Assembly (NCBI GenBank): GCA_030323885.1
Contig: CM059196.1
Coordinates: 44,836,293 to 44,900,292 of the forward strand
Origin: Branchipolynoe longqiensis
Lineage: Eukaryota > Annelida > Polychaeta > Phyllodocida > Polynoidae
DNA length: 64,000 nucleotides
Direction of reading: 5' to 3'
Shown here: positions 1 through 64,000 of the stretch, in pieces
How positions within the stretch are numbered: the stretch's first letter is position 1
Layout: the number at the start of each line of letters is the position of its first letter
The notes under the pieces: model-generated
Told to the model about the DNA's origin: nothing
Database searches by the model: none
The model's input: the letters and a program-made list of their open reading frames with translations, nothing else
Position numbers and translations under genes: made by a program

Positions 1-260
1 TGGTTAATAATATACCGCCATTGAATCGCCTAATAAATAGATAAATAATTCTCCGAGCGTTTATATGTATATAATAAATTATATAGAATACATGTGATGT
101 ATAACAGATTCTGCGAGTATAAAGATACGTAAGGGAATTATTATCATTATTATTATACTCTGTAAGACCCAACACTGTACCGGTGGCACCACCTGCGGCC
201 TCCTCGCCTCCACCAGATGTAGACCAGTGTCAATCGCACCGGAGGATATAAATGGGTGTA
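1..260 (+). repeat. TA-associated repeat, copy 1
   Basis: This dispersed repeat contains a (TA)-rich start, a TGTGATGTATAA-type block, a GCGAGTATAAAG block and a GGTGGCACCACC near-palindrome. Related copies lie near 9985, 12775, 42950, 45110, 45830 and 54410, usually beside (TA)n. The TATAAAG block looks like a TATA box, but no transcript can be inferred. Function unknown. Confidence 0.5.
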
Positions 261-535
261 ATGTAGTGTGACCGGGAAGGAAACCACTATCCCGGTAATG
301 CAAGTAACAAGCTTTATTCAAATGATTAAAATATCACGGAAAAAAAAGAGAGAAAAAAAGCAGTACGGCGAGATTGATTCAGAACATTGGTGCTTGTTAT
401 ACTGTATGGGGGGGGGGGGGGTGCGTTTTGTTGAAAGGGACTGCTACGTTCGGAACGACTGCAGCCTTATGTAGCACTCACTACCAGTGAGTGCACGCGT
501 TGCAGCTGGTTCTGCTACAGATACAGCAAGGCTGT

Positions 536-836
536 GTTCAGGGTCTGTCTCGGAGGTGCCTCGGCGACGTCTCGGCAATGCTTTTTGGCCTACTTCCGGT
601 CAGGGTGCGTCTCGGTGACGTCTCTTAGACGCCTCCCTTTTCATTATGAAGCTGAAAGGCACCTCGAAAATGGCCGCCGCATTCAGTGGTTTCAGCCAAA
701 TACAGCGCAGCCTTTCCATTGCAAATGGCCGCCGCCTATTGGGGCGGCCATTTTCGAGACAACAAACTGCTTTTGCCATTCAGACTAGCATGACGTCACG
801 GCCATCTCCGAGGTGCCTCCGAGATGGAGCCTGAAC
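536..836. mobile_element. Foldback/MITE-like element FB-1
   Basis: The ends are inverted repeats beginning GTTCAGG and sharing TCTCGGAGG and CCTCGG blocks over about 30 bp with mismatches. Inside, CGAAAATGGCCGCC near 664 is inverted near 740-756, so the element is a nested hairpin. CpG is unusually high for this window. No target-site duplication is clear and no coding capacity is seen. Confidence 0.55.
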
Positions 837-904
837 GTGGCCCAGGTGTTTCCACTGTGCAAAGGCCCCCCACAATAGGAACAATAGAAGGGAGACAACA
901 GGGC

Positions 905-931
905 CTTATTCTCTCTCTCTCTCTCTCTCCC
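905..931. repeat. (CT)n microsatellite
   Basis: Short pure CT dinucleotide run in otherwise unremarkable sequence. Confidence 0.9.
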
Positions 932-1151
932 CACACAAACACACTCGTTCCCTTTCCTCACACATACCCACAATCCACCTCATTCACAATAACAGCGGGC
1001 CTATTCTGAGAGAGCATTTATTGTATTCTGAAATAAGAGGGAGTGATAGATGGAAGGGAAGACAAACTGAACAAAATAAATAAGCACGTGAAGATGCAAG
1101 GGAGGGGAAATAAACGATTGTTTATGAAAATAATGATAACAAATCAATTGC

Positions 1152-1275
1152 ATGAGGTGGCTGAAAGAGTTGAGCTCCCACTTCCGGTGTGGCAGGTCGT
1201 GATATTTGAATCCGCGGATTCAAATACCTGGTCCAGTCAAACCAATGACTTAAAGAAAAGTATCAAATGTGTTCT
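1152..1275 (+). mobile_element. SINE-A head (5' part of an interrupted copy)
   Basis: tRNA-like head with an A-box-like GGTGGCTGAAAGAGTTGAGC and a B-box-like segment, followed by the family block GTCAAACCAATGACTT. The body appears to resume at 2201, so a G-tract and MITE-1 may have interrupted this SINE. Confidence 0.6.
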
Positions 1276-1308
1276 GTGCTGGGGGGCGGGGGGGGGGGAG
1301 GGGGTCGT

Positions 1309-2181
1309 TTAAAGCTGGATAGTCCGATGACAACATCAAATTTTCAAAACCAAAATAATTATCTAATTTGGATTCGACATATTTACCTTCGATACTGGTT
1401 CACTTATTAAACATTTGTTGCCACGCATATGGGAATAGTGAGGCAATTGAATAGAACCTGTTACTGCAGAAGGCTATGGTGTCAGAGTTTTGGCAAGCTT
1501 GCCAAAAATAATTTAGCATGGTTGCATTTCAAATATCTCAAACATTACCCACTTCAAATAAAAGTTAGTTCAAGCTAAAGTACGGTACATTTTCCATGAT
1601 GTGCGCAACATGGGTAATTGATATCGCGAGACTGTGTATTTCCCATTGATCTGAACAACTTTTGGCGCCACCTATATTTTTGATTCTGAACTGACTCAAT
1701 GGTCGTCGATTGACCCACCACCTACTGTAAATCCCTTGAACTCAATACTACGCAGTTAGTGAAACTGCGCAGTAGATTTGAAAATGTGACCATTGGCGCC
1801 ACCTACATACTTCTTCTGAACTACTATTTGGCCGCTATCGACGCGCCACCTACTGTACATTCAGAGCAAAGCCTATGACGCAGTTACAAAGTCTAGACAC
1901 TTCGACCTTAGCTTCTCAACCGATCGGACTTGCTACCTTTCCTGTAGATTTGCCATCCCACCCACCCAACTAATGACATAGATCGATAGGGTTAAGTGCC
2001 TGAAATCCTCGAACTTATTATCATTACCACCTTCAATCTTAATGTAACAAGCTAAACTAGTAAGAATAAATGCCACTATATATACAACTGTATCGCGTTT
2101 GTTCAATTATAATGATCAATCTAATGTATTTATCTCAGAAAATGTTAATATCTCAAAAACCATTGGACTATGCAACTTTAA
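1309..2181 (+). mobile_element. MITE-1, long form, between TTAA sites
   Basis: It begins TTAAAGCTGGATAGTCCGAT and ends ATTGGACTATGCAACTTTAA, inverted repeats flanked by TTAA. The outer parts match the 355-bp short form (28654-29010, 61970-62324). About 500 bp of extra interior (roughly 1590-2095) is shared with the minus-strand copy at 17517-18653 and contains two diverged repeats with GGCGCCACCTA. No transposase is seen. TTAA targets fit piggyBac or Kolobok types; the assignment is inference. Confidence 0.75.
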
Positions 2182-2200
2182 CAAACAATCAAACAAATAC

Positions 2201-2325
2201 AGATGTATACTTGTCGCCACTCTCTCGCCTTGGGCTCAGTATTATTAACGTCAAACAGCAGTGGAATGAGGAACACCAATTGAATGCGATTGAAATTCCA
2301 TCTGTTTAATCAGCAAATGTATCTC
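2201..2325 (+). mobile_element. SINE-A body with beta tail (3' part of an interrupted copy)
   Basis: TACTTGTCGCC and ATTATTA blocks of the SINE-A body run into the beta tail (AGCAGTGGAATGAGGA, GCGATTGAAATT). It probably belongs with the head at 1152-1275 across the MITE-1 insertion. Confidence 0.6.
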
Positions 2326-2749
2326 ATAGAAAAAAAATAACATATAAAGAAAGCAGCATGCAGTTAATCGCGAATTACCCTTGATAGATAACCATCAGTT
2401 CAGAATATGTGAAACAAACAATTAAATATGGTAAGCAACAATAAATATAGCAAATCATGCAATATAATGTCTGTAAAATCTAATGATGGAAGACCAGTAT
2501 TTCAGTGCTGATGAATAAAATATTTGTAAAAACGCAACAAAAACTATCTAACTAATAACAATTGCCATTAATCGCCTTCCCGGAAATAATACTGAGTAAT
2601 CTAATCAGAGTGACTATTGTCACGGTACCATGTCCCGAGCGTGAGATTCTATAGGCGCAGTACTGTGACAACAGTAGATTATTCTACAATCACGGTTTCC
2701 CTTAGGTTTAGTGTTAAGGTTAGATATTTTACATAGACATTACCTGTAG
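2326..2749. other. AT-rich unique sequence
   Basis: No coding frame, repeat family or RNA gene is recognised here. Confidence 0.5.
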
Positions 2750-3425
2750 ACTTCGGATCTAAAAGAATGGTATAGTGATGCTAGACTGCCGATCTATATC
2801 AATGATACCACGATGCTAGACTGCTGCACTGCTGTCACAGCCCCATGATTTTAGAATATCCTTCTGTCGCCACAGTACTGTAACAATAGAGGTGTCCCCA
2901 TTGGCAATGTGGTAACCGTCGGATCTAAAAGAACAGTTCCATGATGCTAGACGGCCGATTTATATCAATGGTAACCAGACGGGATGACCGAATGAGTTAG
3001 AGCATCCGTCTCCCATGTTGGTAGATCATGGAGTCGTGGGTTCGAACCCTGGTTGAGTCAAACCGATGACTTAAAAATTGATACTTGTTGCTTCCTAGCC
3101 TGGTGCTCGGAATTATTAGGATAGGGCAAGGACTGGTTCCCTCAGTGTCAGGATAATGTGACTGAGTGGGATATCAGGTCATGGTGCTGGCGGCCTGGTC
3201 TTCCAGTGGGGCAGCACTATAAAATCGCCATGAGTGCGCACTGTCACAAGTCGGTGCCCGTCCTGATATGACCTTAGATGTTGCTAGGACGTAAAACAAA
3301 GAAACAATATATCAACGGTACCGGTATGCTAGACTGCTGCACTGCTGTCACCGCACCATCATTTTAGAATATCCTTCTGTCGCCACAGTACCATGAAAAT
3401 AGAGACATCCACCTGCCTTCTATTT
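2750..3425 (+). repeat. Diverged repeat host, split by a SINE
   Basis: Blocks ATGCTAGACTGC, TATATCAATGGTA and TTTTAGAATATCCTTCTGTC recur at 2775-2890, 2935-2973 and 3308-3405. The SINE at 2974-3307 splits the array. Confidence 0.65.
2974..3307 (+). mobile_element. SINE-A (A1 head, alpha tail), full length
   Basis: The A1 tRNA-like head with GGTTCGAACCCTGG B box is followed by the body and the alpha tail ending GGACGTAAAACAAAG. A near-perfect 13-bp duplication TATATCARYGGTA flanks it at 2961-2973 and 3308-3320. This is a pol III-type retroposon; it needs a partner LINE, not seen here. Confidence 0.85.
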
Positions 3426-3530
3426 GATCTATTGTATTGCTCTTTTGCATAGGTCTGGCATTAGTTTATGGAAGTGCCTATGTAAATTAGATGCACATAA
3501 CTGCTGACTACATTACACCAGCGCCTTCCT

Positions 3531-3854
3531 ATAGAGGGTGTGTAATGACGTTATAAGACCACTTTCGGTGGCCATATTGGATTACATACAGAAGGGTTGC
3601 ATCTACCTACACTGTGCTTATTTACTGATTTGTTGGTTTATTTGTCACTGTTTTGAGCAGTTTGGACTCAGAAGCTGTTGCTAAAGCGCTGTAAGTAAAC
3701 ACATTGGATGTAAACTGCACAGAACCTCCCAGAACACAAGAAAACTGTTTTACTGCATCTGCATGCATTCATAACATGGCAAAGGAGGGTGCTCGTAATC
3801 CAAAATGGCTGGCTGCTGACTTCTGAGTGATGACGTCACGTGCACTCCCTCTAT
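3531..3854. mobile_element. MITE-like inverted-repeat element
   Basis: Imperfect terminal inverted repeats of about 65 bp share ATAGAGGG, GTGACGT-like and TTGGATTAC blocks. Right-end ATGACGTCACGTG makes it CpG-rich. The 324-bp length, absence of an ORF and possible TA flanks suggest a non-autonomous DNA transposon. Confidence 0.6.
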
Positions 3855-4046
3855 TACCAACAAAGACTCCTTCCATTAACTAAGCCATTTACTGACAACA
3901 AATTGGAAATAAAGAAAATGAGGTCAGGCATGGCTGAATATAGCTCTTTAAGTGGGATGGTTTGTTGTTTTAATGAGAGCATAAGTCATTGTGGATGTTG
4001 GTGTCTTCTTTGCTGTTATTGATATACCACTGGATGTTGATATATT

Positions 4047-4372
4047 GGGCATGGTGGCTGAATCGGTCAAAGCGCTAGCTCCCAATATGGGAAGATCGGA
4101 CGCTTAAAAAACCCAGCCAAGTCAAACCAATGACTTACCAAATTTATTCTTCTCACTACCTAGCATGGCACTTCAAATTAATAGGACAGGGCAAGGATTG
4201 GTTAGGTCAGAGTCAGGATAATGTGACTGAATGGGATATCGGGTCATTGTGCCCATGAGCTGGGCTCCGATTGGGACAGCATTATAACGTTGGCATGTGT
4301 GCACACTGTCACGAGTCGGGGCCTGTCCTGATGTGACCTGAGATGTTGCTTCGGCGTAAAACCACAAACAAC
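4047..4372 (+). mobile_element. SINE-A (A2 head, alpha tail)
   Basis: GGTGGCTGAATCGGTCAAAGC is the A2 type of head; its B box is eroded. Body and alpha tail are near full length, ending GGCGTAAAACCACAAAC. Confidence 0.8.
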
Positions 4373-4477
4373 CAAGGAAATATTGACATTGTTCTATAGG
4401 TTAACCGTATGAACATGATGTCAGACGTACAGCTAAATAGCATATATAGTGTACCAGCAATTTGCTGCAAGTATGAT

Positions 4478-4790
4478 GTGGGTTTAGGTTATTGGAGTTT
4501 ACGTCTCATTAATATTTAAGGTCAATTCAGAACGGAAACCACCGACTTGTGACAGTGCTCAATCATGACGACTTTGCAGTGTTGCCCCAACAGGGATGCC
4601 ATGCTGACTTTACCATGGTACTGATGCACACCACCAGGCATTACCCACCCTAATAATTCGAGCACCAGGCAATGTGGGGACAGGTATCAATTTAATTACT
4701 CTTTGATTTGACGCAGCCGGGGATTGATCCTACGACTTCCAGTATGGGAGGCGGATGCTTTAGCTACTTGACGATCATGTCCGATGGGGC
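4478..4790 (-). mobile_element. SINE-A, alpha tail, diverged
   Basis: Minus-strand copy: tail at the left, then GACTTGTGACAGTG, body, and an eroded head with GGGATTGATCC as B box. It is inverted relative to the copy 100 bp upstream. Confidence 0.7.
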
Positions 4791-4879
4791 GGGGTTAGAT
4801 AGATGGGTGTAGGGGCAGACCATTAGATGTTGCTAAGGTTATGCGGAAAGCGGCTATATTTAGCATACGTAGAAGTAGG

Positions 4880-4990
4880 TGGGGAGGGGGAAGGTGCAGT
4901 AGTGCGTGACATGAATACAGGTGGCGCCACTACTGCATCTTTCTTGTTGTATATACACACTGTCGTAATGCAATAATAGGACACTGCTAC
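4880..4990 (-). repeat. TA-associated repeat fragment
   Basis: Contains the GTGGCGCCACT block and the GTCGTAATGCAATAAT block seen in other copies, in minus orientation. Confidence 0.35.
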
Positions 4991-5194
4991 AGCGCGTGCA
5001 GAAATACAGTAATAATACATGTAAGGGACCTTTTCCAGGGTGCATGCGCAGTGAGCTGTTTTATCCAATGCTTTAGTTCTTGGCACTGCGCAAGAGGGCA
5101 ACATCGTCGATTCATAGTCACGTAATAACGCATGACATTAAATGGATATACAGAAAGATGTAAAGCGAGTTCGAAAGCGTGAGAAGATAACGGA

Positions 5195-6200
5195 GGAGAG
5201 AGAGGATGAGAGGAAGAGAGGAGAAGACAGGAGAAGACAGCAGAAGTGAGGAGAAGAGAGAGGAAGAGAGAGGAGGAGAGAGGAGGAGAGAGAAAGAGAG
5301 AGGAAGAGAGAGGAAGAGAGAGAGGAAGAGAGAATGGAAGAGAGAATGGAAGAGAGAATGGAAGAAAGAATGGAAGAGAGAATGGAAGAGAGAGGAATAG
5401 AGAGGAAGAGAGATCAAGAGAGATCAAGAGAGAGGAAGAGAGAATGGAAGAGAGATTGGAAGAGAGAATGGAAGAGAGAATGGAAGACAGCAGATGAGAG
5501 AATGGAAGACAGTAGAAGAGAATGGAAGAGAGGAAGAGAGAATGGAAGACAGTAGAAGAGCATGGAAGAGAGAGGAAGAGACAATGGAAGAGAGGAAGAG
5601 AGAATGGAAGAGAGAGGAATAGAGAATGGAAGAGAGGAAGAGAGAATGGAAGAGAGAGGAAGAGAGAATGGAAGAGAGGAAGACAGAATGGAAGAGAGGA
5701 AGAGAGAATGGAAGAGAGTAGAAAAGCATGGAAGAGGGAGGTTGGAGAAGAAGAGATAGGAAGAGAGAGCAGAAGAGACAGGGGAAGAATGAGTAAAGTA
5801 TAGAAGAGAGAAAGGAAGAGGGAAAGACAGGAATATAGAGGAAATGGGAGAGGACAAAATCAGGAAGACAGGGACAGAGGAAGATAGAACAAGAAGAAAT
5901 AGATGAACACAAAGGCGAAGACAGAGTAAGATATACAGGAGAAGTGAGAGAGAGGAAATGAGAATAAAAGAGTGAGGAAGAGACATACTGAGAGAAGGGG
6001 ACAACCGAAGAGAGTAAATGAGAGAGTAAGTGAGACAGGAATACAGAGAGGAAGAGCAATATGAAGATAGAGAGAGGAAAAGAGAAAAGAAGAGAAAGGA
6101 AGAGAGAGGAAGAGAGAGGGAGAGAGAGGGAGAGAGAGGAAGACAGAGGAAGAGAGAGGAAGAGAGTGAAGATTTGAGAGAAGAAGAGAGAAAAAAGAGG
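5195..6200. repeat. GA-rich 12-mer-type array, ~1 kb
   Basis: Imperfect repeats of a GGAAGAGAGAAT-like unit make the plus strand almost all purine. The long Lys/Glu/Arg or Leu/Ser/Phe frames in it follow from composition and are not a gene. It could form triplex DNA. Confidence 0.95.
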
Positions 6201-6337
6201 ACTAGATCCTCCCGGGGAGGAATGTGTTGTTCCAACTGAATCATACACCATACAAACATTGTAACTGACGCTCACGATGAGTCTCCTTACAAGAATTACA
6301 TTTCTTCTTTATAGTATTGCTAGTGTAGTTGGCTGCA

Positions 6338-6475
6338 CTGACCTCTCAGGCAAGTAACCACACATACAGGTAGTCATGGGGAGCCTCGGTGGTGTAATGG
6401 TTAGCACACTGGCCCGGAATGCAAAGAGATGTGGGTTCGAGTCCCGCTCTAGGCCCAATATTCCCCATTTTCGTC
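6338..6475 (+). mobile_element. SINE-C copy
   Basis: tRNA-like core GGTGGTGTAATGGTTAGCAC (A box) and GGGTTCGAGTCCCGC (B box), preceded by the family's conserved block CACTGACCTCTCAGGCAAG. The core resembles Glu/Gly tRNA-type SINE heads but does not form a clean tRNA. Other copies: 12010, 46607, 46920, 48532. Confidence 0.75.
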
Positions 6476-6739
6476 AAAATGGAGAAGAGCGGTTCAGGTC
6501 TTATCAATATATAAGACATGATATTAAATAGAAATACAGGGAAAGAGGGAAACAGGGAAGAGAAAGAGGAGGAAGGCACAGCTGTAGCGTGTAGTGGACA
6601 AGGGTAGGACGTGCGCATCCGTATATGGCAGACACCTGCAGATAACAAAAGTGAAGGGTTCAGGTGCAAAAACTGTTGTCAACAACAAGGTGCAATAACG
6701 AGGAGGAAGTGGAGAAGAAGAGATGGAAGAAGAGACAGG

Positions 6740-6797
6740 GGATGAGTGTGCACTCATCCCCTGAGTGCACACTCAGGGGATGAGTGTGCACTCATAA
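6740..6797. repeat. Alternating short palindromes
   Basis: GATGAGTGTGCACTCATC, CTGAGTGCACACTCAG and a second GATGAGTGTGCACTCAT are packed head to tail, giving stacked hairpins. It is not part of the recognised families. Confidence 0.8.
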
Positions 6798-6957
6798 ACA
6801 CTATGACAAATCCTTACTATTTCCACCAACATGTATAAGTTATTTACTCCCACAAATGGGCTAGTTTTGGATTGATAATTCATTAGGTTGAACTGCGGGA
6901 TGCTACATATAAATGGTTGAACTATAGGGAAGGAGGTAGAGTGATTCCTGAGAAAAA

Positions 6958-7040
6958 ATAGACATCGGTAAGAGTACTGGCTTCCCGTGCTGGGGTCTGG
7001 GGGTTCGAATCGCGCCCCAGTCGACTTACCAAATATATCT
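6958..7040 (+). mobile_element. SINE-A2 head fragment
   Basis: Head with GGTTCGAATCGCGCC and the CCAGTCGACTTACCAAAT junction; no tail. Confidence 0.55.
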
Positions 7041-7044
7041 TTTG

Positions 7045-7135
7045 TAATTCATTGTTTTGACTCAACGGGGAATTGACCTCCCGACCTTCCGCACGGGAAA
7101 CCTGCGTTCTACCGATTCGGCCACCGCACCTGGTT
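7045..7135 (-). mobile_element. SINE-A2 head fragment, inverted partner
   Basis: Minus-strand head ending CGATTCGGCCACCGCACC on the plus strand. With the previous entry it forms a head-to-head inverted pair. Confidence 0.65.
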
Positions 7136-7384
7136 CAATTATGAAGAATCATAGTTGATCATAATAATAAAATAAGTAAAAGTGCATTCGTCATGTTTCT
7201 ACCCCTTTAAGGACTGCATGAAATACATCAAACGATGATGCATTTCTTACCTCCTGTGGCAACATATTCAATAAAGTGTGGCCTGCCACACACGAGGCAC
7301 AATCAGAGAATGACTTGAGTAAAGGCAGCAGGACTTGTAATGATACCTGACTCTGTGATCTGAGAGTTCTTGATTAGTTCGTTG

Positions 7385-7700
7385 CTTGTTGGAATTGTAT
7401 GTCCTGGCAACATCTAAGGTCTTATCAGGACAGATACCGACTTGTGACAGTGCACACTCATCGTGACTTTATAGTGGTGCCCCACTGGGAAATCAGGCCG
7501 CCAGCACCATGACCCAATATCCCACTCAGTGAGATTATCCTGATATTGAACTAGCCAGTCCTTTCCCTATCCTAATAATCCCGAGCGTCAAGCTAGAAAG
7601 CGACACGTATCAATTTTATAAGTCATTAGTTTGAATCGACCGGGAATTGAACTCTCGATCTCCTGCATGGGCTCTACCGATTTGGCGACCGAGCTCAGTG
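7385..7700 (-). mobile_element. SINE-A2, alpha tail
   Basis: The tail hairpin stem reads TGTCCT/AGGACA in the element sense. Body and head are complete apart from a short deletion in the head. Confidence 0.8.
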
Positions 7701-7727
7701 AGAGAGTTTTTGATGATGGTCTGCTAA

Positions 7728-8466
7728 TAGCCCTGTCACAATATGACGCATCGCAGAAGCATGCGCAACATAGGTGATTTTGTGCCAATACATCGGTGTA
7801 CGTCGATATGCATTACTTGAACATTATGGGTTTGTTATACGTACGTTGGTATATGTCGATGTACGTCAATGTTCGTCATTATACGGCATCGCTCGTCAAG
7901 GGGTCACGAAAGTTTTGTGCATGCACAAAACTTTCAACGTTCGACAACTTGTGGCTTTTATGTTGGGTGTACGTTATGTATACGTCAGACATACGTAGAT
8001 GTACATTAGATATATGTTAGACAAACGTTGTTCACTATGTGGCACTACATTGTTCTATGTCAGTTGGACAGAGAGCCAGTGGAAACATACAGTCGCATAT
8101 TGACAACGTACGTTACAATTTATGGATAATGTATGTCTATTGTATATACAATATATGTTTTGCATTTCTCCGCCATGTCTTGACGTATGTAATGTATAAG
8201 GCATACATCTGGTGATCAAATTACGTATATAACGTTCACCGGCGTTCTGCAAGCATACAGTGAGCGTAATGCGAGCGTTTTTCGTGGGGAGGCAATTTAG
8301 CCATATGTTGGCCATACATTGGTCGTATGCTCTCCTACATTGTGTACACGGTATGTATACATCCAACTTATCCCGCACCGAACAGTTTGACGCATCTCAA
8401 CATTTGAAAATGATTTTAGCTGTTGGCCATGCGCTTGCACGATGCATCATAATGTGATAGGGCCAG
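7728..8466 (+). mobile_element. MITE-3, copy 1
   Basis: Inverted termini with TGTCACAATATGACGCATCG at the left and GATGCATCATAATGTGATAG at the right. The interior is dense in ACGT, TACGT and CATACG words and has a perfect 28-bp palindrome at 7908-7935. Copies: 48783-49470 (minus), 58769-59493, fragment 61437-61575. No transposase frame is seen. Confidence 0.75.
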
Positions 8467-8577
8467 CAGATAATACAGATTTTATCATGCTTCACCACTG
8501 ATACCGTAATACTGATAGCATGTTAGTCAAATTGTGGACGCAATGAATTGTTTCACTGTCAGTGGAAGCAAATTTCC

Positions 8578-8845
8578 GATGAGGATAAAATTTACCCAAC
8601 AAATTCTATGTGCAATAAGTAGTGTTTTTTTCTCTCTCTCTCTCTCTTTAATGTGATTAGGATGGAATTTAACCAATAATTTCTATATCCAATATATAGT
8701 GGGTTTTCCCCCGCTTTCTTTAAGATGAGTATAGAGTTCAACCAACAAATTCGATATCCAACATATAGTGGGTTTTTTTCCCACCTTTCTTTAATGTAAT
8801 GAGGATGGAATTTAACCAACACATTCTATGTCCAATATATATCAC
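8578..8845 (+). repeat. Tandem repeat, ~70-77 bp unit, 4 copies
   Basis: GGATGGAATTTAACCAACAA and CCAATATATAGTGGG blocks recur at 69-77 bp spacing, with a (CT)n expansion in the first unit. Confidence 0.85.
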
Positions 8846-8857
8846 TATATGTGTTTG

Positions 8858-8930
8858 GAGTGGAGGTGGAGGTGGAGGTGGAGGTGGAGGTGGAAATGAA
8901 GGTGGAGGGGTGGGGGGGGGGGGCTTAGTA
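8858..8930. repeat. (GGAGGT)n and G-tract
   Basis: Hexamer array followed by a G homopolymer; it could form G-quadruplexes. Confidence 0.9.
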
Positions 8931-9324
8931 TAATGTCGCAGCAATATGATAGCAACAAAGAAACCAAAATAACAACCAGCCGCCATTTTGTTTTACTTTG
9001 TCGTCTGCTCCTCACGTCATCTTCCCGCCTTTATCAAAGTGGCGGGAATCACAGTGCGCGGCTGCGCTTGTTTGGGAAACTCTACGGTGGGTGTGTGTGT
9101 GAGGAGGAGTGGGGGAAGGGGCCAGGGGGAGGGGTAGGGGAGGGGTGGGGTGGTGTGTGTGACGAGCCCATTGAATCCATCACAAACACAGGTAGGCTCA
9201 GGTAAGACACTACTCCAGGTGTGACAGCAGTGATCAATAATGGGCCACATATCACTGTCACCAGTGTCGTCTCTTCTGAGTATTATTGCACCTTGTTGTT
9301 GAGTTGAAGGAAAATAATTTTCGT

Positions 9325-9640
9325 TTAAAGCTGCGTAGTTGGATGAAAGCATCAATTTTTGTTTAAAGCAAAATATTTATCTAGATTTGATTCTGCATGC
9401 ATAACTTAGATACTGGTGCACTTAATAAACATTTGTTGTAGCGTGGGATGGAAAATACTAATTCCATTTAATAGCACATATTACTATTATTATTGCTTAA
9501 GTATATGGGTTCAGAATTGTTAGATACCAACATTAATTTGTATGCTTTCAAATATCTCTAAAGTTAATTATTTATAATTTAAAAAAAAACTACTTCAAGG
9601 TAGATTGCAATTATTAACCTAATCTATTTATCTCAAACAC
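9325..9640 (+). mobile_element. MITE-1 copy, 3' truncated
   Basis: Starts TTAAAGCTGCGTAGTTGGAT and follows the short-form consensus, but stops after the CTATTTATCTCA block without the right terminus. Confidence 0.7.
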
Positions 9641-9984
9641 ACAAAGGAGGTGCCATCAGTCCAGTTGGTAGAGTCACTCGAACAAAGAGCTGACAGAACT
9701 TCCAGTATTTATGCTCATATCATTCTTTTACATCACATATATATAGCTGCGTAAATCTTTTTTTTATCTAGTCGCCTGTCGCAATAGGTCGTACAAACTT
9801 CTGCACAGGACTAAGGACAATTGATCCAAATTGTGCAATTTACAACAAATAAATACAGTAGCATATAGACTATGTGCTTTGCAATGACCTATGTAAATAT
9901 AGATAAGGAATAAGATCTACCATTATCATTTACTTCGTGGCTGCAGTCCAACACCTACAGTACTGACACGGGCACCATCACTAT

Positions 9985-10215
9985 CCACCAATACATGTCT
10001 GTCTACCTGTATATGTGATGTAAACGTATTATGCGAGTATAAAGGCACGGAAGGGATTTCTGTCATTATATTCTTATTATTTGAAATGGCCGAGTGAAGG
10101 TTCGCACGTCACCAAGACATGGTGGCGCTGCAGTAGCGCAGCCCGAAAGTGTGGAACTCGGGCAGCGATTGGCTAATATACATACTTTATCACAGGATAA
10201 TAACGCATTAGGAGA
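9985..10215 (+). repeat. TA-associated repeat, copy 2
   Basis: TGTGATGTAAACGTATTATGCGAGTATAAAGG block followed by GGTGGCGC-type sequence. It runs up to the LTR-like repeat. Confidence 0.5.
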
Positions 10216-10244
10216 GCATGGAATAACAGTAACAAAAGGGACGA

Positions 10245-10406
10245 TGTTCCGCCATTTCATATATTGCTAATTAATTATCCAATCTATATACTAGGTGCTG
10301 ATACCTGCAGGCAACCACACTGATGGGACCGTGGCACCACCATCGGCCCTCTTCTTCCCTAACGGCACGCCCACATGTTCCCTCGCGCCAGGGATATGAA
10401 TATATA
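10245..10406 (+). repeat. LTR-like direct repeat, left copy
   Basis: Matches 11458-11620 closely from TGTTCCGCCATTTCATATAT through CCAGGGATATGAATATAT. The preceding 20 bp (GGAATAACAGTAACAA plus a purine run) also matches, so the duplication extends beyond an ordinary LTR boundary. It contains a TATA-like stretch. Full LTR length is uncertain. Confidence 0.5.
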
Positions 10407-10849
10407 GCCAAGTATATACGCCCGCGTATATGCGGGTGTAAGGAAATGCACTGCGCTGCCCCCCCGGTGGTTTGCGGGGGGGGGGGGGGGGGGACTTGCC
10501 ACTGGTTCGCAGATGTACCACCGATGCCGGCATATCTGCTGGTGTTAGGAATGCACTGTGCTGCCCCCCGATGGTTTGCAGGGGGACTCGCCATTGGTTC
10601 GCGGATGTATGAGCACGCCCCGTCTGCGGCAGTTCGTCTGCAACACTGCTACTCTATAGACCTTTTCAACTTTACTTTACTTCACCGCCTGCTGTACCGG
10701 CTTCGTAGTGCGGGCACCGTCGTAACGGCATGCCAAGGGCCTATTGTGCTTTCTGCAGCTTTGAACATACTGAACCAGTGAACGACACCTGCTATACAGG
10801 TTCAAACAGGCGTTCGACCAGGGCGAACACGAGAGAGTCAGCTATTGCA

Positions 10850-11290
10850 ATGGCGGAGGGAGGAAAATCTACCAGTGTAAAGGACGAACAGTCTGATAGT
10901 GTTATCGACATTGACCTGCTGGAGAAGGAGGAAAGGGAGATTAATGAGAGGATCAGGCACCTTGAGAGACGGAAGAAGCTGGCTGAACTGGAATGCGTGG
11001 AGCGAGACCTGAGTGAGGATGTGGCCAACCTCACGCTCAACCGGACCAGGGACAATAGGAGGGATCGGGAAAGCGATCGTGATGTGGACCGAATGGACGT
11101 CGCAGGGCACAAACAGAATCCTGTAGTGAGCATACGTAGAGAGGGCGACAGGCGATCGAGAGGGAGGAGCGGCAGCAAGCATCGGAGCGCGTCATATGAC
11201 TGGAGGAGGCACCGCTACCACTGGCATTCATCCAGTTTGTCCTCCTCAGATGAACATTCGACAAGCGCAGAAAGAAAGGCCCCAAAGTAA
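10850..11290 (+). CDS. Gag/ORF1-like charged coiled-coil protein, 146 aa
   Basis: Function is not recognised with certainty. The chosen ATG (10850) has G at -3 and G at +4; the frame is also open upstream to 10730. Residues about 18-65 are Glu/Lys/Arg/Leu-rich with heptad-like spacing (LLEKEEREINERIRHLERRK), predicted as a coiled coil. Residues about 80-135 are rich in Arg, Asp and Ser. There is no Cys-His zinc knuckle, protease or RT. The frame lies between direct repeats (10245 and 11458), so an N-terminal gag-like fragment of an LTR element with most of its interior deleted is the best guess. Composition differs from the low-complexity arrays around it. A host exon is the alternative. Confidence 0.4.
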   Translation: MAEGGKSTSVKDEQSDSVIDIDLLEKEEREINERIRHLERRKKLAELECVERDLSEDVANLTLNRTRDNRRDRESDRDVDRMDVAGHKQNPVVSIRREGDRRSRGRSGSKHRSASYDWRRHRYHWHSSSLSSSDEHSTSAERKAPK

Positions 11291-11438
11291 GTGGTCCCTC
11301 CGCAGACATGTAGGAGACGGAAAGGAAGTAAAAAAACTATCCCCCTTCGAACTTATAGAAGCTTCTGTGAACTGGGTAGTGGCATCGAGGGAGTCTGATG
11401 GTGTGAGGGAGTCTGACTGTTATTCCAGGGTGGAATAA
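11291..11438 (+). pseudogene. Possible frameshifted continuation of the gag-like ORF
   Basis: Directly after the stop, another frame reads 46 residues with a protein-like stretch (KLSPFELIEASVNWVVASRE) before stopping at 11438. This fits a +1 or -1 shift in a decayed gag, but could be chance. Confidence 0.25.
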
Positions 11439-11457
11439 CAGTAACAAGGAGGGACGA

Positions 11458-11622
11458 TGTTCCGCCATTTCATATATCGATAATTAATTACCCAATCTAT
11501 ATACTTGGTGTTGATACCTACAGCTAACCACACTGATGGGACCAGTGGCGCCACCATCGGCCCTCTTCGTCCCTAACGGCACGCCCACATTTTCACTTGC
11601 ACCAGGGATATGAATATATATA
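11458..11622 (+). repeat. LTR-like direct repeat, right copy
   Basis: Preceded by a purine run (AACAAGGAGGGACGA) that could act as a polypurine tract. It starts TGTTCCGCC and ends in a (TA)n expansion. Divergence from the left copy is visible, so the element is old. Confidence 0.5.
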
Positions 11623-11654
11623 TATATATATATAAATCTATATATTTATATTAT

Positions 11655-11810
11655 ATATGTAGCGAGGTAAAATTCCACATGCACATGCCAGGTGAAATTC
11701 CACATGCACAGGTAGGCGTGGGTTGTTTGATTTCACCAGGGAGTTTAGATAATCTAACGGACTCTATCCCGTGAATGGCAGAAGTGTGGATCCTGCTCTA
11801 GATGCTATTT
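11655..11810 (+). mobile_element. Degenerate SINE-C-like copy
   Basis: CCACATGCACAGGTAGGCGTGGG block, then an eroded tRNA-like core without an intact B box. Confidence 0.4.
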
Positions 11811-11930
11811 TTCTCATTTGGAAACCTTCCCCATAACATTGGTGCCATTACCGGGATATGTTAGAACTAACGTGTGCTATAGTGTTGAGCCACCATTGCG
11901 TATGTTCACTACCTGGGTATTTGTAATCGT

Positions 11931-11984
11931 CCCTCCTGATATGACCTTAGATGTTGCTAGGATGTAAAACAACAACAAACAAAC
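11931..11984 (+). mobile_element. 54-bp alpha-tail insertion with perfect TSD
   Basis: The insert is only the alpha-tail end (CTGATATGACCTTAGATGTT to ACAACAACAAACAAAC). It is flanked by a perfect 12-bp duplication ATTTGTAATCGT at 11919-11930 and 11985-11996: an extremely 5'-truncated retroposon insertion. Confidence 0.9.
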
Positions 11985-12009
11985 ATTTGTAATCGTAAGT
12001 TTGATACAT

Positions 12010-12200
12010 ACAATTCCAGCGGTTCGTGTGTAGTGAGGTGCACTGATCTCCCCATGTGAAATGCGACTTGCACAGGTAGGCATGGAGTAGGGTGATTGCA
12101 TCAGAGCGCCTTGATAAACAAATGGTTAGGACACTAGCCCTGGAATGGCAGAAGTATGGGTTCGAGTCCCACTATAGGCAAATGTTTCATGTTTCACATT
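12010..12200 (+). mobile_element. SINE-C copy
   Basis: Upstream block GCACTGATCTCCCCATG and GCACAGGTAGGCATGG, then AAATGGTTAGGACACTAGCC and B box GGGTTCGAGTCCCAC. Confidence 0.65.
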
Positions 12201-12597
12201 TGCAAAAACACACACACAACATCTATGTATGTATCTATATATATATATGTGTATATATGTAGTATAATGTATTATACATATTATTTTGAATGGAGTATGT
12301 ATGTGAAGGTGCCGAGTTCAAATCCCAAGCACGGGAGTAGCCTGGTCAACACTCTAATTGCTATTCAGTTGGATACTCAAATAGAATAGCACAGCCTGCA
12401 TTCTGCACCGAGCCACAACACTAGATGGGAGATTGTCCCAGGAATAAAAAAAAAAAAACTCACAAACATGTTAATGGACAATTTCCTGTTACTTGAGTAG
12501 TTTCAAGGAGTTCTTTGTTAGTTGTTAGTCAGTAAAAATCGGTGGGCCTAATTGAGGACCAGCCAGAGATATTCTCTCACCCCCACACTTGTGTTTG

Positions 12598-12610
12598 CAC
12601 ACAATGTCTG

Positions 12611-12664
<54 letters not shown>

Positions 12665-12665
12665 T
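12598..12665. repeat. (TA)n microsatellite
   Basis: Near-pure TA dinucleotides. Confidence 0.95.
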
Positions 12666-12774
12666 ACAGTAAAACTTCTAACAGACCACCTCCACAGATC
12701 GACCACTCCCCTATATCGATCGCTTTATTTGGGTCCCAAGCGATCGTCCATATAATACTATTGCACTATATATA

Positions 12775-13030
12775 TATAAAGGGATTGAATGACAATGGGA
12801 GAGCCCGTAGTACAGGTGGAGGCCGAAGGTGGCGCCACCAGTAGCAGTATGTAGTATAGGAGGTGAATACATCGAGGACAATGGTTGGTAGATAATGAAA
12901 TAGAAGAATAATAATATTAATTCCCTTCCGTGCCTTTATACTCGCATAATGCTTATACATCATATATATATATATATATAGATATATATATATATATACG
13001 TTGTATATACGTAGGTATATATATATATAC
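12775..13030 (-). repeat. TA-associated repeat with (TA)n, copy 3
   Basis: On the minus strand the order is (TA)n, TGATGTATAAGCATTATGCG, AGTATAAAGGCACGGAAGG, ATT run, then GGTGGCGCCACC. It is the clearest copy of the family. Confidence 0.6.
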
Positions 13031-13309
13031 ATACATTATTACTACCGGAGAGCCTGTCCAGCAGACTAATCCAGCGTGCACTAATTGTACACGCCGGTAA
13101 CTGGGGGTGTTCACCTTTAGCACGACCGTACGATGAATATTAGATTGGCTAATTAAGGAGGTGGTATTCAGCAGGAAGTCGAGTGTGCCAAAACCGCACA
13201 AGACCCGTAGTCGCCAGAGGCCGTTGTGTGGCTTCCGGCATCCCTGGCATCCCCAGCGTCCCCACCACTTGAAGCCGCCTCCACTTTACCTACTCTCCCT
13301 CACATCACA

Positions 13310-14110
13310 TCCTTATGCACATACATCTCCACCACCATAGCAACCACCCCACCACCACGACCACCACGATCTCCACCACTTCCATCTTCACCGCCACCTC
13401 TACCACCACCACTACCACCACTACCACCACCGCACCCCACCCTACCAGCACCATCACCAACCCCACCTCCAAAACCACTACCATCTCCACCCCCTTCACC
13501 ACCACCACCTCCACCACCATCTCTACCACCACCATCACCACCTCTGCCACCTCCGCCACCACCAACATCACCAACGCTACCATCACTTCCACCACCGCTA
13601 CCACCACCACTACCACCACCCCCACCCTACCACCACCATCACCACCCCACCTCCAAAACCACCACCACCACACCACCACCACCAGATCCTCCACCACCAC
13701 CATTTCCCCCGTCCACCACCACCCGTCCACCACCACCCGTCCACCACCACCCCTCCACCACCACCCCTCCACCACCTTCCCATCCACCACCACCTCCTCC
13801 ACCACCACCACCTCCAATACCACATCCACCATCTCCTCCACCACCTCCCCTACTACAACCACCACCCCGACCCCCACCACCATCTCCACTACCACCACCA
13901 TCACCACCACCTCCACCACCTCTTCCACCATCTCCCCTACTACAACTACCACCCCCACCACAGACACTACCACCACCACCTCCACTACCACCACCACCAT
14001 CACCACCACCGGCTCCACCAACAACACCATCACCACCGTCCCTACCCGCTCCTCACCACCACCACCACCACCTCCACCTCCACCTCCACCTCCACCTCCA
14101 CCTTGCCGGC
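13310..14110. repeat. (CCA)n-type array, 0.8 kb
   Basis: CCA/CAC trinucleotides with TCC and CCC interruptions give long Pro-rich, Thr-rich and Val-rich frames in several phases. Simultaneous openness in many frames argues against a gene. Confidence 0.95.
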
Positions 14111-14574
14111 ATCACGAGTGTGGAGCCTGTGACCTTCACGTTGACCTTGGCTGCAGTGGCTGCCGACTCATGGCCTTTACCATCTACGCGCCTGCTGTGT
14201 GGCCAGAGGAACCTAGGTAAACATAGTGGGCTGCAAAAAACAAACACAAACAAGCAACAAACCTAACCAAGCAGTCACTAGTTTTAGCGTCGATGTTGTT
14301 TTTATTTTAAATGCTAGCACACACTCATATCTCAAGACGGATGCTGTTGCCCGGAAGTGGAGATGGGAGAGGTGTGAAGAGAATGGATGTTGTAGTGCTG
14401 CTTCATGTGTGAACGGTGTAAATTTAAAGATCGTAAACAAGCTCGTCCTTTTTTTCTCATCCTGAGAGAAATACAGCCCGGGCTGGGATATACCCTTATA
14501 ATTAAAGCAACTCAAAATCAACAATAAGACGCCCAAGCAAGTATATATTCTATATACTATATTAGTATTATATA

Positions 14575-15015
14575 TATATAATGTGTAATATATATGCATA
14601 TTATGGATAATTTATATTCTATATATTATATATTAAATTCTATAGTCTATATTCTATTCTATATTCTATTCGATATTCTATTCTATATTCTATTCTATAT
14701 TCTATTCTATAGTCTATTCTATTATATATTCTATTCTATATTCTGTTATATTTTCTGTTCTATTTTCTGTTCTATTTTCTGTTCTATATTCTGTTCTATA
14801 TTCTGTTCTATATTCTGTTCTTTATTCTGTTCTATATTCTGTCCTATATTCTGTTCTATATGTTGTTCTATATTATGTTCTAAATTTTGTTCTATATTCT
14901 GTTTCATATTCTATTCCATATTCTATTCCATATTCTCTTCCATATTCTATTCCATATTCTATTCCATATTCTATTCCATATTCTATTCCATATTCTATTC
15001 TATATTATATTGTAT
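14575..15015. repeat. (TATTC)n pentamer array
   Basis: TATTCTATTC/TATTCTGTTC/TATTCCATAT variants occupy successive blocks, so the array evolved by local spread of variants. The Tyr/Ile/Phe frame is compositional. Confidence 0.95.
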
Positions 15016-15199
15016 CCATTGTACAACATAAATGTCATTATATATTCTATGTATTCTATATCCTACATATTCAGTGATTAAAGTTATAAAGCGATCGTTG
15101 GATCGTGGGATCAGTTTAATAAATTACCTTTGAATTAAAGAATTAAAGAATGTCGGGTCCAATGAATCATCGTGTTATATCTGAATTCGCAGAAAATAA

Positions 15200-15530
15200 G
15201 GGATAGTAAAATCCGGGGTTCACTGTATATTATATATTACATTTTATATGATAGATGATGTATAATATATTATACATCTTTGTTCGTAATACATATTATA
15301 TATTATCTATATCATATAATATTGTGTCTATGTTTTATATTATGTTACATATATCATACATATATTATTTTCATGACACACTATTACGCACAGTATATAA
15401 TATATAGTATATATCATATATAATATATATATAATATAGCATTTATATATTTTATACTATATTATATAATATATTATAAATATCTAACATTTATTATATA
15501 TATTACAAATATTAAATCACATTCACCATT
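15200..15530. repeat. TA/palindrome-rich AT block
   Basis: Dense TATATA, ATATAT and TAATATAT words without a fixed unit. No gene is seen. Confidence 0.7.
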
Positions 15531-15923
15531 AGGTGATGTATTTGTTTATATTCATATTTATCTCACAAGGAAATTATGCATACTCTGAACCCACTCTTAG
15601 ACATTATTTTACAGAATAATTATCTCAGTTTTTTTTTATGAAAGGTACTCACAATCGGAAAAAAGGTATTTCCACACGACAACCACGGCCCGCCCATCTC
15701 ATTAACTGTGAAACAAAAAGTATATATACACTTTGAAGTGAAGTGGCCAGAGAACCGGAAGTGTGAGGTTCAGTTCCGGTCTCACTATGGCGACTTGTTA
15801 GACGCAGTTGGGAAATGGCGGAATGATACCTGGTGGATACAGAGGGGAGCGAGAGGAAGCGGATAGATCCCAATAAAGGCTAAGTAAGGGCAGCCAGCAA
15901 AACCTCACGCAATGCCTTCACAT

Positions 15924-16445
15924 GGCCAGATGGGATGGCTGATTGAGTTGAGCATCCAACTCCTGCTTTGGTAGGTCGGGGGATTCAAATCCTTTGTTTT
16001 GAACTGTGGCCATCTCAAACCAATGACTTTGTTGTTGAAGATTTATACTGCCTATCATGGATAAGCCTGAATAGGCTTGTTTTCACCATTAGACAGTTTG
16101 TCGATAGAAAGCCCGAGTCTACACTTTTACCGACCCAAGGGATTTTTAACCTCCCACACCACATAGACATGGTATGAGAGCAACTGGCCTTTGATGACGC
16201 TGTAAGTTATACACAGCGTTGGAAATCCAAATTGGTAGAGGTGGAGGCACAGGGAATCGAACCACTGACCGTCAGATTAGGAATCCGACCTAGAAAAAAG
16301 TCAGACACTCTAACCACTCCACCACAGAGGACACCAACAAATTGATACTCGTCGTTATCTAGCCAGGTACAATCTCATCACTAGCAGAGGGCAACTGGAA
16401 TGAGGCAGACCAATTGTCCGCGATTGAAATTTCTCCTGCTTAATT
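15924..16445 (+). mobile_element. SINE-A with beta tail, interrupted by SINE-B
   Basis: The head (GGATGGCTGATTGAGTTGAG) and CAAACCAATGACTT lie left of 16033. The body resumes at about 16336 (AAATTGATACTCGTCG) and ends in the beta tail. SINE-B inserted between them, so it is younger. Confidence 0.75.
16033..16334 (-). mobile_element. SINE-B with gamma tail
   Basis: The minus-strand head resembles a tRNA with a long variable arm (GGTCAGACTC/CTAACCACTCC blocks). The tail is gamma, with hairpin AAGCCT/AGGCTT at 16063-16078. It is inserted in SINE-A. Confidence 0.85.
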
Positions 16446-16462
16446 GACAACCACACCAGAAC

Positions 16463-16692
16463 CAGACGGGATGGCCGAATGAGGTAGAGCATCATCCGCC
16501 TCCCAGATTGGTAGATCGTGGGATCATGGGTTCGAATCCTGGTCGAGTCAAACCAATGACTTAAAAATTGATACTTATAGCTTCCTAGCCAGGCGCTCTG
16601 CATTATTAGGATAGGGCAAGGAGCAGTGGAATGAGGAAGACGAATCGTCCACGATTGAAATTGCCCCTGCTTAAACAACTAATGTACCAACA
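16463..16692 (+). mobile_element. SINE-A1 with beta tail
   Basis: Full A1 head with GGGTTCGAATCCTGG, body to GGATAGGGCAAGGAG, then a direct switch to the beta tail ending AACAACTAATGTACCAAC. Tail hairpin AATCG/CGATT with loop TCCA. Confidence 0.9.
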
Positions 16693-16794
16693 AAAATATA
16701 CCCAAAGAATAACAACAAAAAAGATGCAAAATGGCGCTCTCACCAAAAGAGCTCTCAGATTATGATGTATAAAACATTGTGGCGGTCTCAACTC

Positions 16795-17250
16795 AACAGG
16801 CTAAAATAGTTATACCAGAGCTGATTGTTGTGTGTGTGGTTAGGATGTCCACATCCCATTTTACAAATATCGACCAGCGGATTCATCCCCAACTGAGTCA
16901 ATCCAAAAACTTACAATATGTCTATTTGTCGCTACCTTATCAGGATAACATGACTCAGTGGGAAATGTGTAATCTCCTGGTTCAAGGTTATTAATTGATG
17001 TGGTTGGATCAATTTCAGAATAACATGACTCAATGGGAAATTTGTAAACAGGTTCAAGGTCAGGAAAACGTGACTGGTTTGCTGAGTATCAAAATAATGT
17101 AACTGAATGGGATAATGGGTTATGGTATCGATGGCCCAGTCTTTCAAAGGGGCAGCCCTATCAAGTTTGTCATGAGTGTGCACTCTCACAAGTCGGTACC
17201 CATCCTGATATGACCTCAGATGTTGTCAGGATGCAAAAGCCAAACAATTT
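16795..17250 (+). mobile_element. Degenerate SINE-A with repeated tail segments
   Basis: Eroded head, then three copies of a GGATAACATGACTCAGTGGG-type alpha segment, then an alpha end with stem CATCCT/AGGATG. Confidence 0.6.
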
Positions 17251-17516
17251 AAACATAGCCACTAAGATGAGTGGAAGGCGTCTTTTTCCTTCAGCGCAAG
17301 TTGCAAAATTAGTCGTTAAGGCCGCAGGGGGCGCTGATGGTGGGGAGCTTCTCATTGCTCAAAGCTTCGTGGGGTCATGGGTGTGGGAATCTGAGGTAGG
17401 CAGAAGAGCTGGACTCTCTGATCCCTCCCCACGAACCAACGCAGGCGCAATTATGGACCAATTAGTGTTATAGGCTCTTTTCATGGTCTTCCTTCACTGA
17501 AATATGCATCGAGATT

Positions 17517-18653
17517 TTAAAGGTGCATAGTCAGACGGCTTTGGTAGGTTTGCCCTAGTGTTGAGATAAATATATCAGGTTGATCCGTATCACCATACTG
17601 TCCATTAATCCAGGTTAACTTTGATAAAAAGAATTGCTAATTTTGGAACAATTTCAGCTGAAGGAACCCAACATAATTTTAGCAAGTTGCCCAATTTCCC
17701 AAATGACTTCTGATGTGGGCTGACCTACTGATAGTAGTACATCATGAGTGATCATACTGAACAAATTACCTTAACTGTTCCCCTTCAGAGCTAGGAGGGG
17801 GAACCCTGAACTTAGGTGACCTTAGGTGACCTTAGGAGTAATTATCTCTGACCTTACTATTGTTCTCGGTGACCTTTATATCATATTCCCAGATATGGGT
17901 TGTGGTGTAGGTTGCCCGGTTATTCAAAGAGGCAACACTATAAAGTTGCCCTGTGAGTGTGTTTTGTGTGAGTTAAGGAATTAAAACGAGCTGATATAAT
18001 CACTCATGATATACTATTGGTAGCCTGGTATCCTTAGAATGAAGGGACGATGAATAAGGTCACCAGATTGACCTAATTGTGTAGTGGCCTCCCTGTATAA
18101 CGGCTGTCTCAAAGTAGGTGTCCAAAGGGAGAGGGCCATAAATTCACTGATTGCCAAATCCCAAATCATTAGTTAATTGATCAACACAAGACCAGTACAG
18201 TATATAGTGGCATTTATTCTTCCTATTCAGCTTGTTACAGTTAGAGTCATGATATGAGATTTAGAGTTTGAGGTTTCCAGGCACTTAACCCTATAGAGAC
18301 AGTTCTTACAGTAGTTGGGTGGGACGGTGAATCTAAACTGGAGAAAACACGTCCGATCGATTGAAACGCTCTGGTCGAAGTATCTGGATTTGTAATATGT
18401 CACGATTTGTTAATGAGAATTACGCTAGATGGCGCATCGAGCGGCGACCATTTATTGTTTACTGAGACAATGGTAGGGGGCGCCAGAGATCGCGTCCATA
18501 GTTACTGAGTGTGTGTCAGTCTTGCGCGCTCAATTACCCACATTGCAAGCAACATGGAAAAAACATCAGTATCTAAGTTGGATTATATAGAATCAAATGT
18601 GGGTAAGGGCTTTGGTTTTGAAAATACATGTTTCATCAGACGAGGCAACTTTA
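17517..18653 (-). mobile_element. MITE-1, long form, minus strand
   Basis: It begins on the plus strand with TTAAAGGTGCATAGTCAGAC and ends at GGCAACTTTAG. Its interior (about 18225-18555) matches the extra interior of the 1309-2181 copy in reverse, including the TTAAGTGCCTG and TAATTACCCA blocks. A stretch near 17885-17962 resembles an alpha-tail fragment. Strong divergence suggests age. Confidence 0.6.
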
Positions 18654-18738
18654 GCAATATCGCGATTCCAATTTGTGTATACCCGCCTACCACCCCTGCC
18701 CGAACGCTAGGCTCCTCGGTGGGTGTATTGCGGGAATA

Positions 18739-18945
18739 AGGCGGATTATTTGGTTGTCGGCGAGTCCACTGTGGGATTAGGGGTGCAAGGGTTTCATTAG
18801 CGGGGCCTTGTGCTCCCAGAATTCTCTCATGTGTGTATGGTGGGCATACGGCCGATTATTTGGTTGTGGGCGAGTCCACTGTGGGATTAGGGGTGCAAGG
18901 GTTTCATTAGCAGGGCCTTGGGCTCCCAGAAGTCCCCTCATTTCC
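18739..18945 (+). repeat. 110-bp tandem duplication
   Basis: GCGAGTCCACTGTGGGATTA and the next 55 bp occur twice at 110-bp offset with very few differences, so the duplication is recent. Confidence 0.9.
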
Positions 18946-18969
18946 GGATTGCAGTCGGCGACTTCTCAC

Positions 18970-19015
18970 GGGGGTGGGGTTGGGGGGGTTGGGGGGGGGG
19001 GGGGGGGGGGGGGAA
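18970..19015. repeat. Long G-tract
   Basis: G-rich stretch with a long pure run; possible quadruplex or assembly-sensitive site. Confidence 0.9.
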
Positions 19016-19609
19016 TTGCATCTGTTGTGGATTGCTTAATGAGGTATCGCGAGTTCTCTCGGGAACAGCGACAGGCGTGATGGAGTTAGCCTCAGTTGCA
19101 CTGCCCCCCACCCCCCCTCTCCCAATCACAAATGGAAGTATGTATTACCAGACTGAAACTTTGAATCCTCGAATAATCTATCCCATCATCACGAACAAGC
19201 TGGTTACATGAACTATTACGTGTAGTCAAAAACGCGCCGCAGGTAATTAGTAACCTTATATGCATAACGCTGCACCGAACCACACTCTATTCAACGGAAT
19301 ACACAAACTATTCTACCAATACTAGTACTAATACTACCACTAATACTGAATTTAGAAATGCTCTACCCCAACACGGCAACAATTATGCTATTCAAACTGC
19401 AGGTATACAGACTTGTGAAGGGAAATCATAACCTAACCATGACGTAACTGAATGATAGCTATTCAATACACATATGCACAGATTTTGCATAATACGTTTT
19501 ACATCACATATAAATAGTAACAATTACAAAATACACATAGGACAACGGGGAATAATCCCATGATTAACAAACAATATGGGTATAAGTCGTGACCTTACTA
19601 TGAAAAGGT

Positions 19610-19830
19610 TCTATCTGACAAAATGGTGCTTTCAAGATAATGAGGACTGAAGCTGTGTAACTGCATGATAGCAAAGCAGAGAGAACAATATTATTTTTAA
19701 TATATCTCAGTGAAAAATACCAGTTGAGCAACAGTTGTGTAACTGCATGATAGCCTTTTGTAGATAGAACTTTTTTACATCCATAACACCAATTCGGTCA
19801 CTTCGTCAGATAGAACCTTTTTATAGAAAG
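19610..19830 (+). repeat. Local duplication of GTGTAACTGCATGATAGC
   Basis: The 18-mer and neighbouring words recur twice; TCAGATAGAACCTTTTTATA also repeats. Otherwise nothing is recognised. Confidence 0.6.
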
Positions 19831-19907
19831 GTCACAAAGTGTTGATATATCACACAATGAGATATTTCACGCTTTGTGTTATAATTATAATTTATGCTAG
19901 TGATTTT

Positions 19908-20240
19908 ATGAACCAGCATTGCATGACAATAAATGACAATATTCGCCACATTGTTATGTCCATGAATTTCAAATGAACCAACATTTCATGAAGAAATGGC
20001 AATATTCGATACATTTTTATGTCCATGGATTTCAAATGAACCAACGTTTCATGAAATAAATGGCAATATTCAACACATTTCTATGTCCATGAATTTCAAA
20101 TGAACCAACATTCCATGACAATAAATTGCAATATTCAACACATTTTGAAGTCCATGAATTTCAAATGAACCAACATTTCATGAATAAATGGCAATATTCA
20201 ACACATTTTAATGTCGATGAATTTCAAATGAAAATAGTAT
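19908..20240 (+). repeat. ~66-bp tandem repeat, 5 copies
   Basis: ATTTCAAATGAACCAACATT and TGGCAATATTCAACACATTT blocks repeat at about 60-66 bp spacing. Confidence 0.9.
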
Positions 20241-20433
20241 TTCATAGTATTTCTTGGTCAGATCCAAGCAAACTAATATTAGTAATCTAGTTGTCAATCT
20301 ACTGTATATTACTATCTGTCAACAGTTTTGTAGTCCCAATATAGCTTTGTTGTTTGTGAGAGTTTAATAGTTTGTAGATGAACACCAGTTTGTAGATGAA
20401 TTGTTCTGTATGAATAACTTAAGAAGGAACAAA

Positions 20434-20830
20434 TTTCATCACATTTTAGCTGAGCTGTCCTCACAGACTCGCTTTTGTAAAATGATTAAGGATATCAAGA
20501 AATAATTTCATCACCTTTTAGCTGAGCTGTCCTCACAGACTCGCTTTTGCACCTTCTAATCATTTGAGCTGAGCTCCCAACAGACACTCGCTTTTGAAAA
20601 ATGTAGAGTTCATTCAATGTCCTAGGCATTACCTATGCCTCCCCAGTCATTATCTCTGCCAAAAGCGTGGAAAGACTCATGCAACGCCTAGCGACGATGA
20701 GAAGAAAAGAAGATCTTCTGATCATTTGAGCTGCTCCAACAGCACCGCTTTGAAAAATGATTAAGACTTCTTCAATGCCATAGGCATTACGTATGCCTCC
20801 CCAGGCATTATCTATTGCCATTGCCATGCA
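20434..20830 (+). repeat. Degenerate compound tandem repeat
   Basis: Motif GAGCTG...CAGACTCGCTTTTG occurs four times (20449, 20517, 20568, 20727). ATAGGCATTACCTATGCCTC-type palindromes occur twice (about 20622 and 20781). Confidence 0.75.
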
Positions 20831-20839
20831 AAAACAGAG

Positions 20840-22150
20840 AAGAGTATATCTGAAAAATATTATCATTATTTTTGTATTTATTTTTATTAAATAAATAATT
20901 AAAAAATATATAATTATATTATATTTATTAAGTAATATCAATATATAGAATAATTCTTTATAGAAATGGAAAGTGATTTAAGAAAGTTAACTTAATTAGT
21001 ATTACATTTAATATTTTTATATTTGTTTTTATGTTTTGTAATACATATAGTAATATAGAATAGGTTCTCTAGATATCGTAGTAATTTTATTTCATTTTTC
21101 TAAATGTCATAGGTATTTAGTTATGCATTTCAAACAATATAAACACATGCATGGAACTCTATCACAGTTCTGACTGATGACATCATGCCAATGCCAATCT
21201 TTTGTCATCTACAACAAAAAGAATTTTATGCATGACAAAACTCTCATGTACATCATGTTTTGTCTAATTTCACTTCAACCGCCAGCGAAATAACTCTAAA
21301 TGCAGCTTCAGTCAAGCTCGATGAAAACGGTAGTTGCTTCATGCGTGCGGCCGTCGACACCCAATAAGAATAGACTCCCTTGCTGAGCATCTGATTATTT
21401 ATAAACGGATACCATATATTCGCGAAAATGTTACTCGTTCCCGAATAGAAGAACTGTATCTGCTATTCGCCTTCACTTCTCCCCAAGTGAGTATGATGAG
21501 TATCAAAAGAGTATATCGATTAGTAGTCGGAAATAAATTTTCAGGATTGAGAAATTACTATGATTATTACAGTAATGCATGAATCAAGGTGCTGTGTCAT
21601 GTGGTCTTGGTCCTCTATGCACCTGCTGAGTAAGATTTTTGGAACTAGAAAAGTTAATAATACTCAATGCTGTCTCTCAAGCACGAGCATGCAACATCTT
21701 TGATTTCTTGCATTCATCTCCACATCCAGAGTTTCACTTCTCCACCTGCTTAGTCTACCCCGAAAACAAATCCAGAGCATCTAAGTTTCAACAGAGCTAT
21801 ATGGTGTACAGTTTTAACCAACTCAGAACATTTCCATCATTACTGTGACAGTTCAGAGGATTTCCAGTAGATAAACAAGTTTCAGCTCAATCAGCTGCCA
21901 TGTTACGTAATAAGCCAAGTGCACACCTGTACTAGACCTGGCTACAAACAATTAACCTAGATAAATAGAAAGTTAATGGGAAAAGAATTCATCTGTTAAT
22001 TGTTAGCGTGACATTATGCTAACCCTCGGTGTACATTTTACCATCCATGTCATGATAGAATAACAAGATTTATTTGATACATGGATGTACATGACAATGT
22101 CTATACAACTACGTCCATGTTTATACCATTTCTCCATTTTATTTATTTAT
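20840..22150. other. AT-rich sequence, no gene seen
   Basis: Poly-T/TTA-rich at 20860-21120, then unremarkable sequence. Frames of about 70-80 aa occur (21334-21582) without recognisable features. Confidence 0.5.
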
Positions 22151-22465
22151 ATTTTTTTTTTGGTCCATTAGTTGTTTAAGCAGGGGAAATTTCAGTCATA
22201 GACAACTGGTCTTCCTCATTCCACTGCTGGTCGATAGAAAGCCCGAGCCTACACTTTTACCAACCCAAGGGATTTTTAACCTCCCACACCACATAGACAT
22301 GGTATGAGAGCAACCGGCCTTTGATGACGCTGTAAGTTACACACAGCGGTGGAAATCCAAATTGGCAGAGCTGGGGGCACGGGGGATTGAACCGCCGACC
22401 CTCAGATTAGGAGTCTGACCTAGAAAAAGGTCAGACACTCTAACCACTCCCCCACAGAGAACGCC
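22151..22465 (-). mobile_element. SINE-B with beta tail, full length
   Basis: The left edge is a T run (the poly-A side), then the beta tail with hairpin CAGTTG/TGACTG, body and head ending CAGAGAACGCC. The head is shared with the gamma-tailed SINE-B copies. Confidence 0.9.
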
Positions 22466-22959
22466 AAATCGTCTGTCACATATACAAATCGTCCATCACA
22501 AAATGTAAATAAAATTATCAGTAAGTAAAAATGTCAATAATCTTACTATTGTAATGCTACTGTGGAGTCTATCATATCTCCAACATGCCTGTAACTCCAT
22601 TGCATTAGTAATGTTTATTAGTGCCGCAACTTATGTTACTACACGCAAACCATGGTGCAAGTTTGGTTAGGAACATAAACATTTCTTATGACTAAACCTT
22701 GTAAACCCTATCGATTTGTTCGAAAGCTGTCGACTTGCACTATTTTTAGTTCATGCTTCGTATTAGCGCAATGGTTAGGTATGGCACAATCATTCCCAAT
22801 TAGTGGTGCCGAACAAAGTATTTTACGCGCTGCTGTCAATCACTCCATGGCGTTCTTTGCTGTGATTGGTCAATTCTGTGGATTACAGTACAACTAGCAA
22901 CAAGCGGTTCGGTTCTATGTGCCTGCTGGTGCGTAAATACCTAATTACACTGGCATTTT
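22466..22959. other. No feature recognised
   Basis: Contains a 69-codon plus frame with no recognisable motif. It may include decayed retroelement sequence continuous with the gag-like region to the right. Confidence 0.35.
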
Positions 22960-24095
22960 CTACCCCGACTGACTGCCGTAGGTTTACATGCGGCAATCCA
23001 CCACAGACACCTTGGTTGTAAGAACTGACATGAGAAGGTGTTGCAGCATTCACAGCATGAATCGCTTACTGTTCAGAAACATCACTGCCTAACGACAAGT
23101 TACATATGCACTTCCTAAGAGACTTAATCTCACCTTGAATCGTCTTCAGAACCTGACTATCTGAACATCTGACTATCTGAGAAGAGAAAGACTTGGACAA
23201 ATCCAGAGAAGTACCATTTAGACTCCATTTGCTCACAAATAGCTAAATTACCAAGACATGATTTAGCACGTCTCTGCTGCCTAATAACAGACCTATCACT
23301 GAGAATAGACATGTTGAAGGCTTCTTCAAGAGATTTTGGTCAGTTCGTTTCTACATACTACATGGTATTATCATCAAGTCAGGAGTCGAGAAATCTCAAA
23401 ATGAGTCATCTCGAAGGTATCAGTACCAAAAACTGCAGTTGGAAGATCCCAACCTTTTTCTGCAGCAGTCATAAACAGCTGACAGTATGCAGCTACTGTT
23501 TCCCCTTCTTCTTGCTTCATAGCCATCACTACCCCATTTAAATGACTATGTTCATCCGCTGTCAAAAGAGTAGATGCAATTACTTACTTAATTTCTTTCC
23601 AGGACCTAGCATTTTCATGCTGAAAAGCGGTGAAAAGAACCTGATGCAGCATTCCTGTTGCATTTAACAAAGCAAAGCAAATAATTGTCTAGGTCTGAAA
23701 CAACTGCAAGAGTCCTGATACATTCGATCAAGTCAATCCAATTATGTAATGCCCCTCTGTCTGACCCATCTAGTAGGGGAACAGACTTGCCGTATGCTTT
23801 TAATGATCTATTTCGTACCTCTCTCTCTGCCTGTGCTCAACCTGTAATAATTCACGTGCCTCCCTACGTTTTTCTCTATTCTCCCATAATTCACTCCTGT
23901 CCCTAATATCAGATAAATCCTCCTCCTGTTCTTCTTTAAGAATATCTAACCTAAGCGCCATAACTTTAGACCATGCTTCCAACGCTCCTGTTTCAGCAGA
24001 ATAATTTCTCAGTGTACACTGACCTTGAAACCAATGTTGAAACTCGTCATGCAGCAATTCCTCCTTTGCGCGTGAGAGCAGCATCTTCAAGCTGC
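22960..24095 (-). pseudogene. Broken LTR-retrotransposon gag-like gene
   Basis: Reading the minus strand from 24090, three successive frames give protein-like pieces. 24090-23800: 96 residues, Glu/Arg-rich helix. 23830-23618: a piece with PLLDGSDRGALHNWIDLIE, like the start of a retrotransposon gag domain (W and hydrophobic spacing). 23600-23374: a piece with EGETVAAYCQLFMTAAEKGW, like the 'E-x-V-x-x-Y-x-x-x-F' segment of Ty3/gypsy-type gag. Frameshifts and stops separate them; weaker homologous-looking sequence continues to about 22960. An LTR-like block lies upstream (24380-24885) in the right orientation. No protease or RT remains. Gag assignment is by pattern, not by search. Confidence 0.6.
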
Positions 24096-24096
24096 T

Positions 24097-24147
24097 CTGA
24101 CCTTAAATGTTGCGAGGAAGTAAAACAACAACAACAAAAACAAACCC
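24097..24147 (+). mobile_element. 51-bp alpha-tail insertion with perfect TSD
   Basis: CTGACCTTAAATGTTGCGAG to ACAAAAACAAACCC, flanked by a perfect 10-bp duplication TCAAGCTGCT at 24087-24096 and 24148-24157. It sits at the 5' end of the gag-like remnant, so it is younger than that element. Confidence 0.85.
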
Positions 24148-24379
24148 TCAAGCTGCTGTTTTATGTGGTGGTAGAAAAGATTTAGCAGAATTGAATCCAA
24201 GTATAGATATGCCTGTAAGGTAGAAGAAATAGTAAACAAATTACATAGGCTTCAATGATGGTACGTTACAGACATACCAAAAATAGCAGAAAAAACACTA
24301 CCTACACAATGCACCAAACAAGCATCGGCCAATAAGTTTCTACTTGTTAAATTAACATCGTGTGTCAATACCCATCATG

Positions 24380-24885
24380 GTCACCAGTTTGTAGAGTCTA
24401 ATGCTCGAATCTGTGGCTGTGTAAGCAGGCTATGGTAAAAACAATTCAGACAAGAGAAAGGAAGAGTATAAAGTGCAAAGAAGAAGAGAGAGTCCAGCCC
24501 TTTGGTTTATTGCTTATAGAGTTACATGGGTTCATTGTAGAGTATCACCCCACCACTTTCCCCCAATGGGAATCAAGCATTCTTGGCCCTACCAATAGGG
24601 ATCCAGCATTCCTGGTCCCCATGGATACCATTGGTCTACCCACCACCACAAGCTGTATGGCCCCATGGCCACCACCAACCTTGACCTTTTGAGTGTGGTG
24701 ATCCCTATCCCAGCCGAGGGGGTAGGCCTTGAGTGCAATCACACCCATACCTGCCAGCACCACTATGTCTATTTACATCCCACTCAGGCACCACCAAACT
24801 ATACATACATGCGCCTGGTCATGTACACCGATCAGTAATCAAATATTTGCATTCCCCCCTATGCCGAATATCGGAATATTTTACA
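24380..24885 (-). repeat. LTR-like block upstream of the gag remnant
   Basis: On the minus strand it starts TGTAAAATATTC, has AATAAACC (polyadenylation-like, 24506-24511) followed by GGCTGGACTCTC, and ends near ACTGGTGACCA. A TGGTGACC stretch at the 3' edge resembles a tRNA primer-binding site. Homologous DNA lies at 40632-41796, and the gag remnant follows in the same orientation. Confidence 0.6.
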
Positions 24886-25189
24886 GCTTGATATCGCCAA
24901 AGGCGCCAAATTAGCCACTCAGCACATGCACAACAACAAGTAAACATGCATATGTGTGTCATTGTATGCTAGCAGGTATATATGGGTGCATGTGTCAAAT
25001 TAATGTATAAATACATGTAATTATAAATAAATGTCTGCAGTTAATATCGCTGAGGGGGAAGCAGCCTGCTTATGTTGTTGCACCATATTCGTCATGTCTA
25101 AATGTCAAGTTCGTGCGGCATATAAAGATTAGCTGACACTACCCGACATTAGAGTTCGGCACTGTTGAGAAAGCTGGCTGCGGGTGGGG

Positions 25190-25620
25190 GCGGGAGGTGG
25201 GTGCAGGGGCGAGATGTAGAGTGGTAGAGAGGGTGTGGGGAGAGGAAAAGAGAGCACAGAATAGGGAGAGAGGAGGTTATAGGGGGTAGAGAAGGAGAGT
25301 GTGGGGAGAACTGGAGGAGGTGAGAGGGGATAAAGAGGGGAGAGGAGAAGGAAGAGGGAGAGAGTAATGGGGGTAGGGAAGGAGCCCGTGGGGAGAGTTG
25401 GGGGAGGTGGGAGGGGAAGGGAGAGGAGTATGGGTGGAGAGGGGAAAGAGGAAGGGGAGAAGGGGTGGAAGGAGGCGGGGGGGGGGGTAGGCGGAAGGAT
25501 GAAGGAGGATGGGGAGAGGGCGAGAGGGGGAGAGGGCGAGAGGGCGAGAGGGGGAGGAGGGGGAGAAGGGGGAGAGGGGTAGGAGGGGAGTGGGGAGGGG
25601 GGTAAGAGGGCGGATGGTGT
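25190..25620. repeat. G/GA-rich purine tract
   Basis: GGGGAGAGG-type words; frames here are compositional. Confidence 0.9.
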
Positions 25621-25679
25621 CATGCAGACGACACATGTGGACACGTGGGCAGATAAAGGTGTATTGATCTATGCAAAAA

Positions 25680-25800
25680 CAGCCACACCCCACTCAGCCT
25701 CTTCCACCCCCACCTCCTCCACCCCCACCCCACCCCACCCTCCTCCTCCTCCGTCCCCTCTCCTACGCACACATACCCCACCCCCTGACCTCGAACCCCC
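25680..25800. repeat. C-rich tract
   Basis: CCACCCCCACC-type words, strand-switched relative to the purine tract just upstream. Confidence 0.85.
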
Positions 25801-26017
25801 AAAGCACAATTATTTCTTGCCGTGAACTCCGTCTTACTAACGGTTCGATGATAATTTCCACAAAACCACAAAAAATGCACCAATCTTTTGTTTTGTTTAG
25901 ATTTTTAAAACCCCAATAAAACGCATCATATTATTGAATCTTCTGCATCTTCACCCACAGTTCACTCCTTGATCTCAATTTTAAATCTCGCTCGCCGCGA
26001 CAAGATCATTTTGGTTC

Positions 26018-26337
26018 GGTGTTGGAATTTTACATCCTGGCACCATCTGAGATCATACCAGGACGGTGCCAACTTCTGACAGTTTACACTACTGGTGACT
26101 TTACAGTACCACTGGGAAATTAGGCTGCCAGCACCATGACCAAATATCCTACTCAGTCACTTTATCCTGACACTGAGTTAACCAGTCCTTACCCTATCCT
26201 ATTAATTCTGAGTGCCAAGTTAGGAAGCGACAATAATTCATTTTGTGGGTCATTGGCTTGAGTTGACCTGGAATGGAACTCCCGATCTCCCACACGGAAG
26301 GACTGCGCTCTACCGATTTGGCCACCGCGTCCGGTGT
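26018..26337 (-). mobile_element. SINE-A2, alpha tail
   Basis: Near full length, with head CCGATTTGGCCACCGCGTCC on the plus strand. Tail stem CGTCCTGG/CCAGGATG in the element sense has one G-U pair. Confidence 0.8.
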
Positions 26338-26430
26338 GCGACGACTAGAAGATAATCCCAGAACTGTAAGTCACCCGTCATCGACATGAACATGTCAGCC
26401 TTCTTACTTGTATTTCATGTTCATTGGGGT

Positions 26431-26537
26431 TTTAAGCCTTAGCAATACATAACGTCATATCAGGATGGATACTGACTTTGGGACAGTGCACACTCATTAT
26501 AACTGTATAGTGCTGCACCACACGCACCATGACCGGA
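26431..26537 (-). mobile_element. SINE-A alpha-tail fragment
   Basis: Only the tail half is present (TCATATCAGGATGGATACTG to GCACCATGACC). A (CCCCCT)n run follows at 26548-26590. Confidence 0.6.
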
Positions 26538-26782
26538 AGTCATGTGATCCCCTTCCCCCTCCCCCTCCCCCTGCCCCTCCCCCTCCCCCTTCTTTGCCCT
26601 CGCTCAGTCTAGATCAGTGTCCACCTCATTCTGATCGTCGTTCTCTTCCCGTGGCTTCCCTTCTCTTTCGGATCTTTGTTGATGACCTTCAGAAATAAGA
26701 TCAAGTGGAGAAATATTGTATACTTTCACCACTGAGGACTTTCCTCATAGGGCGATCACTGGGGAGCACGTGTCTAGCTGAT

Positions 26783-27165
26783 TAATGCAGGTTGACATCC
26801 GTACGGCAGTCAGTAGGGCTGTCATTTATAGCTAGTTACGATAGGTCAACAACCATAAGCCAGTCAAAGGGGTTTGCATATAGGCTTATAGTTAGTGTAG
26901 TTCTGCATCCATAGTCCAGTCAGTAGGTTTCACATGTATAAATAGTTAATGTTGTTCTACATCCATAGCCCAACAGCTGGGGTTCGCATGTATAGATAGT
27001 GTTGTTCGGCATCCGTAGGCCAGTTAGTGGGGTTCACATGTATAGCTAGTTACTGTAGTTCTCCATCCATAGGCCAGTCAGTAGGGCTCACATATATAGT
27101 TAATTAGCATAGTTCTACATTCATAGCCCAGCAGCCAGGGTTCACATGTGATGATGTATATCAGG
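26783..27165 (+). repeat. ~58-bp tandem repeat, about 6 copies
   Basis: TTCTACATCCATAGCCCAG, GGGTTCACATGTATAG and AGTTA blocks recur at about 55-62 bp. Confidence 0.85.
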
Positions 27166-27349
27166 TTAGTGTTGTTCTATTACAATATCTTACAAATTAT
27201 CAAAATTGTACCAGCTTTGCCTAGCAAAGAAACAACAATCAGTGTGACTATCAAGCCATTTATTTTGTCAAAAAAAAGAGAAGAGAAACGACAACGTCCC
27301 ACATTGATGTGATGTTAGTACAACAGTCTCCCTTCCAGACCATCGCCGG

Positions 27350-27610
27350 TCCACAGTCGCGCCTCATACAAGCGGCCACGCCAGATCACGTGTCCAGGCG
27401 TTGACCAATGGCAGGCGAGGTGACAGACGGAAAGGAACGGCGGCAAGCACCCGGAAGCCAAACAGAAAGCGACATCTGATAGGCCCATTGTCCCGCGCCA
27501 TTCGCGCCAGAACGAGGCTCCCTGGGCCGGGCGGGCGGGTTTGGCAGGCTTTTCCTGACGACGCAATGTCGTCTGTGCGCCTTGACTGTGCCCACATTGC
27601 TTTATCACCT
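27350..27610. promoter_or_regulatory. CpG-rich patch with CCAAT and CACGTG
   Basis: CpG frequency rises sharply. It contains ATCACGTGTCC (27387), TTGACCAATGG (about 27400) and GCGCCATTCGCGCC. This could be a promoter, but no exon is recognised on either side and a pyrimidine array follows directly. Confidence 0.3.
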
Positions 27611-27647
27611 ACCCTGACTCGGAAAGCCCCCGACTCTCACCCCTTCC

Positions 27648-28275
27648 CACACAAGCTCCCCTCCTCCCCCTCCTTCCCCTCCTTCCCCTCCTTCCCCTCC
27701 TTCCCCTCCTTCCCCTCCTTCCCCTCTTTCCCCGCCCCATCTCCTTTCTCCCTCTCCTCCCCTCTTTCCTCTCCTTCCCCTCCTTCCCCTCCTTCCCCTC
27801 CTTCCCCTCCTTCCCCTCCTTCCCCCTTCCCCTCATTCCCCTCCTTCTCCTCCTTCCCCTCCTTCTCCTCCTTCTCCTCCTTCTCCTCCTTCTCCTCCTT
27901 CTCCTCCTTCTCCTCCTTCTCCTCCATCTCCTCCATCTCCTCCTTCTCCTCCTTCTCCTCCTTCTCCTCCTTCTCCTTCTCCCCCTTCTCCTCCTTCTCC
28001 TCCTCCTTCTCCTCCTTCTGCTCCTTCTGCTCCTTCTCCTCCTTCTCCTCCTTCTCCTCCATCTCCTCCTTCTCCTCCTTCTCCTCCTTCTCCTCCTTCT
28101 CCTTCTCCTCCTTCTCCTCCTTCTCCTCCTTCTCCTCCTTCTCCTCCTTCTCCTCCTTCTCCTCCTTCTCCTCCTTCTCCTCCTTCTCCTTCTCCTCCTT
28201 CTCCTCCTTCTCCTCCTTCTCCTCCTTCTCCTCCTTCTCCTCCTTCTCCTCCTTTTCCTCAATCTCCTCCCCTCT
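27648..28275. repeat. (TCCTTC)n pyrimidine array
   Basis: CCTTCCCCT-type units grade into CTCCTTCTC units. The plus strand is almost purely pyrimidine for 0.6 kb. Ser/Phe, Arg and Glu/Lys frames here are artefacts. Confidence 0.95.
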
Positions 28276-28530
28276 TTCCATTCCCCTCCTCTTATCCTCC
28301 CTCCCCCATCTCCCCACCGCCCCTCCTCCATTACCCCCTCCTCCGCCCCCCCTTCCCTCTACCCCCCCCCCCATCCCATGTCCCCGCTCTCTCCCATTGG
28401 GATGTTCACAAACGGAATAAACTCCAGCGTACACATACATCTTCACGCGTTCCCACGAGAGCAATACACGAACACGTCGCCGGAAATGATGATTCCCGAG
28501 AGCCACATTCTCACCTCCACCGTTCTAATT

Positions 28531-28532
<2 letters not shown>

Positions 28533-28561
<29 letters not shown>
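28533..28561. repeat. G29 homopolymer
   Basis: Twenty-nine consecutive G, the longest of many such runs in the window. Confidence 0.9.
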
Positions 28562-28653
28562 AGAGCTCCACCAGAAGGATGACTGGATTGGGATGTGTGT
28601 GTGTGAGGGGTGGTAAAGGCGGGCGATTGTTTGCTGCAGGGTAGCGCGTTGAA

Positions 28654-29010
28654 TTAAAGCTGCATAGTCCGATAAAATATAAAATTTTCAAAACCAAGAC
28701 AATTATCTAATTTTGATCCTACATATCTATCTTGGACACTGATGCACTTATTAAGAATTTGTTGTCACACAGGAGGGGATATAGAGAGTCAATGTAATAG
28801 AACCTGTTACTGCTGAAGCCTATAGTGCCAGAGTTTTGGTGTGCTTGCCAAAACTAATTTGACATGTTTCCACTTTAAATATATCAAAGGTTAGGCATTT
28901 AACATAAAAGTTACTTCAAACTAAAGTAAGGTATATTATAACAATCAATTTAATATATTTATCTCAGAAAAATGACAGAAAATCAAACCCATTGGACTAT
29001 GCAACTTTAA
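28654..29010 (+). mobile_element. MITE-1 short form, intact (357 bp)
   Basis: TTAAAGCTGCATAGTCCGAT at the left and TTGGACTATGCAACTTTAA at the right, about 20-bp inverted repeats with TTAA at both edges. No ORF. Confidence 0.9.
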
Positions 29011-29337
29011 GATGGTGGCGGGAAATTAAGTCAGAAATGTTGGGGTGATGGAGGGGGGGGGGGGGGAGAGGATCGCTTTTAGCTCAACTCGAGGCTTGTG
29101 TAATATATTATCAATTTCGGAAAACATGCTAATTGTGAATATGATTCTAGTTTGTTGTTATTATTGTTATTGCTGCTAGTATTGTTGTTGCAGAAATGAG
29201 TTGTCGGAACCAGCCTAATATGATTCGGTTGTCGGCCGGGACGTCCGTTTTTTTTAGATCACATCTCGCCTTAAATGTAGAGAGTTCTAAAGTATCTTAA
29301 CTGAGAACAACACAGCTCGTTCCATTATTTCCTAGCT
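29011..29337. other. G-run and unique sequence
   Basis: A G homopolymer lies near 29053; otherwise no feature is recognised. Confidence 0.5.
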
Positions 29338-29349
29338 TCAAATCAGTGG

Positions 29350-29697
29350 ATACCAGACGGGATGGCCGAATGAGTTAAAGCATCCATCTCCCGTTTTGGT
29401 AGATCGTGGGGTCGTGGGTTCGAACCCCGGTCGAGTCAAACCAATTACTTAAAAATTGATACTTGTTGCTTCCTAGCCTGGTGCTCGGCATTATTAGGAT
29501 AGGGCAAGGACTGGTTTGCTCAGTGTCAGGATAATGTGACTGAGCGGGATATCAGATCATGGTGCTGGCGGCCTGGTCTTCCAGTGGGGTAGCACTATGA
29601 AGTCGCCATGAGTGCGCACTGTAACAAGTCGGTACCCGTCCTGATATGACCTTAGATGTTGCTAGGATGTAAAACAACAACAAACAAACAAACAAAA
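29350..29697 (+). mobile_element. SINE-A1, alpha tail: best reference copy
   Basis: Complete A1 head (GATGGCCGAATGAGTTAAAG; GGGTTCGAACCCCGG), body, alpha tail and an AACAAACAAACAAAA end. A perfect 12-bp duplication TCAAATCAGTGG flanks it at 29338-29349 and 29698-29709. Confidence 0.95.
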
Positions 29698-29974
29698 TCA
29701 AATCAGTGGCACTACAGTGTATAGTTTCATCACATTCGATCATCAATCAGACGGGAATTCAATTGCCAACAATCGATCTCCATCATTCCATTGCTCACTA
29801 GATGGGTGTATCGTATGTAGCTATTATCTATGTAGCCTGATCATGTCCTTGGGACTAATACTTCAACCATCAACGTTTTCCTAACACTGAACCAATGAGT
29901 GATTGTCATATATTAGTAATGATGATTACCAGGTAAGCACAGCGATAGGTTTTAATTTTGTACGTCTTTGTTTC

Positions 29975-30072
29975 GGTTTGACTTGACTGAGGAGGATCGA
30001 ACCCGCGACCCTCCGTATGGGCATCAATCAAGGTCTTGCCCGGTTTACTCACTCAACCATCCCGTCTGGTTT
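29975..30072 (-). mobile_element. SINE-A1 head fragment
   Basis: Minus-strand head only: GGATCGAACCCGCGACCC to AACCATCCCGTCTGG. Confidence 0.7.
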
Positions 30073-30089
30073 CCTGTAATACCAAGTTG

Positions 30090-30925
30090 CCAGCTACTAG
30101 ATCATAATAGCTCACCATAGCTCGCACTACTTCGCTATAGCTAACAATACCTCACCATAGCTCCCAACAGAAAGGCTACCACTACCTCAAAATAGATCAC
30201 AATACATTACCATCGCTCACACATCACCATAGCTCCCAATAGAATGGCTACCACTACCTCAAAATAGATCACAATACATTGCCATAGCTCACAATACCTC
30301 ACCATAGCTCCCAATGGAATGGCTATCACTACCTCAAAATAGATCACAATACATTGCCATAGCTCACAATACCTCACCATAGCTCCCAATGGAATGACTA
30401 CCACTACCTCAAAATAGATCACAAGACATTGCCATAGGTCACAATACCTCACCGTAGTTCCCAATGGAATGGCTATACCACTACCTCGAAATAGATCACA
30501 ATACATTGCCATAGCTCACAATACCTCGCCATAGCTCCCAATGGAATGACTACCACTACCTCAAAATAGATCACAAGACATTGCCATAGGTCACAATACC
30601 TCACCATAGTTCCCAATGGAATGGCTACCACTACCTCGAAATAGATCACAATACATCACCACAGCTCACAATACCTCGCCATAGTTCCTCATACTAGTAA
30701 TAGCTCGCCCTAGCTCCCACTACCTCAAAATAGATCACAATACCTCGCTGTAGCTCACAATTGCTTGTCATTGCTCCTAGTATCTCGGAATAGCTCACAA
30801 TAACTCTTTGTAGGTCACAATAGCTCGCTATAGCTAACAATGCATCACTTTAGCTCACAACAGCGTGCCATATAGATCGACATAGCTCACAATAATTCGC
30901 CATAGCTCACAGTCGATGTAGCTCA
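30090..30925 (+). repeat. ~75-bp higher-order tandem repeat
   Basis: ACTACCTCAAAATAGATCAC starts recur at 30181, 30253, 30328, 30403, 30480, 30555 and 30630, i.e. 72-77 bp apart. Each unit is built from about 18-bp CATAGCTCACAATACCTC subunits. Edges decay to single subunits. Confidence 0.95.
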
Positions 30926-30941
30926 GACCATAGCTCTCTTA

Positions 30942-31252
30942 TTAAAGACAAATATATTCGTTTGATTTTTATAGTTGCCCTTCTTTTAGTTAGAAGTAAC
31001 TTTTATTTTAAATGGTTAATTTAGGAAATGTTGAAAGTGAAAACAAGAAACATTAATGTTGATGTGCTTGCTAAAAGTAAAACGCTAGCACCATAGGCTC
31101 CAGCAGTAACATCTTCTATTAAACTAACGCTTCTGTGCTGCAACAAATGCTTCATACGTACACCAGTATCTAAGTTGAATATGTAGAATCGAATCTAGAT
31201 ATGTGATTTGGTTTTGAAAATGTCACACTGTCATGGAACTGTGCAGCGTTAG
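30942..31252 (-). mobile_element. MITE-1 short form, diverged
   Basis: Follows the consensus in reverse from TTAAAGACAAATATATTCG to the AACTGTGCAGC terminus. The left terminus is eroded. Confidence 0.7.
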
Positions 31253-31519
31253 ACCCAGACTCTCCCCGTCTTCGCTATTCAGCATATCCAATTCCCAGAT
31301 CGTACTTAATTAAAAATAATATCCGACCTAATTAATAGTCCGATTCAACTATGATATTTTCTATTTTCGCAGAGTTGTTGGCTGTCTTAATGCACCTATA
31401 TCAAGTATCAGACTTCATTGACACACATATCCAAGACACCTCTAGCCAACGACAACAGTTCAGCTATTATACCAGAATATCTGATGGGAACGTAGACAAC
31501 ATGATATGGGAAAAGCGAA

Positions 31520-31724
31520 AGACCTAGGAGTGGGGGTGGATGTGGGGGGACATGGTGATGGTGGATGTGGGTGTCGGTGGGGGTGAGTGTGGGGGTAGGA
31601 TGAGGTGAGTATAGATGTGAGGGTAGGGGTGATGGTGGATGTGGGGGGTGGGGTTAGATGTGGGGGTGAGTGGGGGTGGGTGTGAATGTGTAGGTGGTTG
31701 TTAAGGTATATGTGGGGTGCTTGG
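31520..31724. repeat. GT-rich tract
   Basis: GGTGGATGTGGGG-type words leading into the 179-bp array. Confidence 0.8.
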
Positions 31725-32520
31725 GTGGATGTTGAGGTGGTGGAGGTGGAGGTGAGGAGAGAGATGGGAGTGGGATTGAATGTGGATATGGTGGTGGGTG
31801 TGAGACTAGATACATGTGGGTGGATATTAAGGTAGAACTAATTGTTGAGGTGGTACAGGTGCAGGTGAGGGGAGAGGTGGAAGTGGGAGTGGGAGTGGGA
31901 GTGGGAGTGGAAGTGGGAACGGGAGTGGGAGTGGGAATTGGAGTGGGAGTGGGAGTGAATGTGGATATGGTGGTGGGTGTGAGACTAGATACATGTGGGT
32001 AGATATTAAGCTAGAACTAATTGTTGAGGTGGTACAGGTGCAGGTGAGGGGAGAGGTGGAAGTGGGAGTGGGAGTGGGAGTGGAAGTGGGAACGGGAGTG
32101 GGAATTGGAGTGGGAGTGGGAGTGGGAGTGAATGTGGATATGGTGGTGGGTGTGAGACTAGATTATAGATACATGTGGGTAGATATTAAGCTAGAACTAA
32201 TTGTTGAGGTGGTACAGGTGCAGGTGAGGGGAGAGGTGGAAGTGGGAGTGGGAGTGGGAGTGGAAGTGGGAACGGGAGTGGGAATTGGAGTGGGAGTGGG
32301 AGTGAATGTGGATATGGTGGTGGGTGTGAGACTAGATACATGTGGGTAGATATTAAGCTAGAACTAATTGTTGAGGTGGTACAGGTGCAGGTGAGGGGTG
32401 AGGGGAGAGGTGGAAGTGGGAGTGGGAGTGGGAGTGGGAGTGGAAGTGGGAACGGGAGTGGGAATTGGAGTGGGAATGGGAGTGAATGTGGATATGGTGG
32501 TGGGTGTGAGACTAGATGTT
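31725..32520 (+). repeat. ~180-bp minisatellite, 4 units plus a partial
   Basis: Unit starts ACATGTGGGT at 31812, 31991, 32171 and 32338 (179, 180, 167 bp). Each unit has a unique part (ATTAAGCTAGAACTAATTG) and a variable (GTGGGA)n core. Gly/Val frames run through units but have no other gene sign. Confidence 0.95.
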
Positions 32521-32890
32521 GATGTGTGTGACTGCGGGTGTTGGGGTAGGGGGGGGTTCAGGTGAAGGGATGGGGTGAGGATGAGTGAGGGTCGGTTCGT
32601 GATGGGTTGGAATGAAGGTGGGTGGGGTGTTTGGGTGGGGGTTAGGGTGGGCTGGGTGAAGGGTTGGAGGTGTACATGGCTGGGTGGAGGGTGTGAGGAT
32701 AGATTGGGTTTGGATGGGAGTGGGATGGTAGTGAGGGTTGGGGTGGGGGTGAGGATGGTTGGGTGATGGATGGGAGGTTAAATGGTTGGGGTGGGAGTGG
32801 TTTTGGCTGGTGGTTGTTTGGGGTGCGAGGAGAGGTGGGTGTGGATATGGGGGGTGAGAGGTGGGGGTGGTGGGAGGGAGGGGGGAAACT
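32521..32890. repeat. GT/GGGT-rich tract
   Basis: No unit length is fixed; strong G skew. Confidence 0.8.
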
Positions 32891-33109
32891 ACAGATCGTG
32901 GCTAATTGACTAGAGCTGTTAGTGCCATGGTAACATGACACGTACCTGGTATCACATTAGCCTAGGCATACAGCGCCCCCCCCCCTTCCCTCCTCCTCCC
33001 TCCCCCGACCACCACCTCCTTCTAGAGATGCTCAAGGCGGCACAGCTGCTAGCTCAGAGCGAGTGCACTAATTATCGGCGGGAACTCACGGAGCAGGCCC
33101 ACCAACAAT

Positions 33110-33550
33110 AGGCTGCAAAAGGTAGCACAAGGCATCACAATGCAGCACAACCCAGCACAAGGTAGCAACACCCACAATAGGCAGAAAAAGGCAGCACAAG
33201 GCTGCAAAAGTAAGCAAAAGTCAGTAAAAGTCAGCAAAAGGCGGGAAAAGGCAGCAAAAGGCGGGAAAAGGCAGCAAAAGGCGACACAAGGCAGCAAAAG
33301 GGGGCCAAAGACGTCAAAAGTCTAGACAAGACTGCAAAAGGCAGCAAAAGGCAGCAAAACACAGCAAAAGGCAGCAAAAGGCCGTCAAAGGCGGCAAAAT
33401 GCTGGAAAATGCTGGAAAAGGCGGCAAAAGGCGGCAAATGGCTTCAAAAGGCGGCAAAAGGCAACAAAAGGCGGCAAAAGGCAGCAACAAGCTAGACAGT
33501 GCTGCAAAAGGCAGCAAAAGACAGAATAAGGTAGCAAAAGGCAGCAACAG
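33110..33550. repeat. (AAAAGGCRGC)n 10-bp array
   Basis: AAAAGGCAGC and AAAAGGCGGC units, with AAAGTCAGT variants on the left edge. Frames rich in Lys/Gly or Leu/Cys/Phe are compositional. Confidence 0.95.
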
Positions 33551-33954
33551 GGATCGTGAACTCGCTGAGCACACATTATCTATATCTGATATGAAATATA
33601 TATTCCTTCAAGCTGAATAATCCTTGTTTTGAGTTCCTGCCATGTTTGTATATAGATAAATATCCGGATGTGAGTGCATGGGGTGTAATGTATGTTACTT
33701 GGCCAGCCAGTAAACTCCTTCTTTACATGGGGAACAATCCCCACCTATCGCGATGTAAGAAATAAACAAGCAGCGGCGGAATAAATAATAATAATAATAA
33801 TAAAGCAGGCACCGCCAATTTATGTTCATATCATAAATTATATTACAAATATATACTAGAGCTGCGACCAGGTGTGCTGGGTCTCAGGTTCGGTTTTTTG
33901 TCTGAGGGACCAGTAGAACTTGGAAGACCCATATTCGAAGTGAGTTCGTGACTG

Positions 33955-34015
33955 TTAAAGTTGCATTTTGAATTTCTGTCATTTTCTGAGGTAAATATAT
34001 TAGGTTGATGATTGT
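33955..34015 (-). mobile_element. MITE-1 terminal fragment
   Basis: TTAAAGTTGCATTTTGAATT then TTCTGTCATTTTCTGAGGTA, the right end of MITE-1 in reverse. Confidence 0.65.
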
Positions 34016-34039
34016 GTGGTGTATAACTATAAATACTTA

Positions 34040-34285
34040 TGTGAACCAGACAGGATGGCTGAATGAGTTAGAGCCTCCGTCTCCTATGTTTGGTAGATCG
34101 TGCGGTCGTGGGTTCGAATCCTGGTCGAGTCAAATCAATGACTTACAAATTGATACCTGTCACTTCCTAGCCAGGTGCTTGGCATTATTAGGATAGGGCA
34201 AGGAGCAGTGGAATGAGGTAGACCAATCGCCTGCGACTGAAATTTCCTCTGCTTAAACAACTAATGTACCAATAAAAGAAAAACA
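34040..34285 (+). mobile_element. SINE-A1 with beta tail
   Basis: Head with GGGTTCGAATCCTGG, body to GATAGGGCAAGGAG, then beta tail ending AACAACTAATGTACCAAT. Confidence 0.85.
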
Positions 34286-34289
34286 CTAC

Positions 34290-34345
34290 TACTGGCCAGC
34301 ATTGAAAACAAGCCTGGCTACCCAGGCTTACATGCTATGGACAGT
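34290..34345 (+). repeat. Gamma-tail-like hairpin block
   Basis: GAAAACAAGCCTGGCTACCC then AGGCTTACATG and GACAGTATAAAT. It matches the gamma tail with an 8-bp stem AAGCCTGG/CCAGGCTT at 34310-34329. It lies 3' of a beta tail, so it may be another SINE's remnant. Confidence 0.6.
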
Positions 34346-34913
34346 ATAAATACAGCCTCAATTTAAAAAAAAAGAAAAACAAAAGAGGGGGGTATGTTAT
34401 CTAGATCTAAAGCCCACCGGAGACTATAGGATACAGCAAGCTGTCCGTCAGTGTAACCCGGAGGGCGATGCAGTGTTGACCTATATAGATTGGTAAAGGG
34501 GTGGGCTGTAACCTCTCACCTCCTCCGGAACCCCATGCTGCCCACACACTCCGCCTCCCCAAGACGCCCCCCCCCCTCACCCTCCACCCCCAATACCCCG
34601 CCACGCCCCCCCCCCCACCCCGCCCCACCCAGCCCACAATCTCCCCGTTGCCATAGCAACTATAAATGGCCAGACATCCTCTGAACAGCCTCACTCTCTT
34701 CCAAGGCGAGCAGACGACATTAGAGGAACTATCAATATAGTATTAGTATCAGGAAGCGAGTTGCTCTTTTTAATATCTCCCACCTGCCTAAGGATCCTTA
34801 TCATTTTCTTTACATTTTTTGGGTAGGTTATTTATTTCTCTCTTTTTTTAATCTTTTTTTTTTATGATCGTGTTAATTGTATGTACTAGTTTTCGCCGTG
34901 TGCAGTAGTTAGT

Positions 34914-35097
34914 TGTTGTTTGTTTGTTTGTTGTTGTTTTACGTCCTAGCAACATCTAAGGTCATATCAGGACGGGTACCGACTTGTGACAGTCCGCACT
35001 CATGGCGACTTTATAATGCTGTCCCACTGGGAAACCAGGCCGCCGGCACCATGACCTGGTATCCCACTCTGTCACATTATCCTGACACTGAGCACTG
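34914..35097 (-). mobile_element. 5'-truncated SINE-A alpha tail with perfect TSD
   Basis: Contains only the alpha half. Perfect 10-bp duplication AGTAGTTAGT at 34904-34913 and 35098-35107. Stem CGTCCT/AGGACG in the element sense. Confidence 0.9.
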
Positions 35098-35163
35098 AGT
35101 AGTTAGTACTCATAATCCATATGGATTGATTTCCTTTATCAATAATTTCGGTAAACAAAGACA

Positions 35164-35250
35164 AAGCAGGGGAAATTTCAATCGCAGACAATTGGTCTTC
35201 TTCACTAAATTGTTCCTTGCCGTATCCCTTTAATGCCGAGCTTTAGACGA
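35164..35250 (-). mobile_element. SINE-A beta-tail fragment
   Basis: CAGGGGAAATTTCAATCGCA to TGTTCCTTGCC, then an eroded body. Confidence 0.65.
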
Positions 35251-35276
35251 TGTAGTAACAAGTTTCAGTTTTCAAG

Positions 35277-35450
35277 TACAGTATAACCCCGTTAAACCAA
35301 ACTTGACCCTAGACATTTGTTTGGATAAACCAATCATTGGTTTAACCAGTTAACCGAGCTTTGACTTTGACTTGGCTTTGGCAAAAACGGGGGTGCATTA
35401 TGAATCTCCAATGTATGTGGACACTATGATTATTGTTTTTTATGTATATA
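35277..35450. mobile_element. Half of a pogo-like foldback element
   Basis: Starts TACAGTATAACCCCGTTAAA, the same terminus type as the adjoining element. A TA dinucleotide marks the left edge. No matching right end of its own is seen. Confidence 0.55.
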
Positions 35451-35776
35451 CAGTTTAACCCCTTTAAACCAACCTTGGTTAAATCAAACGATCCGTTAAT
35501 CCAAACTTTTTTCGGCAACCTGGCAAAATACTACCATTTATCATATCAAAAAGTCTCAGATGACCTTAAAACCACATGAAAGTTTGCTTTAACTGTACCG
35601 GAAGTAGCCTCGGGCTGACAATTTTCTTTGGATTAACCGATACTTTGGATTAACCGACTTTGGTTTAACCAACTTTTTGTATATGATAAATGGTAGTATT
35701 TTGCCGGGCCGCCGAAAAAAGTTTAGATTAACCAATCGTTTGGTTTAACCGAGCTTGGTTTAACGGGGTTGTACTG
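35451..35776. mobile_element. Pogo/mariner-like foldback element, ~100-bp TIRs
   Basis: Left arm CAGTTTAACCCCTTTAAACC and right arm, inverted, CAGTACAACCCCGTTAAACC pair for about 100 bp, through GGCAAAATACTACCATTTAT. A TA lies at each edge (35449-35450, 35777-35778). No ORF; the terminus resembles pogo/Tigger ends (CAGTAYAA). Confidence 0.8.
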
Positions 35777-35779
35777 TAA

Positions 35780-35870
35780 TTAGTTTGACTCGGCCAGGTT
35801 TCGAACCCCATCGCGCATAGCACTGTATGGATGAGATGATATCCAAGCTTTATTCACCTTCGGTCTGTCA
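35780..35870 (-). mobile_element. SINE-A head fragment, eroded
   Basis: TTTGACTCGGCCAGGTTTCG then a decayed anticodon-side region. Confidence 0.5.
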
Positions 35871-35893
35871 CGAACGCCTCATTAGCCATTTGG

Positions 35894-36195
35894 TTAAAGT
35901 TGCATAGTCCGATGAAAGCATTCAATTTCAAAAGCAAATCCCTTATTTACATGTGAACCTACATATCCACTTTATATACCTGCACAGGTATTAACTATTT
36001 GTGGTTATATAGAAGGGCGGACTAAGTCAATTCAACAGAACCTGTTACTCTTGACAGGTTGAAGTATATGGTGTCAAAGCTTTGACAAGCACGCCAAGAT
36101 TAATTATCAATTTTTACACTTCAAATGCTCCTAAGTTAGTCATTTTAACACAAACTTTCTTCAATCTAAAATTTAGGTTTAGGTTGCTCAATGCA
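35894..36195 (+). mobile_element. MITE-1 short form, 3' truncated
   Basis: TTAAAGTTGCATAGTCCGAT start and full body; it breaks at a C homopolymer near 36200. Confidence 0.8.
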
Positions 36196-36308
36196 GACCC
36201 CCCCCCCCCCCCCTCAACTCCAGATCGCTCCAACCGCACCTCGCCAGACTCCTCCAGACGAGGTTGGCGAATAACACCGAGTTTATTCCATACACAGTAA
36301 CTTTTTTG

Positions 36309-36520
36309 GGGGGTACATTAGTTGTTTAAGCATGGGAAATTTCAATTGTGGAGGATTGGTCTTCCTCATTCCAGTGCTCCTTGACCTATCCTAATAATGC
36401 CGAGCGCCTGGCTAGGAAGCGACAAGTATCAATTTTTAAGTCATTGGTTTGACTCGACCAGGGTTCAAACCCACCACCCCATGATCTACCAAACACGGGA
36501 GACGTGTTTGGTAGTTCAGG
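36309..36520 (-). mobile_element. SINE-A1 with beta tail
   Basis: GTACATTAGTTGTTTAAGCA (tail) to CCATGATCTACCAAACACGG (head, 5' truncated). A gamma-like fragment AGGCTTGTTTTCAATG abuts it at 36518-36535. Confidence 0.8.
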
Positions 36521-36535
36521 CTTGTTTTCAATGAT

Positions 36536-37280
36536 GGCCAGCTGTAGTGTTGGTGTTGTCTTACCAAACAGTAGCTCCTGATACATTATTTGATTGCCTG
36601 CATTTCAGTTGCAGATAGATAGTTTGTTGGTATGGTTAGTAGCCTATGTTAGTTTTTTTTGGGACCCTCTTGGCATTGTATTTTTGTTCTATTCTTATTA
36701 CTATGTTAGTTGTTTTCTTAAGGTTCTATGTTAGTGTTTTGGGGTTTTCTTGGGAAGAGTTTTCCACTTGTTTCTACTTAATTCTATACTAGCCTATTTT
36801 ATGTACATGTCCATAGGATTGTACGTAATAGGTGGTTGACTTATGTTTGTTTGGATTTGATTTGATTTATATTGTTGTTGGACATGTTATCTGGCTTTTA
36901 TATTTCCGGTTTTCCCATCCTGGGCTGTCCAGTTGGTGGGCCGTGACATATCACCTGCCCCCTTGTGGTGTAGTTCAGTTGGGGTTCCCAGTTTTTATTT
37001 TGCACAGATAAGTTTTTATTTTGCCTCAGTATAAACCAAAGTGATCCATCCCTCGATATGGATATACACATATATATATACATATATATAGCATATGTGT
37101 ATATAAGTATAATTATATATTTAAGCAGTCTAATGGTTGCATACAAGGACCTAGATAGCACAAGTCTGGTTGGAGAATATATATGCATAGTATATATTCT
37201 TTGGTAGGAAATGTATCAAATAACCTACCAAAGTATTAGTTTGAGATCCCACCAACAGTGCCTCCACACCGCCTTGCAGT
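36536..37280. other. T-rich sequence, short (TA)n, no gene seen
   Basis: GTTAGTTT and TTTGTTC words; a TA/CATATA stretch at 37060-37110. A 96-codon minus frame at 36898-37188 has no recognisable motif. Confidence 0.5.
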
Positions 37281-37289
37281 AGAAAGGCA

Positions 37290-37605
37290 AGGTCGGTTGT
37301 TGGGGGTTTACATCCTGGCATCATCTAAGGTCATATCAGCATGAGTACCGACTTGGGATAGTGCACACTCATGGCAACTTTATAGTGCTGCCTCACTGAG
37401 AGACCAAGCTGCTGGTACAATGACCTGATTTCCCACCCAGTCACATTTACCCTGACACTGAGCTAAACAGTCCTTGCGCTATGCTAGTAATGTCAAGCGC
37501 CATGCTAGGTGGCGAACAGTATCAATTTTGTAAGTCATTGGTTTGCCTCGGCCGAGATCCAAAATCCCAATCTTCTGCATGGGAAACCTGCGTTCTTACT
37601 GAGTG
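37290..37605 (-). mobile_element. SINE-A2, alpha tail
   Basis: Tail to head in reverse, full length; B box eroded to GAGATCCAAAATCCC on the plus strand. Confidence 0.8.
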
Positions 37606-37640
37606 CATGCGGGTTGGCTGACACATTGTCCATTGCCCAG

Positions 37641-37934
37641 TTCGATATAGTTTGTGTCGACAACATAGACGAATGCGGGAAGGGCCAGCATTACAGTGTG
37701 GCGATATACGCAGGACAATACTATTACATCTGTAGATGCTGTCTGATAGATGACTCACTAGTGTATAGGCACGTCGGGATGGCCCTATTGTACGTGACTA
37801 AGTACTTCCGGTCAATACCGCCGTTGTACCGAGTCAATATGGCCTTCCTCAGTAACAACCCGCCAGTTCGCTCCCTGGACACTGCACAGTGGCTGCCTTC
37901 CCAGACGCCTTTACCGGATGCGCTGGCTGAACTG
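37641..37934 (+). CDS. Candidate internal exon, 98 codons, no known domain
   Basis: The product is not recognised. A continuous frame crosses a non-repetitive patch between two inverted SINEs. It is bounded by a plausible acceptor (CCATTGCCCAG, ending 37640) and a plausible donor (CTG/GTAAGAG at 37934/37935). The length is 294 nt, phase 0 at both ends. The peptide has ordinary composition, with a Tyr/Cys-rich stretch (AIYAGQYYYICRCCLIDD) about residues 25-42 and an IPPLYRVNMAFLSNNPP segment after it. The donor falls in the tRNA-like head of the right-hand SINE, so SINE exonisation is possible. No ATG is required for an internal exon. Chance openness between repeats is the alternative. Confidence 0.25.
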
Positions 37935-38228
37935 GTAAGAGTGGAAGGTCAGGATTTGAATCCCAGCCGAGTCAAACCAATGACTTACAAAATTGATACT
38001 GTTCGCCTGGCGCTTGGCATTACTAGCATAGCGCAAGGACTAGTTAGCTCAGTGTCAGGGTAAATGTGACTGGGTGGGAAATCAGGTCATGGTCTTAGCA
38101 GCCTGGTCTCCCAGTGGGGCAGTACTATAAATATAAATTTGCCATGAGTGTGCACTGTCACAGGTCGTTACCTATCCTGATGTGACTTTATATGTTTCTA
38201 GGATGTAAAACAACCACAAACAAACCGA
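37905..38228 (+). mobile_element. SINE-A2, alpha tail
   Basis: Head with GGATTTGAATCCCAGCC, body, alpha tail ending GGATGTAAAACAACCAC. It is inverted relative to the copy at 37290. Confidence 0.8.
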
Positions 38229-38324
38229 GCCTTCCCAGCCCCTCCCAGCTCTCACACTGCCAATCCGCTCCTCAGAGACAACTCGCTGATGCTTGATCCC
38301 AGTAACACTGTCTGCCAATTCATT

Positions 38325-38412
38325 GCGGTTTTATATCTTAACAATGAGGTTTACCACAGGGTCATATCGGCAAGGATATCGATCTGTAACAGAGCACACT
38401 CGTGGCTGCTTC
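38325..38412 (-). mobile_element. Alpha-tail fragment
   Basis: GTCATATCGGCAAGGATATC and CAGAGCACACTCGTGGC words of the tail in reverse. Confidence 0.5.
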
Positions 38413-38423
38413 AAAAGGCGACT

Positions 38424-38508
38424 TTAAAGCCGCATAATCACATGTTTCAAAGCCAAAACAAGTATTTAGATTTCCTTCGACGTACCTAACTTAGATACTG
38501 ATGCAGCT
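38424..38508 (+). mobile_element. MITE-1 5' fragment
   Basis: TTAAAGCCGCATAATCACAT to TTAGATACTGATGCA, cut by the following SINE. Confidence 0.65.
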
Positions 38509-38509
38509 A

Positions 38510-38665
38510 TCACACGAGATGACCGAATGAGTTGAGGGCCCACCTCCCGTTTTGGTAGGGCGGGCAACTCAAACACCCGGTGTCGATCCCTGGCCGAGTC
38601 AAACCAATGGTTTAACAATTTATTCTTGTCGCTACCTAGCTTGGTGACCATGCCGAAGAATTCCA
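38510..38665 (+). mobile_element. SINE-A1 head and body, 3' truncated
   Basis: GATGACCGAATGAGTTGAGG, B box GGTGTCGATCCCTGG; it stops in the body before any tail. Confidence 0.65.
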
Positions 38666-38689
38666 AGGACAGTCCTCGTTAAAGACCGA

Positions 38690-39290
38690 CACCGAATGCC
38701 CTTCATTATCAGTTTAAAAAAATGAACTATTGATGCAACATGGGAGTTCAAGTAGGTCTCGTGGGACTATTATAGTTGTACAAACAGTTCATCGATCATA
38801 ATTCGCCATTAAATCCAGATTAAGACCTCTTATCGCCTTATCAGTATGACAATAATTACTATTGATTCAAACAAAGCCATCGAATGTGCTCGCACAGATT
38901 TCCTAGGTGGTTCATGGTAGTTTAGTCCAAAGTCTTTGATGCTGAACCCAGAGAAGGATCTGATTTTTACAATGGATCTCCGTCTGCCGAGTGGCAACAC
39001 TCATTGTACTCCGGCGGTAAAACACCATAAGACTTATAGCAGTAATTCAACTCAGTTCTCCCGTATTGGGACAAGGCAATTATCTCTATTACAATTGGGA
39101 ATCCAGATAAGTTAATTGGCAATTAAACGTCAGGTTCGGGCGCTTTTGTCAACTAAGCCAGCGAGGATGTGTTCGATTGAAGCCTGGTGTTGATTGGCCA
39201 GTTGCGAATTGATGGTGGCTCAATGTCTGTAACACAACGCTAATGGACTGCTGTCTACCAACAGGGTGAACCTACTTACAATGAGCTCCC
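38690..39290. other. No feature recognised
   Basis: Mixed-composition sequence without a convincing frame or repeat. Confidence 0.5.
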
Positions 39291-39299
39291 GGTAGTATG

Positions 39300-39602
39300 G
39301 TTGGTTGGTTGGGGTTTTCCGTCCTGGCAACATCTAAGGTTATAGGTACCAACTCGTGACAGTGCGCCCTCATAGCTACTTTATAGTGCTGCCCTACTGG
39401 GAGACCAGGCCACCAGCAGCATGACCTGATATCCCACTCAGTCATATTATCCTGACACTGAGCCAACCAGTCTTTGCCCTATCATGATAATGCCAAGCGT
39501 CTGGCTAGCAAGCGACAAGTATCAATTTCATAAGTCATTGCTTTGACTCGGGAACCAAACTCCCGACCTTCCGAGCTCTACCGATTCGGCTACCGCGCCC
39601 CG
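39300..39602 (-). mobile_element. SINE-A2, alpha tail
   Basis: Tail to head in reverse. The head ends CGATTCGGCTACCGCGCCC; the tail lacks a few bases of the TGATATGACC segment. Confidence 0.8.
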
Positions 39603-39663
39603 TACTCACATAGTGTTGGCAACACTTTATTTATGTCGTGGGGGGGTGGGGGAGAGGGGGTGA

Positions 39664-39711
39664 TGCAAATGGGAAATATTGCGCCTAGAGCGGGAATCGA
39701 ACCCACATCTC
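39664..39711 (-). mobile_element. SINE-C core fragment
   Basis: GGGAAATATTGCGCCTAGAG and GAATCGAACCCACATCT: B-box half of SINE-C in reverse. Confidence 0.65.
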
Positions 39712-39718
39712 AAAACAA

Positions 39719-40520
39719 TTATCAGAAACTCAATACCATCGGATCATGCAACTTTAGTAGTACATTGTGTAACTGCTGACGCCCCCCCCCCACACAACTT
39801 GAAATATCTCCAAAATTAGCTATTAATTTCACTGATCTAAAGAGAAGTAGATAGTAACCAGATATGTTTAATAAATAATTTACTCCAGCACCAAATATTA
39901 ACTCTAGAGAAGTAGATTATATTATAATTATCAACCTAATATGTTTATCTAAATCAATAATTTAAACTCCCCACCAAATATGAACTATAGAGAAGTCAAT
40001 AGTAACGACAAACCTAATACGTTTACTAAATTAATAACTTAATCCCACGACCTATTTTTTTTTTTTGGTCCATTAGTTGTTTAAGCAGGGGAAATTTCAG
40101 TCATAGACGACTGGTCTTCCTCATTCCACTGCTGGTCGATAGAAAGCTCGAGCCTACACTTTTACTGACCCAAGGGATTTTTAACCTCCCACACCACATA
40201 GACATGGTATGAGAGTAACCGGCCCTTTGATGACGCTGTAAGTTATACACAGCGTTGGAAATCCAAATTGGCAGAGCTGGGGGCACATGGAATCAAACCG
40301 CCGACCCTCAGATTAGGAGTCTGACCTAGAAAAAAGTCAGACACTCTAACCACTCCGCCACAGAGAACGCCTATAATTAACTCAAACGAAATAGATAATA
40401 ATCATCAACCTAATACTTTTATCTAAATAAATAATTTAACCCCCTTCAAATATTAACTATAAAGAAGTAGATAATAATGATAAACCAGCTATGTTTATCT
40501 AAAAAGTAATGGTAGCCATT
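39719..40520 (+). repeat. MITE-1-derived tandem array, split by SINE-B
   Basis: The array begins with a MITE-1 end (CATCGGATCATGCAACTTTA). Units of about 65-83 bp then repeat AGAGAAGTAGATARTAA, CAACCTAATATGTTTATCTA and AATAATTTAA, words of the MITE-1 3' half. Units lie both left (39800-40050) and right (40373-40510) of the inserted SINE-B. Confidence 0.65.
40056..40371 (-). mobile_element. SINE-B with beta tail, full length
   Basis: T run, beta tail (hairpin CAGTCG/TGACTG), body, head ending CAGAGAACGCC. A short CCTAT at both edges may be the duplication. Confidence 0.9.
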
Positions 40521-40631
40521 CAAAAGAATCAGGCTTTACAACTTAAAAGTGCCGTGAGACTGAGAGACAAAGGCGCTATATCCAGACCCGATTTTCTCGC
40601 TAACCTCCTGTAGAAACTACCCAGTCGTCAT

Positions 40632-41796
40632 TGTCACCAGTTTATACAAACCAATGCTTGGATTTGTGGCTGTGTACATAGGCTTTGAGGAAAACAATAC
40701 AGACAAAGAGAAAGGAAGAGAGTAAAGTGTGAGCGAGAGTCCAGCTTTGCTTGCTTGGTTGCTTTTGGGGGGGTTCGTAACCTTACGATGGTTACCGGCT
40801 GCAAAACTGCAGCAATATAGAAAGGCCCCGATAAATCGGTCCAATCTTTGGTTGAAGATTAGTCTTCAGGTGGGATGGTTGTAGAAGCTGGGGATGTCTT
40901 TACAACATTCAAAACGGTGAAGCTTTGGGGCGGCCCCAAATCACTCCAGTCAGGCGGTGGCAGAGCACTCGTATCCAGTAACATTGCCAAGGGTTCAGGA
41001 GGAAGGAATGGGTAAACGTGGGTCCAGCAGGTTCCAGCAACAAGCACAAAGCGATAGAAACAATAAGGTACAGGGCCCCCACCCAAGCAAACAACTCCAT
41101 TGATCAGGGGGAGAAGTAAACCCAGGAGAAAAAAAAGGTAGAGTATAGGACAGAGTAATGAGGAGAGTTTGAGTCAAAGGACCATGTCTCATTGCTCTAT
41201 GGTGACCAGCCGGTGAGCCAAAGACACAGACAGAGTAAGAGTAGAAAGTGAAATGCTGGTGGGCTCCCCCTCCTGGAATTCTTTTCAGACATTATCAAGG
41301 AGGAGCATGGCCATCAGAGAGGAGATAGAGAGAGATGTAGACGAAGTGCGGTCCGGAGAGCAAGTGAGAGAGTCCAGCTCTCTGGTTTATTATATATAGT
41401 ACATGGATTATTGGTATATGATCATGTCATTCACTTCAACCAATACTAGGGATAGGGATGCAGCATTCCCAGTTCCTCCAACAGGGACTCAGCATTTCTG
41501 GTTACCATGACGACCACCAGTGGTCTGCCCAGGACCAGAGCTGGTTGACCTGTGGCCACCACCTTGACCCCTTGTGTGCATTGACCCCTACCTCAGCAGA
41601 GAGCCAGGTCCTGAGTGCACTCACACAGACCTGCCAATCATCCCTATGTCTATAATTACCTGCCCTCAAGCATGGGCAAAGCCATATATATATACACACA
41701 ACATACATATACATACACTCTGGGCCCGGCCACACAGAATAATAATAATAGAGGATTTCCATTTCCCCCCTCTGCTGATTATCAGAATATTTTACA
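40632..41796 (-). mobile_element. Rearranged LTR-element remnant
   Basis: The right part (about 41360-41796) matches the LTR-like block 24490-24885 (TGTAAAATATTC end, AATAAACC then GCTGGACTCTC). The left part (40632-40760) matches the other end of that block. Between them, about 600 bp holds two overlapping minus frames: one with a hydrophobic segment (ALYLIVSIALCLLLEPAG) and one ending PASTTIPPED. These are too short to assign. An LTR pair with a residual interior fits best. Confidence 0.45.
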
Positions 41797-41879
41797 CCAA
41801 TATGCTTTACCTACACACCGTTGCCCTCCCAAGAACTACAACCATAAATCCTCTACCAATAATACTATATTGAACCATC

Positions 41880-42110
41880 GTTCACTCCCCCCCCCTCCCC
41901 TCTTCCCTTCTCCTCCCTGGCCCTTCCACCTCCATCCCCTTCCCCCTACCTCTTTCCCCATCTCCCACCCCTTCCCCTTTATCACCTCCCTCCCCCCGCC
42001 CCTTTCCCATTGCCCCTCCCATTCCCCCGACCCTTCCTCTACCCTCTACCGTCCTATCCCCCCACTCACCCCCCTTCCCCCGTTCCCCTCCTTCCTTACG
42101 CCGCCCTACG
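41880..42110. repeat. C/CT-rich tract
   Basis: CCCCTTCCCC-type words; frames are compositional. Confidence 0.9.
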
Positions 42111-42207
42111 CCGGTGCACTAAATCAAAATAAAATAACCATCCAAATATGTATTACCCCCACAAATATACCAGGACAGCCCGATACCCCGAACTTATCGT
42201 CCAGCAC

Positions 42208-42254
42208 GATAAGACCCGACCTGCGACCTGCGACCTGCGACCTGCGACCTGCGA
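42208..42254. repeat. (CGACCTG)n 7-bp array
   Basis: About six units, with strong CpG content. Confidence 0.9.
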
Positions 42255-42419
42255 CTGGCTGCGTCCCTGTTGGAATCATGCACGGACCCCTTGTCTTCTG
42301 AGAATGACATCACACACTGACTCCTCCAGTATTCACCTACCAATCAGCGACAACAACCACATTTATATCCTTATAGTTGTGATACTTAAATGACCAGACA
42401 TTGGCTTAGAGTAAGTTGT

Positions 42420-42735
42420 GGCGTTCTCTGTGGCGGAGTGGTTAGACTTAGAGTGTCTGACGTTTTTTCTAGGTCAGACTCCTAATCTGAAGGTCGGTGG
42501 TTCGATTCCCATGCCTCCACCTCTGCCAATTTCGATTTCCACAGCTGTGGATAACTTACAGCGTCATTAAAGGCCAGTTGCTCTCATACCATGTCTATGT
42601 GGTGTGGGAGGTTAAAAATCCCCTGGGTCAGTAAAAGTGTAGACTCGGGCTTTCTATCGACAAACTGTCTAATGGTGAAAACAAGTCTATTCAGGCTTAT
42701 CCATGATAGGCAGTATAAATCTTCAAGAAAAGTTG
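42420..42735 (+). mobile_element. SINE-B with gamma tail, full length
   Basis: Starts GGCGTTCTCTGTGGCGGAGT, B box GGTTCGATTCCC, body to CGGGCTTTCTATCGAC, then gamma tail. The hairpin AAGTCT/AGGCTT (42683-42698) has one G-U pair. Confidence 0.9.
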
Positions 42736-42829
42736 AATCTACCTCCTTCAATCGACCCTTTCCATTTACCTTTAATTAGTATGGGGTGGGGGGTGGGAGG
42801 TAGATGACATTCATGATCATGTGACGAGG

Positions 42830-43060
42830 GTATTTATCAATAGCCATAGTTATCAACTTCGTAAAACTTGATCGTGATGGGCATAAATAGCTATGCCATA
42901 GTCTTATCATGGCCATTAACTTAGGGCGGGGGGCACCACCAATGCGCCAAGGAGGAATAGATATATACAGTATATGTTCCCCTTGCATTTATACTCTTAT
43001 AATGCATTATACATCACATATATATATTGATATATATATACATATATTATATGTGCTCTA
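42830..43060 (-). repeat. TA-associated repeat and flanking repeats
   Basis: ATTTATACTCTTATAATGCA and TTATACATCACATATATA are the reverse of the family consensus. The ATCATGGCCATTAACTT words upstream recur at 43260-43560. Confidence 0.5.
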
Positions 43061-43259
43061 TAATCTAGTATGGAAATATAAACAAGGACACTATCCATCT
43101 TCAGTTCCCTATATAATAGTGTATTTGCTGTATGCTATCTAACTGACCCTATGTAATACAGTATTGGCCACACTGGCGCCACCTGTGAGTGGCTCTAACT
43201 AGTCTAAGCACTGTGTCTGGTCATTATCGCCTATAGACCCGTTTGGACGGTCACATTTT

Positions 43260-43317
43260 AAATATATAGCCATCCACTTGGTTAACTCGTTCCCGATGTT
43301 ATATGGGTATATATATA

Positions 43318-43354
<37 letters not shown>

Positions 43355-43372
43355 ATATAAATATATATATGT

Positions 43373-43409
<37 letters not shown>

Positions 43410-43570
43410 CCATCAGCTTGGTTAACATGGTCCTGATGATATATGGGCATAACCATCAAATTGACTAACTTGATCTTGATACAATATGGGCACATATATC
43501 AATGCCATAGTCTCATCAACACCAACAACTTGGTTAACTTGATTCCTATATTATATGGGCATTTATACCA
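43260..43570. repeat. (TA)n and degenerate repeats
   Basis: Two long (TA)n runs (43310-43405), followed by repeats of TTGGTTAACWTGRTCCTGAT and TATATGGGCAT. Confidence 0.8.
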
Positions 43571-43612
43571 CCCACATCCTACCGTTCAACACCCACCACT
43601 CACCTCCCAGTA

Positions 43613-43685
43613 CCCATATACCACCGCCCACCGCCCACCGCCCACTGCCCACCGCCCCACCGCCCACCGCCCACCGCCCACCGTC
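43613..43685. repeat. (CACCGCC)n array
   Basis: 7-bp units, C-rich on the plus strand. Confidence 0.95.
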
Positions 43686-43734
43686 AGTGTTCACCAGGGT
43701 TTGTTCTTGCTGACCCTTCTGGGCAATTGTGTGT

Positions 43735-44040
43735 GTGTGTGTGGCCGCGTGTTCCACTCTTCCCCCTGACCGTCCCCGTCCCCGGGCCGGCTGCCCGCCC
43801 GTCACGCCATGTCCTCCCGGGAACTCGCCCCGGAGCAAGGGCGTGGAGAGGCAGCCCTCACTCCCTCCCTGCCCCCGCCCCCCCCTCCCCCCCACATCGC
43901 CCCTGGTGACAGCCGCGTGACAGCCGGCGTGACAGCAGCGCAACACGGCGCTGTCAACTAACACGGTCACGCCCATCTCCCGGGTCTCCCCTTTCCGGCT
44001 CACGTGACTTTGACCACGTGACGCGCGTCGGTCACGCGAC
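43735..44040. promoter_or_regulatory. CpG-rich patch with clustered CACGTG/GTCACG
   Basis: High GC and CpG. From 43997 it contains CTCACGTGAC, CCACGTGACG and GGTCACGCGAC, with GCGTGACAGC words just upstream. It could be a bHLH-bound promoter or enhancer; no linked exon is recognised. Confidence 0.3.
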
Positions 44041-44091
44041 ATTTGTCGTGTGTACTGTGTTGCCTCCCTCCACCCCCATCCCACCACCACC

Positions 44092-44770
44092 CGTGCGCTG
44101 GCTGGAATCCCGTGCGGGAGGTCGTGGGTTCAAGCTTCGGTTGAGTTAAACCAATGACTTACAACATTGATAATATCTACCTGGCCTGGCGTTCTGCATT
44201 ACCAGGTTAAGACAATGCCTGGTTTCGTATTATCTCTATCGATTATCATGTGTCTGAGTGGGATATCGGGGCATGGTGCTGACAGTGACAGTCCCAATCT
44301 TCCAAAGGATTGGTTGGTTGCTGGAGTTTTACGTCCTGGTAATATATAAGGTCATATCAGGACGGATACCAACTTGTGACTGTGTGCACCCATGTCAACT
44401 TTTATAGTGCTGCCCCACTGGGAAATCATGCCACCAGAACCATCACCCGATATCCCACTCAGTTACATTATCCTGATCCTGAGCAAACCAGGCCTTGCCC
44501 TATCCTAATAATGCTGAGCGCCTCGCTAGGAAGGAACACGTATCAATTCTTAAGTCATTGGTTTGACTCGATCAGGGTTCCATCCCGTGGGTTCGAATCC
44601 CATGATCTATCAAAATGGGAGACGGACGCTCAACCCCTTCAGTCATCCCGTCTGGTCGACTCTTCCAAAGGAACAGCACTGTAAAGTTCCCGTGAGTGCA
44701 CACTGTCACAAGTCGATACCCATCCTGATATGACCTTAGATGATGCTAGGATGTAAACCCCTAACAAACA
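44092..44770 (+). mobile_element. SINE-A2 host, split by SINE-A
   Basis: Head and body at 44092-44309, alpha tail resumes at 44661. The insertion point lies in the TCTTCCA.GGG segment of the tail. Tail stem CATCCT/AGGATG. Confidence 0.85.
44310..44660 (-). mobile_element. SINE-A1, alpha tail, nested in SINE-A
   Basis: Full length, antisense to its host, flanked by a perfect 12-bp duplication TCTTCCAAAGGA at 44298-44309 and 44661-44672. Confidence 0.95.
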
Positions 44771-45109
44771 ATCATTCCCATGCTTGGAGTAATTCGAGCT
44801 ACTGCGCCTGATGTCTGCACTATAATAAATATTACATTTCCTTAATTTGATTGCGTCCTTGTTGATTTTGTGGGGTGAACCAACCGAACACCTGCGGTAT
44901 TCGATTAAGGTTTTTTTTTCTGGGACAATATCCGGAGTTGCAACCACCACAGAATGAAGTCTGCCGTACATAATACGATATATTGTTTGCGTTTTGTGTC
45001 ATACACCATACAATAATTTGACATTTGCTTGGCCTTAAAATGAAGTCTGACCTATACCATGCAATAATTTGATTGTTTTGGGGGCATAGAAATGCAAGTC
45101 TGTCATACA

Positions 45110-45250
45110 CCATGGGATATATCATGTATCTGTATATTTACATATATATGTGTGTGATGTATGATGGATTATGCGAATATAATTCTCAACTCCTAATGGA
45201 GCTGACTCCCTGTGTTGCACTGATGGCGTCCCCATCGGCCTACTATTACT
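45110..45250 (+). repeat. TA-associated repeat, copy
   Basis: TGTGTGATGTATGATGGATT, GCGAATATAATTCTC, then a GATGGCGTCCCCATCGGCC block. Confidence 0.5.
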
Positions 45251-45407
45251 ACTAGCTGATTACCTCGCTGAGCATTCTCTTTTTAATTAGTTATGGTATT
45301 ATAGGCCAAATTTGCCAGAGAATATATGCTATATTCACTCGCTTGGCTTGTCACTATGTCAGTCTGCATTCCCTATAGTCAATATATATAGATATGGCAG
45401 TTCGTTG

Positions 45408-45805
45408 TTTTTCGGGGGATTTACTTCCTAGTAACATCAATGGTCATATCAGGATGGGTACTGACATGTGACAGTGTTCACTCAATGCAACTTTATAGTG
45501 CTGCCATGCTGGGAGATCAGCACCATGACCCGATAGTCTAGCCCATTTAGTCACACGATCCTGATACTGAGCTAACCAGTTCATGCCCTATCCTACTAAT
45601 GCCAAGCACAAGGTTAGGTAGTGACAAGTATAAATTTAGTAAATCATTGGTTTGACTCAGCCATGATTCAAACACCCAACATTCTACATGTGAAGCCACC
45701 ATCCTGATATGACCTTAGATGTTGCTAGGATGTAAAATGACAAACAAATAAACAAACAACATGTGAAGCCTCTACTCTACCGATTCGGCCACCGCGTCTG
45801 ATACA
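45408..45805 (-). mobile_element. SINE-A2, alpha tail, carrying a tail insertion
   Basis: Full-length antisense copy whose head is split by the 61-bp insert at 45698-45758. Confidence 0.8.
45698..45758 (+). mobile_element. 61-bp alpha-tail insertion with perfect TSD
   Basis: Alpha end with stem CATCCT/AGGATG, flanked by a perfect 12-bp duplication ACATGTGAAGCC (45686-45697, 45759-45770). Confidence 0.95.
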
Positions 45806-45829
45806 TAATGTGTGTATATATATGTAGGA

Positions 45830-45881
45830 AATAAACATATAATCCCTTTCATGCCTTTATACTCACATAATGCTTATACAT

Positions 45882-45945
<64 letters not shown>
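45830..45945 (-). repeat. TA-associated repeat with (CA)n(TA)n
   Basis: CCTTTATACTCACATAATGC and TTATACATCACAC lead into CA and TA runs. Confidence 0.65.
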
Positions 45946-45946
<1 letters not shown>

Positions 45947-45947
45947 G

Positions 45948-46527
45948 TTGGAGGGGGCAGACCAACACAGAAACTAATAGGCGAATATAGTTAGTTTTAT
46001 TTGGCTTATATCATCGCACTGTAACCATGACTCAACCAGAACCATATTTGGCTGGGCAACCCGCCCTACCCATAATAATAATAATACCAATAATAAGCGA
46101 TCCAGGCTAATCAGACATAGTGTAGCATAAGCATCAAGACCATAACAATAACATAAGTGAAATAGCAATAATCAAGTTATAATACCTACAAATTTTTTTT
46201 TTTAGAACAGGACAGGAGCAGGTGTTGCCCGGTTGAGGTGAGCGAGGGAAAGGCCGAGGTGCTACAGGGAGGGGCCCGAGGAATGGTGGAGTGGTGGCGC
46301 CACCTGATGGATTCGAACCCCAAATGGTCAATAGTTACATGCCAACTTATGACAGGGGAACTCTGCACCCCTCCCTACACCAGTATATCCTAGATATACG
46401 TGTGTGTAGGAGGGGGCAGACGAATACAGAAACTAATAGGCGAATATAGTTAGTTTTATTTGGCTGATATCATCGCACCGTAACCATGACTCAACCGTAA
46501 CCATATTTGGCTGGGCAACCCGCCATG
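45948..46527 (+). repeat. Duplicated ~119-bp block (45948-46066, 46406-46527)
   Basis: GGAGGGGGCAGAC...GGCTGGGCAACCCGCC occurs twice, 460 bp apart, with few differences. A second word, TACACCAGTATATCCTAGAT, is also duplicated (46380, 46575). Confidence 0.9.
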
Positions 46528-46606
46528 GAAGCTCGTGACCCCAGCCACTCAACTAGTGTCCGCGAGGGCCTCCCTACACCAGTATATCCTAGATATTCGT
46601 GTGTAT

Positions 46607-46775
46607 ATAGTGGTCTGCACTGACCTCTCAGGCAAGGAGCCGCATAGACAGGTAGGCATGGGTAGTGTGTTGATATCAGGGAGCCTAGGTGGTGTAATGG
46701 TTAGCACACTGGCCTGGAATGCAAAGAGATGTGGGTTCGAGTCCGACTCTAGGCACAATATTTCCCATTTTCATG
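46607..46775 (+). mobile_element. SINE-C copy
   Basis: CACTGACCTCTCAGGCAAGG upstream block, GGTGTAATGGTTAGCACACT, B box GGGTTCGAGTCC, end CATTTTCATGA. Confidence 0.8.
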
Positions 46776-46919
46776 ACCACCACGACACTGGTTGCCATGA
46801 CCATGATCCTGTACAAGCTATGCGCTGTATAGTTGTTGAACCTACCCTGTGTATGTATGTAAGTGCATTGCCTGTATGTATGTAATTGTAAGCATTAAGA
46901 GACTTACAATTCCAGGGGG

Positions 46920-47064
46920 ACAAGTGTAGCGCTCTCAGGCAAGGAGCCGCATAGACAGGTAGGCGTGGGTAGTGTGTTGATATCAGTGAGTCTAGGTGGT
47001 GTAATGGTTAGCACACTGGCCCAGAATGCAAACTCTGTCCCACTCTAGGCACAATATTTCCCAT

Positions 47065-47072
<8 letters not shown>
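46920..47072 (+). mobile_element. SINE-C copy, second of a pair
   Basis: Same upstream block and core as 46607, with a deletion that removes the B box start; it ends in (TA)n. Confidence 0.75.

Positions 47073-47111
<39 letters not shown>
47068..47111. repeat. (TA)n microsatellite
   Basis: Pure TA run. Confidence 0.95.
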
Positions 47112-47113
<2 letters not shown>

Positions 47114-47119
47114 GGGCTG

Positions 47120-47700
47120 GTGTTACGGGACACGTAGAATCAATGAAAGTAATATAAACCGTGCAATACATAATACACAGCGGTCGACCCTCCGCCTCAC
47201 CATGTAGTATTCCATTAAATTTGCCCATCACTGCTCTCCCCTAGCGACATTGTATCTTTCATAATATCTATCTGATATATGTGGCGGGCCTGTGGAGATA
47301 GAATCCGCACACATTCTTGACCAAATATATATATATGGAAAAAAACCCCACTAAGTCCCCTCAAACTGAAACTTCTTCGGCTTATTAAAGTGTATCTACA
47401 TTTCTTCAGCCGTCAATACCCAATATCCTACTCAGATGAGACCCCTTTTCTTATCTTCCTGATACCTGGAATGATTGGTTGGCCTAATGGTTAGACCGTC
47501 TGCAATGGGAGGGTAATTAATTAACTCTTCGATCCCCGATTGTGCTCAAGCTAAATCTGATAACTTAAAGAAATTGGCCCTTATTGGTCTCAAGTCTCTA
47601 CACAACTTAATAAGATCTCACAGTACTATGAGGTAAGATTCCTAACCAATCTTTCACCCACATGAGTGTATAATAGGTCATCTCAGATCGGCAACACTAA
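47120..47700. other. No feature recognised
   Basis: Mixed sequence; a weak tRNA-like ATGGTTAGACCGTCTG at about 47488 lacks a B box. Confidence 0.45.
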
Positions 47701-47720
47701 ACATCCATTATCCATATCGT

Positions 47721-48045
47721 GGCGTTCTCTGTGGTGGAGTGGTTAGAGTGTCTGACTTTTTTCTAGGTCAGACTCCTAATCTGAGGGTCGCCGGTTCGAT
47801 TCCCCGTGCCCCCAGCCCTGCCAATTTGGATTTCCACCGCTGTGTATAACTTACAGCGTCATCAAAGACCGGTTGCTCTCATACCAAGTCTATGTGGTGT
47901 GGGAGGTTAAAAATCCCTTGGGTCGGTAAAAGTGTAGGCTCAGGCTTTCTATCGACCAGCAGTGGAGTGGGGAAGACCAGTCATCTGTGACTGGGATTTC
48001 CCCTGCTTGGGACAACTAATGTACCAACAAAAAAAAGAAAAAAAG
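47721..48045 (+). mobile_element. SINE-B with beta tail, full length
   Basis: GGCGTTCTCTGTGGTGGAGT start; body to TTTCTATCGACC; beta tail with perfect stem CAGTCA/TGACTG; A-rich end. Confidence 0.95.
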
Positions 48046-48130
48046 AGAGACAAATAAGTGTTCACACTTCCTGTCTACCATATCGCTATATCGCATGTGC
48101 CCAGTTACAAGTCTGCCTCCATCTTATTGT

Positions 48131-48407
48131 GACTACACGGGATGACTTAATGAGTTGAGCGTCTGTCTCCCGTTTTAGTAGATCATGGGATTCGAGCCCA
48201 CGGGTTCGAACCCTGGCCGAGTCAAACCAATGACTAAATGATTGATACCTGTCACTTTCTAGCCAGGCGCTCAGTATTTTTAGGATAGGGCAAGGACTGG
48301 TAGGCTAAGTGTCAGGATAATGTGACAGTGGGATATCAGGTCATGATGCTGATGCCCTGGTCTACCCATCCTGATATGATCTTAGATGTTGCCAGGACGT
48401 AAATCTC
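48131..48407 (+). mobile_element. SINE-A1, alpha tail with internal deletion
   Basis: The head has a duplicated GGATTCGAGCCCACGGGTTC stretch. The tail jumps from GCCCTGGTCT to ACCCATCCTG, deleting about 60 bp at the same segment where nested SINEs inserted elsewhere. Confidence 0.85.
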
Positions 48408-48531
48408 CAAAAATGGTTGGGTGTTGGAGTGACCTCAAAGATGTGACCTCATATATATATCACTAGGAAGTAAACAATCTACCGAACCAGCAAATCAATC
48501 AACTCCCCGCATGAGTTAGTAATAGAATATT

Positions 48532-48692
48532 TGCCCACATTGGCCTCTCGGGCAACGAGCCACACGTACACAGATTGGCTTGGATTGGGGGATTGAATTA
48601 GGGAGCATAGACTGTGTAATGATTAGCACACGAGTCCCGGAATGGCAATAAGTGTGGGCTCGAATCCCCCGCGCTTTAGGCCCAATGCTTCC
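48532..48692 (+). mobile_element. SINE-C copy, diverged
   Basis: TTGGCCTCTCGGGCAACGAG, TGTGTAATGATTAGCACACG, GGGCTCGAATCCCCC. Confidence 0.7.
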
Positions 48693-48782
48693 TTTATATT
48701 GCATCCCCCCCCCCCCTCCAGCTCACTGGTGATGTGACGAGGATCCTGTACCACCTCCCTGTATGTCATCTAAATGGGGCAA

Positions 48783-49470
48783 CACTATAAATCCAAGCGC
48801 GCGGCCAACATGTGAAATAACTTTTTTATGTCGAGAACAGTAAAACTTTTCGGCACAGGTGGCAAAGTTGGACGTATACATACCGCATACATAGCATATG
48901 GTCAACATATGACCAATGTATGGCTAACGTGCTTCCGGGTGAAAAATGCTCGAATTACGCTCACAGTACATTCACAGAATGCCGGTGAACGTTATATATG
49001 TTATTCGATCGCCAGAACTATGCCTCATACATTACATATGTCAAGACACGATGGAGAAATGCTAAACGTACATTAGATGTATGTTATCCATACATTGTCA
49101 GCATGTGGACTGTACATTCCCACTGCCTTTACCATAGGTCAATGTAGTGCAATGTAATGAACAGTCTTTGTCTAACATACGTCTAACATACATAGGCCTA
49201 ACATATACATAATGTACGGCTGACGTAAAATCCACATGTTGTCAAACATTGTTGTATGTCAAAAGTTTTGTGCATGCACATAACTTTGCCGACCCCCTGA
49301 GGCGCGATGCCGTATCTCAATGAACGTCGACGTACATTGCTGTATACCAACGAGCGCCTAATGCACGCGTAATGCATAACGATGTATCCCGACTTAGCGG
49401 CCAAAAAACACAAGTGATACGGCATACTTTGATGCGATGTGTCATAATGTGACATCCCTTTAACAGAACA
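48783..49470 (-). mobile_element. MITE-3, copy 2
   Basis: Follows copy 1 in reverse, including the central near-palindrome at 49259-49289 and a terminus TCATAATGTGACATCCCTTT at the right. The left terminus (its 3' end) is eroded. Confidence 0.75.
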
Positions 49471-49537
49471 TCACCTCACCATGGTAACATGTGAAATCCC
49501 AGCCGCTCGCCGAACCAGGTAACCCAAAACCGCCAAC

Positions 49538-49875
49538 TGAACGGGGTGGCCGAATCGGTAGAGAGCAGGCTTCCCGTGCGGAAGATCGGGAGTTCCAATC
49601 CCAGCCGAGTCAAACCAATAACATTAAAGCAATTATAATTCTCGCTACCTAGCCTATCGCTCGGCATTAATAGGATAGGACAGGACACGGCCTGATGAGC
49701 ACAGTACCAGGATACTAATTTTAATATGACTGTGTGGGCTATTGGGCCATGGGCCCGGCTTCCTGGTTCCCAGTTGGGCAGCACTATAAATTCACCATGA
49801 GCGCGCGCACTGTCAAATGTCAGTGTCCGTCCTGATGTGGCCTTATATGTTACCAGGGAGTAAAACTCCAACAGC
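49538..49875 (+). mobile_element. SINE-A2, alpha tail
   Basis: GGGTGGCCGAATCGGTAGAG head with B box GGGAGTTCCAATCCCAGCC, full body and tail. Confidence 0.85.
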
Positions 49876-49894
49876 CAATCAACCAACCAACCAT

Positions 49895-49950
49895 CCAATT
49901 CAGTGTGCGTCCTGCTATGACCTTAGATGTTGCTAGGATGTAAAACCCCA
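49895..49950 (+). mobile_element. Alpha-tail fragment
   Basis: GTCCTGCTATGACCTTAGAT to GGATGTAAAACCCC, directly after the previous SINE. Confidence 0.7.
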
Positions 49951-50204
49951 AACCCCAAAACAACAAACCCAACAACACCACCTATGTTTCAGTAATAGTA
50001 GTACAATAACACCCGGCTAGGTGCAGCCGGTGTAGTAAGTTCAAAACACTACCCCACAACAACACTACGGTAGTGTTTTCAACTTAGTTTCAAAACACTA
50101 TGGCAGTGTTTTCAACTTAGTTAAGGGTAGGTTCAAAACACTACCGTGGCCATGCTCAAAACACTATCCTTAAGTTCAAAACACTCCCTTTAAGTTCAAA
50201 ACAC

Positions 50205-50700
50205 TACTCTCATGGTGCTGGCATTCTGGTCTCCCAGTGGGTTTGTTTGTTTGTTGTTATTTTACATCCTAGCAACATCTAAGGTCATATCAGGACGGGT
50301 ACTGACTTGTGACAGTGCACACTCATGGTGACTTTATAGTGCTGTCCCACTGGGAAATCAGGCCACTGGCAACATTACCTGGTTTCCCACTCAGTCACAT
50401 TATTCTGACACTGAGTAAACCAGTCCTTGCCCTATCCTGATAATGCTGAGCGCCAGGCTAGGAAGCGACAAGTATACATTTTTAAGTCATTAGTTTGACT
50501 CGACCAGGGTTCGAACCCATGACCCCATGATCTACCAGCACTGGAGACGGACGCTCTAACTCATTCGGCCATCCCGTCTGGTCCTCCCAGTGGGACATCA
50601 CTATAAAGTTGCCATGAGTGTACACTGTCACAAGTCAGTACCCATTCTGAGATGACCATAGATGTAGCTAGGACGTAAAACAACAACAATCAAACAATCA
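50205..50700 (+). mobile_element. SINE-A alpha-tail host inside FB-2
   Basis: CATGGTGCTGG to CTCCCAGTGGG, interrupted at 50242, resumes at 50595 with ACATCACTATAAAG and ends ACGTAAAACAACAACAATC. Confidence 0.85.
50242..50583 (-). mobile_element. SINE-A1, alpha tail, nested in SINE-A
   Basis: Full-length antisense copy. Perfect 11-bp duplication CTCCCAGTGGG at 50231-50241 and 50584-50594. The host position is the same, within a base, as for the nested copy at 44310. Confidence 0.95.
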
Positions 50701-50952
50701 AATACCGCAGCACCATCAGCGTAGTCTAATAGTAATACTTGGTGCAGATGACGCAGCACAATCAGTGCATACTAATACGTGGTGCAGACGCCGCAGTGCT
50801 TTCAGCATATACTACTAATATGTGACAAAATCGCCCCAGCGCCATCAGCGTATACTAAGTAATATGTGGTGCAGTACCGCAGCACCATCAGCGTATACTA
50901 ATATGTGGTGCAGACACCGCAGTGCTATCAGCGTATACTACTATTATGTGTG
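50701..50952 (+). repeat. ~45-bp tandem repeat inside FB-2
   Basis: CCGCAGCACCATCAGCGTAT, ACTAATATGTGGTGCAGA blocks repeat about six times. Confidence 0.9.
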
Positions 50953-50990
50953 TCCTGATATGACCTTAGATGTTACCAGGACATAAAACT
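50953..50990 (+). mobile_element. Alpha-tail fragment inside FB-2
   Basis: TGTCCT/AGGACA stem with CTGATATGACCTTAGATGTT between. Confidence 0.75.
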
Positions 50991-51311
50991 CCCGATAACC
51001 AAACTAGGTTTAATTTTGCGACATTACACTTACAGCTCCAACTGCCGTGTTATGATAGTGTTTTTAACTTGGGTAGTGTTTTGGACGTACGTAAGGGTAG
51101 TGCTTTGAACTTAACAGTAGTGTTTTGAACTTAAGTTGAAAGCACTACCATAGTGTTTTGAACTTAGGTTGAAAACACTACTGTAGTGTTTTCGACGGGG
51201 TAGTGTTTTGAACGTCCTACACCGGCTATGCTTATACAGCACATTATGGATAGCAACTTCCAATATTCGGCGCCAATACTCAATTATTAAACTCGCCATC
51301 AATCCCGTAGG

Positions 51312-51492
51312 TAACGTGGCAGGCGGGTGGGTGGCAGGCGGGTGGGTGGCAGGCGGGTGGGTGGCGGGATGGTTGGCGGGATGGGTGGTAGGCGGGTGGG
51401 TGGCGGGATGGGTGGTGGGGTGGGTGTTGGGGTGGGTGTTGGGGTGGGTGGTGGGGTGGGTGGCGGGGTGGGTGGCGGGGTGGGTGGGGTAG
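51312..51492. repeat. (GGGTGGGTGGCG)n G-rich minisatellite
   Basis: GGGTGGGTGGCAGGC, GGGATGGGTGG and GGGTGGGTGTTG variants; strong quadruplex potential. Confidence 0.95.
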
Positions 51493-51689
51493 TTTCCTCC
51501 TGTAGCCTCATCCCGTACTGCCCGTGTGATGCATGGTAGAAGCGGAGCTGCCAGTGCTATATGCATAACCACGCCTCTCCTGCCCTTATCGCCTTCATCT
51601 CCCTGTCCATGTGTTATCAACTCTTCTACATGCACACCCTGTTTAAGTTCAGGGTGTGTGGTCAATCTGATAAGTAGAGACGAGGTTAT

Positions 51690-52300
51690 GTATGCTTTGT
51701 AATGTGGTGTTATTAGGGTTATTATTATTGCACGATATCCATTTAGGTGTAGTATTACTATTAATAATATTATTGTTGTTGCAACGGTTCCATTTGGGTT
51801 TGGCATTATTGATATGTATTATGCTGCAAAGGGCGGATTTCATACACTATTATTAGTAATTTGGTGCCGCAAATGATGCATTTTGGATACGGTATTACTG
51901 GTGTTATTCTTGCTGCAAATAATGCATTATGGATAATTATCACTAGTACTACCCCGTCCTGATATGACGTTAGATGTTGCTAGGACGTAAAACAACAACA
52001 AACAAGCAACAAACAAACAAACTAGTATTAATATTATCTTTGCAAATTATGTATTTGGATCTGGTATATTTATTTGGATATGATATTATCAATATTACTA
52101 TTGTTATTACAAATGATGCATTTGGGATATTGATATTATTAATAATATTATGGTTGAAAATGATGCATTTGGGTATATTAGTATCTATATTATTATTCTT
52201 GCTGCACATTCTGTATTTGAATATGGTATTATAAGTTGTATTATTATTATTGTTGTTGTAAATTCGGTATTTGGATATGGTATATTCATTATTTTCATAT
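51690..52300. repeat. ATT-rich degenerate ~60-bp repeat
   Basis: TGATGCATTTGGGATATTG / TGTATTTGGATATGGTAT words recur at about 60 bp, separated by ATTATTATT runs. A truncated alpha tail lies at 51955-52019 with a short ACTAGTA at both sides. Confidence 0.75.
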
Positions 52301-52302
52301 TC

Positions 52303-52403
52303 TCTTGAAGATTTATACTGCCTATTATGGATAAGTCTGAATAGACTTGTTTTCACCATTATACAGTTTGTCGATAGAAAGTCAGAGCCTACACTTTTAC
52401 TGT
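52303..52403 (-). mobile_element. SINE-B gamma-tail fragment
   Basis: Hairpin AAGTCT/AGACTT (52333-52348), fully paired. It joins directly to the SINE-A at 52404. Confidence 0.8.
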
Positions 52404-52600
52404 GTGACTCACATTATCCTGACACCGAGCTAACCAGTCCTTGTCCTATCCTAATAATGCAGAGCACTAGGTTAGGAAGCGACAAGTATAACTTTTTAAG
52501 TCATTGGTTTGACTCGACCGGGAACCAAACTCGCGGACTCACGATCTTCCGCACACGAGGCCTGTGCTCTACCGATTCGGCCACCACGCCCGGTTGCCCA
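52404..52600 (-). mobile_element. SINE-A2, tail-less
   Basis: Starts inside the alpha tail (ACTCACATTATCCTGACACC) and runs to the head CGATTCGGCCACCACGCCC. Confidence 0.75.
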
Positions 52601-52654
52601 GTGTGTGTACCGTTGGACAGACAGACACACTGCAGAAGGAATGGTTCTAACAAT

Positions 52655-53002
52655 GTTTGTTTGTGTGTTTGAGTTTTATACTCTGGTAACATCTAACTTC
52701 TAAGGTCATATCAGGACGAGCACTGACTTGTGACAGTGCGCCATCATGGCAACTTGATAGTGCTGCCCCACTGCAACACTGGGCAAACGGAACCATCGCC
52801 CGATATCCCACTCAGTCATATTATTCATATACTGAACAAACCAGTCCTTTGCCCTATCCTAGTAATGCTGAGTTCCAGGCTAGGTTATGACTCACATACA
52901 TTTTGTAAGTCCTTGGTTTGATTCAGTTGAGATTCGAACTCCCACCTTTCCGCACGGGAAGCCTGCGCTCTTAGTCTTACCGATTCGGCCACCGCGTCCT
53001 GT
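52655..53002 (-). mobile_element. SINE-A2, alpha tail
   Basis: Full length; a small duplication (ATCTAACTTCTAAGG) disrupts the tail. Head CGATTCGGCCACCGCGTCC. Confidence 0.85.
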
Positions 53003-53129
53003 TTCACTAATGAATTACAATTCGCGGGTAGTGTCGAGGAATTGTTAGCAGGGTATGAATGGCCTTTGGCCACCGCAGGCACGCGATACCAGCATGGCAT
53101 GAGATAAGAATGATATCCATCACCTCTCC

Positions 53130-53630
53130 AGATGGGCACCGACGGGGGCGGGGGGGGGGGGGGGCAGTGGGAGGCGGGGAGGGGAGGGGAGTGGTGTGGA
53201 GTGGGTGGGTGAGGGGGGAGGAGTGGTTTTTCCCCACAAGGATGGAGAAGGGGCAGAGGTTGGTCAGTGTGAGATGGGGAAGGAGAGGTGGCAGAATGAA
53301 GAAGGCTGTCTGTAGCGACAGAGAGCGGAGATTGGAGTGGGGAGAGGGGAGGGAGGAGAGGCGACAGCAGGAGATGGGCTGCGGCGAGGGGAGGTATGGG
53401 GGGGGGGGGGAGAGGAGAGGCGAGAAAGGATATAGTAGAATGAGGCGGGAGTGTCTCCATCGTTAGAGGGGAGAGGGAAGAGGGGAGAGAGGAGATTGGG
53501 GAAGATGGGAGAGGGGAGAGGGGAGAGAGGATATGCGGTAGGTGAGAGGGAAGAGAGGAAATAGGAGATTGGGGGAGAGGGGAGAGGGAGGGCGCTAAGC
53601 AGTTTTATTATCCCGAAAGTTGTTTTTATT
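53130..53630. repeat. G/GA-rich purine tract
   Basis: GGGGAGAGG words with G runs at 53151 and 53399. Confidence 0.9.
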
Positions 53631-53744
53631 GTAATTTAATAGCGTTAAATGATTGAAGGAAAACATGACTGGAAGACTAGTTCCTCTGCGTTGAAGGAAG
53701 ATTGTATTCAGCATAACACAAAGTGCTTACCCCTAGCCCCTCAC

Positions 53745-54010
53745 ACGAAAGGAGGAAGGGGGGGGGGGGGAGGAGGAGAGAGAAAAGGGGAGAGGCGAAA
53801 AAGAGATGTGAGGGGCCGAGGGAGGCGAGAAAGGAAGAGGGGAGATGGGAAAGGGGAGAGACAACGAGAGAAGAGGGGAGATGGCAGAAGGGATAGGGGA
53901 GGTGGGGAGGGGACAGGAGAAACGGAAGAGGGGACGGGGATAAGGGACAAGGTAGAGGGGACAGGGGACAGGGGACAGGAGAAAGGGGACAGGAGACAGG
54001 AATGTCTGAC
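53745..54010. repeat. G/GA-rich purine tract
   Basis: GGGGACAGGGGACAGG repeats near the right end. Confidence 0.9.
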
Positions 54011-54159
54011 TCTACAGTAGAGACGGGTGGACTGGAGGGATTCCTCACCAGGCATGAGCGGCACGGGTGGTTGAAGAGTGTGTGTGTGGGCTGGGGTGGG
54101 GGTGGCGGTTATATGTGCAGCAGGAGTGAGGTGGGAGTTGGGCGGGAAATGAATTAGGG

Positions 54160-54232
54160 CCGGGGGTGGGGGAGGGAGGAGAGAGTGGTGGTGTGTGTGT
54201 GTGTGTGGGCGGGCGGGCGGGGGGGGGGGGGT
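54160..54232. repeat. (GT)n(GGGC)n and G-tract
   Basis: GT run, then GGGCGGGCGGGCGGG and G10-class run; quadruplex-prone. Confidence 0.9.
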
Positions 54233-54409
54233 CAATGCATATGACACTAGCTGTTTGTTGCTGTTTATTCATCCTGAATTGATCGTCACTAAATGCAGCA
54301 AGGTTCCATCGAATTCGTTTACTTATGCATGTTTATAGATTAACCGGGAGTAGGAGCGTCTCAACACAGAGTGAGATCGTGATATATCCGCACATATACA
54401 TGCATACTG

Positions 54410-54560
54410 TGTATATGGATCAGTGTGGATGTGCGTTATAATACAATTATGGGAATATAAACAAGGACATGATTGTATCATAGTTTTACGCGGTCTGACC
54501 TATTATTATCTATATATGAGATAATGTAAATGTTGGATACTAGTTCCCGTTTCTGCCACA
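54410..54560 (+). repeat. TA-associated repeat variant
   Basis: GCGTTATAATACAATTATGG and GAATATAAACAAGGACA; the latter is shared with 43070-43090. Confidence 0.4.
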
Positions 54561-54619
54561 GGGGACACTTACGGGTTGTCACCCACAATCTAGTTATGGT
54601 ACTGTGAAGCAGAATGATA

Positions 54620-54850
54620 CATACCATATATAAATATATATAAATAATATAAATTTATATAAATGTATAGATGTATATAAATATGTATATAACTATATAA
54701 ACGTATATAGGTATATGGAAATATATATATAACTATTTTACAAATATGTATAAATAGATGTAAATATAAATGTATATAGATAGATGTAGATAGATATAGA
54801 TAAATGTAAATATATAAAGAAAATATATATAAATATATATATTCAAAATA
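54620..54850. repeat. AT-rich TATAAATA array
   Basis: TATAAATATATGTATATA-type words. Confidence 0.9.
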
Positions 54851-54879
54851 TACACACTCGGGTATATATATGTGTAGGG

Positions 54880-55060
54880 CGATGGGGTTAGGCTTTCCGC
54901 CAGGCGTTGGTTCCAAGGTTCCTTGGTTCGACTCCAGGTGGCGCTTCTGGTCGGGTGATCCGACCTCGCTTCCACTTCGGCTTCCCATTCTCTCACTTCT
55001 TCACTATCGATCTTCGGCTTCGGTTCAGCCATACTTGTTTTTTGGGGGTTTTTTTTCTTC
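54880..55060 (+). mobile_element. Possible tRNA-like SINE head (orphan)
   Basis: TTGGTTCGACTCCAGG resembles a B box, with an A-box-like ATGGGGTTAGGC upstream. There is no second copy in the window, so it could be chance. Confidence 0.2.
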
Positions 55061-55398
55061 TTTTTCCTTACTGGTAGGGCGTCGGCCCAGCCAAGGTGTT
55101 AATTATTCTATTGGTAGAATTATATTATTATTGATTCTATTACTACTTATTGATGATCATTATGTGATTAATCTGTACTCTGGGTTACCACTTGATTTAT
55201 GACCTCTCATGTGAGAGTTACTCTCTGGGAATGTGCCCAGAGCAACGATTACTGGTTCCATCGTTGGACCCCTTATTGTAACCCGGTTATTTACTGCTAA
55301 TAAATGACACCTACCACATATCGTTTTTTGCCCTTCCTTAATCGCTTACAAATATATATAAATATGCACATAACATTACATATAAATACATATACATA

Positions 55399-55530
55399 CA
55401 TATAATTACATATAATTACATATAATTACATATAATTACATATAATTACATATAATTACATATAATTACATATAATTACATATAATTACATATAATTACA
55501 TATAATTACATATAATTAAATATAATTACA
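55399..55530. repeat. (TATAATTACA)n 10-bp array, ~13 units
   Basis: Nearly perfect units, so young. Confidence 0.97.
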
Positions 55531-55589
55531 TATACATACAAATAAATACATATAAATACATATAAATACATATAACTATACATTATATA

Positions 55590-55965
55590 AACATGTTATT
55601 TATAAATATTATATATATTTATATATATTATATAAATATACATTATATAGATATACATTATATAAATATACATTATATAAATATACATTATATCAATATA
55701 TTTATATCAATATACATTACATCAATATACATGATATCAATATACATTATATCAATTTACATTATATCAATATACATTATGTAAATATACATTATGTAAA
55801 TATACAATAAGTAAATATACATTTAGTAAATATACATTATGTAAATATACATTATGTAAATATACAATAAGTAAATATACATTTAGTAAATATACATTAT
55901 GTAAATATACATTATGTAAATATATATTATGTAAATATATAATATGTAAATATATATAAATATAA
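55590..55965. repeat. (ATATACATTATGTAA)n 15-bp array
   Basis: Units with ATATAA, ATATCA and ATGTAA variants in separate blocks. A 60-bp higher-order unit (CAATAAG/CATTTAG order) repeats at 55785-55910. Confidence 0.95.
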
Positions 55966-55969
55966 TGCA

Positions 55970-56620
55970 TATACAGTTAGACGAGTATACCCTCGAGCTC
56001 CTGGTATATTATATCTACTTCTGGTGCACTTATTATCATCCGGAAGTCATCTAGCCCAAGAGCTCATTTTAGGCATATTTGGTTTTTTTGTGGCGTTTTT
56101 CTTTATATATGCATATATAAACAGGTAGACTATATAATATGTGTATATATATATTCAATGGAAGCCAGATGATACGCCTCCCAACTTAAGCACAGATTGG
56201 AATATAACGCAATAATGCGTTGGACCCAGACTTCTTTAATTTAAAGGCAATTTGGTAAATTAAGTCCTAATTTAGCTATATATATACGTATTGTGTGGCT
56301 GGCTGTGAATGAGCTAGTTGCCTGTACACATTAGATATCTGATGATGTCAGGACGGAAGGACCAATATAGGCCACCGGAAGTGGAATGGATATCTGACAC
56401 TTGATAGCAACTGCACTCTCAGCGAAATTCGACAACAGGCTTAGCCAACTACACATTCACTTAATAAATAATGTGTAATTTCCCCTTTTTGAAAATCATG
56501 AGATATCAATTCAATATACACCAAAGCAAGAGAGATGGAGATGTATGTGAGGTTACAGTGGCTGGATGTTGTATTATTGAAAGTATTTGTGTATGTGTGT
56601 GTTTGGTGTAAGTTGATTGT
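55970..56620. other. No gene seen
   Basis: Mixed sequence with two CCGGAAGT octamers (56040, 56375). Confidence 0.5.
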
Positions 56621-56639
56621 GATTTATTACAAGGTCAAG

Positions 56640-57560
56640 CATCGGGCACTAGAGTAGAGGTGTGGGTTGTGAATTGGGGGTGGGCGGATATGGGAGGATG
56701 GGGAGGAGGTGAGGAAGAGATACGGTGAGAAGGTGAGAAGGTGTAGGAGGAGGTGGGTAGGAGACAGGGAGGAGGAAAGAGGGAGGAGGGAACATATGGG
56801 GAAGCAGAAGGTTAAGAGGAGAGCAGGGGAGTAGGGTGGGAGAAAAGGAGGGGAGGAAGGGGGGGGGGGGGAGTGTAGAGGGAAGGAGGGGAAGTGTGGG
56901 AGGGGGGAAGGAGGAGGGGATGAAAGGGAACGTCGATGGTATATTATTAGGGGGAGGAGGTAAAGCGTGGATGAGGGAAGGAGAATGGGGGATTGAGAGG
57001 GTGGGGAGGGGAAGAGGAGCAAAGGGAAGGGAGAGGAGGGGGTGAGGGAAGGGATGAAGGGAGGGGATGAAGGGAGGAGGGGAGGGAAGAAGGGAAGAAG
57101 GGGGGAGAGGAGGAGGGGAGGAGAGGAGGAGCGGAGAGAGAGAAGGGAGGAGAGGAGGAGAGAAGGGGAGGAGAGGAGGGAAGGAGGGGGGAGAGGAGGA
57201 GAGAATGGGAGGAGAGGAGGAGAGAATGGGAGAGAGAGGAGGAGAGACAGGGAGGAGAGGAGGGGGAGGAGAGGAGGAGAGAAAGGGAGGAACGGAGGAG
57301 AGAAGGGGAGGAGAGGAGGAGAGAAGGGGAGGAGAGGAGGACAGAAGGAGAGGAGCGTAGAAGGGGAGGAGAGAAGGAGAGAACAGGAGAACAGGAGGAC
57401 AGGAGGAGAGAAAGGGGAGGAGATGGGGAGGACAGGACTAGAGGAGTAAGAGAGGAGGGGGAAGAGGGGGGTGAGGAGGAAACTTGAGGAGGAGGAGAGG
57501 AGGGAATGGGGGATGGACGGGAGAAGAGGGGAGAGGAAGGGATAGGGGGAAGAGAGGAGG
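56640..57560. repeat. (GGAGGAGAG)n purine array, 0.9 kb
   Basis: Plus strand purine throughout. The long Leu/Ser/Pro and Arg/Glu/Gly frames are artefacts of composition. Confidence 0.95.
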
Positions 57561-57656
57561 AGGCGTAGGACGGATGGAGTGAGACTGTTATCAATGGTTC
57601 CAGACACATGCACTGATACCCCTGCCAGTGCTTGGAGAATGACGCTTCATCCTCCG

Positions 57657-57672
57657 CACGTGACCGGAAGTG
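57657..57672. promoter_or_regulatory. Abutting E-box and ETS motif
   Basis: CACGTGACCGGAAGTG joins CACGTG to CCGGAAGT. Such composites occur in animal housekeeping promoters. No exon is recognised nearby. Confidence 0.3.
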
Positions 57673-57774
57673 CACCGTATCCGCTTTTACCAAGAAATCG
57701 TCGATACAAATTCCCGACAAGATCCCATAACTGGACGAACCACGGTTCTCTCAGTCTGACATTCAACATCTACG

Positions 57775-58040
57775 TCTAATCTCCACAATTGGCAACATGC
57801 TAATTTTTCCTACAGAGAATAGTAGTTCTTAGACAACACATATTCTTTCCAATTAGGCCCTCATAATGTTGATGTTTGATTTATTATGTGTTTATTCATT
57901 CGGGTATTCAATTTGCATCACCATTGTCATGGTCTTCCAGCCTCGCATTTGTTTCAAGTTGCATTCATGTATATTTAGATGAACAAGTTCCTTTTGTGGA
58001 GTTATTACAGTTAATTTGTTTTGTTAAACTTGACTTGGAT
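57775..58040. other. No feature recognised
   Basis: Unremarkable sequence leading into the satellite. Confidence 0.5.
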
Positions 58041-58045
58041 CGTAT

Positions 58046-58645
58046 AAGGATATCCTAATAACGATGTATACTCCAATATGGACATTTCACAATGTATATT
58101 CCAATGTGGACATTTCGCAATGTATATTCCAATGTGGACCTGACACAATGTATATTCCAATATGGACATTTCACAATGTATATTCCAATGTGGACATTTC
58201 ACAATGTATATTCCAATGTGGACATTTCACAATGTATATTCCAATATGGGCATTACACAATGTATATTCCAATGTGGATATTTCACAATGTATATTCCAA
58301 TATGGGCATTACACAATGTATATTCCAATGTGGACATTTCACAATGTATATTCCAATATGGACATTTCACAATGTATATTCCAATATGGACATTTCGCAA
58401 TGTATATTCCAATATGGACATTTCTCAATGTATATTCCAATGTGGACATGTCACAATGTATATTTCAATATGGACATTTCACAATGTATATTCCAATGTG
58501 GACATGTCACAATGTATATTCCAATATGGACATTTCACAATGTATATTCTAATATAGATATTTAAGGATATCCTAATAACGATGTATACTCCAATATGGA
58601 CATTTCGCAATGTATATTCCAATGTGGACCTGTCACAATGTATCT
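58046..58645. repeat. 28-bp satellite with duplicated edge
   Basis: Unit GTATATTCCAATGTGGACAT plus TTCACAAT, about 18 copies. The left edge AAGGATATCCTAATAACGAT recurs at 58564, followed by two more units: a 518-bp higher-order duplication. As 28 is not a multiple of 3, all three plus frames stay open. Confidence 0.97.
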
Positions 58646-58768
58646 CCCTCCCTCCTGCCGTTGGGAAAACGTTTAACATTGTGACCAGTGGTGACCTACC
58701 GTTTTCCTTATTGGCGCTCATATCCACAGATATTTCTTTGCTAGCAGAAGGAGAGATTGCTCCCTTAA

Positions 58769-59493
58769 GGGGCTGTCACATTACGATGCATCGCGGCAAC
58801 GTACACCAATGTATGCAATTTTTGGCCACTACGTTGGGATATGTCGTTATGCGTTATGCGTTATGCGTTAGGTGCTCATTGGCATACGTCAATGTACGTC
58901 AATGTTTGTTGAGAAATGCTGTCGCATGTCAAGGGGTCGGCAAAGTTTTATGCATGCACAAAACTTTCGATGTACGATGGCATTCAACAATGTGTGCATT
59001 TTACGTCCGCCAGACATTACATATGCATTAGGCATACGTCGATGTACATTAGACATACGTTAGACAAACGTTGTTCATGATGTTGCACTACATTGACCTA
59101 TGTTAAAAGCAGTGGGAAGGTACAGTCCGCGTACTGACAACGTATGGATAATATATGCCTAATGTACATCAAACGTATGTTTAGCGTTTCTCCAGCATGT
59201 CTTCACGTATGTAACGTATGAGGCGTAGTTCTGGCGATCGAATAACATATATAACGTTCACCGGTGTTCTGTGAACGTACCGTGAGCGTAATTCAAGCAT
59301 TTTCCGTCGGGAGGTACATTAGCCATACTTTGATCATACGTTGGCCATACGCTATGTATACAATATGTATATGTCCAACTTTGCCCCCCCCCCCCCCCCT
59401 CCAAGCCTAAAAGTTTGATGCTTCTCGACGTAAAAAAGTGAGTTTACGCATTGGCCGCACGCTTGCGAGATGCATCTTAATGTGACAGGGCCT
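58769..59493 (+). mobile_element. MITE-3, copy 3
   Basis: Left end GGCTGTCACATTACGATGCA, right end TGCATCTTAATGTGACAGGG. A central near-palindrome lies at 58942-58968, and a (GTTATGC)n expansion at 58850. A C homopolymer interrupts the right half at about 59384. Confidence 0.85.
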
Positions 59494-59629
59494 TTACAAA
59501 GAAGCCCGGGTAGCTGCCTTTAAACGACAAGTGTTCAGATCGCTGCAATTTGTCGCGGAAATCCTCAGGAAGCCGTTGGCGAAACGACTCCTAGTATGGG
59601 GGCAGCCCCCAGGACGCGGGGATAAATCT

Positions 59630-59820
59630 GATTGGGCGTGACGGCGGGGGAGGGGGGGGGGCGGATGGAGGGAGGGAGGGGGGAGGATGTGGCGGGGATG
59701 TACTGGGGTAGGTCGGGGAGGGAGGGGGGGGAGGAGAGTGGAGAGGGGGTGGAACAGTCGATGGCGGGTGGGGTTGGGGGTGGAGATGGGGGTAGGGGTG
59801 GGGGCGGAGGGGTGTCATGG
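59630..59820. repeat. G-rich tract
   Basis: GGGGAGGG and GGGTGGGG words; quadruplex-prone. Confidence 0.85.
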
Positions 59821-59949
59821 ATGTTCACGGGATGTCTTTCCGACGGGAGCTTTTAACGTTCTCAACTCTCGCATTATCTCGTGAAATCTCGGCGGGGTTT
59901 TACGTCTCGCCGAGAACGCGGATCCGCCTATCTCCCCCATATTCATGCT

Positions 59950-60481
59950 CCGGTGTAAAGATTTCAAATTCCCCCCATATTCAAGTTTCCCCCCCCCCCC
60001 CCCGGGAACTTGAAAACATTTTCAAATTCCTCCCAGGGGAATTTGAAAACGTTTTTCAAATTCCCTCCCTCGTTTTTTTAACTTTCCCTCCCCCCCCCCA
60101 TTTTTGGGGAATTATCTATATTTTTGTTATTTTTTGTTATTTTTCTATGACAAATATTATAATATACAGAGAATAGCATAATGGAAATTATTACTAGTAC
60201 AATTAAAACATATTTAACCACAAATGACACAAAAAGTCTCCAAGATGTTTAAGAAAAAAATATTATAGGTTTGAAATTTAAAACGTTTTTTAAAGTTTTT
60301 TAAACAATTTTAAATACCCAGAGGGGGGAATTTGAAAATAGGGGGAGGAATCTGAAAACTGTTTTTAAGTTCCCCCCAGGAATCTGAAAACGTTTTAAAT
60401 TTCCCTGGAGGGAAGTTAAACACGTTTTCAGATTCCCGGGGGGGAACTTGGGAAGGGGGGAAGTTGAAATCGTTACACCGG
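59950..60481. mobile_element. CCGGTGTA foldback element FB-3, 532 bp
   Basis: Left end CCGGTGTAAAGATTTCAAAT; the inverted right end reads CCGGTGTAACGATTTCAACT. Both arms are chains of GAATTTGAAAACGTTTTCAA-type palindromes with C/G runs between, paired for over 100 bp. The centre is AT-rich. It shares terminal CCGGTGTA with FB-2 and has no ORF. Confidence 0.8.
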
Positions 60482-60639
60482 TGGTTGAATTTATTTTATA
60501 AGACGAAACCCACAAAAAAAAAAACATGCACAAAAAAACACGCACGAAAAGAAAGTATAACCTGTAGGAAACAAACTACAATTGTATAGACATTGTGAAT
60601 ATAAAATGTCTTAAAATGTCTTAAGGAGTAGATATATAG

Positions 60640-60800
60640 ATGGAATGGCTGACTCGTGACTGAGTTGAACTTCTGCTAGTTATGTGCGATGTGGAATTCG
60701 AATAATGCGATTGGAACCCATGGCTTAGTCTAAACTCTAATGAATGACTTAGAGATTTATGATTGTCACTGCCTGGCATGGTGATAGGAATAACTAGGAT
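60640..60800 (+). mobile_element. Degenerate SINE-A head and body
   Basis: AATGGCTGACTCGTGACTGA, GAATGACTTAGAGATTTATG; the B box is lost. Confidence 0.45.
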
Positions 60801-61015
60801 TAGGTACCGGCAGTAAAATTTATAAAATATGCATATTGTGCAATATTCTGATTGCTTCTTGTTGTAGACTTTGTAATTGCAAGCCCAAATCCGCCAAAAA
60901 GGCACTCGATGTATATTATTGTTTCTAAGATAACCAAGTTTAAAGATTTAATTCTTTTAAATGTTTTAATATTGAATTAAAAATGGAACTTCGACTAAAT
61001 ATAGTAAAATGTGTT

Positions 61016-61078
61016 GAGGAACTGGAGAATGAGGAAGATCAACTGTCTGCGATTGAAATTCCAGCCGCTTAATTAAAA
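61016..61078 (+). mobile_element. Beta-tail fragment
   Basis: GGAGAATGAGGAAGATCAAC and TGCGATTGAAATTCC, ending GCTTAATT. It may belong to the degenerate copy at 60640. Confidence 0.6.
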
Positions 61079-61269
61079 AATTTAATCAAATAGAATCTTA
61101 ACCTAACGTTATCTCGCCCAATGCTCATTGTATAAGTTCTCGAACCTCAACCCCATATCGGATATGAACTGTTTTGTATGCATGATTGATTTGGATCGAA
61201 GGTGTGAGTTGTGGCCACTGAGGTGAAATCAGTGATGTTGAACAAAAAGCCAGGTACAGCTGGCAGTAC

Positions 61270-61335
61270 CATCCAGGGCGACTGATGGGGGTGGATGAGA
61301 GAGGGGAGGAGGGAGGAAGGAGGGGGGGGGGGGGC
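61270..61335. repeat. G-rich tract
   Basis: GGAGGAGGG words and a G12-class run. Confidence 0.85.
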
Positions 61336-61436
61336 GAATGGGCGGGGGGAGGTCTTCAATGTGACACAAAAGAAAGCGGTGCATATTTTATGTACATAAC
61401 CCAATCTAGATCTGCCATTTAGGAACTTTTGGACAG

Positions 61437-61575
61437 AGGGGAAAATGCTCGAATTACGGCGGTAAATGCTCGAATTACGCTCACCGTTCGTTCACAGAAC
61501 GCCGGTGGACGTTATATACGTTATTCGATGACAAGAACTACGCCTCATACGTTACATACGTCAAGACATGATGAT
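61437..61575 (-). mobile_element. MITE-3 fragment
   Basis: AATGCTCGAATTACGCTCAC, ACAGAACGCCGGTGGACGTT and ACATACGTCAAGACATGATG, in reverse; a 24-bp stretch at its edge is duplicated. Confidence 0.75.
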
Positions 61576-61689
61576 ATTGATAATCATGTTATATCATTAT
61601 GTTATTTATACACACATAATACACTACATATCATATAAATATATGTAAGTCTTCAAAATAGTGAGTATGCACTTCTAATTGATGAACTG

Positions 61690-61960
61690 TCAATAGGAAA
61701 TTCTCCCACCCCCTTTTCCCTCTACACACACTTACTCCACCCCCTTCCTCCTCCACTTTCCACTTACCCAATTTCTCACCTCCCACTCCCCCCTCCTCTT
61801 TCACTCCCTATGCCCACCATTCTCCCGCGCCTTCCCCCTCCCCCTTCCCGTCCCTCTTCCCTAGAACTTCCCGCTCTCACCCCCTATGCCCCTCCCCTAC
61901 CCCTCCGCTAACCCTCCACTACCCTCTTCCCTCCTATACTCTCCACTCCACCTTTCCTTC
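61690..61960. repeat. CT/C-rich tract
   Basis: CCCCTCCC words, pyrimidine strand plus. Confidence 0.85.
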
Positions 61961-61969
61961 CCGAAATAC

Positions 61970-62324
61970 TTAAAGCTGCATAGTCCGATGAAGCATTACA
62001 TTTTCAAAACCAAAACAATTATCTAGATTTGATTCTACACATCTAACTTAGATATCGATGCACTTATTAAACATGTGTGGCCACATAGAAGGGGATACTG
62101 AGACAATATAATAGAACATGTTACAGCTGAAGCCTATGGTGTCAGAGTTTTGGTGTGCTTGCCAAAACTAATTTGACATGTTTGCACATCAAATATCTCA
62201 AAAGTTGGCCATTTAAAATATATGTTACTTCAAAGTAAAGTAAGGTACATTATAACAATCAGTTTGATATATTTATCTCAGAAAATTGACAGAAACTCAA
62301 AACCATCGGACTATGCAACTTTAA
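61970..62324 (+). mobile_element. MITE-1 short form, intact (355 bp)
   Basis: TTAAAGCTGCATAGTCCGAT start and ATCGGACTATGCAACTTTAA end, with TTAA at both edges. Confidence 0.95.
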
Positions 62325-62640
62325 CCTCCCCATCACCTTTCCCTTCCTCTTCCCCATCACCTCTCCCCTCCTATCCCTTCCCTTCATGTTCCTCTTCCTC
62401 CTCCATTCCCCCTCCTTTTGCCCTTCCCCTCTGTCCTCCCTCCCCCTCATCCTCAACCCCACACCACCCCTCTCAACGTCCACTCCCTCCCGTCCACTTC
62501 ATCGGACTCCTCCCTTCCCCCTCCTCTCCCCTCGTCCTCTTCACCCGCCGACTCTTCTCCGTCCACCATTCCCTCCACCTCTCCCTCGCACCTTCCCCTC
62601 CCTTCCCATTTCCCCTTCTCCTCTCCCCGTCCCTAAACAA
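62325..62640. repeat. CT/C-rich tract
   Basis: Second pyrimidine tract on the other side of MITE-1. The element may have inserted into one array now spanning 61690-62640. Confidence 0.85.
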
Positions 62641-62779
62641 AACCCCGTTGATTCCATGGATGTTGATACATCCGAAACAAAGACAATTGGAAGCATTGCG
62701 GGTGACAGGATAAAGCGCAGTCAGGTGATCACATTCCCTTGCTGGGCATTAATAACCGCTTCGATTAGAAAGCTTAATG

Positions 62780-63039
62780 CTAGGTACACACCTACCGTTT
62801 TTACGCACCCACCTACTGTATACGATCAAAAACTCCCCAAAAGTCGTGAGGTGTGCACTCCCCTAGCACACCTACCGATTGCGATTCACGACTTAAAACT
62901 CACTTTCAGGGCTAAAACTGCTTCCTTATGATTGCGATTCGCGATTCGAAAAATGAATCAGCCCGTTTTCAGTTTTAAGCGGGTCGGGTCGGGTCGCGAG
63001 TTTTAGTGCACGAATCGTATATGGTAGGTGTGTACCTAG
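62780..63039. mobile_element. Inverted-repeat element, 260 bp
   Basis: Perfect 17-bp termini CTAGGTACACACCTACC and its complement (63023-63039), with longer imperfect pairing inward (TATACGAT...ATCGTATA). The centre has GGGTCGGGTCGGGTCG and GCGATTCGCGATTCG. No ORF. Confidence 0.8.
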
Positions 63040-63196
63040 TATTAAAGAAAAGACAGGTGAGAGAGCCCCCTCACCTGTCGGTAGTAGCTGGAACTGGGAG
63101 TCGGGATTTTGGTGGCGTGGGGTGCCAAACCCTATTGACGCGACGTGCTATATGTGCAGATAGAGCATGACATGGCAAAGTCATCTCACTCCCCTT

Positions 63197-63425
63197 TTGT
63201 ACATTAGTTGATGTTCATTAAGTAGCGAAGATCTCATCCGCGGACAATTGGTCTTGTTCACTCGACTGCTCCTTGCCCCATCTTAGTTATACCGAGCACC
63301 AGGCTAGGTAGCGACAAGTGTATTTTTTAAGTCGTCGCTTTGACTTGATGAGGGTTTGAACCCACTGGCTCAAATCCTACACCCTAACAAAACGGGAGAA
63401 GGATGCTCACCTTATCCTGGCCATC
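63197..63425 (-). mobile_element. SINE-A1 with beta tail, diverged
   Basis: GTACATTAGTTGATG tail end, ACAATTGGTCTTGTTCACTC, body, head with GGGTTTGAACCCACTGG. Confidence 0.75.
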
Positions 63426-63469
63426 TTATTTACATCCCACACAGTACGTAACGCCATATAGTCAAGCGA

Positions 63470-63598
63470 TACTTTATCCTAATGTTAATGCCAAGTGCCA
63501 TGCAATACGGTGACATATTAATTGTGTAAATCTATTAATTGACATCAACAACTTGGTGTATTGAAAGCGCGCACTTTACCTACTCAGCCTTCTCATCA
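63470..63598 (-). mobile_element. SINE-A fragment, eroded
   Basis: TTTATCCTAATGTTAATGCC and CACTTTACCTACTCAGCC resemble body and head in reverse. Confidence 0.4.
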
Positions 63599-63929
63599 AG
63601 GGGGAGCAGAGAAAAGCAAGGGCGTATTGCTGTCGGAGGATCTGGTGTTAGTGACACCTCGGTAACAAAGGGAAAGCTATGCATTAATTGTCTCATAGAT
63701 AAAGCATTAGTGCGCACAACCGGAAGTAGAACCATAACTGTGGGCCTGTAGGGGATGTAGGAGATGCATTGACTGTTTAGTGAGTGTCATCTCTTACTTT
63801 TTATATATATATTATACACACTGCATGTAAATGCTAAAATGTGCCCCATTCACTCCATAAATCACAATTGCCTTGGATACTAAAACAGCAGTATATATAT
63901 ATATATATGTTTTTTGTTTTTTTGTGTGA

Positions 63930-64000
63930 TGAATTTATTTACCCTGCTCATAACGGATAAGTGTCTTAACACTTGTTTTCACCGCTGGGTAGCACTAATC
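63930..64000 (-). mobile_element. Gamma tail of a SINE-B-like copy, cut by window end
   Basis: GGATAAGTGTCTTAACACTT then GTTTTCACC; stem AAGTGT/ACACTT at 63959-63974 (gamma hairpin with different bases). The rest lies outside the window. Confidence 0.6.

Follow-up and report, generated by a model that had tools for sequence, protein, structure and literature searches.

The window, by which we mean the whole 64,000-nucleotide stretch of Branchipolynoe longqiensis DNA analyzed here, contains five copies of a sequence termed the gamma tail, the start of a sixth, a second kind of tail termed beta, and many long tandem arrays of short units (Table 1). The hairpin under study is the upper, or apical, hairpin of the gamma tail at the right end of the window. 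The preliminary description had reported one hairpin with differing stems and 4-nt loops in five gamma tails. All five hairpins are present with the stems described, and RNAfold, which served as the independent check of loop size in these five tails, draws a 4-nt apical loop in each. The class also stands, although it comprises two sorts that had been missed: SINE tails (16063, 42683 and the tail part of 52333) and LINE-type tails (34310 and 63959). The homologous window tails share the layout TGAAAACAAG-hairpin-CTTA...TAAAT, and a covariance model made from the five of them (R1) recovered all five in the window at E <1e-12, with the next best match at E 0.8 and nothing else convincing.

Table 1. 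Gamma tails and other features of the window; beta tails and tandem arrays are given as examples
Feature	Position	Strand	Remarks
Gamma tail, 63959 LINE-type family	63932..63994	-	stem AAGTGT/ACACTT, loop TAAG; element runs past window edge
Upper (apical) hairpin of the preceding tail	63959..63974	-	finding under study
Gamma tail, SINE copy	16036..16098	-	hairpin 16063-16078, CCT/AGG type; SINE ~16036-16336, minus
Gamma tail, SINE copy	42663..42725	+	hairpin 42683-42698, one U.G pair; SINE ~42419-42725
Gamma tail on chimeric body	52306..52368	-	hairpin 52333-52348, TCT/AGA type; head and body of another SINE upstream
Gamma tail, L027-type LINE	34290..34356	+	short 5'-truncated 3' end; upper stem 8 bp, 34310-34329
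Sixth gamma tail (start only), L027-type	36517..36551	-	ends within upper hairpin, where another SINE starts
Broken gamma tail and SINE	36312-36551	-	tail broken in upper hairpin, then 5'-shortened SINE
SINE body of 16063/42683 with beta tail	22205-22467	-	
SINE body of 16063/42683 with beta tail	40109-40386	-	
SINE body of 16063/42683 with beta tail	47719-47982	+	
Beta tail	22169-22228	-	
Beta tail	40074-40133	-	
Beta tail	47954-48020	+	
Beta tail	34206-34270	+	
Beta tail	16626-16690	+	
tRNA-Ser (GGA)	6383-6456	+	ARAGORN call, Rfam tRNA too; gene or repeat head
tRNA-Ser (GGA)	46683-46756	+	ARAGORN call, Rfam tRNA too; gene or repeat head
Long tandem arrays of short units	5180-5690, 13295-13990, 27618-28102, 33135-33594, 57949-58674		many in window

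The L027-type tail at 34290 sits directly 3' of a beta-tailed SINE, similarity to the related stretch L016 beginning at 34282. Upstream of the sixth, incomplete tail, element sequence extends to ~36703, and the break in its upper hairpin perhaps reflects a template switch or a deletion. Near the right edge of the window, the overlapping stretch L009 holds a 514-aa open frame rich in proline and alanine (2500-4044, +).

Abundance and larger fold of the gamma tail

Gamma hairpins occur in this genome far beyond chance. Exact tails of the form TGAAAACAAG-N10-CTTA number 29,461 (14,678 + 14,783) in the 1.85-Gb genome, against 17 control matches (7 + 10), and AAGCCTNNNNAGGCTT is found 5534 times, against 27 for the reversed control pattern. 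Eight tails lie in 230 kb made up of 23 pieces of 10 kb (L010-L032; 20 gave the eight, a further three gave none), which were placed at round coordinates with content not a criterion. No gamma tail was found in the collections outside this genome; the tail pattern matched one viral and three prokaryote contigs, in which the rest of the tail is absent by eye, and these matches were taken as chance.

The hairpin of the preliminary description is real, but it is the tip of a wider structure of ~50 nt that had been missed. In A1, a plain MAFFT alignment of the five window tails built without structure information, RNAalifold places 18 pairs, 12 of them in a lower helix whose 3' strand carries a 2-nt bulge, followed by an internal loop with a GAAAAC strand and by the upper hairpin of six pairs. 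The predicted sense-RNA fold comprises a lower helix of 7 bp, the 2-nt 3'-side bulge and another 4 bp, above which come an asymmetric internal loop with the conserved GAAAAC strand and the upper stem, which in fully paired examples has 5, 6 or 8 bp and a 4-nt loop. UAAAU follows on the 3' side, and then a CAA- or A-rich end. A second alignment, A4, has 19 rows, 17 of them distinct, and is composed of the round-coordinate tails, loci matching the AAGCCTNNNNAGGCTT pattern, L009 and the window; it includes both the L009 and the window copy of one place, identical rows being counted once. On A4, RNAalifold retained the inner 4 bp and the upper stem and dropped the outer 7 bp. Folding the five gamma tails singly gave z-scores of -4.4, -2.6, -1.7, -2.4 and -1.8, which are supportive of the predicted fold, not decisive.

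Thirteen upper hairpins were paired from the base of the stem towards a 4-nt loop, a size imposed by the script; eight pair fully (stems of 14, 16 and 20 nt) and five contain mismatches (L011, L016, L023 and the L021 tails at 7708 and 4067). The apical loops vary by family (ATTC, TAAG/TAAC, NTAC, ATTA). GAAAAC is kept in 22 of the 24 rows of alignment A7, the exceptions being L008 and the LINE-type tail of L006; the 29,461-tail pattern, used later, requires GAAAAC, and that sample is therefore uninformative on its conservation. A7 leaves out L035, a partial tail, and L009, which is the same place as window 63932-63994, and A8 leaves out L035, L009, L005, L007 and L008, to keep down the number of copies from one subfamily. 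Because a covariance model aligned A4, A7 and A8 to the structure, these three are biased towards it, whereas A1 is free of this bias.

Pairing across diverging stems

Between 34310 and 16063, each of the four inner lower-helix pairs has changed on both sides with pairing intact. In a 17-pair version of the A1 structure, 95.3% of 85 cells are paired and seven pairs have changed on both sides, values that none of 500 shuffles reached for either measure; sliding the partners by 1-3 columns lowers pairing to 27-44%. A4 has 93.0% of cells paired, eight pairs with changes on both sides and a covariation score of 0.372, against 0.205 when shuffled (0 of 500). In all four alignments, the paired cells, the cells changed on both sides and the covariation score exceeded 500 of 500 shuffles, and the slid versions collapsed. 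Two other measures separate less well: standard pair types, not unusual in A1, were matched by 232, 216, 104 and 4 of 500 shuffles in the four alignments (A1 and A4 first), and the count of pairs changed on both sides by 0, 7, 0 and 29, in the same order.

The R-scape covariation check proposed in the preliminary description was carried out as an R-scape-like test on 23 and on 40 tails, not genome-wide, with a FastTree tree, parsimony substitutions dealt branch by branch to random columns and an APC-corrected G statistic. It yielded no significant pair, none of 1770 pairs reaching E<0.05 with either set, an outcome close to the refuting condition set in the preliminary description. Inside the structure, the lowest E was 5.2 with 23 tails and 12.1 in the 40-tail set, where a single pair among the 1770 came in under E 1 (E 0.84), and that pair lies outside the structure. 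Tested as a whole against tree-aware nulls, the structure gave a different result. With 23 tails, 93.2% is paired against null means of 76-78% (0 of 5000), 39 cells have changed on both sides against ~9 (1 and 0 of 5000 in two forms of the null), and seven pairs show such changes against three (83 and 40 of 5000). With 40 distinct tails, 91.5% of cells are paired against means of 62-65%, and 54 cells have changed on both sides, neither value being reached in 4000 replicates; eight pairs show changes on both sides, a number reached by 216 and 101 of the 4000. The earlier claim that the paired changes imply selection on RNA structure thus holds for the fold as a whole, against both the shuffles and the tree null, but not for any individual pair: the fold is kept, and single pairs are not certified. 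We infer that the small number of independent lineages, with few families and hence low power, accounts for the latter. Along branches of the 40-tail tree, pairing survived four events that altered both sides and 29 that altered one, and a further 41 events left the pair non-standard, many of these last probably representing decay after insertion. A random-substitution null started from the 16063 tail gave P 0.009 for 34310, 0.011 for 63959 and 0.21 for 52333.

These data also bear on the explanation that there is no structural selection and that the stems covary through founder effects, retrotransposition having multiplied a few source elements that differed by chance. The variation is indeed confined to few lineages, few source lineages account for the paired changes, 63959 and 34310 are not independent because they have pair changes in common, and the tree-aware test per pair is not significant. 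The 4000 replicates of the tree null, in which branch substitutions were dealt to random columns, nevertheless never kept the observed pairing or produced the observed both-sided cells, and upper stems of differing length still pair, so that we regard a pure founder effect as improbable.

Stem types were counted in the first 100 listed of the 29,461 tails, all on contig C1 and not a random sample, in which TGAAAACAAG and CTTA are fixed by the pattern and the ten bases between them are free; 20 further stretches were hand-picked from these 100 places to span the stem types. TCT/AGA accounts for 52, CCT/AGG for 12, TGT/ACA for 8, TCT/AGG for 7 and others for 21, and pairs 4, 5 and 6 are standard in 89, 96 and 96 tails. 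The table of C/T by G/A at pair 4 (13, 3, 7, 69; Fisher P 1.5e-8, uncorrected for relatedness) points to at least two SINE subfamilies, which seem to differ by a full C-G to U-A change. By eye, CCT/AGG copies are mostly followed by CAAC (five of the seven looked at) and TCT copies by CAAG (nine of ten, three TCT/AGG copies included). The non-canonical pairs are asymmetric as well, with 62 G.U against 20 A.C cells in the 40 tails and 14 against 5 in the 100-tail sample (P 0.06). Pair 6-72 is U.G in 27 of 39 tails; leaving it out of the 40-tail count gives 35 against 19 (P 0.04, relatedness not considered). This excess of G.U weakly favors structure in the sense RNA.

Carriers of the tail

One kind of SINE body precedes the tail at 16063 and 42683 and in L005, L006, L007, L011 and L029, and in L008 it is 5'-shortened. 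In one copy, the search for a tRNA-like 5' head gave Rfam tRNA-Sec at E 0.75, with 17.3 bits against a gathering score of 47, and GGTTCGATTCC in the SINE looks, by eye, B-box-like. A gamma SINE (L006 1245-1563, compared with L009 386-470) is inserted in a 63959-type element ~40 nt before the tail of the latter.

Animal SINEs are modular, consisting of a head, a body and a LINE-derived tail, and here too one body bears either a beta or a gamma tail. When beta- and gamma-tailed SINEs are compared by BLAST, similarity has died away 20-odd nt into the tail, so that tails appear to be interchangeable modules. A separate hairpin, with 6 bp and a 4-nt loop, is present in the beta tail; its closing pair in 11 copies is G-C in seven, G.U in two, A-U in one and unpaired in one. 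Its covariation is indistinct in those 11 copies (90.9% of cells paired against 87.9% shuffled, reached by 34 of 500 shuffles), and single-strand folding of six beta tails was unremarkable in five (z -0.7 to -1.25) and strong in one (z -3.0). Model R1, run without filters, gave weak in-register matches on two beta tails (E 1.3 and 7.5), and a second covariance model (R2), run with default filters, matched no beta tail in the window up to E 5, so homology between the two tails is not claimed.

The tail also ends LINE-type elements. The tail at 4067 in L021 is 220 nt 3' of a reverse transcriptase (RT) fragment (RVT_1 E 6.5e-9), for which a first look gave 9396 candidates genome-wide, 150 of the 150 scored being matches. 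Model R2, made without the ten stretches around or downstream of RT matches, found tails in seven of these ten RT-chosen stretches, six full-length (E 5.6e-12 or better) and one partial (E 4.8e-8), and no tail in the other three. In L034, an RT ORF (RVT_1 E 4.9e-40) ends with a stop codon 330 nt 5' of the tail, and the same stop, identified by sequence, is found 326-357 nt 5' of the tail in seven copies. L033 has a PF14529 endonuclease (EN) ORF (E 7.2e-11) and an RVT_1 ORF (E 5.5e-35), which are separate there. The ORF before the RT ORF in L034 (2773-3477) had no Pfam match, and nine ORFs of the window gave nothing above the Pfam cut-off. By its EN and RT domains, the L033/L034-type LINE classifies as an APE-type non-LTR retrotransposon. 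A search with its protein scored 6682 relatives, and its PDB matches include the L1 ORF2, R2 and group II intron RTs. It may resemble the CR1/L2 group.

An RT relative also lies ~840 nt upstream of a variant tail with an 8-bp upper stem in L027, two of its pieces, of 102 residues each, being 52% and 32% identical to the L034 RT; this 3' end is common to 34310, L016 and L023. The 63959 tail has no SINE body upstream, and its upstream element sequence recurs in L006, L052-L054 and L056, while L051 has the same stem type without that sequence. The RT of the 63959-type element was not found, and its assignment as LINE-type is accordingly indirect. There are thus at least three LINE-type tail families (L034-type, L027-type and 63959-type), the first two with RT relatives attached. 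Given these carriers and the RVT_1 ORF before the L034 tail, the name "LINE 3' tail" used in the preliminary description is correct. No LINE was found with a tail identical to the exact tail of the SINE; the tail sequence common to the two is homologous, its identity not exact. The tail stands near the 3' terminus and is followed by UAAAU and then by CAA- or A-rich ends, as judged by eye, a clear repeat being absent from some copies.

The block might instead be the C-terminal end of a LINE ORF, with a frame LxSxENK over GGTGAAAACAAG, in which case coding would be conserved and the hairpin incidental. Visual inspection shows this frame in several LINE-type copies, and at the 63959 tail tblastn gives an alignment to it (LVLPSGENKC, E 0.28). 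The upstream stop codon, however, means that the tail is not coding in the L034-type LINE, for which the idea is refuted, and block and fold also persist in the SINE, whose tail is not preceded by a LINE ORF, leaving a coding origin highly improbable. Equally slim is the chance that the inverted repeat acts as DNA, whether by forming a cruciform or by serving as a DNA-transposon hairpin. A hairpin is symmetric at the DNA level, and the one SINE insertion compared (L006 against L009) has no target-site duplication longer than ~2 nt, but the L033/L034-type elements have EN and RT domains, copies are 5'-truncated with CAA- or A-rich ends, and the frequent sense-strand U.G pair and the overall excess of G.U over A.C favor the sense RNA.

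A putative recognition element and its known counterparts

We consider it very likely that the gamma tail is the 3' recognition element of a set of related LINEs, borne also by a SINE that uses their machinery. The LINE protein would bind the gamma fold on LINE or SINE RNA, position the 3' end of that RNA and start target-primed reverse transcription, and the stem sequence would then be free to diverge, mostly through compensating substitutions, with the geometry, the GAAAAC strand and the UAAAU end preserved. The gamma tail is taken as the same kind of signal as the tails of stringent-type LINEs because it has the same anatomy, and conservation of the internal-loop strand points to it as the part that the protein may read. 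We infer recognition by the reverse transcriptase, which the preliminary description had invoked, from this likeness. The best reading is therefore of a known kind, a recognition hairpin at the 3' end of stringent-type LINEs that SINEs have taken over, in families that are new as far as seen: no transposon-related title appeared among the literature matches listed for the tail letters, and no description of the gamma tail was found in related work. More speculatively, several LINE families may share one recognition fold, whose constant determinant would be the GAAAAC strand and UAAAU end, not the apical loop, with stems and apical loops free to co-diverge and one SINE mobilizable by several LINE families; we hold this to be possible, though doubtful. 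If it were true, the SINE subfamilies TCT/AGA (CAAG) and CCT/AGG (CAAC) would record switches of LINE partner through a compensatory U.G step.

To our knowledge, how LINE proteins choose their RNA has been worked out for few elements. This one genome supplies 29,461 exact-context tails, and its LINE-type lineages, at least three in number, vary naturally in stem, stem length and loop; such a data set is fit for asking which part of the tail is read and how SINEs keep pace with LINEs.

Stringent-type LINEs recognize a 3' stem-loop in their own RNA (PMC4176376). In ZfL2-1 and ZfL2-2, deleting or swapping the stem-loop abolished retrotransposition, stem and loop both matter, and ORF2 binds the stem-loop through a region between EN and RT (PMC4176376). 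Like the gamma LINEs, these zebrafish L2-clade elements and the eel UnaL2 have EN and RT, a 3'-UTR stem-loop with upper and lower stems and a 3' repeat unit; the UnaL2 stem has a bulged nucleotide, as the gamma fold has a bulge, and SINEs share LINE tails in those systems, as here (PMC4176376). The sequence differs, however, and the loop decides specificity there, whereas in the gamma tail the apical loop varies and the GAAAAC strand is constant. In a bivalve survey, LINE donors are given as known for three of eight described SINE families (PMC10294476). A plant L1-clade LINE and a monocot SINE share a 3' hairpin of ~50 nt with compensatory stem mutations (PMC3747384), much like the gamma tail, although clade and sequence are different and that hairpin has a conserved UCU loop and a CGAG 3' of the stem.
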